Positions 1 to 47,270 of a stretch of 47,270 nucleotides of DNA are shown piece by piece. The DNA lies in the NCBI GenBank assembly GCA_021776435.1, contig JAJFFW010000116.1, positions 1-47,270 on the forward strand, read 5' to 3'. The first letter of the stretch is position 1. Every line of letters starts with the position of its first letter. Under the pieces are notes generated by a model. The model made no database searches. It saw nothing but the letters and a program-made list of their open reading frames with translations, and had not been told where the DNA came from. The position numbers and the translations under genes were made by a program. The DNA is from Parvularculaceae bacterium (lineage in GTDB: Bacteria; Pseudomonadota; Alphaproteobacteria; Caulobacterales; Parvularculaceae).

Positions 1-60
1 TCCCCGCGAAAGCGGGGATCCAAAACAGCGTTTGTAACTGGGTCCCCGCTTTCGCGGGGA
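1..60. repeat. Pair of inverted REP-like hairpins upstream of murB
   Basis: Two 18-base arms, 1-18 and 43-60, are exact reverse complements of each other. Each arm is itself a hairpin with a 6-bp GC stem: CCCCGC (2-7), GAAA loop (8-11), GCGGGG (12-17), and the mirror copy at 44-59. The GAAA loop is of the GNRA tetraloop type on one strand of each arm. The layout of two oppositely facing small GC hairpins separated by about 24 bases resembles REP/BIME-type intergenic repeats. It could also act as a transcription attenuator before murB. No other copy was noticed in the window. Confidence 0.7.
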
Positions 61-79
61 CGAGCGGAGAGAGGGAGCT

Positions 80-1015
80 ATGAAGGAGAGAATCACCCCT
101 GCCGATCTCCCTTCCGTCCGTGGGCAGTATATCGCCAATACCGATCTGTCGGCGATTACCTGGTTTCGAGTCGGCGGCCCGGCGGATGTTTTGTTCTCGC
201 CGGCCGATGAGGAAGACCTTGCGGCTTTTCTCTCCAATACGCCGAAGGAGATTCCGGTCTATCCGATCGGCGTCGGGTCGAATCTTCTGGTGCGCGACGG
301 CGGCGTGCGCGGCGTCGTCGTCCGTCTTGGCGCGCCATTCGGCAAGATCGACATCGACGGCTTGCGCATCCGGGCCGGCGCGGCGGTGCTTGACGCGCAA
401 CTCGCCAAGCGTGCCGGCGCGGCCGGAATCGCCGGTCTCGAATTCTATCGTGGTGTGCCGGGAACAATTGGCGGCGCGCTTCGGATGAACGCCGGCGCCT
501 ATGGCGGCGAAACCAAAGATATTCTTGTCGAAGCCGTTGCCTATGATCGTACCGGCGTAAAGTTTGTGCTTTCCAATGCAGAAATGGGATTTTCCTATCG
601 CCACTCGCAAGCGCCTCAGGATCTAATTTTTATTCAGGCGCTGTTTGAAGGTCGACCCGACGAGCCCAAAGAGATTGAGGAGCGCATGGCTGATATCATG
701 GCGCAGCGAGGGGACACTCAACCAATTCGTGAACGCACGGGCGGCTCGACATTCGCCAATCCAGATCCCGAATTATCGAACGGGCGTAAATCCTGGCAAT
801 TAATCGAGAGCATCGGCGGGCGGGGACGCGTGATCGGCGACGCTCAGGTCTCTGAAATCCACAGTAATTTCCTCATCAATCGCGGGAACGCGACAGCGTC
901 GGAGCTGGAAATGCTCGGCGAGTCGCTGCGAGAAGATGTGCAACGTGAAACCGGAGTCAGTTTACGTTGGGAGATCCGGCGTATTGGCGAGCGAGCATCA
1001 GGAGGCTCAACCTAG
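80..1015 (+). CDS. murB: UDP-N-acetylenolpyruvoylglucosamine reductase MurB
   Basis: MurB reduces UDP-GlcNAc-enolpyruvate to UDP-MurNAc with NADPH and FAD in the cytoplasm, the second committed step of peptidoglycan precursor synthesis. The 311-residue product has the FAD-binding [10 protein letters not shown] segment near residue 65 and the GGSTFANP motif with the catalytic Ser at residue 223. Near the C-terminus is the ExRxIG motif, with Glu298 as the likely general acid. The order and length fit the shorter, type II-like MurB of alphaproteobacteria. A GAGGGAG ribosome site sits just before the ATG. The stop codon overlaps the ddl start by one base, so the two are translationally coupled within the dcw cluster. 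Confidence 0.97.
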
Positions 1016-1938
1016 TGAAGAAGTATCAACGCATCGCCGTGCTGAAAGGCGGGTGGTCGGCCGAACGCGAAGTGAGCCTCGATTCCGGCGCCGCCGTGGC
1101 GGTGGCGCTCAAAAAAGGCGGCTACGATATTGTAGAAATTGACGTCGGTCGCGATTTGGCGGAACGCCTTGCGGAGACGAAGCCGGATGCGGTCTTTAAT
1201 GCACTGCATGGGCAGTGGGGTGAGGATGGGTGCGTTCAGGGCATGCTCGAAGTTATAGGCGTTCCTTATACCCATTCTGGTGTGCTCGCGTCATCACTCG
1301 CTATGGATAAGCAGCGCGCCAAGGCGGTATTTGACCGCGCTGGCATACCTTCCCCTTCAGGGCGGATCGTTTCTCGCGCCGAGGCCGCCAGCGGGCGTGT
1401 AATGGATGCGCCTTATGTTATTAAACCCAACGATCAAGGGTCATCGGTGGGTGTATTTATCGTACGAGACGGCGACAACCGCCCGCCTTCCGAGTTGATG
1501 AGCGCGAAGTGGGATCTTGGCGAGGAGGTTTTGGTTGAAAAATACATCCCTGGCAGAGAGCTAACGGTCTCTGTTATGGGAGATCATGCGCTTTGTGTGA
1601 CCGAGATCGTATCACAATCCAATTTTTATGATTATGAAGCGAAATATGCGATCGGAGGATCGAAGCACGTTCTGCCTGCGGATCTCCCTGAAGATATTAC
1701 TGTTAGAGCGCTTGAATATGCACTAAACGCCCATAAAGCAATTGGGTGTCGAGGGCTTTCACGCGCCGACTTTCGTTACGATTCGCGTGAAGGTTCTAAC
1801 GGGCTGTATTGTCTAGAGGTAAACACCCAACCGGGCATGACCTCTACATCATTAGCGCCAGAACAGGCAGCTTATCTCGGCATCTCATTTGAGGAATTGG
1901 TCATCTGGTTGACGGAGGATGCCTCATGTCAAAGGTAA
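1015..1938 (+). CDS. ddl: D-alanine--D-alanine ligase Ddl
   Basis: Ddl joins two D-Ala molecules using ATP to supply the dipeptide for MurF. The protein (307 aa, normal for DdlB) has the N-terminal [13 protein letters not shown] motif, the [10 protein letters not shown] loop, the ATP-grasp segment [13 protein letters not shown] and the C-terminal EVNTQPGMT metal-binding motif. I chose the GTG at 1015 because AGGAGG lies at 1000-1005 with suitable spacing and the protein then starts [12 protein letters not shown], as in relatives. An upstream in-frame start at 967 would overlap murB by 49 bases and adds unrelated residues. The 3' end overlaps ftsQ by 13 bases. Confidence 0.96.
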
Positions 1939-2831
1939 AAAGACGTACGGTGAAGAAAGCCGTTCGAAAATCCAGTGTAAAAAAAACGCAGCACCGATCA
2001 CGCAAATCAGCGACTCCCGCCCGGCAGTCTGCGGTTAAATTTTTAACCGAAAGTTGGAAACGGTTTGCCGTTGCGGCCGGGGCCGGACTTGCGCTCGTCG
2101 TCGTTGCCGCTCTCGCAATATTTTGGGCGAGCGGATATTTTGGATTGATGGTCGAACGTGCAAACCACCAACTTAGCGTTGGGGTCGCAGCCGTTGGATT
2201 TGAGGTGCGTCGTGTTACGGTGAAGGGCCGCAACCAGACTTCTTCAGATGAAATACAAGATGCATTAGGTCCAGTGGTTGGCGATTCAATTTTGCACTTT
2301 GATCCTTATGCAGCGCGTGCTCGAATCGAAGAACTGGGGTGGGTCCGGTCGGCTGCTGTTTCGCGCCTATGGCCTGATACAATCCAGGTTTCGATCCGTG
2401 AACGTAGCCCTGCAGCCGTCTGGCAGCTTTCAGGTACGCTCTATCTCATTGACCGCGATGGCGGTGTCATTAGGGAAATAGGCGCTTATGAATATTCATA
2501 CTTGCCCCTCATCGTAGGCGCAGGTGCGCCGGAGGCTGCTTCCGGCATCCTGCGTGCGCTTGAGGGGGCGCCGGAACTCGCTGAAAAAATTACCGCGCTT
2601 GTGCGTGTCAGTGGGCGCCGTTGGAATTTGCGTTTTCAAAATGGCCTCGATGTAAAATTGCCGGAGGCGGACCTTGAAGCTGCGATCAACGATCTTACAG
2701 CCCTTCATGCTGCTCATGGCACGCTTGACGATCCGCTCGAATATATCGACCTTCGCGATCCTGAGCGTGTAATTCTTCGTCATCGAGGTGATGCAAAAGA
2801 ACGCGACGAACAGGCGCCGCCCGCAGAGTAA
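1926..2831 (+). CDS. ftsQ: Cell division protein FtsQ
   Basis: FtsQ is a bitopic inner-membrane divisome protein that links early proteins to FtsL/FtsB and FtsW/FtsI. The 301-residue product begins with a very basic cytoplasmic tail rich in Lys and Arg (residues 1-40). One transmembrane segment follows at about 44-66, then a periplasmic POTRA domain ([11 protein letters not shown] through about residue 165) and the FtsQ beta domain. Overlap with ddl and the close ftsA gene support one transcription unit. The long basic N-terminus is usual in alphaproteobacteria. Confidence 0.95.
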
Positions 2832-2860
2832 ACGGCGTCAACAGATTGGCCAACGTGCAG

Positions 2861-4138
2861 ATGCTGTCTACTCAAAGAAAACATGCGTCCAAGGAGGGCG
2901 CCATTGTCGCAGCGCTCGATATTGGAGCGTCGAAGGTGGCTTGCTTTGTCGCCCGGTTAGAGCCGGGTTATGACGGCGCCATAGATGCCGAAGTGATTGG
3001 GGTCGGTCATTGCGGCGGGGGTGTGCACATAAAAGCCAATCATCCACGCCTCGATGCGACTGAAACGGCCGTGCGCACGGTTGTTGACGCCGCTGAACGC
3101 ATGGCGGGTGAACATATACGCGATGTTTCGGTTGCAGTAAGCGGACGCCATTTACAATGTCGGCGCGTTTGCGTTGACCTTGAGCTCCACGGCGGTTGTG
3201 CAACTGAAGAGGACATATGCGACTCCCTTGACGAGGGTGCGAAAGCGGCTGCCGAGGAAGGAAACGAAGAGCTTCATTCTCTTCCGATTTCGTTTTCGGT
3301 AGATGGCGATGAGACGATCGCTGATCCGCGCGGATATTACGGTCGTCAGTTGACCACCCAAATGCTTGCAGTCAGTGCGCGTGAGAGCGCACTCGCTAAC
3401 CTGTCAGCAGCCATAGAACGATGTGGACTTCACATTTCGGAATTTGTGGCGAGCTCTTACGCTGCGTCAGAAGCCGTCCTAATTGAGGATGAAAAAGAAC
3501 TGGGCGTCGTGCTGATAGATATTGGGGCGCGCTCAACCGCTTATGCAGCCTATAATGATGGCGCGCTGATAGATTGTGGCGGTATTCCTGTGGGAGGGGC
3601 GAACGTGACGAGCGATATAGCGCAGGTATTCGGCGCGCCCCTCGCTCATGCAGAGCGGATCAAGTCACTCTACGGATCGGCGTTGAGTGGTGTCGGAGAT
3701 GAGCATCGTTTCGTTGAGTTTCCAATCCTCGGTGCGACGAATGAGATAGCGCGGATCTCAAGAGCCGATCTTTCGGCAGTCATTGCACCAAGGCTGGAAG
3801 AGATCCTTGAAATGATTTTGGCGCGGCTTCCAGAGCACGGAGCACCTCACAGCGCCCTCAGGCGCGTGGTATTAACCGGCGGCGGCAGTCTGCTTGTTGG
3901 CGTCAGAGAGACGGCGGAGCGCGTTTTGTCCATGAAAGCGCGTCTGGGACGCCCAATTGCGATCGCAGGCGCGCCTGAGGCAGTGATGGCGCCGGCTTTT
4001 TCAGTTTGCGCTGGTGTCATTCATCAAGCCGCTAAGCGCTTTTCGGGAGAGGACAGTACGATATTATCGCTCAGGTCGAAAAGGCGGGCTGGCGGCCTTC
4101 TCGGGAATGTCGGAATTTGGTTTCGCGACAAATTTTGA
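2861..4138 (+). CDS. ftsA: Cell division protein FtsA
   Basis: FtsA is an actin-like ATPase that tethers FtsZ filaments to the membrane. Visible motifs are the phosphate-1 segment AALDIGASKVACFV near the N-terminus, VVLIDIGARSTAYA (phosphate 2), the adenosine motif VVLTGGGSLLVGV, and a basic amphipathic C-terminal tail (GIWFRDKF) fitting the membrane-targeting helix. The start is uncertain: ATG 2861 is used here, with GTG 2855 and TTG 2846 also in frame. None has a strong ribosome site, which suggests coupling to ftsQ, whose stop is about 30 bases upstream. Confidence 0.95.
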   Translation: MLSTQRKHASKEGAIVAALDIGASKVACFVARLEPGYDGAIDAEVIGVGHCGGGVHIKANHPRLDATETAVRTVVDAAERMAGEHIRDVSVAVSGRHLQCRRVCVDLELHGGCATEEDICDSLDEGAKAAAEEGNEELHSLPISFSVDGDETIADPRGYYGRQLTTQMLAVSARESALANLSAAIERCGLHISEFVASSYAASEAVLIEDEKELGVVLIDIGARSTAYAAYNDGALIDCGGIPVGGANVTSDIAQVFGAPLAHAERIKSLYGSALSGVGDEHRFVEFPILGATNEIARISRADLSAVIAPRLEEILEMILARLPEHGAPHSALRRVVLTGGGSLLVGVRETAERVLSMKARLGRPIAIAGAPEAVMAPAFSVCAGVIHQAAKRFSGEDSTILSLRSKRRAGGLLGNVGIWFRDKF

Positions 4139-4145
4139 GGGGTTG

Positions 4146-4161
4146 TTAAGCGCTTGTTAAC
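4146..4161. promoter_or_regulatory. CtrA-type binding box upstream of ftsZ
   Basis: The sequence TTAA (4146-4149), 7 bases, TTAAC (4157-4161) matches the full CtrA consensus TTAA-N7-TTAAC exactly. It lies 66 bases before the ftsZ start in the 88-base ftsA-ftsZ gap. In Caulobacter, CtrA represses ftsZ directly; the same role here is an inference from the site and its place. Confidence 0.75.
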
Positions 4162-4182
4162 CATTTGGAAAGGGTTCTGAAC

Positions 4183-4187
4183 GAATC
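4183..4187. promoter_or_regulatory. GANTC methylation site (CcrM) in ftsZ leader
   Basis: GAATC lies between the CtrA-type box and the ftsZ start. GANTC is the CcrM methyltransferase target in alphaproteobacteria, and ftsZ of Caulobacter is known to depend on GcrA/CcrM. A 5-base site occurs often by chance, so the case rests on its position. Confidence 0.45.
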
Positions 4188-4226
4188 TTTAACGAAGGGT
4201 AGAAGAATGGCGGATCCGGAGTTTTT

Positions 4227-5786
4227 ATGCCAATAAATCTTAGCGTTCCTGAACTGACAGAGTTGAAGCCACGAATTTCAGTAATTGGTGTTGGCGGTGC
4301 GGGCGGCAACGCCGTTAACAATATGATAGAAAGTGCATTGGAGGGTGTCGACTTTGTTGTCGCCAATACCGATGCACAAGCAGTAAGTCTGTCAAAGGCC
4401 GATAAGCGAATTCAGCTCGGCGTGAAAACGACGCAGGGATTGGGCGCAGGGTCGATTCCCACCATTGGCTGTGCGGCGGCTGAGGAATCTCTTGACGAAA
4501 TTCTTGAACATACCGGCAATGCGCATATGCTTTTTATCACTGCTGGAATGGGCGGTGGAACGGGCACGGGCGCTGCTCCGGTTATTGCAAAAGCGGCTAA
4601 GGAGCGTGGCATTCTCACTGTTGGCGTTGTGACCAAGCCGTTTCATTTTGAGGGTGCTCGGCGAATGCGGATTGCAGTCAGCGGCATCGACGAACTTCAA
4701 AAGCACGTCGATACGTGTCTGATTATTCCAAACCAAAATCTTTTCTCTATCGCAAATGACCGCACCACTTTCCACGAGGCTTTCGCCATGGCGGATCAGG
4801 TGCTTCATTCCGGCGTGCGAGGCATTACTGATCTGATGGTCATGCCAGGGCTCATCAATCTTGATTTTGCAGATGTGCGCACAGTCATGAGCGAAATGGG
4901 CAAAGCGATGATGGGTACGGGTGAGGCCGAGGGCGAGAAGCGCGCAATTGAAGCTGCTGAGGCCGCAATTTCCAACCCGTTGCTTGATGAAGTTTCGATG
5001 AAAGGCGCGCGCGGCGTGCTGATTAACATCACCGGCTCGATGGATATGACTTTGTTTGAAGTCGATGAAGCAGCAAATCGTATCCGCGCTGAAGTGGATC
5101 CGGATGCGAATATCATCGTGGGGTCAACATTTAATCAGGATCTTGATGGCCGGGTTCGGGTTTCGGTTGTTGCAACCGGAATCGACGCTGAAGCAAGACA
5201 AGCGCCGCGAAAGGAAACAATCTCACAATCGGTGACTGTATCAAAGCCATGGCGTGACCCGATTATCACTGACAGGCCTGTGGTTGCGGCGTCGGTTGCG
5301 GCCGCTGCGGCTCCTGTCACCAAGCCGGCGCCATCCTCGCTGATTATGCCGACTGGCGCTGTTAATCCTGTCGGTGATGTGCACGAGCGAATCCGGCGGA
5401 TGTTGACTGAAGGATCGCCAGATGGGTTCCGTCCTGAGCGAGTTGGCTCAAAAATTACGGTCGCCACCCCAACGCGGCGTGCTACGTCCACACAGTCGAC
5501 GCCTTTAAGGCTCGGTGATGAGGCGCTAAATATTAGGGCCGCGGAGACCGTCAAGCCATCGCGCAATCCATTCCGTGAGGCTCAGGAATTCGGACGGAAT
5601 TCACTCGATGTCGCTATGGATGTATTCAAAAATTTAGGCGGCCGAACGAATAAGAGCGAAATACCACCTTCGCGGGCAACGGATCCTTCCAAGCAGGAAA
5701 AAGCCACACGTGGTGACCTTTTTGATAATCAGGTCGATGCGGAGTTAGAAATTCCGCCGTTTTTGAGAAAGAAAAAAACAGGTTAA
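4227..5786 (+). CDS. ftsZ: Cell division protein FtsZ
   Basis: FtsZ is the tubulin-like GTPase that forms the Z ring. The 519-residue protein has [12 protein letters not shown] near residue 23, the tubulin signature [14 protein letters not shown] near residue 110, and the T7-loop region NLDFADV. An alphaproteobacterial-length linker of about 180 residues rich in Ala, Pro, Thr and Ser follows. It ends in a conserved C-terminal peptide (IPPFLRKK) that binds FtsA. GGAG at 4218-4221 precedes the ATG. The gene is preceded by a CtrA-type box and a GANTC site, so its expression is probably cell-cycle timed. Confidence 0.98.
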
Positions 5787-5814
5787 ACAAGCCAGAATAG
5801 CCCTCAACCTCCTT

Positions 5815-5865
5815 TCGATCATTTGATCGATTAGGTGAATCTGTCATCTTTGAGCATATTCACCT
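5815..5865. terminator. Two inverted repeats after ftsZ, possible terminator
   Basis: A perfect 7-bp palindrome TCGATCA-TT-TGATCGA occupies 5815-5830. A perfect 8-bp inverted repeat AGGTGAAT (5833-5840) / ATTCACCT (5858-5865) follows with a 17-base loop. They lie 28 bases after the ftsZ stop. There is no clear U tract, so a terminator is only a guess; an operator for lpxC is the alternative. The rest of the 268-base gap is AT-rich and presumably holds the lpxC promoter. Confidence 0.35.
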
Positions 5866-6054
5866 TCTTGCTATGTGTTCGTTGATTTCCGAATTTTTTT
5901 GCTCGCCAAATGCAATTAGGCGCGCAATATTGGGCAATATAGGTTTATTTGAGCGACTCAGTTTGTACCCCCATAGTGGGAAATCTGATCGATAGGCGGG
6001 GCAAGGGGTTGTGTCGGCTCATCAATTTGGACGTAACGGGGGAGTTGAGTTTTC

Positions 6055-6987
6055 ATGCGAGTAATTGAGCAGACCACCCTGGCTAGGCCCGTTGCTGCCG
6101 GAAGCATCGGGTTGCATACCGGCCAGGAGACAAAAGTCATTTTACGACCGGCGAAAGCTAATCAGGGCGTTGTTTTTCGCCGCATCGATCTGCTGGATAA
6201 AGGCCTTTTAGGCGACGAAGCCAAGTCCTATGAGAAAATCTCAATAAACGTCGATCCGCGACTTGTCAGCGACACGCGTCTAGGCACGACGTTGACGAAT
6301 AAGACCGGCATATCCATCGCGACGGTGGAGCATTTGATGGCGGCGCTATCGATTTGTGGTGTCGATAATGTGCTTATTGACGTAATGGGACCCGAAATTC
6401 CGATCTTTGATGGTAGCTCGGCTCGTTTTGTTCAGCTAATTCACCAGGCAGGAGTCACGCCTTTAGATGCCGTACGTTACGCAATGAAGGTCACGCAACA
6501 ACAAATTATTGATGATGGTGACCGTTTCATCGCCATAGAACCGGCAGAAGCGTTTATTTTGGAAATCGCTATTGATTTTGACGACCCTGCCATTAATCGC
6601 CAAGCGGTCTGTTTAAGATTAGACAGCAGCTCAGAAATAGAACGGCTGGTTCAAGCGCGCACCTTCTGTCTCTTAAAGGATGTTGAGCCGATGCGTTCAG
6701 CAGGGTATGGGCGTGGCGGGTCTCTGGAAAATTCTCTTGTCGTTGATGAAGGTCGTCTTTTGAATGACACTGGATTGCGCGATCCGCTAGAGTTCGTCCT
6801 CCACAAAGCTCTCGATCTTATCGGCGACCTTTATCTCATAGGGGCGCCTTTGATAGGGCATGTGAGGGCTCATAAGCCAGGGCACGATCTCAATATGAGG
6901 CTGGCGACGCTCTTAAAATCTGATCAGGGCTTTGCTGAGCCCATTGTCGCGCCTGCCCCCGAAGATGATTTGCGGTTGTTCGCTTAA
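6055..6987 (+). CDS. lpxC: UDP-3-O-acyl-N-acetylglucosamine deacetylase LpxC
   Basis: LpxC is the zinc-dependent cytoplasmic enzyme for the committed step of lipid A synthesis. The 310-residue protein has the GIGLHTG-like start (GSIGLHTGQ), the TVEHLMAAL zinc-ligand motif near residue 87, the PIFDGSSARF segment, and the C-terminal HKALDLIGDLYL and GHVRAHKPGH motifs holding the other zinc and catalytic residues. A purine-rich GGGGGAG lies before the ATG. Its place directly after ftsZ is usual in proteobacterial dcw clusters. Confidence 0.97.
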   Translation: MRVIEQTTLARPVAAGSIGLHTGQETKVILRPAKANQGVVFRRIDLLDKGLLGDEAKSYEKISINVDPRLVSDTRLGTTLTNKTGISIATVEHLMAALSICGVDNVLIDVMGPEIPIFDGSSARFVQLIHQAGVTPLDAVRYAMKVTQQQIIDDGDRFIAIEPAEAFILEIAIDFDDPAINRQAVCLRLDSSSEIERLVQARTFCLLKDVEPMRSAGYGRGGSLENSLVVDEGRLLNDTGLRDPLEFVLHKALDLIGDLYLIGAPLIGHVRAHKPGHDLNMRLATLLKSDQGFAEPIVAPAPEDDLRLFA

Positions 6988-7079
6988 ATCCTTCATCTGG
7001 GTTTGACCGTATGCTTGTGTCCGCTTAAAACGGACTGCCAAATCTGTGCTTGGCCGGTAAGTGGTAATGGGATGTGTAT

Positions 7080-7931
7080 ATGAAGCGCCGATTCGCCTTG
7101 ATTTTATTAGCCTTGATAACTTCGGTGAGCCTTGCTGCATGTTCTTCTTCAAAGAAGAAGACAAAATTTGCGTATGTGGAACAGCCCGTTGAGCAGCTCT
7201 ATCAACAGGCAACATTGCAGCTTGATAGGCGGCGATATGACGAGGCGATTGCATTTTTTGAAGAGGTCGAGCGCCAGCACCCTTATTCATCTTGGGCGCG
7301 ACGATCGATGCTTATGAAGGCATTCGCCTATTATCAAGACAATGCCTATGAAGAAGCGATCACCGCGACGGAACAGTTTATCGCTCTACATCCCGGGAAC
7401 AAAGACGCCCCTTATGCCTATTACCTGAAGGCTATGTGTTATTACGAGCGCATCCGAGACGTTGGCCGGGATCAAGATTTTACGAATAATGCGGTCGGCG
7501 CCTTGAACGATGTGGTTCGCCGCTACCCCGATTCAGAATATGCTCGTGACGCCCGATTAAAACTCGACCTTACATTTGACCATCTCGCGGGGAAAGAAAT
7601 GTATGTCGGTCTGTACTATCTTAAGCAAAACCAACATATCGCTGCTATAAATCGCTTCCGTTTTGTGATTGATAATTATCAGACGACTAATCACGTACCT
7701 GAAGCCTTGCACCGGCTTGTTGAAGCATATCTCGAGCTAGGCGTCATTGATGAGGCGCGCGCAGCCGCAGCTGTTCTTGGGCACAATTACCCCGGCAGCG
7801 TCTGGTATCAAGACACATATCGCCTCTTTAAACGACGCGGTTTGGTTCAAGATGGCGCTGATCTGGTGAAAGTGAAAGAGAATGATTCCGCCCAGGAAAC
7901 TGGCGATCCGATGCCCCAACAACGATCGTAA
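7080..7931 (+). CDS. bamD: Outer membrane assembly lipoprotein BamD (ComL)
   Basis: BamD is the essential lipoprotein of the BAM complex that inserts beta-barrel proteins into the outer membrane. A lipoprotein signal peptide ends in the lipobox LAAC with Cys21. TPR repeats follow (for example LYQQATLQLDRRRYDEAIAF and RSMLMKAFAYYQDNAYEEAI), matching the YfiO/ComL family over its whole length (283 aa). GTG 7074 is an in-frame alternative two codons upstream. A small 5-bp inverted repeat GTCCG/CGGAC lies in the lpxC-bamD gap near 7019-7035. Confidence 0.95.
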   Translation: MKRRFALILLALITSVSLAACSSSKKKTKFAYVEQPVEQLYQQATLQLDRRRYDEAIAFFEEVERQHPYSSWARRSMLMKAFAYYQDNAYEEAITATEQFIALHPGNKDAPYAYYLKAMCYYERIRDVGRDQDFTNNAVGALNDVVRRYPDSEYARDARLKLDLTFDHLAGKEMYVGLYYLKQNQHIAAINRFRFVIDNYQTTNHVPEALHRLVEAYLELGVIDEARAAAAVLGHNYPGSVWYQDTYRLFKRRGLVQDGADLVKVKENDSAQETGDPMPQQRS

Positions 7932-8034
7932 TGCACACAGGCGCCGCGATCTTCCTTCAGCGCTGTAAATAGGTTAATTCCGATGACGTGCTGCGCCTGA
8001 TCGACGGCGCGTGTAACGAACCGAGCGACCTATC

Positions 8035-9750
8035 GTGCTGACCGCACTCAATATTCAAGATTTCGTTCTGATTGACCAGTTGGCTTTGCCGTTGGAGTCG
8101 GGGCTGACGGCTTTGACGGGTGAGACCGGAGCTGGAAAGTCAATTCTGCTCGATGCGCTCGGGCTTGCAATTGGCGCGCGGGCGGAGCGAGGTGCGGTTA
8201 GAGAAGGCGCAAAACAAGCGACTGTTTCAGCGACTTTTGAGCCGGGGGCAGACCATCCAATTTGGGGCATTCTTGAATCGAATGCTCTGATTGCAGGCGA
8301 GGACCAGGTGATCCTTCGGCGCGTTCAGGGGGGGGACGGGCGAAGCCGTGCTTTTGTAAATGATCTACCTGTCAGTATTGGACTGTTACGTCAGGTTGGT
8401 GAAAGCCTTCTTGAAGTCCACGGTCAACATGATGGTCGAGGGTTTTTGAGCGCAGCTGCACACAGGGATATGCTTGATCATTACGGGCGGTTCGAGAAAC
8501 GCACTGATGAGGTCGCATCCAATTGGCGTGAATGGCGGGATTTTGAGCGGGCGCTTGAGAAGCGCCGCAGTGATCGTGATGAGACATTACGCGAAGTGGA
8601 TTACCTACGCCATGTCGTGGATGAGCTTTCAAAACTTGATCCGCTTGCTGAGGAAGAAAGCAATCTTGCCGTGCGTCGCACTGAGTTGATGGCCGCGGAG
8701 AAAATTACTGAAGACCTTGTGGCGACTGTGAATCTTCTTGGGGAAGGGGGGTTGGAAAGCAAGTTAATGGCCGCCATGCGCCGGTTGGAGCGGGCAGCAT
8801 CCGTGTTTGAGGAGAACCAAAACCCACTCTCTGCCGCGCTTGAGAGATTGGATGCGGTGATGAGTGAAGTTCTTGAAGCCCGCGCTGCCCTTGACGATGC
8901 CGTAAACCATCTTGGGCATAATCCGCAGGATCTGGATGATATTGAGGAACGGCTGTTTGCGATACGTGGAGCGGCTCGCAAATATGCCGTTTTGCCCGAA
9001 GCCCTTCCGGTTTTTCTTGAAAAGGCGAGATGCACCCTTAGTGATCTGGAGTTTGGCGAAGCCGCATTTTCGGATTTGGAACATCGCGTAGAAAAAGCCC
9101 GAACGACCTATTTCGCATGCGCGAAGACATTGTCCGCGGAACGACGAAAAGCTGCATCCTCACTGGACCATGCTGTCGCTAAGGAACTTGCTCCTTTAAA
9201 GCTTGGAAGATCGAAATTTCTAACCTCCATAACAACCGATGAAGATCGGCCAATGTCTGAAGGGATTGATATGATCGAGTTCATGGTGGCGACCAATCCG
9301 GGGTCTGCACCAGGTCCACTCAAGACGATTGCATCGGGTGGAGAATTGTCACGGTTCGTTCTTGCCATGAAAGCGGCTCTTGCCGTGAAGGAAAACCGCA
9401 CCGTCATCATTTTTGACGAAATTGATGCTGGTGTCGGCGGCGCCGTCGCCGATGCAGTGGGCGAACGTCTGGCGCGCCTTGCACAAGACGCGCAGGTGCT
9501 TGTTGTCACTCATAGTCCACAGGTCGCAGCACGCGCTGATAAGCAATGGCGAATCGAGAAGACACAAAAGAAGACGTCAACTCGAACGACCGTAACGCAA
9601 CTCGCCCCTGAGGATCGTATCGAGGAGATTGCGCGCATGCTTTCAGGCGCGAAGATCACTGATGAAGCCCGTGCTGCAGCCCGGCAATTGCTGGGGGCGC
9701 CGGAAAGTGCATCATCCTCCGAGCACCAAACCATTCTTTCATCTGCCTAA
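8035..9750 (+). CDS. recN: DNA repair protein RecN
   Basis: RecN is an SMC-like ATPase that acts early in double-strand break repair. The 571-residue protein starts with the family motif MLTALNIQDFVLIDQL and has Walker A GETGAGKS at residues 29-36. A long central coiled-coil region rich in Glu, Arg and Ala (about 150-370) follows. The ABC signature SGGELSRFVLAMK and Walker B IIFDEIDAGVGG are present, then a VVTHSPQVAARAD switch motif. The start is a GTG. No GAAC-N7-GAAC SOS box is visible in the 103-base gap after bamD, although recN is SOS-controlled in many bacteria. Confidence 0.96.
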   Translation: MLTALNIQDFVLIDQLALPLESGLTALTGETGAGKSILLDALGLAIGARAERGAVREGAKQATVSATFEPGADHPIWGILESNALIAGEDQVILRRVQGGDGRSRAFVNDLPVSIGLLRQVGESLLEVHGQHDGRGFLSAAAHRDMLDHYGRFEKRTDEVASNWREWRDFERALEKRRSDRDETLREVDYLRHVVDELSKLDPLAEEESNLAVRRTELMAAEKITEDLVATVNLLGEGGLESKLMAAMRRLERAASVFEENQNPLSAALERLDAVMSEVLEARAALDDAVNHLGHNPQDLDDIEERLFAIRGAARKYAVLPEALPVFLEKARCTLSDLEFGEAAFSDLEHRVEKARTTYFACAKTLSAERRKAASSLDHAVAKELAPLKLGRSKFLTSITTDEDRPMSEGIDMIEFMVATNPGSAPGPLKTIASGGELSRFVLAMKAALAVKENRTVIIFDEIDAGVGGAVADAVGERLARLAQDAQVLVVTHSPQVAARADKQWRIEKTQKKTSTRTTVTQLAPEDRIEEIARMLSGAKITDEARAAARQLLGAPESASSSEHQTILSSA

Positions 9751-9793
9751 GGATTACGAAAATTCAATCAATAGAACAACTGGCTGTTTAAGG

Positions 9794-9937
9794 ATGCACG
9801 ATACTGACATCCTCCTCTCGGAGGCCTTCGGGATTGCAATTCGGGATCAATTTGATGTGTATGGGCGCGTCATTGAAAATATTGACACGGACGACATGGA
9901 GAATATGCGAAAGTTAAGTGATGCTTTGGGTTGGTAG
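9794..9937 (+). CDS. Small hypothetical protein between recN and ligA
   Basis: A 47-codon frame begins with ATG at 9794 and encodes an acidic peptide (MHDTDILLSEAFGIAIRDQF and onward, ending ALGW). I do not recognise a family. It looks protein-like in composition and sits between two same-strand genes, but AAGG abuts the ATG without proper spacing. Initiation here is therefore doubtful. It could be a small real gene or chance. Confidence 0.35.
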   Translation: MHDTDILLSEAFGIAIRDQFDVYGRVIENIDTDDMENMRKLSDALGW

Positions 9938-9961
9938 ATCCGACGAGTGAATTAAGGTTGA

Positions 9962-12145
<2,184 letters not shown>

Positions 12146-12159
12146 TCGGGCGTCGTCGA

Positions 12160-13977
12160 TTAGGTCGCCCGCGTCGCTGCCGCCAGCCACTTGCCGGCGT
12201 CGTCGCTAAGCAGCGGTGTCAGCGTTTTGCGGACGCGCGCATGATAGGCATTGAGCCATTCGCGTTCATTCTCAGTGAGCAAGGTGGTATCGACAAGCGC
12301 CAGATCGATCGGCGCCAGAGTGATGGTTTCGAAGCTCAACATCTCGCGTTCGCCGCCATGCACGGGTTCGGGGGGCGTAACAATAACCAGATTTTCAATC
12401 CGGATTCCAAACTCTCCAGTTTTATAAAAACCGGGTTCGTTTGAAATGATCATGCCCGGCAGCAATGCCTGGCTATTAGGCCATTTGGCGATGCGTTGTG
12501 GGCCTTCATGCACGCCAAGAAAGCTGCCAACCCCATGACCAGTGCCATGATCATAATCAAGTCCCGCCTCCCATAGGGGGCGTCTTGCAAAACTATCGAG
12601 CTGATGACCGGTCGTGCCTTTCGGGAAACGCGCTGTCGCAAGGGCGATGTGTCCCTTCAATACACGAGTGAAGCGATCGCGCATCTCCGCCGTCGGCGTC
12701 CCAATTGCAACCGTGCGGGTGATGTCGGTGGTTCCATCCGGGTACTGACCGCCTGAATCAATGAGGAAAAGCGAATTCAATTTAAGTTTTTGATTGGTCT
12801 CCGTGGTCACCCGGTAATGAACAATGGCGCCATTCGGGCCGGCGCCGGAAATCGTGTCAAAGCTTAGGTCGGCGAGTTCCCCACTTTCACTACGAAAGGC
12901 TTCAAGTTTCTTTGCCGCCGTTATTTCATCGACCGCGCCCGTTTGCACTTCACCCGAAAGCCAGTGCAAAAAGCGAGTTACCGCAACGCCGTCACGAATG
13001 TGCGCCGAACGCGCGCCTTCGAGTTCCGCCGAATTCTTGCAGGCGCGGGGGATGGAGCAAGGGTCTTCCATTTCGATAATGGCGGCGCCAGCTTGCTTCA
13101 AACATTCGACAAACTTATCGGGCGCCAATGTCGGGTCAACCGCAACTCTCTTCCCTTTTTGTCCCAGCATCTCCAGCGTGTTTATGACCTTGGCTTCATC
13201 ACTAATCTCGATTGTGTCGCCAAGGTGATCAGTGAGTGAAACATGCAGTTTATCGTGTGCAATGAATAAATGGGCTTGCCCGCTCGCATAAATAATGGCT
13301 CGGCCCAACGGCAAGGGAGAGCGAGCAACATCGCCGCCGCGAATGTTAAATAGCCATGCGATGGATGGCGGGGCGGTGATCAAAGCAGCATCGGCGCCGG
13401 CTTTGGCGATGGTTTCTGCGACCTCAGCGCATTTCTTGTCTGATGACTGTCCTGCGAGGTTGAGTGGGTGTGGCTTAACCAGTGCGCAAGGTTTGGGCGG
13501 TTGGTCATCCCACGCCGCGTCGATCGGATTCGCATCGATAGCGATGAGTGTGAACTCAGCCTCTCGCGCTGCTTTGGAGAGCTGCTTAACGTTTTCTGTC
13601 GAATGCAACATCGGATCATATCCGATACGCATGCCCTGTGTTGCGTTCTCTTTAAGCCATAGATGTGGCGGATTGTCGGTGACGTCCTCGTAAGCGAAGA
13701 ATGTGTTGTCGGTTTGTTGGCGGGCTTGCAGCGTATATCGGCCATCGACGAATAGAATCGCCTTGTTTTGCAAGACAATCGCCGAGCCTGCAGAACCGGA
13801 AAATCCAGACACCCACATCAGGCGTTCAGCATAGGCAGGGATATATTCGTTTTGGTATTCATCGTCATGAGGAATGACGAATCCATCCAGGTTTTGTTGC
13901 TTCAATTCTTCGCGCAGGAAGGGGATGTGATTAGCAGCAAAACTGCGGTCAGAGACGGGGTCGAAAGTCTGGAACAT
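12160..13977 (-). CDS. Aminopeptidase P family (M24B) metallopeptidase
   Basis: Members of this family cleave the N-terminal residue before proline (Xaa-Pro aminopeptidase) with a dinuclear metal centre. At 605 residues it is of the long, three-domain eukaryote-like type: two creatinase-like N-terminal domains, then the pita-bread catalytic domain. Metal ligands are visible in LIDSGGQYPDGTTDITRT (two Asp), GTGHGVGSFLGVHEGP (His), ISNEPGFYKTGEFGIRIEN (Glu) and a further Glu. It is the last gene of the minus-strand run behind uvrD and prmA, 70 bases after prmA. A cytoplasmic place is inferred from the absence of a signal peptide. Confidence 0.9.
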   Translation of the reverse strand: MFQTFDPVSDRSFAANHIPFLREELKQQNLDGFVIPHDDEYQNEYIPAYAERLMWVSGFSGSAGSAIVLQNKAILFVDGRYTLQARQQTDNTFFAYEDVTDNPPHLWLKENATQGMRIGYDPMLHSTENVKQLSKAAREAEFTLIAIDANPIDAAWDDQPPKPCALVKPHPLNLAGQSSDKKCAEVAETIAKAGADAALITAPPSIAWLFNIRGGDVARSPLPLGRAIIYASGQAHLFIAHDKLHVSLTDHLGDTIEISDEAKVINTLEMLGQKGKRVAVDPTLAPDKFVECLKQAGAAIIEMEDPCSIPRACKNSAELEGARSAHIRDGVAVTRFLHWLSGEVQTGAVDEITAAKKLEAFRSESGELADLSFDTISGAGPNGAIVHYRVTTETNQKLKLNSLFLIDSGGQYPDGTTDITRTVAIGTPTAEMRDRFTRVLKGHIALATARFPKGTTGHQLDSFARRPLWEAGLDYDHGTGHGVGSFLGVHEGPQRIAKWPNSQALLPGMIISNEPGFYKTGEFGIRIENLVIVTPPEPVHGGEREMLSFETITLAPIDLALVDTTLLTENEREWLNAYHARVRKTLTPLLSDDAGKWLAAATRAT

Positions 13978-14047
13978 GGGGATGGCTCTGTTTAACGGTT
14001 TCTATTGGTTGAGAATATCGGTTTATACTTCGACCGGCTCAAGGGGG

Positions 14048-14932
14048 CTATCTTTTCACAAAAAGAAGAATCGGCCAGTTCGGCTGATCGAGCCTGTTGA
14101 TAAGGCGAAAACCAGCGCTCTCATAAGCTGCTGTTACGTCGTTTTCTTGTTTTGTTAAGAGACCAGCAAGCATGACACGCCCATTTTTTTGTACATGCGC
14201 CGACATGCCCGGCGCCAGCTCACACAATGGTCCCGAAAGGATGTTCGCGAAGACAAAATCGAAGGGCGCGGCTGACTTGATTTTTGGGTGATCGAAGCCG
14301 GCGGCAGTGAGTAATTTAACTTTGTGGGCCACGCCGTTCAGGGTCACATTTTCGGTGGCTACCTCGATCGACTTTTCATCGATATCACTGGCAAGGATCT
14401 TCTGATTCCATAGTTTTGCAGCAGCGATCGACAATATGGCTGACCCGCAACCGAGATCGAGAATCGCTTTCGGTGCAAATCCGGCGAAACGGTTCAAAAG
14501 CGTGAGGCATCCTGCTGTAGTCGGGTGATGGCCAGTTCCGAATGCCTGGTTGGCGTCGATACGAATGGGAATGAGGTCAGAGTCGTCGGGCAATTTATCC
14601 GCATCGTGAATGCCGTACAGAACAAACCGCCCTATGCGCACCACCCCTAAACCTTCCAGCGCGTGAGCTACCCAATCAATGTCCGGGACTTCCTCCAGAA
14701 TACCGGGCTCCAACCCTGCGATGTCGTGGGCGAATGTGTTGGTAGAGACAAGATCGGGGAGTTCATTGAAATTCGCTTCAAGCGACCAGTCCGATTGTGC
14801 GTCTTCGGCGTTCGTATCGTCTTTCAGAAGACTGATGGCGTCAGGCGCCATATCGATATGGTCGGCAAGTGCATCGCTGAATGCTTCGAGTGCATACCTT
14901 TGACCCCGCCAGGTGATTTTAAAGGTTTTCAT
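14048..14932 (-). CDS. prmA: Ribosomal protein L11 methyltransferase PrmA
   Basis: PrmA trimethylates ribosomal protein L11 using S-adenosylmethionine. The 294-residue protein has the class I SAM-binding motif ILDLGCGSAILSIAAAKL near residue 160, the preceding ANQAFGTGHHPTT substrate loop typical of PrmA, and the FDFVFANILSGPL catalytic-site motif. It starts three bases after the stop of the TraB-like gene, so the two are almost certainly cotranscribed. Confidence 0.93.
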   Translation of the reverse strand: MKTFKITWRGQRYALEAFSDALADHIDMAPDAISLLKDDTNAEDAQSDWSLEANFNELPDLVSTNTFAHDIAGLEPGILEEVPDIDWVAHALEGLGVVRIGRFVLYGIHDADKLPDDSDLIPIRIDANQAFGTGHHPTTAGCLTLLNRFAGFAPKAILDLGCGSAILSIAAAKLWNQKILASDIDEKSIEVATENVTLNGVAHKVKLLTAAGFDHPKIKSAAPFDFVFANILSGPLCELAPGMSAHVQKNGRVMLAGLLTKQENDVTAAYESAGFRLINRLDQPNWPILLFVKR

Positions 14933-14935
14933 GAC

Positions 14936-15760
14936 TTATTGTGCGGAGTCTTGGGCCGCTTCCAAAAACGGCCTCGGGTCCATTAAAACGATGTCGTTGC
15001 GTAGGCGCAGTTGCTCCATAAACCAGTATTTGTGGCCTGCGCCAAAAGTGATGAGAAGGAGCTTGCCTTCATATTGGTGATTATTCAGGGCTGAATCAAT
15101 CAAAGCGTAATGGGCCTCGTTGATGCTTTCCCAATCACCGCGGCCAAGGTCATCCGTGAAGAGAGTTGCATAGGGTGCGAGACCTTTTTTGGTAATTTCA
15201 TCGTATTCATCAGTATGGATGAATAATGGATCATCATCCCGGTCACCGATCTCAGTGTCCATCGCCTTTAAGGCGGCAGTATAATTTTTCCAATCACTGG
15301 CGCGATCAGGGTCCTTAGATAATCTATCAAGCGCCTCACGCCGGTAATCCGCCATGGCGCCTGTCCATGCAGCCGCCGGAATAATCTTGAAGGTATGGGT
15401 CTTGGTCATGGGAAATAGAACGTCAACATATTCTGGAAAACGCGCAACGCGTTCTTCGGTTACTATGCCTGTTTGCGCAAAACCGGCAGCCGCCGCGGCA
15501 AGGCGATCAGGCGGAATTTCGGTGATGACATAATCTGGATCAATTATCTCGATTACACGTTGCAAATATTCGACTGAATAGCGGTCACTTGTCTTGTGTT
15601 GACCATGTATCATTCCCAGCACGACGACGATGTTTTTATTTTCATCGAGGGCCGGTTGTGCGGCGGTGGATTCGTGGGTGGAGATAAGAACGCTACACCA
15701 TAAAACGATCGCAGCGCTAACCAGATGGTTGAGTGATAATCTTATCATTGATGACCCCAA
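14936..15760 (-). CDS. Secreted TraB/GumN-like hypothetical protein
   Basis: The 274-residue product has a hydrophobic N-terminal segment (LVSAAIVLWCSVLISTHEST) that fits a signal peptide or anchor. Motifs resemble the TraB/PrgY/GumN and erythromycin-esterase-like fold: VVVLGMIHGQH near the mature start, PDYVITEIPP about 40 residues on, and a C-terminal GAGHKYWFMEQLR. I cannot assign a substrate. An alternative start at ATG 15748 would drop four residues. It overlaps the upstream AhpD-like gene by 16 bases and is followed three bases later by prmA. Confidence 0.6.
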   Translation of the reverse strand: MGSSMIRLSLNHLVSAAIVLWCSVLISTHESTAAQPALDENKNIVVVLGMIHGQHKTSDRYSVEYLQRVIEIIDPDYVITEIPPDRLAAAAAGFAQTGIVTEERVARFPEYVDVLFPMTKTHTFKIIPAAAWTGAMADYRREALDRLSKDPDRASDWKNYTAALKAMDTEIGDRDDDPLFIHTDEYDEITKKGLAPYATLFTDDLGRGDWESINEAHYALIDSALNNHQYEGKLLLITFGAGHKYWFMEQLRLRNDIVLMDPRPFLEAAQDSAQ

Positions 15761-16377
15761 TCTTTCTGGTCATTGCTGTTATTGGGTGAAAGACCCAATG
15801 TTTCACCCGCCGTCGAACATCCTAATCCAAGTACTGTGCGGTTTGCGTAGGCAAAATAAGCGGTCACCTGATTAATCTCAAGAATCTCGCCGTCTTCATA
15901 GCCCGCATTGCGCAAATCTGAGATATCCTTCTCTCGCACAGATGAGGGTGAGCGTGTGAGCTGGCCTGCATAGTTGAGGCCGGCGGCCGCCTTCGCGTCG
16001 AGCGCATCACTGGCCGCCATAACATCTGTCTTGCCGATCTCAAGCGTCGAATGAATTGCTTTCGCTTTTTCGTCATCTTTTAGGAAGCGCTTTAAACCAG
16101 TGTAGTGATGATCGACGCAATATGCGCAATTGTTCAGCAGGCTGACATATACGCCGATGGTTTCTAAAAACCATTTTGACAATTGGTTCGAAGAATGGTG
16201 CAGCACACTCTTATAGAGCGTCATATGCCCTTCGAGTGTATGCGGTCGCAGACTATGGGCCATCAAGATGTTGTCAACGCGCCCATCGGGGCCGCTGATG
16301 CGGTCATAAATCGTTTTTAGCCGACCTTCGGCCGCTTCAGGCGGGATTGTTTTTATGTAGGTTATGGAGCGCTCCAT
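15745..16377 (-). CDS. Peroxidase-related AhpD-like protein
   Basis: The product (210 aa from ATG 16377) belongs to the carboxymuconolactone decarboxylase/AhpD-like superfamily. The active-site pattern is present: Glu72, then CAYC (Cys84, Cys87) and His91 in NNCAYCVDHHYTG. This is the layout of peroxidase-related proteins that reduce hydroperoxides through the CxxC pair. The chosen start lies 10 bases after the uvrD stop. A longer in-frame start at 16440 would run into uvrD and adds no family sequence. No strong ribosome site is seen. The 3' end overlaps the TraB-like gene by 16 bases. Confidence 0.8.
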   Translation of the reverse strand: MERSITYIKTIPPEAAEGRLKTIYDRISGPDGRVDNILMAHSLRPHTLEGHMTLYKSVLHHSSNQLSKWFLETIGVYVSLLNNCAYCVDHHYTGLKRFLKDDEKAKAIHSTLEIGKTDVMAASDALDAKAAAGLNYAGQLTRSPSSVREKDISDLRNAGYEDGEILEINQVTAYFAYANRTVLGLGCSTAGETLGLSPNNSNDQKDWGHQ

Positions 16378-16387
16378 TAAATTTGAA

Positions 16388-18733
16388 TTAGGTTCGTTCA
16401 AGAAATGAATCGAGGACCTTTTTCGGTCCTGAATGTTCAAAGTCGACCGTCAATTTTTGACCCTCGGCGGCGGTAACCCGGCCATAGCCGAATTTCTGGT
16501 GGAATACCCGTTGGCCAACGGAGAAATTCGAAACGCCCGGCGCGCTTACCGATACTGTTTTTGCGCGCCCTTCGATTACGGTGGCGTCAACCCGCACGGC
16601 GCGATTCTGCCGCCATTCCACTTTGTCTTCAGAGAAATTGTCACTTCGGCGTGCTGCGCTAAATTGTGAATGACCAGCGTAATACGACGCCGCTGAGCCA
16701 TATAGGCCAGGCTCGGAAATAACTTCCACATGCTCTTCGGGGAGTTCGTCTACAAAGCGTGAGGGTAGGGCGTTTTGCCAACGGCCAAACATCTGCCGAT
16801 TAGCGGCGAATGAGATTCGACAACTTTCTTCGGCGCGCGTGACGCCCACATAAGCGAGGCGGCGTTCCTCTTCGAGCGCGACGGCGCCTTTTTCATCGAG
16901 CGATCGCTGCGAAGGGAAAATTCCCTCTTCCCAACCGGGCAAGAATACGATGGGGAATTCAAGTCCCTTTGCCGCATGCAGCGTCATCAGCCAGACTTGT
17001 CCCTCGGCGGTAGCCTCATTGTGGTCAGCGACCAGTGCGACATGATCAAGATATGCCGCCAAAGCGTCGTATTCGGAGACAGCCTGAACGACCTCTTTTA
17101 AATTGTCGAGTTTGCTTTCAGCCTTGGGGGATTTTGAATTGCGCCAAAAGTCCACATAACCGGACTCTTCAAGAACCAGTTCAGTGAGATCGCGCGGCGA
17201 ATATTCATGAATCAACCCGCTCCACCGGTGAATCATTTCAAGAAAACGTTTTAATGCATTACGTCCCGCCGCGTGCAGATCATCGGATTCCATTAATCGC
17301 TCTGAAGCGTCCATCATCGAGATGTTCTGTGCTCGCGCAAACTTGTGGATTGTCTGCATAGTTTGACCGCCGAGCTTGCGCGCCGGCTTGTTGGCAATTC
17401 GATCAAATGCGAGGTCGTCTGTATGAGAGCGAATGAGCCGCAAGTAAGAGAGTGCGTCACGGGTTTCCTCGCGTTCATAAAAACGTGGACCGCCGACCAC
17501 ACGATAAGGCAGGCCGAGTGTATTAAACCGCTCTTCAAAAGCGCGCATTTGAAAAGACGCCCGCACCAGGATGGCCATGTTGGAAAGAGCGTTGCCTTTT
17601 AACCGTTCGGACTCGATATCATCGCTGATAAGGCGGGCTTCTTCGTCTCCGTCCCACACGCCGCGTATCTTGACGAGTTCGCCCTCGCTGCGGTTGGTCC
17701 ACAAAGTCTTGCCAAGGCGCGCCTTATTAGCGGCGATGAGACCGGAAGCCGCTCCTAAAATTGCAGGTGTCGAGCGGTAGTTGCGCTCTAGTCGAATAAC
17801 CACTGCGCCGGGGAAATCTTTTTCAAAGCGGAGAATGTTTTCAACCTCCGCCCCGCGCCACCCATAGATCGACTGATCATCATCGCCGACGCAACAAATG
17901 TTCTTATGTTTTTTGGCCAGCAGACGAAGCCATAAATACTGAGCAATGTTCGTATCCTGATACTCGTCCACGAGCATATAGCGAAAGCGTTCCTGATATT
18001 CAGCCAGAACGTCGGGATTGTTCTGAAAGATCGTCAAGTTGTGAACGAGCAGATCACCAAAATCAGCCGCATTCAGTGTCGTCAATCTTGACTGGTATGC
18101 TTGATAAAGAGTGATTCCCTTACCATCGGCGAAATGATAGGCTTCATTTTTAGGCACTTTGTCAGGTGTCAGCCCACGGTTTTTCCAACCGTCGATGATT
18201 GTAGCGAGGCCGCGCCCCGTCCAGCGCTTATCGTCTATGCCCGCTGCTTCGATTACCTGTTTTGCGAGACGGGTTTGATCGTCAGCGTCGAGAATTGTAA
18301 AACTTGATTTGAGACCAGCGAGCGCGGCGTGTCGACGAAGAATTTGCGCGCCAACTGAGTGGAAGGTCCCGAGCCATTGCATGCCCTCGACGGAATCGCC
18401 GACGAGAGTTTCGATGCGCGATTTCATTTCGCGCGCCGCCTTGTTGGTGAAGGTGACGGCGAGGATCTGCCATGGCCGAGCGTGTCCAGTAAAAAGAAGG
18501 TGGGCGAGCCGAGTTGTCAGCGCCCTGGTCTTGCCGGTGCCGGCCCCGGCCAGCATCAGCACGGGGCCGTCCGTGGTGAGGACTGCGGCGCGTTGCTCGT
18601 CGTTGAGGTCTCTCAGATAGGGTGAGAGCTCTTCAGGCTTTCCGGTCTGGACGTCGTTCGGTGTCGCCTTTCCGTGCAATGCCGCTTGTGCCCGCTCGGA
18701 GATCGTCAGTTTTTTTACGGTATTGGTACTCAT
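16388..18733 (-). CDS. uvrD: UvrD/PcrA-type ATP-dependent DNA helicase
   Basis: UvrD is the superfamily 1A 3'-5' helicase used in nucleotide excision and mismatch repair. The 781-residue protein has all motifs in order: Q motif LNDEQRAAV, Walker A AGAGTGKT (62-69), TFTNKAAREMKSRI, FHSVGAQIL, Walker B LVDEYQDTN, VGDDDQSIYGWRGAE, ERNYRSTPAIL, LMTLHAAKGLEFPIVFLPGWEEG, and VGVTRAEE. The C-terminal Tudor-like piece (VGQRVFHQKFGYGRVTAAEG) is typical of UvrD/PcrA. An alphaproteobacterial SOS box lies 21 bases before the start, so DNA damage induction is likely. Confidence 0.96.
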   Translation of the reverse strand: MSTNTVKKLTISERAQAALHGKATPNDVQTGKPEELSPYLRDLNDEQRAAVLTTDGPVLMLAGAGTGKTRALTTRLAHLLFTGHARPWQILAVTFTNKAAREMKSRIETLVGDSVEGMQWLGTFHSVGAQILRRHAALAGLKSSFTILDADDQTRLAKQVIEAAGIDDKRWTGRGLATIIDGWKNRGLTPDKVPKNEAYHFADGKGITLYQAYQSRLTTLNAADFGDLLVHNLTIFQNNPDVLAEYQERFRYMLVDEYQDTNIAQYLWLRLLAKKHKNICCVGDDDQSIYGWRGAEVENILRFEKDFPGAVVIRLERNYRSTPAILGAASGLIAANKARLGKTLWTNRSEGELVKIRGVWDGDEEARLISDDIESERLKGNALSNMAILVRASFQMRAFEERFNTLGLPYRVVGGPRFYEREETRDALSYLRLIRSHTDDLAFDRIANKPARKLGGQTMQTIHKFARAQNISMMDASERLMESDDLHAAGRNALKRFLEMIHRWSGLIHEYSPRDLTELVLEESGYVDFWRNSKSPKAESKLDNLKEVVQAVSEYDALAAYLDHVALVADHNEATAEGQVWLMTLHAAKGLEFPIVFLPGWEEGIFPSQRSLDEKGAVALEEERRLAYVGVTRAEESCRISFAANRQMFGRWQNALPSRFVDELPEEHVEVISEPGLYGSAASYYAGHSQFSAARRSDNFSEDKVEWRQNRAVRVDATVIEGRAKTVSVSAPGVSNFSVGQRVFHQKFGYGRVTAAEGQKLTVDFEHSGPKKVLDSFLERT

Positions 18734-18754
18734 CGGCGCACCCTAGCCAAAGGA

Positions 18755-18769
18755 GAACGATTCTGGAAC
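18755..18769. promoter_or_regulatory. LexA SOS box upstream of uvrD
   Basis: GAAC (18755-18758), 7 bases, GAAC (18766-18769) matches the alphaproteobacterial LexA consensus GAAC-N7-GAAC, which reads GTTC-N7-GTTC on the uvrD strand. It is 21 bases upstream of the uvrD ATG, where it would overlap the promoter. uvrD is an SOS gene in several bacteria, which supports the call. Confidence 0.8.
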
Positions 18770-18870
18770 ATCTGGTTTCGCGAACCACGGCAATATTTGC
18801 ATTTTTAGCCTGAATTGCCACTATCGTGTCTATGCGCCGGCTTGGGGTCACCGCAAAAGGAGATGCGCGA

Positions 18871-19053
18871 ATGGCAGGTAAATTCGAACTTTATTTGGAT
18901 AAGGCAGACGAATTTCGCTTCCGGCTCAAGGCTGGCAACGGAGAAAATATTCTCGCCAGTGAAGGTTATTAGGATAAATCCGGCGCTGAGAACGGCATCG
19001 CATCCGTGATGGGGAATGCCCCGAACGCTACTATTGATGATCAAACAGCGTAA
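18871..19053 (+). pseudogene. DUF1508 (YegP-like) gene with in-frame amber stop
   Basis: An AAGGAG ribosome site at 18857-18862 precedes ATG 18871. The frame reads MAGKFELYLDKADEFRFRLK through ILASEGY (33 codons), then TAG at 18970-18972. It continues in the same frame as DKSGAENGIASV and NAPNATIDDQTA to TAA at 19051. Both halves match the DUF1508/YegP domain, which has FRFRLKAxNGxxILASEGY followed by a NGIxSV motif. The total of 60 codons is a normal single-domain length. The only visible defect is the TAG at the residue that joins the halves. A recent nonsense mutation, readthrough, or a sequencing error are all possible. A CCGCAC/GTGCGG hairpin follows at 19073-19090. Confidence 0.8.
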
Positions 19054-19130
19054 CGGTCTTTTCGGATGAAGTCCGCACTGCAATGTGCGGCGCGTCAACT
19101 GGAGACTCCATAAAAACAGCGCCGCCTACG

Positions 19131-19916
19131 TCAGGAGCCTGCGTTGCATCCCTGTGTTGCGAAAGCCAGATCATCGATCAGAAAACGAATGTTTCGGTTC
19201 GGCTCACTTAGACTCTGCATACTAATCTTTAAATGGAATGCGTTGTGTTGAGAGAAATGAACGGCTTTCATCACGCGCCAGCGAAATGTATTCTGCGTCC
19301 AGGCGAAGCGGGCGGTTGTTTTCTCCAAAGCGGTTCCGGTTTGGTCGAATCCCTGAATCGTTAATTCGAAAACTTCATCTTCTCCACCACCCGTTGGATA
19401 AACCGCAACTGATACGGCACAGATGGGTTTTTTAAACGAGACCTCAAGCGGTCGTAAGAAATCATCTCTATATGCTGCAGCATAATCACCGCTTGGCGGG
19501 GCTATATATGTGCACAGAGAGTCGTATCGATGATACCTTTGTCCTTTGCAGATTTGATGCGTGAGTCCATGACCGAATGAGACACCGAACTTTTTGGCGT
19601 AAGCGTTCAGAATTGGCGCGCCGTGTTCTCCGGGCGGAGGTTCAAAAGTGATAACCGAATAAATGGGATCGGCGGCCGCTCTGATCGGATCGCCGATATG
19701 CGCGAAGGCATAGGCGTTTGTTGCTGGATTTCCATCGCCGTCCGGGTCTGGTCCAATACCGTTTCTCTGAATCTGCGCGCCGACAGGCGGCGCGCTTGCG
19801 CCTGAATGATCAAGGTCGTGCGCCGTCGAGGCAGAAAAGGGTGTTACCATGAGCATCAGGAAGGCGAGTTTTCTCCTCGCTCGTTGATCCAAAGGATAAT
19901 CGCGCTGCGATCTCAT
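19131..19916 (-). CDS. Secreted hypothetical protein
   Basis: I do not recognise a named family for this 261-residue protein. It has a signal peptide (basic start, then LAFLMLMVTPFSASTA). The mature part begins with an Asp/Gly-rich stretch (PDPDGDGNPATNA). A beta-rich region follows with motifs like ITFEPPPGEHG, FGVSFGHGL and VSVAVYPTGGGEDEVFELTIQG, reminiscent of the jelly-roll modules of exported proteins. Cysteines near residues 140-150, 170 and the end may form disulfides. GGGGGA precedes the ATG. It is divergent from a tiny plus-strand frame across a palindrome-rich gap. Confidence 0.65.
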   Translation of the reverse strand: MRSQRDYPLDQRARRKLAFLMLMVTPFSASTAHDLDHSGASAPPVGAQIQRNGIGPDPDGDGNPATNAYAFAHIGDPIRAAADPIYSVITFEPPPGEHGAPILNAYAKKFGVSFGHGLTHQICKGQRYHRYDSLCTYIAPPSGDYAAAYRDDFLRPLEVSFKKPICAVSVAVYPTGGGEDEVFELTIQGFDQTGTALEKTTARFAWTQNTFRWRVMKAVHFSQHNAFHLKISMQSLSEPNRNIRFLIDDLAFATQGCNAGS

Positions 19917-19933
19917 CGCTCATTCCCCCTTGG

Positions 19934-19970
19934 CGTATACTATATACCCGGGAGAGCCCTTGCCCAAGGG
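19934..19970. repeat. Clustered palindromes in divergent intergenic region
   Basis: GTATA-CTA-TATAC (19935-19947) is followed directly by CCCGGG, and then by CCCTTG-CC-CAAGGG (19957-19970). They lie between the start of the secreted hypothetical gene (minus strand) and a strong AGGAGG ribosome site (19973-19978, plus strand). Paired palindromes here suggest regulator binding or a hairpin in either transcript. Confidence 0.4.
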
Positions 19971-19988
19971 GAAGGAGGATCGGAATTA

Positions 19989-20057
19989 ATGGATTTCGCC
20001 ATGAGAATGACCGCCAAGGCGGCATATATCTTTGGTGCAAATGTGCCAGATAGTTAG
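19989..20057 (+). CDS. Very short ORF (22 aa) with strong ribosome site
   Basis: ATG 19989 follows AGGAGG by 10 bases and opens a 22-codon frame (MDFAMRMTAKAAYIFGANVP, then DS) ending in TAG 20055. The segment MRMTAKAAYIFGA faintly recalls the first residues of Rrf2-type regulators (MRLTxKGRYAxxA). It could therefore be a remnant of such a gene, or a leader peptide. It may also be chance apart from the good ribosome site. It converges on the arsM-type gene, whose stop is 11 bases away. Confidence 0.3.
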   Translation: MDFAMRMTAKAAYIFGANVPDS

Positions 20058-20067
20058 CGTACGAGCT

Positions 20068-21123
20068 TCAACAACAGGTGCTTTTGTTGCTCTCAATATT
20101 TTTCGCCGTTTCGAATGGCTTGGAAGGTTCGCCCTCCGGATAACGCCCATAATGAGTGTCGAAATCTCCGATAAACTCAAAATATGGCGCAAAGCGCGAT
20201 TGGTTTAATATTCTCCAGGTATTGCCGCAAACCGGGAATTTCCTACGGGCGTCAATTTTGTTGTGCTGGTCGAGAACGAACTGAGCGTCCGCGTGCTCCA
20301 GGCCACCTTTAAAAGTGACCATCTGCCCGTAATTTTCACGTGTGGCTTCAAGGTCATCAATGCGAAAAAGCCTGAAAGTTGACGAATAAAATTGCGCAGC
20401 GCCAAGCCTTTTCTTTAACTCCGGATTGTGAATTTCGAGAGATCGAGATGTGACTGTTCGCGGGTCAAAGAAACCAGCCTCTTTCGCCATCAAAAGAAAA
20501 TCGTTCCAATAAAGGGCGCCGCCTAAACATTCACCGTATAGAACCGGATCGAGGCGGACGGCTTGCGGTAAACGCCGATCCGCATAAACGTCCGAAAAAT
20601 AAAATTCCCCGCCAGGTTTGAGTAATTTTTGGATTGATTGGAACACGGTCATTTTATCAGTGCATAAATTGATAACGCAATTAGATATTATGACATCAAA
20701 AGATTCAGGTGAAAAATTGAGAACATCAAGCTTTTCAAGATACCCTTCGACAAAGCTGACGTTAGATTTCGGATAACCGAATTGTTCAGCGTGCCAGGCG
20801 TTATGTTTGCGCGCGACGGCCAATTGCTCAGCCGTCATATCGACACCTACAACTTCCCCTTCTGGCCCGACGAGCTGGGCGAGAGCGTATACGTCCATAC
20901 CCGCGCCACAGCCAAGATCAAGAACACGTGTGCCTTTGAGACCAAGAGGCGCTATCAATCCGCAGCCATAATATCGCTGTTTCACGTCATCATGTATGTT
21001 GGCGAGCAGGTCTTTGAGGAACTCAGGTTGATCGTCTGGCGTGCAACAGGCGTCCGTCTTCAGATCGTTTGAGGATTTGAGTGTTTCGCCGTAATAGCGC
21101 TTTACATTGTCTTGGACATTCAC
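20068..21123 (-). CDS. arsM: Arsenite S-adenosylmethionine methyltransferase (ArsM-like)
   Basis: ArsM methylates As(III) to methylated and volatile forms, a detoxification step in the cytoplasm. The 351-residue protein has the ArsM N-terminus (VKRYYGETLKSSNDLKTDAC), the SAM motif VLDLGCGAGMDVYALAQ and the SNCVINL motif with Cys149. Cys199 in GECLGGALYW is 50 residues later, the same spacing as the two As-binding cysteines (174 and 224) of characterised ArsM. Cys54 in YYGCG may be the third. An extra C-terminal Cys pair ends the protein. No arsR, arsC or pump gene is adjacent. Confidence 0.85.
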   Translation of the reverse strand: MNVQDNVKRYYGETLKSSNDLKTDACCTPDDQPEFLKDLLANIHDDVKQRYYGCGLIAPLGLKGTRVLDLGCGAGMDVYALAQLVGPEGEVVGVDMTAEQLAVARKHNAWHAEQFGYPKSNVSFVEGYLEKLDVLNFSPESFDVIISNCVINLCTDKMTVFQSIQKLLKPGGEFYFSDVYADRRLPQAVRLDPVLYGECLGGALYWNDFLLMAKEAGFFDPRTVTSRSLEIHNPELKKRLGAAQFYSSTFRLFRIDDLEATRENYGQMVTFKGGLEHADAQFVLDQHNKIDARRKFPVCGNTWRILNQSRFAPYFEFIGDFDTHYGRYPEGEPSKPFETAKNIESNKSTCC

Positions 21124-21257
21124 GGCGCGTGCACCTCGGGTTTAACTGAATCGCGGATTTGCTCACATATGGCTTAGTTCATTTTCGTCTGGCGCCTAGT
21201 CACGACTGCTTGAATTTCATCGCGAGATGACATCGCATCGCCTCTTTCGCCTTGACC

Positions 21258-21276
21258 GGGCGGTTTCAACCCGCCC
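21258..21276. terminator. GC-rich hairpin upstream of M28 peptidase gene
   Basis: GGGCGG (21258-21263), loop TTTCAAC, CCGCCC (21271-21276) forms a 6-bp all-GC stem 35 bases before the peptidase start. There is no U tract, so it may be an mRNA leader structure rather than a terminator. Confidence 0.3.
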
Positions 21277-21310
21277 TAATCGCGAAAAATCAATTATAAG
21301 GGGCAAAGCT

Positions 21311-22978
21311 ATGCGTGTGGGGTTTCTTTATTTATCGATAGGTGGGCTTCTAACAAGCTGCGTAACGCCGCCTGAAGCACTTATCACAGATCCTGTAATG
21401 GGAGCAGCAGTTACCGAATCGACGAATGCCACATCCGCTGGCGACCGTATAAAAGCTGACGTTTATTATCTTGCAGATGACGCTCGTGAAGGGCGGGAAG
21501 CGGGGACCCGTGGCCATGAGGAGGCGGCGCTGTATGTTGCGGCGCGCATGGAAGCCATCGGCCTAAAGCCCGGCAATGATGGCGGTTGGTTCCAGCAGGT
21601 GCGTTTGCGGGCGGCAACGCCGGTTACAGATGTAGGCTCGTTGACGATAACGAAAGCGAGTGGCGAAACTGTATCGCTGACCAATTTAGAGGATTTTCGC
21701 GTGTCCTCATCTCTTGTAGCCGAAACGTCAGAAGTTTCTGCGCCAGCGGTCTTTGTCGGTTTCGGCGTTTCTGCGCCCGAGGATGGACATGATGACTACG
21801 CCGGTTTGGATGTTAAAGGAAAAATCGTTGTTTATTTCAGCGGGGCGCCGAGCAGCTTCGATAGTGAGAAACGTGCTCATTATGGAGGAGGCGGCGCCAA
21901 AGCGAGGGAGGCAGCGGATCGAGGCGCTGTCGGAATCGTATCGCTCTTTACAGCCGCGGCGGAAAAGAGATTTCCTTGGGACCGGTTCGTCTCCAATCCA
22001 TCCCGACCAAGGATGACATGGGTTGGACCGGACGGGCTGGCGGATGTCTCCGGGCAGGGCATTAAAAGCAGTGCGACCATAAAGTCGTCGAGCGCTCAGC
22101 ATTTGTTTGAGGGTGCGGTGAAGACATTTGATGCAGTTCGCGCCGAGGTTGATGCCGAAGGAGGTGCGTCCAAAGGCTTTGATCTTGCGGTCAGTGTTTC
22201 AATAAAAGGCGCTATAGAGATTGAAGATGTGATCAGCCCTAATGTTGTCGGTGTTATTCCGGGAACGGATCGCAATTTGAGAGATGAATTTGTGGTTCTG
22301 TCGGCGCATCTCGATCATATAGGGATTAACCAGAAACTCATCGATGAAGGAAAAGACGGCATTAACAACGGCGCAATGGACAATGCACTCGGCGTCTCCA
22401 TCATGCTTGAAGTTGCCCGACGCTTCATTGAGGACGAACCGCCAGCACGCAGCGTTATTATTCTTGCTGTAACGGCTGAGGAAAAAGGCCTCCTCGGTTC
22501 AGATTATTTTGCTCACTTCCCGACCGTGCCGATTGAAAACATTGTCGCGAATGTCAATCTTGACATGCCGGTGATGTTACATTCGTTTAACGACGTTGTC
22601 GCCTTTGGAGCAGAACACTCGACATTAGGACCAATTACGGAATCTGCCGTAGCGGCAGGGGGCGCCCTGCTCTCACCAGATCCGATCCCTGAGCAAGGAA
22701 TTTTCACTCGTTCGGACCATTATCGTTTTGTTGAAAAAGGTGTTCCGTCCGTGTTTCTCTGGCCGGGGTTTGGCAATGGCGGCGAAGAAACCTTCAATGA
22801 TTTTTTCAAAAACCACTACCACCGCCCGAGCGACGACATGTCATTGCCGGTCCTCTATGATGACGTCGCGCGGTTCGCCGATATCAATTACAAGATAGCC
22901 CATGAAATTGCGAATACTGCTGAGCGTCCTCACTGGAATGAAGGCGATTTCTTCGGCGATTTGTTTGCTGGCGAATAA
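21311..22978 (+). CDS. M28 family metallopeptidase, lipoprotein
   Basis: This is a zinc aminopeptidase/carboxypeptidase of the M28 (Q/YwaD-like) family. The 555-residue product starts with a lipoprotein signal (VGFLYLSIGGLLTSC, lipid Cys17), so it is likely attached to the outer membrane or periplasmic face. A PA-type domain (about residues 120-270, with GFGVSAPEDGHDDYAGLDVKG) is inserted before the catalytic domain. Zinc and catalytic residues are His333 in SAHLDH, Asp357 in MDNALG, Glu390/391 in TAEEKGLLGS, an Asp in VNLDMP, and a His in NHYHRPSDD. ATG 21311 is chosen for the AGGGG ribosome site and the lipobox; a longer frame from 21227 lacks both. Confidence 0.9.
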   Translation: MRVGFLYLSIGGLLTSCVTPPEALITDPVMGAAVTESTNATSAGDRIKADVYYLADDAREGREAGTRGHEEAALYVAARMEAIGLKPGNDGGWFQQVRLRAATPVTDVGSLTITKASGETVSLTNLEDFRVSSSLVAETSEVSAPAVFVGFGVSAPEDGHDDYAGLDVKGKIVVYFSGAPSSFDSEKRAHYGGGGAKAREAADRGAVGIVSLFTAAAEKRFPWDRFVSNPSRPRMTWVGPDGLADVSGQGIKSSATIKSSSAQHLFEGAVKTFDAVRAEVDAEGGASKGFDLAVSVSIKGAIEIEDVISPNVVGVIPGTDRNLRDEFVVLSAHLDHIGINQKLIDEGKDGINNGAMDNALGVSIMLEVARRFIEDEPPARSVIILAVTAEEKGLLGSDYFAHFPTVPIENIVANVNLDMPVMLHSFNDVVAFGAEHSTLGPITESAVAAGGALLSPDPIPEQGIFTRSDHYRFVEKGVPSVFLWPGFGNGGEETFNDFFKNHYHRPSDDMSLPVLYDDVARFADINYKIAHEIANTAERPHWNEGDFFGDLFAGE

Positions 22979-22985
22979 GTAGAAA

Positions 22986-23012
22986 GCGGTGTGCAGTCAG
23001 CCTGCACACCGC
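22986..23012. terminator. Perfect bidirectional hairpin between convergent genes
   Basis: GCGGTGTGCAG (22986-22996), loop TCAGC, CTGCACACCGC (23002-23012) is a perfect 11-bp stem. It begins 8 bases after the M28 peptidase stop and ends one base before the stop codon of the convergent SIMPL gene. It lacks a long U tract but its place and symmetry fit a shared terminator. Confidence 0.7.
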
Positions 23013-23726
23013 CTACTGGATTTCGTATACAATCGTGATGGAGGCCGACACGGTCGCTTCGCCTGCGGCGATCGGAGGGGCGCTTGCTTCGGACATTCTA
23101 GCGCGCATCATTATTGGCTGCGGTGACGGCGCGCTTGCGTAACCATCCTGTATCGAGAGGATAGACCCGAGGCGGACACCAGAGGCTTTAGCATAAAGGG
23201 TGGCTTTCTCACTCGCATCCGTGACGGCTTCAACGCGCGCCTTATCGAGAAGCGGTTTGGCGTCAGCGAATCCAAATGAAATGCCTCCAAGTCGGTTGGC
23301 GCCGGATTGGACGACCGCATCGATCAACTCACCCGCCTTGGAGAGGTCGCGAAGTTTGACATTTAACGTATTAGAGGCAGCGAATCCGATGATCTGCGGC
23401 GCAGATCGATCTTTCGGGTTGTCATATCGCGGGTAAATCGAAAGATTAGCTGTCTGCATGTCCTTGTCTGTGATGCCGAGCTCTTTGAGCTTTGCTACAG
23501 TCGCATTCATTTCAGCCGAATTCTTGCCAAGCGCATCTGAAGCGTTCGCTCCGAGAGCTTCGACCCCGATGGAGATGACTGCCATGTCCGGGCGCGCAGA
23601 AACCTCACCGAGGCCTGAGACGGTCATCGTGCGCGCTGTCTTTTGCTCGACTTGAGCTACGGCTTGATTGGCTCCGTCACAGGCGGTAAGCGCAAACACG
23701 GGAATTAAAAAAGCCAGGGTCCGCAT
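23013..23726 (-). CDS. SIMPL-domain (DUF541) lipoprotein
   Basis: SIMPL/DUF541 proteins are periplasmic or outer-membrane proteins often linked to oxidative stress; their reaction is not known. The 237-residue product has a lipoprotein signal (MRTLAFLIPVFALTAC, Cys16). The domain follows: MTVSGLGEVSARPDMAVISIGVE, an ANLSIYPRYD segment and a C-terminal VSASITIVYEIQ strand. ATG 23726 is chosen for the GAGGGAG ribosome site; a longer frame from 23801 places extra residues before the signal peptide. Confidence 0.88.
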   Translation of the reverse strand: MRTLAFLIPVFALTACDGANQAVAQVEQKTARTMTVSGLGEVSARPDMAVISIGVEALGANASDALGKNSAEMNATVAKLKELGITDKDMQTANLSIYPRYDNPKDRSAPQIIGFAASNTLNVKLRDLSKAGELIDAVVQSGANRLGGISFGFADAKPLLDKARVEAVTDASEKATLYAKASGVRLGSILSIQDGYASAPSPQPIMMRARMSEASAPPIAAGEATVSASITIVYEIQ

Positions 23727-24102
23727 AATGTCTCCCTCTTTTGATGTCAGCCATGAACAATATGGCAATGAAATCATGGCGCGAATGCGACCGCACTTCA
23801 AAACTATGGAATTGTGTACAGCTGAGTTTCAATAGGTCCTGATATTTTCGGGAGCCTTGATAAGCGCGGCCCCTGTTCTTGATATGGCCTTCATTCTTCA
23901 GCCCCACATGACTGTGCTTAGGGTGCTTTGGATGAGGTTACGGAAGATGTGTTTCTGCGACTTGACGTCACGGTCTATGTGGGATCAACGATGGCTGGCT
24001 GTCTTCGAAAGTTGTGATTTTGATGCTGCTCCCTATGAAACTAGACACAGACGGTATGATCTGGGGCGCCAGTAGAATACGCAAGTTTTTGGAGGAGACG
24101 GT
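23727..24102. other. Intergenic gap with no recognised gene
   Basis: This 376-base stretch separates the divergent SIMPL and MFS genes. Short frames of up to 72 codons exist (for example 23857-24075 on the plus strand), but none has a ribosome site or a family motif I recognise. It presumably holds both promoters. A GGAGGAG ribosome site for the MFS gene is at 24091-24097. Confidence 0.5.
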
Positions 24103-25407
24103 TTGAGTCTTATCAATCCCAAGGCGCTAAGTGTCCTAAGGCAAATAAATTTCAACTCGACATTTGGGCTGGCTCGAAAATGGGCCCCTTTCCTGATTGT
24201 CAGCGCGTTTTTCTTTCATATTACCGCCGCGACGTTCACATCGCTTGGCGTTGTTTTACCGCACATGATCGCCGAGATGAACTGGAGTTGGTCAGAGGCG
24301 GGGACGGGATTTTCTCTGCTGGCGCTGATGGTGGGGCTTTCGGCGATGGCGCCAGCCTGGAGTATCCGGTTGTGGGGTGTCAAAACCACCTTTGGCATTG
24401 GCGGCGCCATTATGATTGCCGGTTTTTCGCTCCTGGCGACGTCTCATGGACTGACGCAGTACTTTGTCGGTGCGAGCTTGGCAGGGCTTGGTTACACGCT
24501 TTGCGCGACAGTTCCCGCGGTTCACTACTTCAATGTCACCGTCCCTCAGCGAGGCCGTGCAGCCATAATCGGCGCCTATATGACGATTGGCGGTCTTGGC
24601 GGTGTAGCCGGGCCGTTGCTGGTGACTGGCATCGTCGAAGCAACTGGTTCTTGGCGCGCGCATTGGTGGACGGCGGTTGTGGTCACCTTCGTGCTCACGA
24701 TTTTGGCGTTGTTTATTGTTAATGAAAAGAGAGTGATCAGCGCACAAAAGGTAAAGACGAAGGATGATGTCGAGAAAAAAGTACTGGCATCAGGCAATGT
24801 CTATGTTAGTGGGCATGATTGGACTTATAGAGAGGCCATCCGTACAAGGCAGTTTTATATAATTGTTGCAGCGATGACATTGACGCTGTTTTGTGCGCTC
24901 ACCATGAACAGCTGGGCGGTGACCCATTTGGGGTCTCGGGGAATATCTGCGGCGGTCGCTGCGGGAGCATTAAGCGCACATTCGCTGATAAATGCTTTCG
25001 CGCGTGGTTTAGGAGGCGCTCTGGGCTCCAGGATTGACGCGAAGTGGTTACTCGTTTCTGCGTTGATTGCTGAAGCCATCGGCATGCTGGCGCTGGCGCT
25101 GGCGGATAATCCGTTAGCGATCGCGATTTTCGTGATTGGCGAGGGATATGGTTTCGGTATGTGTTTGTTCGCAACAACGGTGCTGTTGGTCAATTATTTC
25201 GGGACGCACAAAAACCCGGAAGTCTTTGGCTCCCTGAATCTTATCACGACCATAGCTATGGTTGGGCCGGTTTTAGCGGGCGCGGTGGCGGAGCGTGTCG
25301 GCGGTTTTGGCGCCGTGTTCGCCGGGTGCGCTGTTAGTTTGCTATTCGTTCTCTTTGCTGTTGTTTTCATGCGTCCGCCGCAATGGCAGGGAGAAGAAAA
25401 AACGTAA
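24103..25407 (+). CDS. Major facilitator superfamily transporter
   Basis: A 434-residue inner-membrane transporter with about 12 hydrophobic segments. Features include a large first-half block (HMIAEMNWSWSEAGTGFSLL) and the GLGGVAGPLL segment of helix 5. A charged central cytoplasmic loop carries KVKTKDDVEKK. The pattern resembles the oxalate/formate antiporter and monocarboxylate (MCT-like) branch, but the substrate is not evident. The start is TTG 24103, six bases after GGAGGAG. The downstream TonB receptor gene begins 140 bases later on the same strand and may share a pathway. Confidence 0.85.
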   Translation: MSLINPKALSVLRQINFNSTFGLARKWAPFLIVSAFFFHITAATFTSLGVVLPHMIAEMNWSWSEAGTGFSLLALMVGLSAMAPAWSIRLWGVKTTFGIGGAIMIAGFSLLATSHGLTQYFVGASLAGLGYTLCATVPAVHYFNVTVPQRGRAAIIGAYMTIGGLGGVAGPLLVTGIVEATGSWRAHWWTAVVVTFVLTILALFIVNEKRVISAQKVKTKDDVEKKVLASGNVYVSGHDWTYREAIRTRQFYIIVAAMTLTLFCALTMNSWAVTHLGSRGISAAVAAGALSAHSLINAFARGLGGALGSRIDAKWLLVSALIAEAIGMLALALADNPLAIAIFVIGEGYGFGMCLFATTVLLVNYFGTHKNPEVFGSLNLITTIAMVGPVLAGAVAERVGGFGAVFAGCAVSLLFVLFAVVFMRPPQWQGEEKT

Positions 25408-25546
25408 CGGTATTGTTTTCTAGTAGGATCGCACGATGAATTCCCACACTTCATTAAAGTAAAATGGGTCATCAGTAGAGAGATGGTATCGTATAGAGTG
25501 ATGTCAGGGTCGTTTGTAGCGTAGTGCATATTGAGGGATAGGGACC

Positions 25547-28015
25547 ATGCGTAGTGAAAGTTATCTAGGTATACAGTTGGGAATAGTAATTTTTGGGGGC
25601 GTGGCGATGTTTAACGTCGTGACTCCTGTTGCGTTTGCGCAAGAGCAACCCAACGCCATCGTGGATGAAATTGTTGTCATTGGCGACCGCGTTGGCCTTA
25701 CAGAAGAAACCTCAACGGATTCGGTTTTCGGAACGAACAGATCGCTTATAGACACCCCGCGATCCGTTAGCATTATCAGCGATACGACGATGTCGCGCTA
25801 CGGCATTGAAGATATCGATGATTTCATCACCACAACGCCAGGAACATTTGGCGGTAGTTTTTTTGGCGTGCCGGGCGCAATTACGATTCGCGGCTCAGTA
25901 TCAGAGACATATTTTCGCGGGTTTAAGCGTGTTTTGAATCAGGGGTTGTTCCCTACGCCAATTGGTGCGAGCGAACGCGTTGAGATTATACGTGGGCCGG
26001 TTCCTGTCATTTACGGCGCGGGCCGCGTCGGTGGATTGCTCAACTTTTATCCGAAGACGGTTGCAGGCGAGGGGATCATCTCATCCGATGGTGTGAGTGG
26101 GAGCCTCAGTTATACAGGCGGCAGTTATGACAAAAACAATGTAACGGCGGAAGTCAATCTGCCGTTTTTGCTTGACGGTCGCGAGACTGGTTTCTCCGTC
26201 TATGCGGAATTTGAAGATTCCGGCCATTTCTACAGGGGACGTGAACCCGAGCATGAGTTGGTGCAGTACTCATTCACCCATGAGCTTCCTGACGGATTCA
26301 GCTTTGAGACTGGTGGGATGTATCACCATTCAGACGGATATTTCCAAACGCCGGGCTGGAATCGTCTTACGCAGGATTTGATTGATAATGGTACGTTCAT
26401 TACAGGTCGTGATACTGATCTGAAGGATGTTGACGGCAATGGACGCTTGACACCCAATGAAGTTAACGCCGTGGTCGGAACGTTCTTTGGAACGTCTAAT
26501 ATTCGGACACTTATAGACTTTGGTGTCTTCAACGTGCCGCCGGCTTTTGCTCTCGATACAGGGGTGGGAACGACGCAGTTAAGTTTGCGATCGGTGTTTA
26601 TATCAGATCAGGATATTGCTGATTCAGAGTCAATCACAGCTTATGCGGATTTAAACAAGGAATTCGGCAATTCTAAGGCGTCATTACAATTATTTTTCGA
26701 TACAACCGATGGTGACCTTTTTGTCTCAAGTGGATTCGCTGCGCAGCATGAAATGACTGCGTTTGAAGCGCGCGCATCCTATGAGGCGGGCTTTAAATTA
26801 AGCGATCTGATGCGTGCTGATTTTTTCGTTACCGGCTCTCATCGCATTTACAATTCAGAACTGCGGGAAAATTTCCTGTCGGGATTCCTTGTGATCGATC
26901 GCCGCGATTTATCGGTCGGCGCACAGGGGAATGATATTTTCGATAGCCCGTTTACAACCGAGCCTGGCGGGATTGGTATTCCCTGGGATTCCAATTTTGA
27001 TTCAAGATGGACCGATACAGGCGTTTCAGTTGTGAGCGACATCAAAATCAGCGACCTCAGTATCGTGTTGGGGGGACGCTTTGATCATTATGACGTTCGA
27101 TCAATCGATACGGGCGCAACAATTTTTGATCCGAGTTTGGCAAATGTACTTTTGAAGAATAGTGAAGGGGATTTCTCTTATTCAGCCAGCATCAACTATA
27201 AGACACCATTTGGCCTCGTTCCCTATTTTACCTACGCTGAGGGGTCGGAACTTTTTGATAACTCGAACGGCGGGGTTTCGCCTGGGCCCGTCCGTGACGG
27301 GTTTTTGTTCGGATCGGAGCTGATCGAGGCTGGTGTCAAATTTAGTCTGCTCGATGACACCATGTTCGGTTCCGCCGTTTACTATAACCAGGAACGGCAA
27401 ACGACCGACTCGTTTGGAAATCCGAGCATTGAAGATTCCAAAGGGTTCGAGTTCGAACTGAATTATCTCTTGAATGAGAATTGGGCTTTAACCAGCGCGA
27501 TTACAGTTCAGGAGTTTAACGTTCCGCCGCCGGGGCCCTGCCTCTCTGGCAATGGTGAGTTTCTTGTCATTCCCCCTACGCATCCGTCAGTCAATGTGTT
27601 CGGAACACCCATTACTTCCGAAGAAGGCTTTGGCGGTATTTTTGCCGCGTTGAATGCGAGTTGTTTGCCAGAGCTGCAAGGAGGATATAAACGCAAGATC
27701 ATCCCTGACAATGTGTTCTCAGCCTTTTTAAACTATACAACAGATGAGACCCGGTACGGCGCCTTCGGCGCCACATTTGGGGGAACACACGTTTCAGAAA
27801 CGGGTGGTGTTACAACGGGAGCCGTTGTGTTGCCATCTTATACCGTGTTTAGGGCGGCGGCTTTTGCAGAAATCGGGCGCCTGCAAGTTACGGCCACAAT
27901 TGATAATCTTTTTGATAAACGGTATTTCCAACCTTTACAGGGAGTCTTCCAAGAGGTTGGGGCGCTGCCGGGAATTGGACGTACATTCCTGGTGACTGGA
28001 ACCATTCATTTTTAG
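25547..28015 (+). CDS. TonB-dependent receptor
   Basis: An 822-residue outer-membrane receptor for TonB-driven uptake. It has a signal peptide ending near AFAQEQP, a TonB-box-like DEIVVIG, and a plug domain with SVSIISDTTMSRYGIEDIDDF and IIRGPVPVIYGAGRVGGLLNF. A long beta-barrel ends in the aromatic terminal residue (TGTIHF) needed for assembly. The plug resembles siderophore-type receptors; the ligand is unknown. Residues 294-305 (DVDGNGRLTPNE) match a canonical EF-hand calcium loop. GAGGGATAGGG precedes the ATG. Confidence 0.92.
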   Translation: MRSESYLGIQLGIVIFGGVAMFNVVTPVAFAQEQPNAIVDEIVVIGDRVGLTEETSTDSVFGTNRSLIDTPRSVSIISDTTMSRYGIEDIDDFITTTPGTFGGSFFGVPGAITIRGSVSETYFRGFKRVLNQGLFPTPIGASERVEIIRGPVPVIYGAGRVGGLLNFYPKTVAGEGIISSDGVSGSLSYTGGSYDKNNVTAEVNLPFLLDGRETGFSVYAEFEDSGHFYRGREPEHELVQYSFTHELPDGFSFETGGMYHHSDGYFQTPGWNRLTQDLIDNGTFITGRDTDLKDVDGNGRLTPNEVNAVVGTFFGTSNIRTLIDFGVFNVPPAFALDTGVGTTQLSLRSVFISDQDIADSESITAYADLNKEFGNSKASLQLFFDTTDGDLFVSSGFAAQHEMTAFEARASYEAGFKLSDLMRADFFVTGSHRIYNSELRENFLSGFLVIDRRDLSVGAQGNDIFDSPFTTEPGGIGIPWDSNFDSRWTDTGVSVVSDIKISDLSIVLGGRFDHYDVRSIDTGATIFDPSLANVLLKNSEGDFSYSASINYKTPFGLVPYFTYAEGSELFDNSNGGVSPGPVRDGFLFGSELIEAGVKFSLLDDTMFGSAVYYNQERQTTDSFGNPSIEDSKGFEFELNYLLNENWALTSAITVQEFNVPPPGPCLSGNGEFLVIPPTHPSVNVFGTPITSEEGFGGIFAALNASCLPELQGGYKRKIIPDNVFSAFLNYTTDETRYGAFGATFGGTHVSETGGVTTGAVVLPSYTVFRAAAFAEIGRLQVTATIDNLFDKRYFQPLQGVFQEVGALPGIGRTFLVTGTIHF

Positions 28016-28175
28016 GCCGATCTCCTCACAACGTGGCGGCTGACGATTACTCGCCGCTAATTGGAAACCAAAAATTGAACCAGCCCGGCAGGCCGACATG
28101 GCGACGGACACCCCCTTCATACAGGAATATTAAACCGGGCTTTACGCCGTTAAAAAGCTGTGCAATGACGTCATC

Positions 28176-28251
28176 GGGCCTGTAGCTCAGTGGTTAGAGC
28201 CGGCCGCTCATAACGGTCTGGTCGCCAGTTCAAATCTGGCCGGGCCCACCA
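28176..28251 (+). tRNA. tRNA-Ile(CAU), lysidine-type
   Basis: A full 76-base cloverleaf with encoded CCA: acceptor GGGCCTG/CGGGCCC, D arm GCTC/GAGC, anticodon stem GGCCG/CGGTC, loop CTCATAA (anticodon CAT at 28209-28211), T arm GCCAG/CTGGC, and discriminator A. The CTCATAA loop, the GGGCC acceptor start and A73 fit the minor isoleucine tRNA whose C34 becomes lysidine and reads AUA. Initiator tRNA-Met is unlikely on these features; an elongator Met tRNA is less likely but not excluded. Confidence 0.88.
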
Positions 28252-28320
28252 TCCCCCAAACAATATTTGTCGCAGCCCCACCCGGCCTGCCGACTGATTT
28301 TGGCTGACCAAATATCGCCC

Positions 28321-29328
28321 TCAGGCGTCAACGCGTTGAATGTTTTTGTCAGGCGGGCGCACATCTGCGGCGCGCCGCAACATTTTGAACGGCGACCAGG
28401 TCAGCGCTCGTGCAATTTCGTTAATGCTTGCGTGACGGGTCTTTTGAATGCGTTGACGGCTTTTTCTGAGCGGGCCTAGTCCAGAGACGCCATCGCAAAG
28501 CGCACGCCAATAAGGTTTTCCCAGACCATTAATCTGCATCCGGATTAGTAATCCTAAATTTGCTGTAATATGAAATGGTAATAAAGACCAGAACAAAACA
28601 CCGGGCATATTTTTATAAAACGTCCAGATACGATTTCGATTTCCGTAATAGATCGTGAAGTCGCTATGGCGTCCCGTCACACCGGAGCCTTCGTGATGTA
28701 CATGCGCTGAGGCGACCTGAATACAGCGTCCTCCCGCCAGGCGCAGACGAAAACCTAAATCCACATCTTCACCGTAACAAAAGAAGCGCTCGTCAAAGCC
28801 GTCAAGAGCGTCAAATGTTTTGCGACGGTAAAGGGCGGCGGCTGCACAAGGGGCAAAAACCTCGCCCTCTGGCGGCAGAGTCGCGAATGGTTGGCCGAAA
28901 TGCCCACGATAGGGGATGCCGAAGGCGTGATAGACATCGCCGGCGCCATCCACCATCTCCGGGTTGGCTGCGTCTATTTGCGTGGAGCCGAACGCGTCAA
29001 CGTCAGGATAACGGTTGGTTGCGTCGATAAGTTCGGTCAGCCAATCAGGATCAGCATAGGCGTCGGGATTTAGAAAAGCGAGCCATTCACCCGTTGCCGA
29101 CATGGCTCCAAGGTTATTGCCTTGCGCAAATCCCAGGTTGTTTCCTGCCCGGATTAAGGTTGGCTTTAGCGGAGATTTTTCCACCGTGGATTCCGAGCCG
29201 TCGTTGGAGTTATTGTCAACAACGATTACCTCGAAGTCGGTGAAGGTTTGCGCTTCCAGATGGGCCAGACATCGCATTAGACGATCGCCGGAATTGTAAT
29301 TGATGATAAGAACGCTGATCTGCGGCAC
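28321..29328 (-). CDS. Family 2 glycosyltransferase
   Basis: A 335-residue GT2 (GT-A fold) enzyme of the rhamnosyltransferase/WbbL-like type. It has ISVLIINYNSGDRLMRCL at the start, VIVVDNNSNDGS, an NPDAYADPDW metal-binding segment, and DERFFCYGEDVDLGFRLRLAG as the acceptor motif. The C-terminus is basic and amphipathic, suggesting membrane association. It starts at GTG 29328, two bases after the stop of the upstream epimerase gene, so the pair is likely an operon. The acceptor (cell-surface glycan) is inferred only from family. Confidence 0.88.
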   Translation of the reverse strand: MPQISVLIINYNSGDRLMRCLAHLEAQTFTDFEVIVVDNNSNDGSESTVEKSPLKPTLIRAGNNLGFAQGNNLGAMSATGEWLAFLNPDAYADPDWLTELIDATNRYPDVDAFGSTQIDAANPEMVDGAGDVYHAFGIPYRGHFGQPFATLPPEGEVFAPCAAAALYRRKTFDALDGFDERFFCYGEDVDLGFRLRLAGGRCIQVASAHVHHEGSGVTGRHSDFTIYYGNRNRIWTFYKNMPGVLFWSLLPFHITANLGLLIRMQINGLGKPYWRALCDGVSGLGPLRKSRQRIQKTRHASINEIARALTWSPFKMLRRAADVRPPDKNIQRVDA

Positions 29329-29330
29329 TG

Positions 29331-30497
29331 CTATTTCTTCTCCACACGTAACATCTCGGCGAAGGCGAGGAAAAGATGGTAAAATGTCGATGCAGGAATG
29401 TTTACTGAGGTCACTTGGCCATCTCTATCGTAAGCGTCATGCCATGCGCCAGCAGGAATGTTTCTGCCGGGCTTTGACATCAGATACTGATTAAACAACA
29501 AGTCTGTGGAGGATTGGAATACGGGATGTGGGTCCGCGCCATCCTGTTCATATAGCGCGACCGCCGCCTTTATCCTCTCGGTGTTCGGCCAGGTCCTGGA
29601 ACCTTGATCGACCGGCGCGCCGTTTTTTTGGACAATGTTAAAAACGGCGCCTGAATTCGGGTCAACACCATGCTTTTCGGCGAAATTTACAAGTGCTCGT
29701 GTCGTGTCGTTGAAATCCAACCCCAGAAGGCGTTGGCATTGATGTAAGAGCCACGCCCATTCGAAATGATGACCGGGTTCGATCAGGTTGCCTTTCTCAT
29801 CGGGGGCGGGCGACCAATCCTGTTGGAAGTATTCCCCAAGCGTTCCCTGACGCGGGTCGAAAAACTTCTCGCTAAATAATGCTGCAAGCTTATGAGCGAG
29901 AGCTGCGAAGCGGTCATCACCGCTGGTTTCAAATGCAGCGAGAGCGGCTTCGAGTAGGTGCATGTGCGGATTCTGTAAGCGCCAACCCTTAGCGAGTGTC
30001 TGGTGAAGAAAACTTGTGTTATCGCAATGGCTCAGATGCGTCTCAACAAAATCGAGAGTGCGGTGCGCCCAGATGAGGTAGTCTGTGTCACCCGTCGCAC
30101 GATGCCCCCAGGCGAAAGCAAAAAGCGCAAAGGCATGGTCATACAGGTCAGGTGTCGGATCGAGGATCTCACCCGCCCGGGTCAGACACCGGGCGAAGCC
30201 TTTGTCATGTCCCAACCAGGCTTTCGTGATGAGATAATCTGTTCCCAAATTGATGAGCCGACTTGCCGTGCCGGTTTCCCAGCCGAGCAATTTTGCCTGA
30301 GCGAAAACATAAACCTGTCGGCAAGTCACACGTGTTCGTTTGAAAGGAACCTCGGCGTCAGTTCCGTCAAAAGCGAGCGCCTCAACAAAACCACCGTGAA
30401 TATCATCGACTCCTGCCATCGACCAGAATGGTAGAGCGGTTTCGAAGCTCCATGATCGCACTCGGTCATATGTGGTTATTGAAGGCATCTTCAGCAT
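29331..30497 (-). CDS. AGE-family sugar epimerase/isomerase
   Basis: A 388-residue member of the N-acylglucosamine 2-epimerase / mannose-6-phosphate isomerase-like (alpha/alpha)6 barrel family. Key motifs include a WSFETALPFW start, a NPHMHLLEAALAAFE block with His residues, a HFEWAWLLHQCQ motif and TWPNTERIKAAVA. These fit the active-site His and Arg/Glu of the family. ATG 30488 is an alternative start three codons later. Coupling to the GT2 gene suggests sugar supply for a surface polysaccharide. Confidence 0.82.
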   Translation of the reverse strand: MLKMPSITTYDRVRSWSFETALPFWSMAGVDDIHGGFVEALAFDGTDAEVPFKRTRVTCRQVYVFAQAKLLGWETGTASRLINLGTDYLITKAWLGHDKGFARCLTRAGEILDPTPDLYDHAFALFAFAWGHRATGDTDYLIWAHRTLDFVETHLSHCDNTSFLHQTLAKGWRLQNPHMHLLEAALAAFETSGDDRFAALAHKLAALFSEKFFDPRQGTLGEYFQQDWSPAPDEKGNLIEPGHHFEWAWLLHQCQRLLGLDFNDTTRALVNFAEKHGVDPNSGAVFNIVQKNGAPVDQGSRTWPNTERIKAAVALYEQDGADPHPVFQSSTDLLFNQYLMSKPGRNIPAGAWHDAYDRDGQVTSVNIPASTFYHLFLAFAEMLRVEKK

Positions 30498-30596
30498 CTT
30501 GCCCGACTCGTCTCAAATAGGCGACAGACCCGAAATTAAGAGCCAATAAATCGCTGGCATCAGCGATTATCGCAGAAAGAATCTGCAGTTCTTCGG

Positions 30597-31265
30597 CTAG
30601 CTTAGATTCAATCGAAGCGCTGCGGCGGCGGCGAAGGGTGCGATAATGAGCGAAAATAACGTCACCGCGCCTGCAAGCATCAGATTTGGTGCAAAATGAC
30701 TGTCGGTCAGCGAGCCTGCCTGCGCGGCGCCGACACCGAAAATGAGCGCAGGTGCATATAGCGGCCCGACGATGATTGACACCAACACATTTGCACGCGG
30801 CAGCGATACGGAGAGCGAAGCGGCGAATGCGCCGAGTAAAGCGAGGCCCGGCGTGCCAATCAATAGTGACAAAACCAACGGTCCATAAGTTGCCGGCTGG
30901 AGGTTCAGCAGAATTCCTAAGATTGGCGTTGCGATGATCAGCGGCAAGCACGTTGAAATCCAATGCGCTAAGACCTTTGCCAGTATACTGAATTCAAGAA
31001 CGGCGCTGGTCTCGAAAATTACGTCGAGTGACCCATCCTCAAAATCGGCTTGAAAAACGCGGTCGAGGGATACGAGCGTTGATAATAGTGCGCCTGTCCA
31101 CAAAACCGGTCCCGCCAGTTTCGATAAAAGAGTGATATCCGGCCCAATTGCGAGAGAGAAAACAAGAGCGGTGAGCGCGAAAAAAGTTACGGCCTGGAGT
31201 GCGCCTCCGCCCGCCCGAAAAGCGAGCGTGATATCCCTGACAATGATGGCTGTGAAGGCGCTCAC
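30597..31265 (-). CDS. ccmB: Heme exporter protein CcmB
   Basis: CcmB is the membrane subunit of the CcmAB ABC complex, which works with CcmC/D/E in cytochrome c maturation. The 222-residue protein has about six transmembrane segments and family motifs such as LVSLDRVFQADFEDGSLD near residue 65 and LAHWISTCLPLIIATPIL. The GTG start overlaps the ccmA stop by 4 bases (GTGA). It is followed by 99 bases and then the AGE-epimerase gene instead of ccmC. Confidence 0.93.
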   Translation of the reverse strand: MSAFTAIIVRDITLAFRAGGGALQAVTFFALTALVFSLAIGPDITLLSKLAGPVLWTGALLSTLVSLDRVFQADFEDGSLDVIFETSAVLEFSILAKVLAHWISTCLPLIIATPILGILLNLQPATYGPLVLSLLIGTPGLALLGAFAASLSVSLPRANVLVSIIVGPLYAPALIFGVGAAQAGSLTDSHFAPNLMLAGAVTLFSLIIAPFAAAAALRLNLS

Positions 31266-31939
31266 AGGATTGGGCCTTTTTCGCTAAGGGTCAGTGTCGT
31301 TGAGCCATCTATGGTGAGAGAGTCATGGGTGACAATCAGTGCTCCGCCTCCTTGTTTACAGTGGTCGTTGATGAGAATGACAAGACTTTTCACCGATTTG
31401 GTATCGAGCGATGTTGTGGGTTCATCGAGCAGCCACAGTGCTTTTTGGCAGAAAAGAAGTCGTGATAAACCAAGGCGGCGTTTTTGCCCTGCAGATAAAA
31501 TATTGGCGGGAAGATCCGCGAGCGGTTCTAAGTCAAACCGGCAGAGTGCTGTGGCGATTGTTCCCGTCTTGGCACCATATAGACGCGCCCAGAAGGACAT
31601 ATTTTCGTGCACGGATAATGCGCCTTTAACCGCGTCAGCGTGCCCGCAATAGATAGTGTGGGCGCGCCGGTCCTCACTCTCGATAACCGCGCCATCCGAG
31701 CGGGTTATTGTTATGGCGCCACGGTCGAACGGCAGGAAACCGGCTAAGGCGCGAAGCAAGGTCGTTTTCCCCGACCCGTTTTGTCCGCGCAACAGAATGG
31801 ATTGACCAGGGGCGAGGTCGAGATCGAGACCATCCAAAATACGCCGCCCGCTACGCGAGACACCAAGGTCATGTGCGTTCAGTCGTAGAGGGAATAGACT
31901 GGGTTCTTGCAACAAAGGAGAAGCGTCCATGCCGGTCAT
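31262..31939 (-). CDS. ccmA: Heme exporter ATP-binding protein CcmA
   Basis: CcmA is the ABC ATPase of the CcmABCD complex that releases holo-CcmE. The 225-residue protein has Walker A GQNGSGKTT (52-60), signature LSAGQKRRLGLSRLL, Walker B WLLDEPTTSLD and a switch His in IVTHDS. ATG 31930 is an alternative start. It lies 54 bases after ccmD and overlaps ccmB. Confidence 0.93.
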   Translation of the reverse strand: MTGMDASPLLQEPSLFPLRLNAHDLGVSRSGRRILDGLDLDLAPGQSILLRGQNGSGKTTLLRALAGFLPFDRGAITITRSDGAVIESEDRRAHTIYCGHADAVKGALSVHENMSFWARLYGAKTGTIATALCRFDLEPLADLPANILSAGQKRRLGLSRLLFCQKALWLLDEPTTSLDTKSVKSLVILINDHCKQGGGALIVTHDSLTIDGSTTLTLSEKGPIL

Positions 31940-31993
31940 AATTGGCGTAGAGCCTCGTCGTGATAATTGTGAAACAGCAACGAAGCTTCAATT

Positions 31994-32173
31994 TTATGAG
32001 TGGGTATTTTGATCGACATCGTTTGCACTGCGTTCAAGCTGCCTCAATTTTTCACGCAGTGTTTTTCCACGGCGCCAAATCGCCAGCGAAAGACCGACAA
32101 TTGCCACTGCGGACAAGGCGTAAGATGTCCAAACATACTGGCCATATCCGCCCATATTCAAAAATTCTGTCAT
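31994..32173 (-). CDS. ccmD: Heme exporter protein CcmD
   Basis: A 59-codon frame encodes a small single-pass protein: a short N-terminus (MTEFLNMGGYGQYVW), a hydrophobic segment (ALSAVAIVGLSLAIW), then a basic stretch (RRGKTLREKLRQLER). The GGYGxYVWxSY motif just before the membrane helix and the positive tail are typical of CcmD, which stabilises the CcmABC/CcmE complex. Its stop is 54 bases upstream of ccmA on the same strand. The usual order is ccmA-B-C-D, so this is a rearranged arrangement. Confidence 0.9.
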   Translation of the reverse strand: MTEFLNMGGYGQYVWTSYALSAVAIVGLSLAIWRRGKTLREKLRQLERSANDVDQNTHS

Positions 32174-33735
<1,562 letters not shown>

Positions 33736-33737
33736 CG

Positions 33738-34754
33738 ATGGCGCGTATGACCATGATTGAGGCGATCCGTGACGCAATGGACGTTGTTATGAGCGTGAAC
33801 GAAAACGTCGTCGTCTTCGGTGAAGACGTGGGCTATTTCGGCGGCGTGTTCCGATGTACGCAAAGTCTTCAGGAAAAACACGGGAAGCACCGTTGTTTTG
33901 ATGCGCCGATTAATGAGAGCGGTATTGTTGGTACTGCAATTGGTATGGCGGTTAATGGCTTGAGACCGTGTGTGGAAATCCAGTTTGCAGATTATATGTA
34001 CCCGGCTTACGACCAAATCTCGCAGGAAGCTTCACGCATTCGGTATCGTTCCAATGGTGAATTCACGGTGCCTATGACCGTTCGCATGCCAACTGGCGGC
34101 GGTATATTTGGAGGCCAGACTCACTCACAAAGTCCAGAAGCCCTGTTCACCCATATCTGTGGAATCAAGACCGTCGTACCGTCGAATCCGTATGATGCAA
34201 AAGGATTGCTGATTGCGGCCATTGAAGATGATGACCCTGTGATATTCCTCGAACCTAAGCGGCTTTATAATGGCCCGTTTGATGGGCATCATGACCGGCC
34301 CATTATTCCATGGTCGAAACACCCGTTAGGCGAAACTCCCGATGGCCATTACACAGTCCCTCTGGGAAAGGCGGTAATCCGGCGCGTTGGTCAAGATGTG
34401 ACTGTGCTGGCCTATGGTACGATGGTCCATGTGGCTGAGGCGGCCACTGAGGAAACTGGCGTCGACGCAGAAATCATTGATTTACGCACATTGGCGCCGC
34501 TCGATTTAGACACAATTGAAGAATCGGTTAGGAAAACCGGCCGATGTGTGGTTGTCCACGAAGCAACGCGTACGTCGGGATATGGGGCGGAACTTTCAGC
34601 GATTGTTCAAGAGAATTGTTTTTATGCGCTCGAAGCACCCGTGACCCGCGTCACAGGTTGGGATACCCCATATCCACATGCCCAGGAATGGGCGTACTTC
34701 CCGGGGCCGGCGCGTGTCGGCGCAGCGCTCAAACGAGTCATGGAGGCCAGTTGA
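33738..34754 (+). CDS. bkdA2: 2-oxoisovalerate dehydrogenase E1 beta subunit
   Basis: The 338-residue partner of E1 alpha. It has the transketolase-like fold with MTMIEAIRDAMD at the start, VVFGEDVGYFGGVFR, FDAPINESGIVGTAIGMA, EIQFADYMYPAYDQI, and the C-terminal transketolase domain with VTVLAYGTMVHVA and VVVHEATRTSGYGAE. It begins 2 bases after the E1 alpha stop, and the E2 GTG start begins one base after its own stop. Confidence 0.95.
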   Translation: MARMTMIEAIRDAMDVVMSVNENVVVFGEDVGYFGGVFRCTQSLQEKHGKHRCFDAPINESGIVGTAIGMAVNGLRPCVEIQFADYMYPAYDQISQEASRIRYRSNGEFTVPMTVRMPTGGGIFGGQTHSQSPEALFTHICGIKTVVPSNPYDAKGLLIAAIEDDDPVIFLEPKRLYNGPFDGHHDRPIIPWSKHPLGETPDGHYTVPLGKAVIRRVGQDVTVLAYGTMVHVAEAATEETGVDAEIIDLRTLAPLDLDTIEESVRKTGRCVVVHEATRTSGYGAELSAIVQENCFYALEAPVTRVTGWDTPYPHAQEWAYFPGPARVGAALKRVMEAS

Positions 34755-34755
34755 G

Positions 34756-36090
34756 GTGGGTGAATATTTAATCAAGCTGCCGGATGTTGGCGAAGGCGTT
34801 GCCGAGGCTGAATTGGTCGAATGGCTTGTTGAGCTAGGCAAGAACGTTCGCGAAGACGATGTTCTCGCTTCGGTCATGACGGATAAAGCGACAGTAGAAA
34901 TTCCGTCCCCGGTTGAAGGAAAAATCGTCTGGCTCGGCGGGGTCATAGGCGAAACGCTTGCGGTCGGTTCACCTCTGATCCGGCTTGAGGTCGACGGCGA
35001 AGGGAATATGGGCAGGGAGTCGAAGACGATAGAGCCGGCCGGTCAACCCAAACCCGCACCGGAGCCGAGCGTCATAGCGCAAGCTTCAAATGCAAAAACG
35101 GACTCCGAGTCCAAAAACGCTAAGGTGGTTGAGAAGAAGACCCTGGCTGCGGAAAAATCGATATCCAAGGAAAGTCCACCTCCGAGCAAGGAATGGGCTG
35201 GGGCGCCGCGACAACTAGGCGAAAAGCCGCTGGCTTCACCTGCTGTTCGCAAACGTGCGCAAGAGGCAGGCGTCGACCTGAGGCGTGTGCGAGGAACAGA
35301 CGCGGCTGGTCGCATTAGCCACGAAGATCTGGATAACTATTTTGAATTCGGCGATGCGACTCTTAGAGCGGGCGGTCTCGTAGCTGATCACTCTGTCGAA
35401 GAAATTGCGATCATCGGACTTCGACGAAAGATCGCCGAGAAGATGGCGCTCGCGAAAAGACGCATTCCTCATATTACTTATGTGGAAGAAGTGGATATCT
35501 CTTCGCTTGGTGATTTGCGACGGCGACTGAATGAGGAACAGCGAGAGGGACATCCTAAGCTGACATTTATACCCTTCCTCATGCGCGCCATGGTGAAGGC
35601 GATCAAAGATCAGCCGCATTTAAATGCATTATACGATGATGAGGCGGGCGTTGTTCATCGTTATGGTGGCGTTCATATCGGAGTCGCCACACAAACGAAA
35701 AGCGGACTCGTGGTTCCCGTTGTGCGGCATGTTGAAGCGCGTTCGATCTGGGATTGTGCAAACGAGGTCAATCGACTGGCGAAAGCCGCGCGCATAGGAG
35801 CCGCTAGACGCGAAGAACTTACCGGCTCTACGATTACGATTTCGTCCTTAGGCGCAATTGGCGGGATCGTTACAACGCCTGTGATCAACTATCCTGAAGT
35901 TGCGATCATTGGCGTCAACAAAATTCAAGTAAAACCGGTTTGGGACGGTACGCAATTCATGCCGCGCCGGACGATGAATATTTCAGCGAGCTTTGATCAT
36001 CGCTTGATCGACGGTTGGGATGCCGCGAATTTCGTTCAACGTATCAAGAATCTACTAGAGACACCCGCCGCTATCTTCATTGAGGATTAA
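34756..36090 (+). CDS. bkdB: Branched-chain 2-oxoacid dehydrogenase E2 (dihydrolipoyl acyltransferase)
   Basis: E2 is the core of the complex and passes the acyl group from E1 to CoA. The 444-residue protein has an N-terminal lipoyl domain (lipoyl Lys44 in MTDKATVEIP), an Ala/Lys/Pro-rich linker, and a peripheral subunit-binding domain (SPAVRKRAQEAGVDLRRVRG). The catalytic domain ends in SFDHRLIDGWD with His415 and Asp419. GTG 34756 is chosen because it gives the GEYLIKLPDVGEG lipoyl start and has GGAGG at 34742-34746. A longer frame from 34678 only reads through E1 beta. Confidence 0.94.
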   Translation: MGEYLIKLPDVGEGVAEAELVEWLVELGKNVREDDVLASVMTDKATVEIPSPVEGKIVWLGGVIGETLAVGSPLIRLEVDGEGNMGRESKTIEPAGQPKPAPEPSVIAQASNAKTDSESKNAKVVEKKTLAAEKSISKESPPPSKEWAGAPRQLGEKPLASPAVRKRAQEAGVDLRRVRGTDAAGRISHEDLDNYFEFGDATLRAGGLVADHSVEEIAIIGLRRKIAEKMALAKRRIPHITYVEEVDISSLGDLRRRLNEEQREGHPKLTFIPFLMRAMVKAIKDQPHLNALYDDEAGVVHRYGGVHIGVATQTKSGLVVPVVRHVEARSIWDCANEVNRLAKAARIGAARREELTGSTITISSLGAIGGIVTTPVINYPEVAIIGVNKIQVKPVWDGTQFMPRRTMNISASFDHRLIDGWDAANFVQRIKNLLETPAAIFIED

Positions 36091-36093
36091 GCC

Positions 36094-37488
36094 ATGAAAG
36101 ACATTGCTTGCAAAGTTCTGGTTATCGGTGCGGGGCCGGGGGGCTATGTTGCTGCGATCCGCGCCGGTCAGCTTGGGCTCGATACAGTGATTGTCGAGTC
36201 AGAACGGCTTGGGGGAACATGCTTAAATGTCGGTTGCATTCCGTCGAAAGCATTCATTCATGCAGCAGATGAATTTGAAAAAGTAATGAAGTTCGCTGGA
36301 AATGCGGCAATCGGTATCCGTGTTGAAAAGCCAGACATCGATCTCGCTAAAACGCTTGAGTGGAAGGATGCGATCGTCACTCGCTTGAACAATGGCGTTG
36401 CCGGACTTTTGAACAAGTCGAAAGTAAAAACCGTGCGCGGCTGGGCAAAGTTTGTGGATGGCAAAACCGTGGAGGTTGAGTCGACAACCGGCACACAAAC
36501 CATCCGTGCTGATCAAGTTATTATTGCGACAGGATCAATTCCAACTGAGTTGCCGTTTCTACCATTCGGTGGGGCGGTCATATCATCGACCGAAGCGCTT
36601 TCACTTAAGAAGATTCCAAAACGTTTCGTAGTCGTTGGCGGCGGTTACATCGGTCTCGAACTTGGCACAGCATTCAGAAAGATGGGCTCACAGGTCACTG
36701 TTGTTGAACTTGAGGATCGCATTCTGCCTCAGTATGACGCGGAGTTAACACGCCCGGTGACAAAACGCCTTGAAGCGCTCGGTATTGAATTAAAACTCGG
36801 GTGCAAAGCTAAAGGCCTGAGCGACAGCGGGCATGAGCTGATTGTTGAAACGTCTGACGGTAAAACCGAAAACCTGAAGGCCGACAAAATTCTTGTTACT
36901 GTTGGCCGTCGTCCAGCCACCCAACGATGGGGTCGTGATGAACTTGTTCTAGATATGAATGGGCCCTTCATTAAAGTCGATGATCGCTGTTGTACTTCGA
37001 TGCGAGGCGTTTTTGCCATTGGCGATGTGACGGGCGAGCCGATGCTTGCTCATCGCGCCATGGCGCAAGGGGAAATGGTTGCCGAAATTATCGCTGGTGA
37101 AAAACGGCATTGGGACAAAACCGCGATGCCGGCAATTTGTTTCACTGATCCTGAAATTGTGGTTGTAGGGCTTTCGCCCGAAGAAGCCCGCGCAGAAGGT
37201 CACGATGTAAAGGTCGGTATTTTCCCTTTTGCTGCGAATGGTAGAGCGATGACGATAGAAGCCGAGGAAGGTTTCGTTCGGCTTGTGGCGCGTTCTGATA
37301 ATCATTTGATTCTTGGCGCGCAGGCAGTCGGACGCGGGGTTGCTGATCTTTCGGCGAGTTTAAGTCTCGCCCTCGAAATGGGTGCGAGACTTGAGGATGT
37401 AGCCGCGACGATTCATGCACACCCCACTCAGAGTGAAGCCATTCCTGAAGCGGCGCTCAAGGCGCTTGGTCACGCATTGCATATTTAA
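36094..37488 (+). CDS. lpdA: Dihydrolipoyl dehydrogenase (E3)
   Basis: E3 reoxidises the E2 dihydrolipoyl group with FAD and NAD+. The 464-residue protein has the FAD motif VIGAGPGGYVAAIRAGQLG and the redox disulfide motif GGTCLNVGCIP with Cys43 and Cys48. The NAD motif VVGGGYIGLELG and ASP-type FAD motif VFAIGDVTGEPMLAH are present, and the C-terminal HAHPTQSEA carries the His-Glu pair. It starts 3 bases after E2 and completes the operon. A weak AGGATG/CATCCT hairpin (37498-37514) follows. Confidence 0.96.
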   Translation: MKDIACKVLVIGAGPGGYVAAIRAGQLGLDTVIVESERLGGTCLNVGCIPSKAFIHAADEFEKVMKFAGNAAIGIRVEKPDIDLAKTLEWKDAIVTRLNNGVAGLLNKSKVKTVRGWAKFVDGKTVEVESTTGTQTIRADQVIIATGSIPTELPFLPFGGAVISSTEALSLKKIPKRFVVVGGGYIGLELGTAFRKMGSQVTVVELEDRILPQYDAELTRPVTKRLEALGIELKLGCKAKGLSDSGHELIVETSDGKTENLKADKILVTVGRRPATQRWGRDELVLDMNGPFIKVDDRCCTSMRGVFAIGDVTGEPMLAHRAMAQGEMVAEIIAGEKRHWDKTAMPAICFTDPEIVVVGLSPEEARAEGHDVKVGIFPFAANGRAMTIEAEEGFVRLVARSDNHLILGAQAVGRGVADLSASLSLALEMGARLEDVAATIHAHPTQSEAIPEAALKALGHALHI

Positions 37489-37570
37489 CTGAGACCCAGG
37501 ATGTCGTGCATCCTAATGGTGTTGTGCGTCGCGGCTTGAGGCACAAGAAGCAAATATAGTGCGGTGAGTG

Positions 37571-38590
37571 TTACTGCGACGCCTCTGTGAGTTCGAACAT
37601 CAGCAGCAGGTTCTTTTGTCTTGCGCTGAAATTATCATCCGAGATCAAATAGATAAAAGTACGACCAAGAATGTCGCGCCGGACAGCAAGCCCTTCAAAA
37701 TTATCGGCGCCTTGGAGGGTGCCGAGCTTGAAGATTTCTTCTCCCGTGACAGTCCGCCCTTGCGCGATGTTGTCTGTGCTGGTTGTGGTGATTCTGATAC
37801 GTACGCCTTTAAAGGGTGAATAGGTGCGTTCCAAAAAATAGATCATATTATCAGGCCCCGCGTGAGCGTCAGCGACTTGGAAATCTTTTGCGGGCTGATA
37901 ATAGAAGTTCGATAGACCATCTGACTCAACGATCCATCCGGTGACGGATGGGTCGTCTTCATCAATGCGGTCTTCTGCTATTGTGATGAGGCGACCATCA
38001 CTGAGATGCGCAACCGATTCCAATGATGAATTGCTGTGTAGTGCTTCGATGCCCGAAAGGTCCAGCGGGCGGTCTTCAAGATGCAGCAGGCCGTCAGCAT
38101 GGATTTTGTAGGCGTCGATGCGGGGTTCACGTTCGAAGGATACGAGCATCGTATCTGCGGACAGCACTAATCCTTCAGCGTCAGCAAGTGCGCCGGAAAG
38201 TATGCCGCCGTCTTTGTCCGTAAGCGCTGCCATCCGCCCATTTAAAAGTCCGGTCAATTGTCCGTCACTGGAATAAAGAATAGATCCTGCCAACCATTGA
38301 CCACGGTCGGAAATGGCGAGCAGCCCGCGTCCGTCTGGGCTGACCGAAAGGCCGGAAAAACCACCGAAACCGGGGTCATTCGATGTCAGCTTTACGCCGC
38401 CACGATAAACGAGGCGCCCAATCGCGATGGATTGATCATCTTGCACATCTCCACTCAATGTGTGTGCTTGCGCTTTTATATCGACAAGTCGCCAATCTGC
38501 AGTTTCGGGAATTGGTGGTAGTTTATCAGCTGCGCTCGCCCAGCCCTGCGTGAGCCAGGCAATCGCGAATAATAATGTAAGCTTTTTCAT
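37571..38590 (-). CDS. Phytase-like esterase family protein (secreted)
   Basis: A 339-residue exported protein with signal peptide [20 protein letters not shown]. The mature part matches the bacterial esterase-like-activity-of-phytase domain: [22 protein letters not shown], a DAEGLVLS blade, FERE and [11 protein letters not shown], fitting a beta-propeller. Substrate is unknown despite the family name. The ATG overlaps the cobT stop by 3 bases (ATGA), so translation is coupled. This pairing with cobT is a common alphaproteobacterial neighbourhood. Confidence 0.82.
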
Positions 38591-40446
38591 GCCGCCGTTC
38601 CTATTGGCCGCCGCCGAGACGGTGGTTCCGTTTTTTCATCGAAAAGTTCTGCAAGTTTGTCGATCATGGCGCCGCCGAGTTGATCCACATCGACGATTGT
38701 CAATGCTCGACGGTAATAACGCGTTACATCGTGGCCGATTCCGATTGCGAGAAGTTCGACGGGGGAGCGGGTTTCAATCTGATGGATGACTTCACGTAAG
38801 TGGCGCTCAAGATAGGCGCCGCCATTGGTCGATGATGTTGTGTCATCGACTGGGGCGCCATCCGAGATCACCATCATAATGCGACGGGCTTCCGGTCGGC
38901 CGAGTAAGCGCTGATGGGCCCATAACAGAGCCTCGCCATCAATGTTTTCTTTCAGCAGGCCTTCTTTCATCATTAATCCGAGAGATGTGCGTACACGTCG
39001 CCATGGCGCATCTGCAGATTTATAAATGATATGACGAAGATCATTGAGCCGCCCAGGTTTGGTTAGACGCCCCTCCTCAACCCACTTTTCACGGGACTGC
39101 CCGCCTTTCCATGCGCGGGTTGTGAAGCCGAGAATTTCGACTTTGACGCCGCAGCGCTCCATGGTGCGTGCTAAAATATCGGCGCAGATAGCCGCGATGG
39201 TGATCGGTCGTCCACGCATTGAGCCAGAATTGTCGATCAAAAGTGTCACCACCGTATCGCGAAAATCCTGTTCCTTTTCCTGCTTGAAGGAAAGGGGCTG
39301 CATGGGATCGACGACCACGCGAGCCAGCCGTGCTGCATCAACAACCCCCTCATCGAGATCGAATGCCCAACTGCGGTTTTGTTGGGCCAGTAATTTTCGT
39401 TGTAGTTTGTTGGCGAGACGCGAGACAACGGCATGTAGATTTTCGAGTTGTCGGTCCAACGTTTTCCGCAGACGCTGCAATTCTTCAGAATCGCAAAGAT
39501 CAGCGGCGTTCGCTATCTCGTCGAATTCACTTGTGAAAACCGTGTATGTCTCGCCACTGTCGCCATCAAAGTGTGCGCGCAAAGACGGAATTTTAGCGTT
39601 TTCAACGGCGCCGTCCGCGTCATCGGAGGCCGCGTCCAGGTCCTCATCCGAGAGTTCAGCATCTCCGTCGGGAACATCGCCGGCTTCCGGCGGTCCGTCG
39701 TCAGGCATTTCCGACGACGCTCCGTCATCGCCGTCTTCATCTGTTGTTTTTTCCTGGTCGCTGTCTTCGTTTTTGCCTTCCGCATCATCGCTGCTGCCTT
39801 CTTCGCCGGTCTCATCATCGAGTTCGAGATCACGAATAACGGTGCGCGCAAGCTTGGCGAAGGTTGTTTGATCTGACAAATCTGCGGATGCAGCGAGTGC
39901 GTCGAGTGAAGCGCCGGCCCGTTGTTCGATGACCGGAGCCCATTTCTTGAGAATCGATTGGGCGGCTTCCGGCGCCGGTCGACCAGTCAGACGTTTTCGC
40001 AAGAGAAGGGCGGCAATATCGGCGAGGGGGGCAGCCTCATCGGTGTTTTCCTGACCATAGCCCTTATCTGCGAAGGTTTTTTCCAAAGCAGCGGCCAGAT
40101 TGTCTGCAACGCCTTTCAGGGCTTGCGCTCCTATGGCTTCGATCCGCGCGTCTTCGAGAGCGCTAAATACGGCTCCCGCATCCGCACTTTTTGGCGCCAG
40201 GCGTGAATGGGCTTCTTCGTCATGATGGGCGAGACGAAGTGCAGCAGCGTCGGCTTCTCCTCGGGCGATTGCAGCGGCTTTGGTGTCCAGAATTCTGCCA
40301 GGCAGAGGAATGCGCGCCTTTTTGCCCGTTACCTGTGCGTGATCGCCACCAAAGGCGACATCTACCTCCGGTAGGGCGGAAAGCGCACGCGTCGTGTGGA
40401 GCAACGCACGTTTGAAATTCTCACGGATCAGTTCTTTCGGGGTCAT
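38587..40446 (-). CDS. cobT: Cobaltochelatase CobT-type protein
   Basis: CobT with CobS forms the AAA+ chaperone-like partner of CobN, which inserts cobalt in aerobic B12 synthesis. The 619-residue protein has the N-terminal CobT domain (residues 1-210), and a long acidic stretch of Glu, Asp and Ser (about 215-285). A von Willebrand A domain carries the MIDAS motif DNSGSM at residues 405-410. No cobS or cobN is adjacent, and the gene is followed by a phytase-like gene instead. Function in B12 synthesis is therefore plausible but not shown by context; many alphaproteobacteria keep cobST without the full pathway nearby. Confidence 0.9.
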
Positions 40447-40548
40447 AGGTCGGCGACCATAATCCGGCCAGCCTACTTTCCCAAGTGTTGTTGGCGCCCG
40501 GGATTATAGTTTTGTGGGGCTTTTCAGATTTTGTTCCGTAGGGCAGGA

Positions 40549-42672
40549 TCAATTTCCGCGAGCCTGGTGCGTCTGCTTGATGGAATGGTGTTCGCGCCAA
40601 TAGCGCTTCCAGCTTCGCGGCCAGAAGTGGTTGGGCCATAATCTATATTTTCGCCTCAATAAATTTTTGCTCTGTTTTCTCAGGCGACGGCTGGGTTGAC
40701 CCGTAAGGGTGCGATCAACCTTAAGAAACTCTAATTCGTCGGAACCATCCGACGCAGGCGTTTCCTCAAAGATTTCCGGTTCGATAGAAAGAGAGAGTTT
40801 CGATTCTTGGACTGGCTTTACATTTGGCGTTGGCGGCGCTGGCTCTTTCGGATCGTCGTCCAAGAAAATTTCAATGATGTCATCTGCTGGGACTGGCGGT
40901 GGGGGACCAAGCCGTTGTGTATCGAGACCGCCTACGCGCATCACAGGTCGGAAATGCGCCGCCACGTGACCGATTGAAATAGAAGCGCCTTCGAATTCAC
41001 CGGCGTCCATGGGCTTCCCCGCCTGATCGGCAGTTGCTCGCACTTCTATATTTTTGGGATCAGCAACGTTTTCGTCAATGGGAGTAGAAACGATATCTTC
41101 TGAGGGAAGCGTCTGATTCTGTGTTGCAGGTTCTTCACCATCTTTCATGGCAGATTTAATCGTTATTGGATCGTCTTCCTCCCACACGATATCTTCATCA
41201 TCGGTGGACACAGCATTTGACTCCTGATCGGTTTCATCACGGATCATCCGCGTCTCGTTGGGGATGCTCTCGAAACGCGTGACTTGATTGGGGTCGTCGA
41301 GGGCGCCAGACGCTACTCTTTTGCCGGCCTTCACCTTAAGAGATCTCTCGACGTTCGGCTCAGTGGCGGCTGGCTTATTAATTTTTGGTTTTGGCGACGT
41401 AACAGCCTCCTCACTGGAGAACTCTTCCGATAGACGCTCTTGGAGTTTACGCGCGGCGTAAGCTTTTGTGTTGGTCTCTGGTGTAATATCCGTATCGCTG
41501 GCCTCAGTAAGTTCGAGCGAGCGAGCGGGCTTTTCGATATGGTCAGGCTCTTGGGGGCGCTTGGTTTTTGCGGCGGCCTTCTTTTTTGCCCGTGCAATCG
41601 CGGCTGCTTTGCGCTTTAGTTTTTCGTTGGCTTCGGGATCGAGACTCTTGGCCGTCACATCCTCTCTAGCTGTATCATTTTCTGTTCTCGCGCGCGTACT
41701 CGGCTTCGCCCTGCGTTTTCGTGTTGATTGATTGGTCTTTGCTTTTTCCGTTGCTTCTTCAGTTGCAGACGGTGCTTGCACGCTCGAGGGTCGAGCCTTT
41801 GTTTCTGTCGCAAGTTTTGGCGTCGGCGCGCTTGTGCGAAAAAGCGCAGTAAGATCATCCGTAGAAAGAGGTTCAAGCGCCAATAGTTCGCGAACTTCAT
41901 TGACGCGAGATGGTAGAAATTCTGAGAGCGCTCCGACTTTGCCGAGGTGATTGCCCTGCGCCGCAGTAAAGCCAAGCCCACGTAACGCCGCGAGTGACGC
42001 TTGATCTTCGACGCCAACGGCTGTGATCGCAGCATTCGCTTGACTGGCAATATCAAGGAGTTCGGATATCGCACTCAACCCAGGTCCCCGTACGGTGCGG
42101 GCGAACCTTAGAATTGCCGCGCCGCCGGTTTTGATCTCGTCAAAGGGAAAGGGTTCAATCGCGCGTAAAAGATCATTCGCACGTCCGCGGACCTCAATTG
42201 CCAGGCGGGCGCCTGTTGAGGCAAGTCGTTTAAAACTCTCAGCCGATTCCTCAATCGGGGTGTGGACGGGGGGCATCGGGCATTCAAGCGTGATGAGATC
42301 GGCCGGGAAATCGTGCTCACGCAGCAATACGGTCATATGTGTTAGGAAGGCTTCGTCGCTGAGATCGCTCAAGGCTAGATTGATCGATATTCCGGGAGAA
42401 TAAGGTCCGCGCCAGCTGATGTAGCGATCCAAGGCCCGGCCCAGCACATAGCGTGTCAGTTCGCTCATCCGACCCTGAGACTCAAAAAATGATATAAATG
42501 CACCGGGCGGTAACATGCCCAATGTTGAGTGGCGCCAGCGGACAAAGGCCTCCATGCGCGCAAGCGCACCATTCCCGAGGTCAAAGATCGGTTGAAAAAG
42601 AACCTCGAAGTCTTTGTTTTTTAGGGCATTATCTATGTCGACGTTTGAAAGTCGAACAGCTTGCGCGCCCAT
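40549..42672 (-). CDS. Degenerate EAL-domain protein with long charged tail
   Basis: The 707-residue protein begins with an EAL-like domain (about residues 10-250): FEVLFQPIFDLGNGALARMEAFVRW, where the EAL motif is EAF (41-43). Asn98 in INLAL, Glu130, Lys181 and Gln239 are kept, but the metal-binding LDDFG motif is AIEVRG (158-163) and AEGVE is AVGVE. It is therefore unlikely to hydrolyse c-di-GMP and may bind it or a partner. Residues about 270-690 are low-complexity, rich in Lys, Arg, Glu, Ser, Thr and Pro, hence probably disordered. The C-terminus is basic and Trp/Arg-rich. ATG 42672 is chosen for GCGGAGGG six bases before it. Confidence 0.82.
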   Translation of the reverse strand: MGAQAVRLSNVDIDNALKNKDFEVLFQPIFDLGNGALARMEAFVRWRHSTLGMLPPGAFISFFESQGRMSELTRYVLGRALDRYISWRGPYSPGISINLALSDLSDEAFLTHMTVLLREHDFPADLITLECPMPPVHTPIEESAESFKRLASTGARLAIEVRGRANDLLRAIEPFPFDEIKTGGAAILRFARTVRGPGLSAISELLDIASQANAAITAVGVEDQASLAALRGLGFTAAQGNHLGKVGALSEFLPSRVNEVRELLALEPLSTDDLTALFRTSAPTPKLATETKARPSSVQAPSATEEATEKAKTNQSTRKRRAKPSTRARTENDTAREDVTAKSLDPEANEKLKRKAAAIARAKKKAAAKTKRPQEPDHIEKPARSLELTEASDTDITPETNTKAYAARKLQERLSEEFSSEEAVTSPKPKINKPAATEPNVERSLKVKAGKRVASGALDDPNQVTRFESIPNETRMIRDETDQESNAVSTDDEDIVWEEDDPITIKSAMKDGEEPATQNQTLPSEDIVSTPIDENVADPKNIEVRATADQAGKPMDAGEFEGASISIGHVAAHFRPVMRVGGLDTQRLGPPPPVPADDIIEIFLDDDPKEPAPPTPNVKPVQESKLSLSIEPEIFEETPASDGSDELEFLKVDRTLTGQPSRRLRKQSKNLLRRKYRLWPNHFWPRSWKRYWREHHSIKQTHQARGN

Positions 42673-42852
42673 TCTTAGCCCTCCGCGGTCCAGCCGATTG
42701 ATCCACATTCTAGCGATACCCCTATTTTTCTCCCTTCGGGGTTAATTCTCACTGAACAGGAAGCGGCGCACGCTGTTTGATTCAATTGGTCTCAGAATGG
42801 TGCGATTCATGGCTTCGCGCAAACCGTCTCACTACATGTCGGGTGAGGATGT

Positions 42853-43620
42853 CTAGAAGTCGAACTGTTCGCGCAAAGTTCGCTCTTCTAACGAGTGGCC
42901 ACGATCGAAAAGGAGAGTCATTGAAATTGACCGGTCTTCGGCTGCATCAACTGCGATGACGTTTCGAACTTCCTGGTTATCCGCAACTGCAGAAACAGAT
43001 CGCCTCTCGGGATCGATCGCTTCGAATCGGACTTGGGCGCTGAGCGGAAGAAGTGCGCCACGCCACCGTCTCGGGCGAAAAGCGCTAATCGGCGTCAGCG
43101 CCAGGAGCTGAGCGTCAATTAGTAAGATGGGCCCATGAGCGGAGAGATTGTACGCTGTTGAGCCCGCGGGCGTTGATAACAATACCCCGTCACAAGCGAG
43201 CGAGGCCATTCGTACTTTACCGTTTACGATGATTCTGACGTGAGCACTCTGCCGAGTTTGGCGGAAGAGGGAAATCTCGTTAATCGCCATAGCGGAGTGC
43301 CGTTCTCCATCTACAGTTTCCGCCATCATGGCGAGCGGATGGATGATCGCGGGTTCCGCTTCCGCGATCCGATCGGGTAACCCATCGAGATCGTAAGTAT
43401 TCATTAAAAATCCAACTGCGCCGAAGTTGACCCCGTAGATGGGTTTCCCTTCGGTCATGTGTTTATGCAGGGTTTCGAGCATCAACCCATCGCCGCCCAC
43501 CGGAACGATAATGTCCGCGTCCTCCGCGCTGACGTGACCGTAGCGCGCCCGTAATAATTGACACGCATCAGCGGCTTCAGGTTTGGGGCTCGCCAGAAAT
43601 GAGAGCTTTTGCCGAGTCAT
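42853..43620 (-). CDS. nadK: NAD kinase NadK
   Basis: NadK phosphorylates NAD+ to NADP+. The 255-residue protein has the GGDG motif (residues 42-45), GVNFGAVGFLMN, an AINEISLFR segment (the NE/S motif) and LLSTPAGSTAYNLSAHGPIL. Length is normal for an alphaproteobacterial NadK. It is divergent from the class II aldolase gene across a 217-base gap. Confidence 0.92.
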   Translation of the reverse strand: MTRQKLSFLASPKPEAADACQLLRARYGHVSAEDADIIVPVGGDGLMLETLHKHMTEGKPIYGVNFGAVGFLMNTYDLDGLPDRIAEAEPAIIHPLAMMAETVDGERHSAMAINEISLFRQTRQSAHVRIIVNGKVRMASLACDGVLLSTPAGSTAYNLSAHGPILLIDAQLLALTPISAFRPRRWRGALLPLSAQVRFEAIDPERRSVSAVADNQEVRNVIAVDAAEDRSISMTLLFDRGHSLEERTLREQFDF

Positions 43621-43837
43621 TCGTCACCATATTTCACTGCTTCGCGCCTCTCGCGAATGTATATGATAGTAGTCGTTGGGAAATTCACAAACGCCTTGTT
43701 GCTCTCTTCTACCTTCTGACGGCGGGATGCGCGCCGGCAGCTTTCCGGCGTCAGGTAGGCCTGAGATGTGTAATTTACAGGTGCGTATCAGCCTTGTGAT
43801 GGAATAAGGTAGAGATTGTTCGAAGCGGAGAAGAACG

Positions 43838-44680
43838 ATGAACGCGCAAATGGAAAAAATTAAAGCTGACGACGGCGTGCAGCAGGCGCCAGGGTTTTCG
43901 GTCCCTGACCCACTGAGCCTGATAAGCCTGAAAGGGAAGGTGAGCGATGAGGAATGGAGTCTTCGCTGTTCGCTCGCGGCTGTTTATCGTCTAGCTGCGA
44001 TCTATGGGTGGGACGACATGATTTTCACCCATATTTCGGTTCGATGTCCGGATGAGGGTGGAAAGCCGCGTTTTTTGATAAATCCGTATGGCGTGTTTTT
44101 CGACGAAATGACGGCGTCCGCCCTTTTGAAGATTGACGTTGACGGCAATGTCGTTGTGGATAGCCCATATTTTAGCAATCCGGCGGGATTTACGATCCAC
44201 AGTGCGCTCCATATTGCGCGTGAGGACGCGCATTGCGCCCTTCATCTGCACACCCCTTATGGTGTGGCTGTGTCGGCCCAGGAGGGTGGTTTACGGCGCT
44301 ACACTCAGTTCGCCATGATTGTTCATGATGATGTCGCTTATCATGACTATGAAGGGATTGCGACGAACCTTGATGAGCGCGATCGGCTTGTTCGCGATAT
44401 GGGTCTCCACAACTTTCTGATCTTGAGAAATCACGGCACGCTGACCGTCGGCGCCAATTGCGCAACGGCGTTTTTGCGAATGTACTTTCTTGAACAAGCT
44501 TGCAAAACACAGATTCTCGCGCAATCAGACACCAAACCACCCCATGAAGAACCCCCTCAGCGCGCCGCAAAAGTTTTGCAGCAAGGGGCGCCTGCTTTCG
44601 TGCCGGGCATTGGTGACAATCTCGCATGGCCAGGGCTTTTAAGAAAACTGGGCCGGGAAAATCCTGGCTATGACCAATAG
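43838..44680 (+). CDS. Class II aldolase/adducin family protein
   Basis: A 280-residue cytoplasmic protein of the class II aldolase/adducin family. It has YGWDDMIFTHISVRCPDEG, a DEMTASALLKID segment, a His pair in CALHLHTPYGVAVSAQ and LRNHGTLTVG, all zinc-ligand or active-site motifs of the family. This non-sugar-phosphate branch has uncertain substrates. GGAG appears upstream of the ATG. It converges with the cytochrome gene after about 23 bases. Confidence 0.88.
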   Translation: MNAQMEKIKADDGVQQAPGFSVPDPLSLISLKGKVSDEEWSLRCSLAAVYRLAAIYGWDDMIFTHISVRCPDEGGKPRFLINPYGVFFDEMTASALLKIDVDGNVVVDSPYFSNPAGFTIHSALHIAREDAHCALHLHTPYGVAVSAQEGGLRRYTQFAMIVHDDVAYHDYEGIATNLDERDRLVRDMGLHNFLILRNHGTLTVGANCATAFLRMYFLEQACKTQILAQSDTKPPHEEPPQRAAKVLQQGAPAFVPGIGDNLAWPGLLRKLGRENPGYDQ

Positions 44681-44703
44681 ACCGTGTCTTCGCGACTGAA
44701 GGC

Positions 44704-45210
44704 TTATCTCGGGTTTTCGTCTTCGGCGGTCTGTTTGTCTGTCAGGCTTTTCAAATAAGCGATGATGGCGCGGCGTTTCTCCAGGTCCTTGACGCCTGCA
44801 AACGCCATAATATTGCCGGGGATGAGGTTCTGCGGCTTCTCAATATAGGCGTCCAGGTTTTCATCATTCCAGATGATGTCTGTAGAGCGAAATGCATTTG
44901 AATAGGAATAATTGGGAAGCCTTGCGGCTGGCGCGCCATAAACGCCATACAGATTAGGGCCTTGCCTGGGTGGGGCGTCCGGCGCGACGCCATGGCAAAT
45001 CGCGCAGACCGTAAAAGCGCGCTTGCCGAGTTGGGCGAGGTCAACGGGTCCCGGATCGGAAACCGCGAGGAGATTTGTTTTATTGATTTTGTCAGCTTCA
45101 ACAGCGGATTCTGGTTTCTTATTTTCTGGAGCGGCGGCTTCTTCTCCGCCACAACTTGAGAGCAGGGAAGCGAATGCTGGAACGATAATTTTTATGAAAT
45201 TGGTTTTCAT
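44704..45210 (-). CDS. c-type cytochrome lipoprotein
   Basis: A 168-residue exported cytochrome. Signal MKTNFIKIIVPAFASLLSSC gives lipid Cys20, followed by a Lys/Glu/Ala-rich spacer. The heme site is CAICH (residues 69-73), and Met135 in IPGNIMAFAGV is the likely axial ligand, fitting a class I mono-heme cytochrome of the c2/c550 type. It would need the Ccm system, part of which is in this window. The partner oxidoreductase is not evident. Confidence 0.88.
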   Translation of the reverse strand: MKTNFIKIIVPAFASLLSSCGGEEAAAPENKKPESAVEADKINKTNLLAVSDPGPVDLAQLGKRAFTVCAICHGVAPDAPPRQGPNLYGVYGAPAARLPNYSYSNAFRSTDIIWNDENLDAYIEKPQNLIPGNIMAFAGVKDLEKRRAIIAYLKSLTDKQTAEDENPR

Positions 45211-45407
45211 TCGGGTCGATTATCCTTATTAGCCCCCTCTAGTCATAGCGGTCACAATCCTATATCGGAAGGCCGTCGCCGCATTCCAATCGAACTGACA
45301 CTGAGGTTCATAACAGACTCAGGAAAGACGAGTCGGTCGAGCAGGGCTGGAAACTCATCAACATGACCGGTTTTGTTCTTGGCTCAAATTCAACATCGTA
45401 AGGCCGG

Positions 45408-45701
45408 TCACACGTGCTTTAGCTCTAGCGGTTCGATCTGACTCGCGTCTGTATCGTCGATTGTGGCGACATCATAATTGGTTTGCAGGTTCATCCAAAA
45501 TTGTGGCGTTGTCCCGAACGCATTAGCGAGGCGCATCGCCGTGTCGACGGTCATCCGGGTTGCTTCGTTCACCAGGCGTTCAATACGCGTGCGCGGAACA
45601 CCGAGGTGGCGAGCCAGGCGCCCTGGTGATATGTTAGTCGGTATTAAATACTCATCCCGCAAAATGCGGCCGGGATGCACCGCAATCTTTAGAACTGTCA
45701 T
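45408..45701 (-). CDS. higA: HigA-type antitoxin
   Basis: A 97-residue XRE-family antitoxin with the HigA/VapI pattern: HPGRILRDEYL, a helix-turn-helix (SPGRLARHLGVPRTRIERLV, then NEATRMTVDTAMRLANAFG), and FWMNLQTNYDV. It starts 15 bases after the toxin stop. It would neutralise the toxin and bind the paired palindromes upstream of the toxin gene. Confidence 0.93.
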   Translation of the reverse strand: MTVLKIAVHPGRILRDEYLIPTNISPGRLARHLGVPRTRIERLVNEATRMTVDTAMRLANAFGTTPQFWMNLQTNYDVATIDDTDASQIEPLELKHV

Positions 45702-45716
45702 CGGTGGGGCTTCCTG

Positions 45717-46001
45717 TTAGCTGTGGTAATCAACAATCTCCACGTTTGCCGCGCCCGCCGCCGTCCAGATAAAGCAAACGCGATATTGCTGGTTGATGCG
45801 AATAGAATGCTGACCTCTCCGGGCGCCCTTCAGCACTTCAAGTCTGTTTCCCGGCGGGGATCTTAAATCATTCAATTCAACCGCCGCATTGATCATAGCC
45901 AGTTTGTTTTCCGCGATGGCGATAAGCTCTTGGGGAAAGCCTCTAACGCGCCGTCCTTCGGCGATGCCTCGAGCGATCTTTCCTTTGAGAGACCTGATCA
46001 T
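45717..46001 (-). CDS. higB: HigB-type toxin (RelE-like)
   Basis: A 94-residue RelE-superfamily toxin with KIARGIAEGRRVRGFP, LEVLKGARRGQHSIRINQQYRVCFIW and a C-terminal VEIVDYHS, as in HigB toxins that cleave mRNA at the ribosome. The toxin-first order (higB then higA) is typical of higBA loci. The predicted transcription start gives a very short leader with no clear ribosome site. Confidence 0.93.
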   Translation of the reverse strand: MIRSLKGKIARGIAEGRRVRGFPQELIAIAENKLAMINAAVELNDLRSPPGNRLEVLKGARRGQHSIRINQQYRVCFIWTAAGAANVEIVDYHS

Positions 46002-46010
46002 GAATCGTAT

Positions 46011-46059
46011 GTATCACACCATGATACCTATATCAATAGTCCGTATCAAATGATGATAC
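46011..46059 (-). promoter_or_regulatory. higBA promoter with two identical palindromic operators
   Basis: GTATCA-N5-TGATAC occurs twice, at 46011-46027 and 46043-46059, 32 bases centre to centre (about three helical turns). On the minus strand, TTGATA (46044-46049) and TATCAT (46021-46026) are separated by exactly 17 bases. Each differs from the sigma-70 consensus at one base. One palindrome covers the -10 and the other the -35. Autorepression by HigA is the expected role. Confidence 0.75.
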
Positions 46060-46099
46060 GATCATTTGTAGGAAATTATTGAAACAATATAGCAGGTTT

Positions 46100-46115
46100 T
46101 CCGCTAAGTAGCGGA
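46100..46115. repeat. Palindrome upstream of the higBA operators
   Basis: TCCGCTA-AG-TAGCGGA is a perfect 7-bp inverted repeat with a 2-base loop. It lies between the higBA promoter and tRNA-Thr. The following stretch to 46274 is rich in C and G homopolymers and shows no gene. Confidence 0.35.
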
Positions 46116-46274
46116 GTTTGGGGCGCGCCCCCGCCGTGAACAGGTTGGGAACACACTGTGGGGTTTCTGTGGGGACTTGCTGCACTCAAATCCCCCCAGT
46201 GGTCCCCATTTGCCCCATTTTCGGGGTTGCGCGCCCGGCCTGAAACGTCCTAGAACCCGCATAATTGTTGACGT

Positions 46275-46350
46275 GCCGCAATAGCTCAGCTGGTAGAGCA
46301 CCTGATTTGTAATCAGGGGGTCGGGAGTTCGAGTCTCTCTTGCGGCACCA
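46275..46350 (+). tRNA. tRNA-Thr(UGU)
   Basis: A 76-base cloverleaf with encoded CCA: acceptor GCCGCAA/TTGCGGC, D arm GCTC/GAGC, anticodon stem CCTGA/TCAGG with loop TTTGTAA (anticodon TGT), T arm GGGAG/CTCTC with one wobble pair, discriminator A. The IS481-type remnant begins 15 bases downstream. Confidence 0.93.
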
Positions 46351-46364
46351 TTACCACGTGGGTC

Positions 46365-46410
46365 CGACCCGGAGACATGGGTAACAGATTGTCCCTAAGA
46401 CATAGGTGAC
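46365..46410. repeat. Left terminal inverted repeat of IS481-type remnant
   Basis: Outer copy at 46365-46385 and inner copy AAGACATAGGTGAC at 46397-46410, both sharing the GACATRGGTRAC core. Confidence 0.65.
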
Positions 46411-46607
46411 AATCTCGCGCCGAACGGATTGTCGATAGGTTGCAAGGTTTTCTGCTCCAGGTCGATATAGCCAAGATCATAATGCATGAAGCTTGTCAGC
46501 CAAATGCCGTCCTCGACCTCTTTGATTCCAAGGCGCTGACCGGCGAGGACTGTTGAGATATTGATTTTCTTGCGGTGCATGCAGATGCGCCCGCAAGACG
46601 TGACCAA
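46395..46607 (-). pseudogene. C-terminal fragment of IS481-family transposase
   Basis: About 70 residues remain: the VTSCGRICMHRKKIN start, STVLAGQRLGIKEVEDGIWL, FMHYDLGYIDLE and a NPFGARLSPMS end. This matches the C-terminal beta domain that follows the DDE core in IS481-type transposases. The helix-turn-helix and catalytic core are missing, so no active enzyme is made. The apparent start codon (TTG) is only the first in-frame start inside the deleted gene. Confidence 0.8.
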
Positions 46608-46611
46608 AAGT

Positions 46612-46655
46612 GTTACCCATGTGTCCGGTACAAAACGTTACCTATGTCTCGGGTC
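46612..46655. repeat. Right terminal inverted repeat of IS481-type remnant
   Basis: Inner copy GTTACCCATGTGTCCGG (46612-46628) and outer copy GTTACCTATGTCTCGGGTCG (46636-46655), inverted relative to the left end. Confidence 0.65.
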
Positions 46656-46956
46656 GCTCAGTGTAAATCAACAACTTATTTGAAATTCCAACTTGCTCGG
46701 CCAAGCGTGATCCTATGCGCCGCCGCTGGACCACCTTGTGGTCGGGGTTCACACTCCGTGCAAAGCGCACATTAAGGCATGCCGCCGCCTTGGCTTCTTT
46801 CGAGCAGGCGATGACGACGGTGCTATCGCCGGCGTTCTCGAACGGCGCCACGCTAACCGGCCGCCCGCGCAAAGCGGCCATTGCCTGCTGCATGACAGAT
46901 GCAAAGAAACCATCAAAATCGAGATAAAGCCGTTCTATTGTCGCCGGTTTACGCAT
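46642..46956 (-). pseudogene. Truncated Y-family DNA polymerase (DinB/ImpB-like) gene
   Basis: ATG 46956 opens a frame with the Y-family catalytic start LYLDFDGFFASVMQQAMAAL, RGRPVSVAPFE, and VVIACSKEAKA, all family motifs of the palm/finger region (Asp and Phe of DFDGFF). Similarity fades after about residue 65, and the frame ends at 46642 inside the IS481-type inverted repeat. The rest of the polymerase is absent. A SOS box lies 47 bases upstream. It is most likely a gene truncated by the mobile element. Confidence 0.75.
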
Positions 46957-47003
46957 GACTGATTCCGTTCGGCCCGAACCTGTTCCGACCGCCGGAGTTA
47001 TAA

Positions 47004-47018
47004 GAACAAAATGAGAAC
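47004..47018. promoter_or_regulatory. LexA SOS box upstream of truncated Y-family polymerase
   Basis: GAAC (47004-47007), 7 bases, GAAC (47015-47018) matches the alphaproteobacterial LexA consensus. On the gene's strand it reads GTTCTCATTTTGTTC. Its place before a DinB/ImpB-like fragment strongly supports it. Confidence 0.75.
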
Positions 47019-47270
47019 AAAAGAGTCGGGCCACTTGCGTCGAGGGCGATGAAGATTGTTCCCGGCGAGAACGAGGTTGACGGTTGCGACCGCAAAGCCC
47101 CACCGCATCAAACGATGGACGGCAAGGGTGATGCGCGCCCGACGCGCTATAATGGCTGAAGTCCGCCGTCATTGCCTAAGACACCGAAATTCGGCAGAGC
47201 TATGCGCTGTGGGGCAATGAAACGAGAGCCAATGCGATGGAAAACGCCAGGCGGACGCCTGAATGCTGGA
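47019..47270. other. Right edge with no recognised gene
   Basis: No convincing gene is visible in the last 252 bases. A short plus-strand frame (37 codons) starts near 47048, and another opens at 47217 and runs off the window; neither has a recognised motif. Confidence 0.4.

Follow-up and report, generated by a model that had tools for sequence, protein, structure and literature searches.

A gene on the minus strand of the window (the whole 47,270-nucleotide stretch of Parvularculaceae DNA analysed here, contig JAJFFW010000116.1) encodes a bacterial protein resembling a degenerate c-di-GMP-cleaving enzyme in which the likely signal-binding pocket has been kept. On balance, we favour the idea that it is a catalytically dead EAL-fold receptor or scaffold, which would bind c-di-GMP or a similar ligand and use a tether and a short motif for docking on a conserved partner. 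The EAL head would hold c-di-GMP, or the similar ligand, in its retained pocket, a disordered tether, variable in both length and sequence, would join the head to the short motif, and this motif, KNFLxRKYxxxPTHFWPKSWKR, would dock onto the partner; for the protein as a whole we infer ligand binding, docking to a protein partner and a signal-dependent output.

The open reading frame spans 42708..40549 of the minus strand, and the ATG at 42672 is the most likely start because homologues begin MGAQAVRLS or nearly so; the coordinates, strand and start (40549-42672) that had been proposed from the letters of the DNA without database searches (referred to below as the sequence-only reading) were borne out, the start by this conservation. 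In the 707-residue product an EAL domain (residues 12-245) is followed by a tail of about 422 residues. PF00563 (EAL) was the sole Pfam match of the protein (E-value 1.3e-40; 139.7 bits against a cut-off of 31.3; profile positions 3-235 of 236), and no Pfam family other than EAL was found at E 0.01 in any of 35 members, the window protein included. Identity as TipF, LapD or CsrD was rejected, as the scores obtained with the NCBIfam equivalogs were far under the respective cut-offs (19 bits against 600, 30.7 against 1020 and 28.6 against 663); no FimX model was among those listed. The gene and the features of its head are as follows.

40549..42672 (stop codon included), minus strand: gene of an EAL pseudoenzyme with a tail predicted to be disordered, 707 amino acids; the start MGAQAVRLS is kept in homologues.
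41938..42639, minus strand: EAL domain (residues 12-245; PF00563); AlphaFold pLDDT mostly above 90, best PDB match MorA 4rnh.
42544..42552, minus strand: E-A-F (residues 41-43) replacing E-A-L; E41 invariant (40/40), third position F in 36, L in 3 and Y in 1.
42184..42195, minus strand: E160-V161-R-G replacing the metal-binding D-D-F-G; E160 in 40/40, position 161 V in 36, M in 3 and L in 1.
42013..42021, minus strand: A-V-G (residues 218-220) replacing the catalytic A-E-G; position 219 V in 37 and I in 3 (n=40).

Residues were read in 40 different members out of the 58 found in the family (43 aligned rows minus three cut copies of others). The change of E-A-L to E-A-F at residues 41-43, on which the sequence-only reading had remarked, was confirmed and matters little, given that E41 is retained throughout and the third position varies. 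The loss of D-D-F-G was equally clear: the site reads IEVRG (residues 159-163) in the window protein, and its second Asp is V, M or L in 40/40 members. A further catalytic loss, missing from that reading, concerns the Glu of A-E-G, which is V219 in the window protein and V or I in 40/40 members; Glu was also never found at position 133 in the 40 members. Ordinary EAL proteins of the order and class, collected as two sets, kept DD[FY]G, the A-E Glu and Glu133 in 16/16 and again in 16/16 cases. Neither the D-D-[FY]-G nor the A-E-G of an active EAL phosphodiesterase is therefore present, and since none of the 40 members retains the second Asp of DDFG or the Glu of A-E-G, the enzyme is, judged from these residues, very probably dead. 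The retention of E41, N98, E130 and K181 could be taken to mean that the protein works as a phosphodiesterase despite the changes, but every member read lacks both the metal-binding second Asp and the Glu of A-E-G, and we regard this as very unlikely.

Seven pocket residues (Q27, E41, R45, N98, E130, K181 and Q239) are invariant in 40/40 members; four of these, Asn98, Glu130, Lys181 and Gln239, had already been picked out as retained in the window protein. E160, T182-G183-G184 and E222 are likewise invariant (40/40), and all seven pocket residues are invariant in 10/10 rows of an alignment with far relatives at 25-32% identity to the first row. Kept pocket residues together with lost catalytic ones are what characterises the degenerate EAL c-di-GMP receptors, and this is the pattern a receptor would show, such that c-di-GMP binding appears likely. 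A different explanation is a ligand-independent scaffold, in which the EAL fold would now serve protein interaction alone and c-di-GMP binding would be gone. The pocket does appear to be remodelled rather than merely broken, because the catalytic positions have been replaced family-wide, E160 is a fixed Glu and the three residues after K181 are always T-G-G, against mostly x-D-x in ordinary EALs. As points against the receptor reading, the kept pocket residues could serve folding, and some relatives have lost pocket residues (K181 and Q239 in L181 and L183; R45, N98 and others in L138). However, a mere scaffold would have no obvious need for the seven residues that are invariant both in the family (40/40) and across the far relatives (10/10), and we consider this explanation possible but rather improbable. 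The proposal of the sequence-only reading, a receptor or scaffold rather than an enzyme, is well supported at the sequence level by the lost catalysis and the pocket kept in 40/40 members, together with the confidently predicted EAL fold, but it overlooked the conserved motif in the tail and the NAD-kinase-linked clade described below.

An AlphaFold model built with 35 family sequences predicted a confident EAL barrel at residues 11-280 (pLDDT mostly above 90). Its best PDB match with VIA-align was MorA (4rnh; Z 27.2, rmsd 2.4, 249 residues aligned), with FimX (4foj; Z 24.9, rmsd 3.1, 246 aligned) and LapD (3pju; Z 23.8, rmsd 3.0, 243 aligned) further down; the VIA-align and Foldseek matches were EAL structures, all to the head. 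At the sequence level the family profile matched FimX weakly (34.8 bits), a protein that is not known to have such a long tail. In TipF of Caulobacter the EAL domain is degenerate. The FimX EAL domain of Pseudomonas and Xanthomonas resembles that of the window protein in being degenerate with the motif Glu, the following Arg and the Lys kept; FimX is described as keeping only 4 of 10 catalytic residues and yet binding c-di-GMP at ~120 nM, although, unlike the window protein, it is multidomain and carries a GGDEF domain (PMC3527489). LapD, like the window protein, has a catalytically dead EAL domain and is a c-di-GMP receptor; it differs in being a membrane receptor with HAMP and GGDEF domains and in having K-V-L in place of E-A-L (PMC3032553). 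Dead EAL receptors are thus a known kind. TipF is described as a c-di-GMP adaptor in flagellum formation (PMC10212136); it differs from the window protein, whose own genome encodes the TipF-like L013 as a distinct protein (233.7 bits, which is also under the TipF cut-off).

The remainder of the protein is made up of the following features.

40693..41817, minus strand: acidic, variable, probably disordered linker (residues 286-660), with 73 D+E against 55 K+R and low pLDDT in both models.
41563..41637, minus strand: basic Ala/Lys-rich helix in the linker (residues 346-370), predicted in both models; R[KR].AAI.R.K in 19/36 complete members.
41416..41469, minus strand: short helix at an L-Q-E-R-L motif (residues 402-419), predicted in both models.
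40603..40668, minus strand: conserved C-terminal motif KNLLRRKYRLWPNHFWPRSWKR (residues 669-690) with an invariant FWP (36/36 complete members); predicted helices at 671-675 and 686-706.

The tail had been described as long, charge-rich and of low complexity. Its length (422 residues, counted from residue 286) and charge (34% charged residues in both 286-660 and 661-707) support this, but the low complexity was overstated: the mean 30-mer entropy was 3.41 bits in the tail against 3.54 in the EAL part, and no repeat array was found by Tandem Repeats Finder. In the full AlphaFold model the pLDDT of the tail was mostly below 50, and when the tail was folded alone the mean pLDDT was 54.2 and the pTM 0.23, with the same helical patches (346-370, 402-419, 671-675 and 686-706) in both models. 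Low pLDDT points to disorder only indirectly, and on this basis the tail is probably disordered apart from the short helices. The tail was not recognisable as a folded domain, in that EAL was the sole Pfam family in the 35 members and both tail models were of low confidence. Between members the linker has diverged almost completely (31% identity over 80 random pairs against 27% with one side shuffled), and the length of the tether ranges from 160 to 505 residues. Q411 is invariant across 35 aligned rows, and the strict LQE.[LI] pattern occurs in 12/36 complete members.

At the end of the tail, the basic Trp/Arg end picked out by the sequence-only reading proved to be a strongly conserved motif, which goes beyond what that reading had claimed. 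It was found in frame in 6/9 public loci by tblastn, with FWP present in 36/36 complete members and the later W in 32/36. The consensus across members is KNFLTRKYxxxPTHFWPKSWKR. Complete members make up 36 of the 43 rows: L030, L037, L038, L040 and L042 are cut by the locus end, L006 runs off its contig, and in L005 an in-frame stop precedes the motif. In this last case (L005:4545-6400) the stop splits the homologue and the FWP tail goes on in the same frame, which is the mark of either a sequencing error or a recent break.

Across the deepest split of the family (L061-L063 against the other 33; 99 pairs), the 10-mer around FWP was 72% identical and the EAL domain 35%, with 62% for the KNFLxRKY part where a regular expression recognised it (31/36 members); over all pairs the contrast was small (63% for the EAL domain against 70% for the FWP 10-mer). 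At the DNA level the pattern H-F-W-P-[KRHQNS]-x-W was present in 32/41 Parvularculaceae genomes, of which 31 have it at this locus, and in 9/159 other genomes of the order, which is chance level because the reversed control pattern matched 23/159 of these genomes. A motif profile run over 385 sampled genomes of the class scored 56.1 bits at this locus and at most 22.3 elsewhere. In the genus g3 loci (L059-L063) the motif lies 63-90 residues before the protein end and is therefore not bound to the very C-terminus. A search of PDB sequences with a 32-residue motif query gave best E-values of 0.27 and 0.7, which were taken as chance. SSB and FtsZ also combine a globular head, a variable disordered linker and a short conserved C-terminal docking tip; the window protein resembles them in architecture only and no homology is claimed.

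The basic tail could also have arisen as an artefact of a frameshift near the gene end, with a second small gene after it, since a plausible ORF in another frame (MAQPLLAAKLEALL...) overlaps the end of the gene. By tblastn, however, the Trp/Arg tail was in frame at 6/9 public homologous loci and the other ORF at 0/9, and FWP is present in 36/36 complete members. The Trp/Arg end is thus neither chance nor a frameshift product, because it is conserved in frame in relatives, and the frameshift reading, to which we give practically no credence, was rejected. As a separate observation, a second-frame open stretch on the minus strand (window 40430-40640; MAQPLLAAKLEALLARTPFHQ...) overlaps the EAL gene at its end and cobT at its start, and was found at none of the nine public homologous loci (tblastn).

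Alternatively, the motif might act not as a docking peptide but as an amphipathic basic/aromatic helix that anchors the protein on the inner membrane. It is basic, rich in Trp and Phe and has predicted helices, the window's own sequence has a raised hydrophobic moment (z 2.1), and some class-level relatives have basic-hydrophobic ends; for three of these, L172, L173 and L175, shuffles seldom reached the hydrophobic moment (11, 14 and 9 of 500). Across the family, however, the moment after FWP was no higher than in shuffles (mean z 0.16; n 37, including an off-register FWP of the cut-off L037), and in L170 and L174 it was not raised. Membrane anchors usually do not need exact fixed residues, whereas here F-W-P and then W (32/36) are fixed. 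We therefore judge an anchor to be unlikely, if still worth keeping in mind, and keep to docking on a conserved partner as the preferred role of the motif.

A member was found in 58/62 genomes of Parvularculaceae, one in each, and the scores of the family matches fell into two groups, at 159 bits or more and at 88.5 bits or less. The four genomes in which no member was found (G590, G595, G599 and G600) are all drafts of 84-94% completeness; G599 was counted here because its sole match was an ordinary EAL protein at 60 bits. In a sample of 200 genomes of the order searched at E 1e-50, 41/41 Parvularculaceae genomes had a member and 0/159 of those from other families did, and in a class-wide search at the same threshold the window's own genome was the sole match. 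This genome has five GGDEF matches and four EAL proteins, two of them canonical-looking and one TipF-like; because of these GGDEF matches and the other EAL proteins, c-di-GMP is probably made and present in this organism.

On the sequence evidence, the window protein belongs to a broader clade of EAL pseudoenzymes, of which it forms the Parvularculaceae branch; members of this clade are encoded mostly near an NAD kinase gene and often near an Hpt-like protein. In a tree, 27 pseudoenzyme rows separated from 30 ordinary EALs at 100/100, TipF, FimX and LapD not being included; both trees that were built gave long-branch warnings and no order inside the pseudoenzyme clade is claimed. The first tree was made without the repeated family loci L139, L143, L145, L146, L155, L157 and L158, and the second additionally without L148, L152, six of the eight f4 rows (L138 among them) and nine family rows; the TipF-like L013 fell below the E 1e-5 threshold and is in neither the residue table nor a tree. 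EAL proteins of about 320 amino acids were found in eight genomes of genus g10 (family f4) and in G133 (family f5), with the A-V-G change in 7/8 of the f4 proteins and in that of G133. Six of the eight f4 loci and that of G133 were examined in longer stretches, and in these the gene lies downstream of NAD kinase and the Hpt-like gene. The remaining f4 protein, L138 (G018), has A-T-G and has lost R45, N98 and other pocket residues, and may be decaying.

A profile that included far relatives added at least 13 further members, from families f8, f14, f120, f125 and f127 of the class, taken from 30 loci that the profile search returned; this number is a lower bound because the profile loses its power to tell clade members from ordinary EALs below about 175 bits (L181 scored 174, L183 171 and the best ordinary EAL 167). 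In all 13 the second Asp and the Glu of A-E-G are gone and E41, R45 and N98 remain, while K181 and Q239 are kept in 11/13 (both lost in L181 and L183) and position 130 is Glu in six and Asp in seven. Their open frames are of 287-421 amino acids without the long tail, and no match to the FWP motif was found for them in the class genomes. Some of these short relatives (L170, L172-L175) end in a basic-hydrophobic stretch, for example GFLKGLMRRK or FFTRLQTRFSRTF. The short pseudoenzymes of the other alphaproteobacterial families thus share with the window protein the clade, the catalytic losses and mostly the gene neighbourhood; they differ in often having an Hpt-like gene near, which Parvularculaceae mostly lack.

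The conserved context of the gene is its upstream neighbour.

42853..43620, minus strand: NAD kinase (NCBIfam PRK04761; 372 bits, cut-off 211), which belongs to the conserved surroundings of the gene and not to the protein itself.

In the window, NAD kinase thus lies upstream on the same strand, as in the clade generally, and it was the sole conserved neighbour found for the family gene. It is next upstream, on the same strand and less than 600 bases away, in 15/20 fetched family regions; in one more it is 1.8 kb away, in one the contig is too short, and in three (genus g6) it was not found within 6 kb. Among the class-level regions, as far as these were fetched, it is upstream on the same strand in 11/13, counting L211 in which only an end fragment is present (E 0.001); in L199 it is lacking and in L210 the contig ends. 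This association might indicate that the protein regulates NAD kinase, coupling NADP supply to c-di-GMP. Against this, NAD kinase is missing or distant in four of the family regions, an EAL gene lies within 1.5 kb of NAD kinase in only 3 of 24 loci from other families of the order (L100-L123), and adjacency may simply be inherited gene order; such a regulatory role seems quite unlikely to us. A functional link with the downstream CobT and phytase-like genes was also rejected, as tblastn found neither in 29 relative regions.

The Hpt-like gene was present in 8/13 class-level regions. Among the 24 NAD kinase loci taken from other families of the order, 21 have it nearby and 14 have a DUF2336 gene. 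Judged by Pfam, the Hpt label is a weak one (15.1 bits, cut-off 24.6). In Parvularculaceae there were four weak matches in 62 genomes, and the gene is mostly gone or unrecognisable. Tail growth and Hpt-like loss coincide in this family, and a connection between them may be supposed. We put forward, as a tentative idea only, that the proteins form an undescribed, probably ancient, NAD-kinase-linked class of alphaproteobacterial c-di-GMP receptors, found elsewhere often beside an Hpt-like phosphotransfer protein, and that Parvularculaceae lost this partner and gained the tether with FWP docking on a new, family-wide target. No description of the subfamily of the window protein was found in the open-licence literature, which is weak evidence of novelty, and the main text of a c-di-GMP gene survey of five alphaproteobacterial orders does not contain 'NAD kinase', 'Parvularcul' or 'degenerate' (PMC9756655).

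If the tentative idea of an ancient receptor class is true, the receptor would be a core c-di-GMP readout of Parvularculaceae. A dead EAL protein kept in single copy by a whole bacterial family, with a nearly fixed putative docking motif on a probably disordered tether, would be unusual; the fixed FWP motif offers a direct handle for finding the partner. The wider clade, with NAD kinase and the Hpt-like protein as neighbours, could open a new route into c-di-GMP signalling among Alphaproteobacteria that are not model organisms. A connection between HmrX of Caulobacter (CC_1220), as that protein is presented in PMC11481889, and the Hpt-like neighbour was considered, and the possibility that FssA or FssB are DUF2336 or Hpt proteins was not borne out by the account in PMC7885107. 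The DUF2336 - NAD kinase - Hpt-like neighbourhood recurs in the order (L100-L123 and L161-L164), and in L201 (3697-5479) an AbrB-type protein (PF05145) and a receiver-domain protein (PF00072) are encoded between NAD kinase and the Hpt-like gene.
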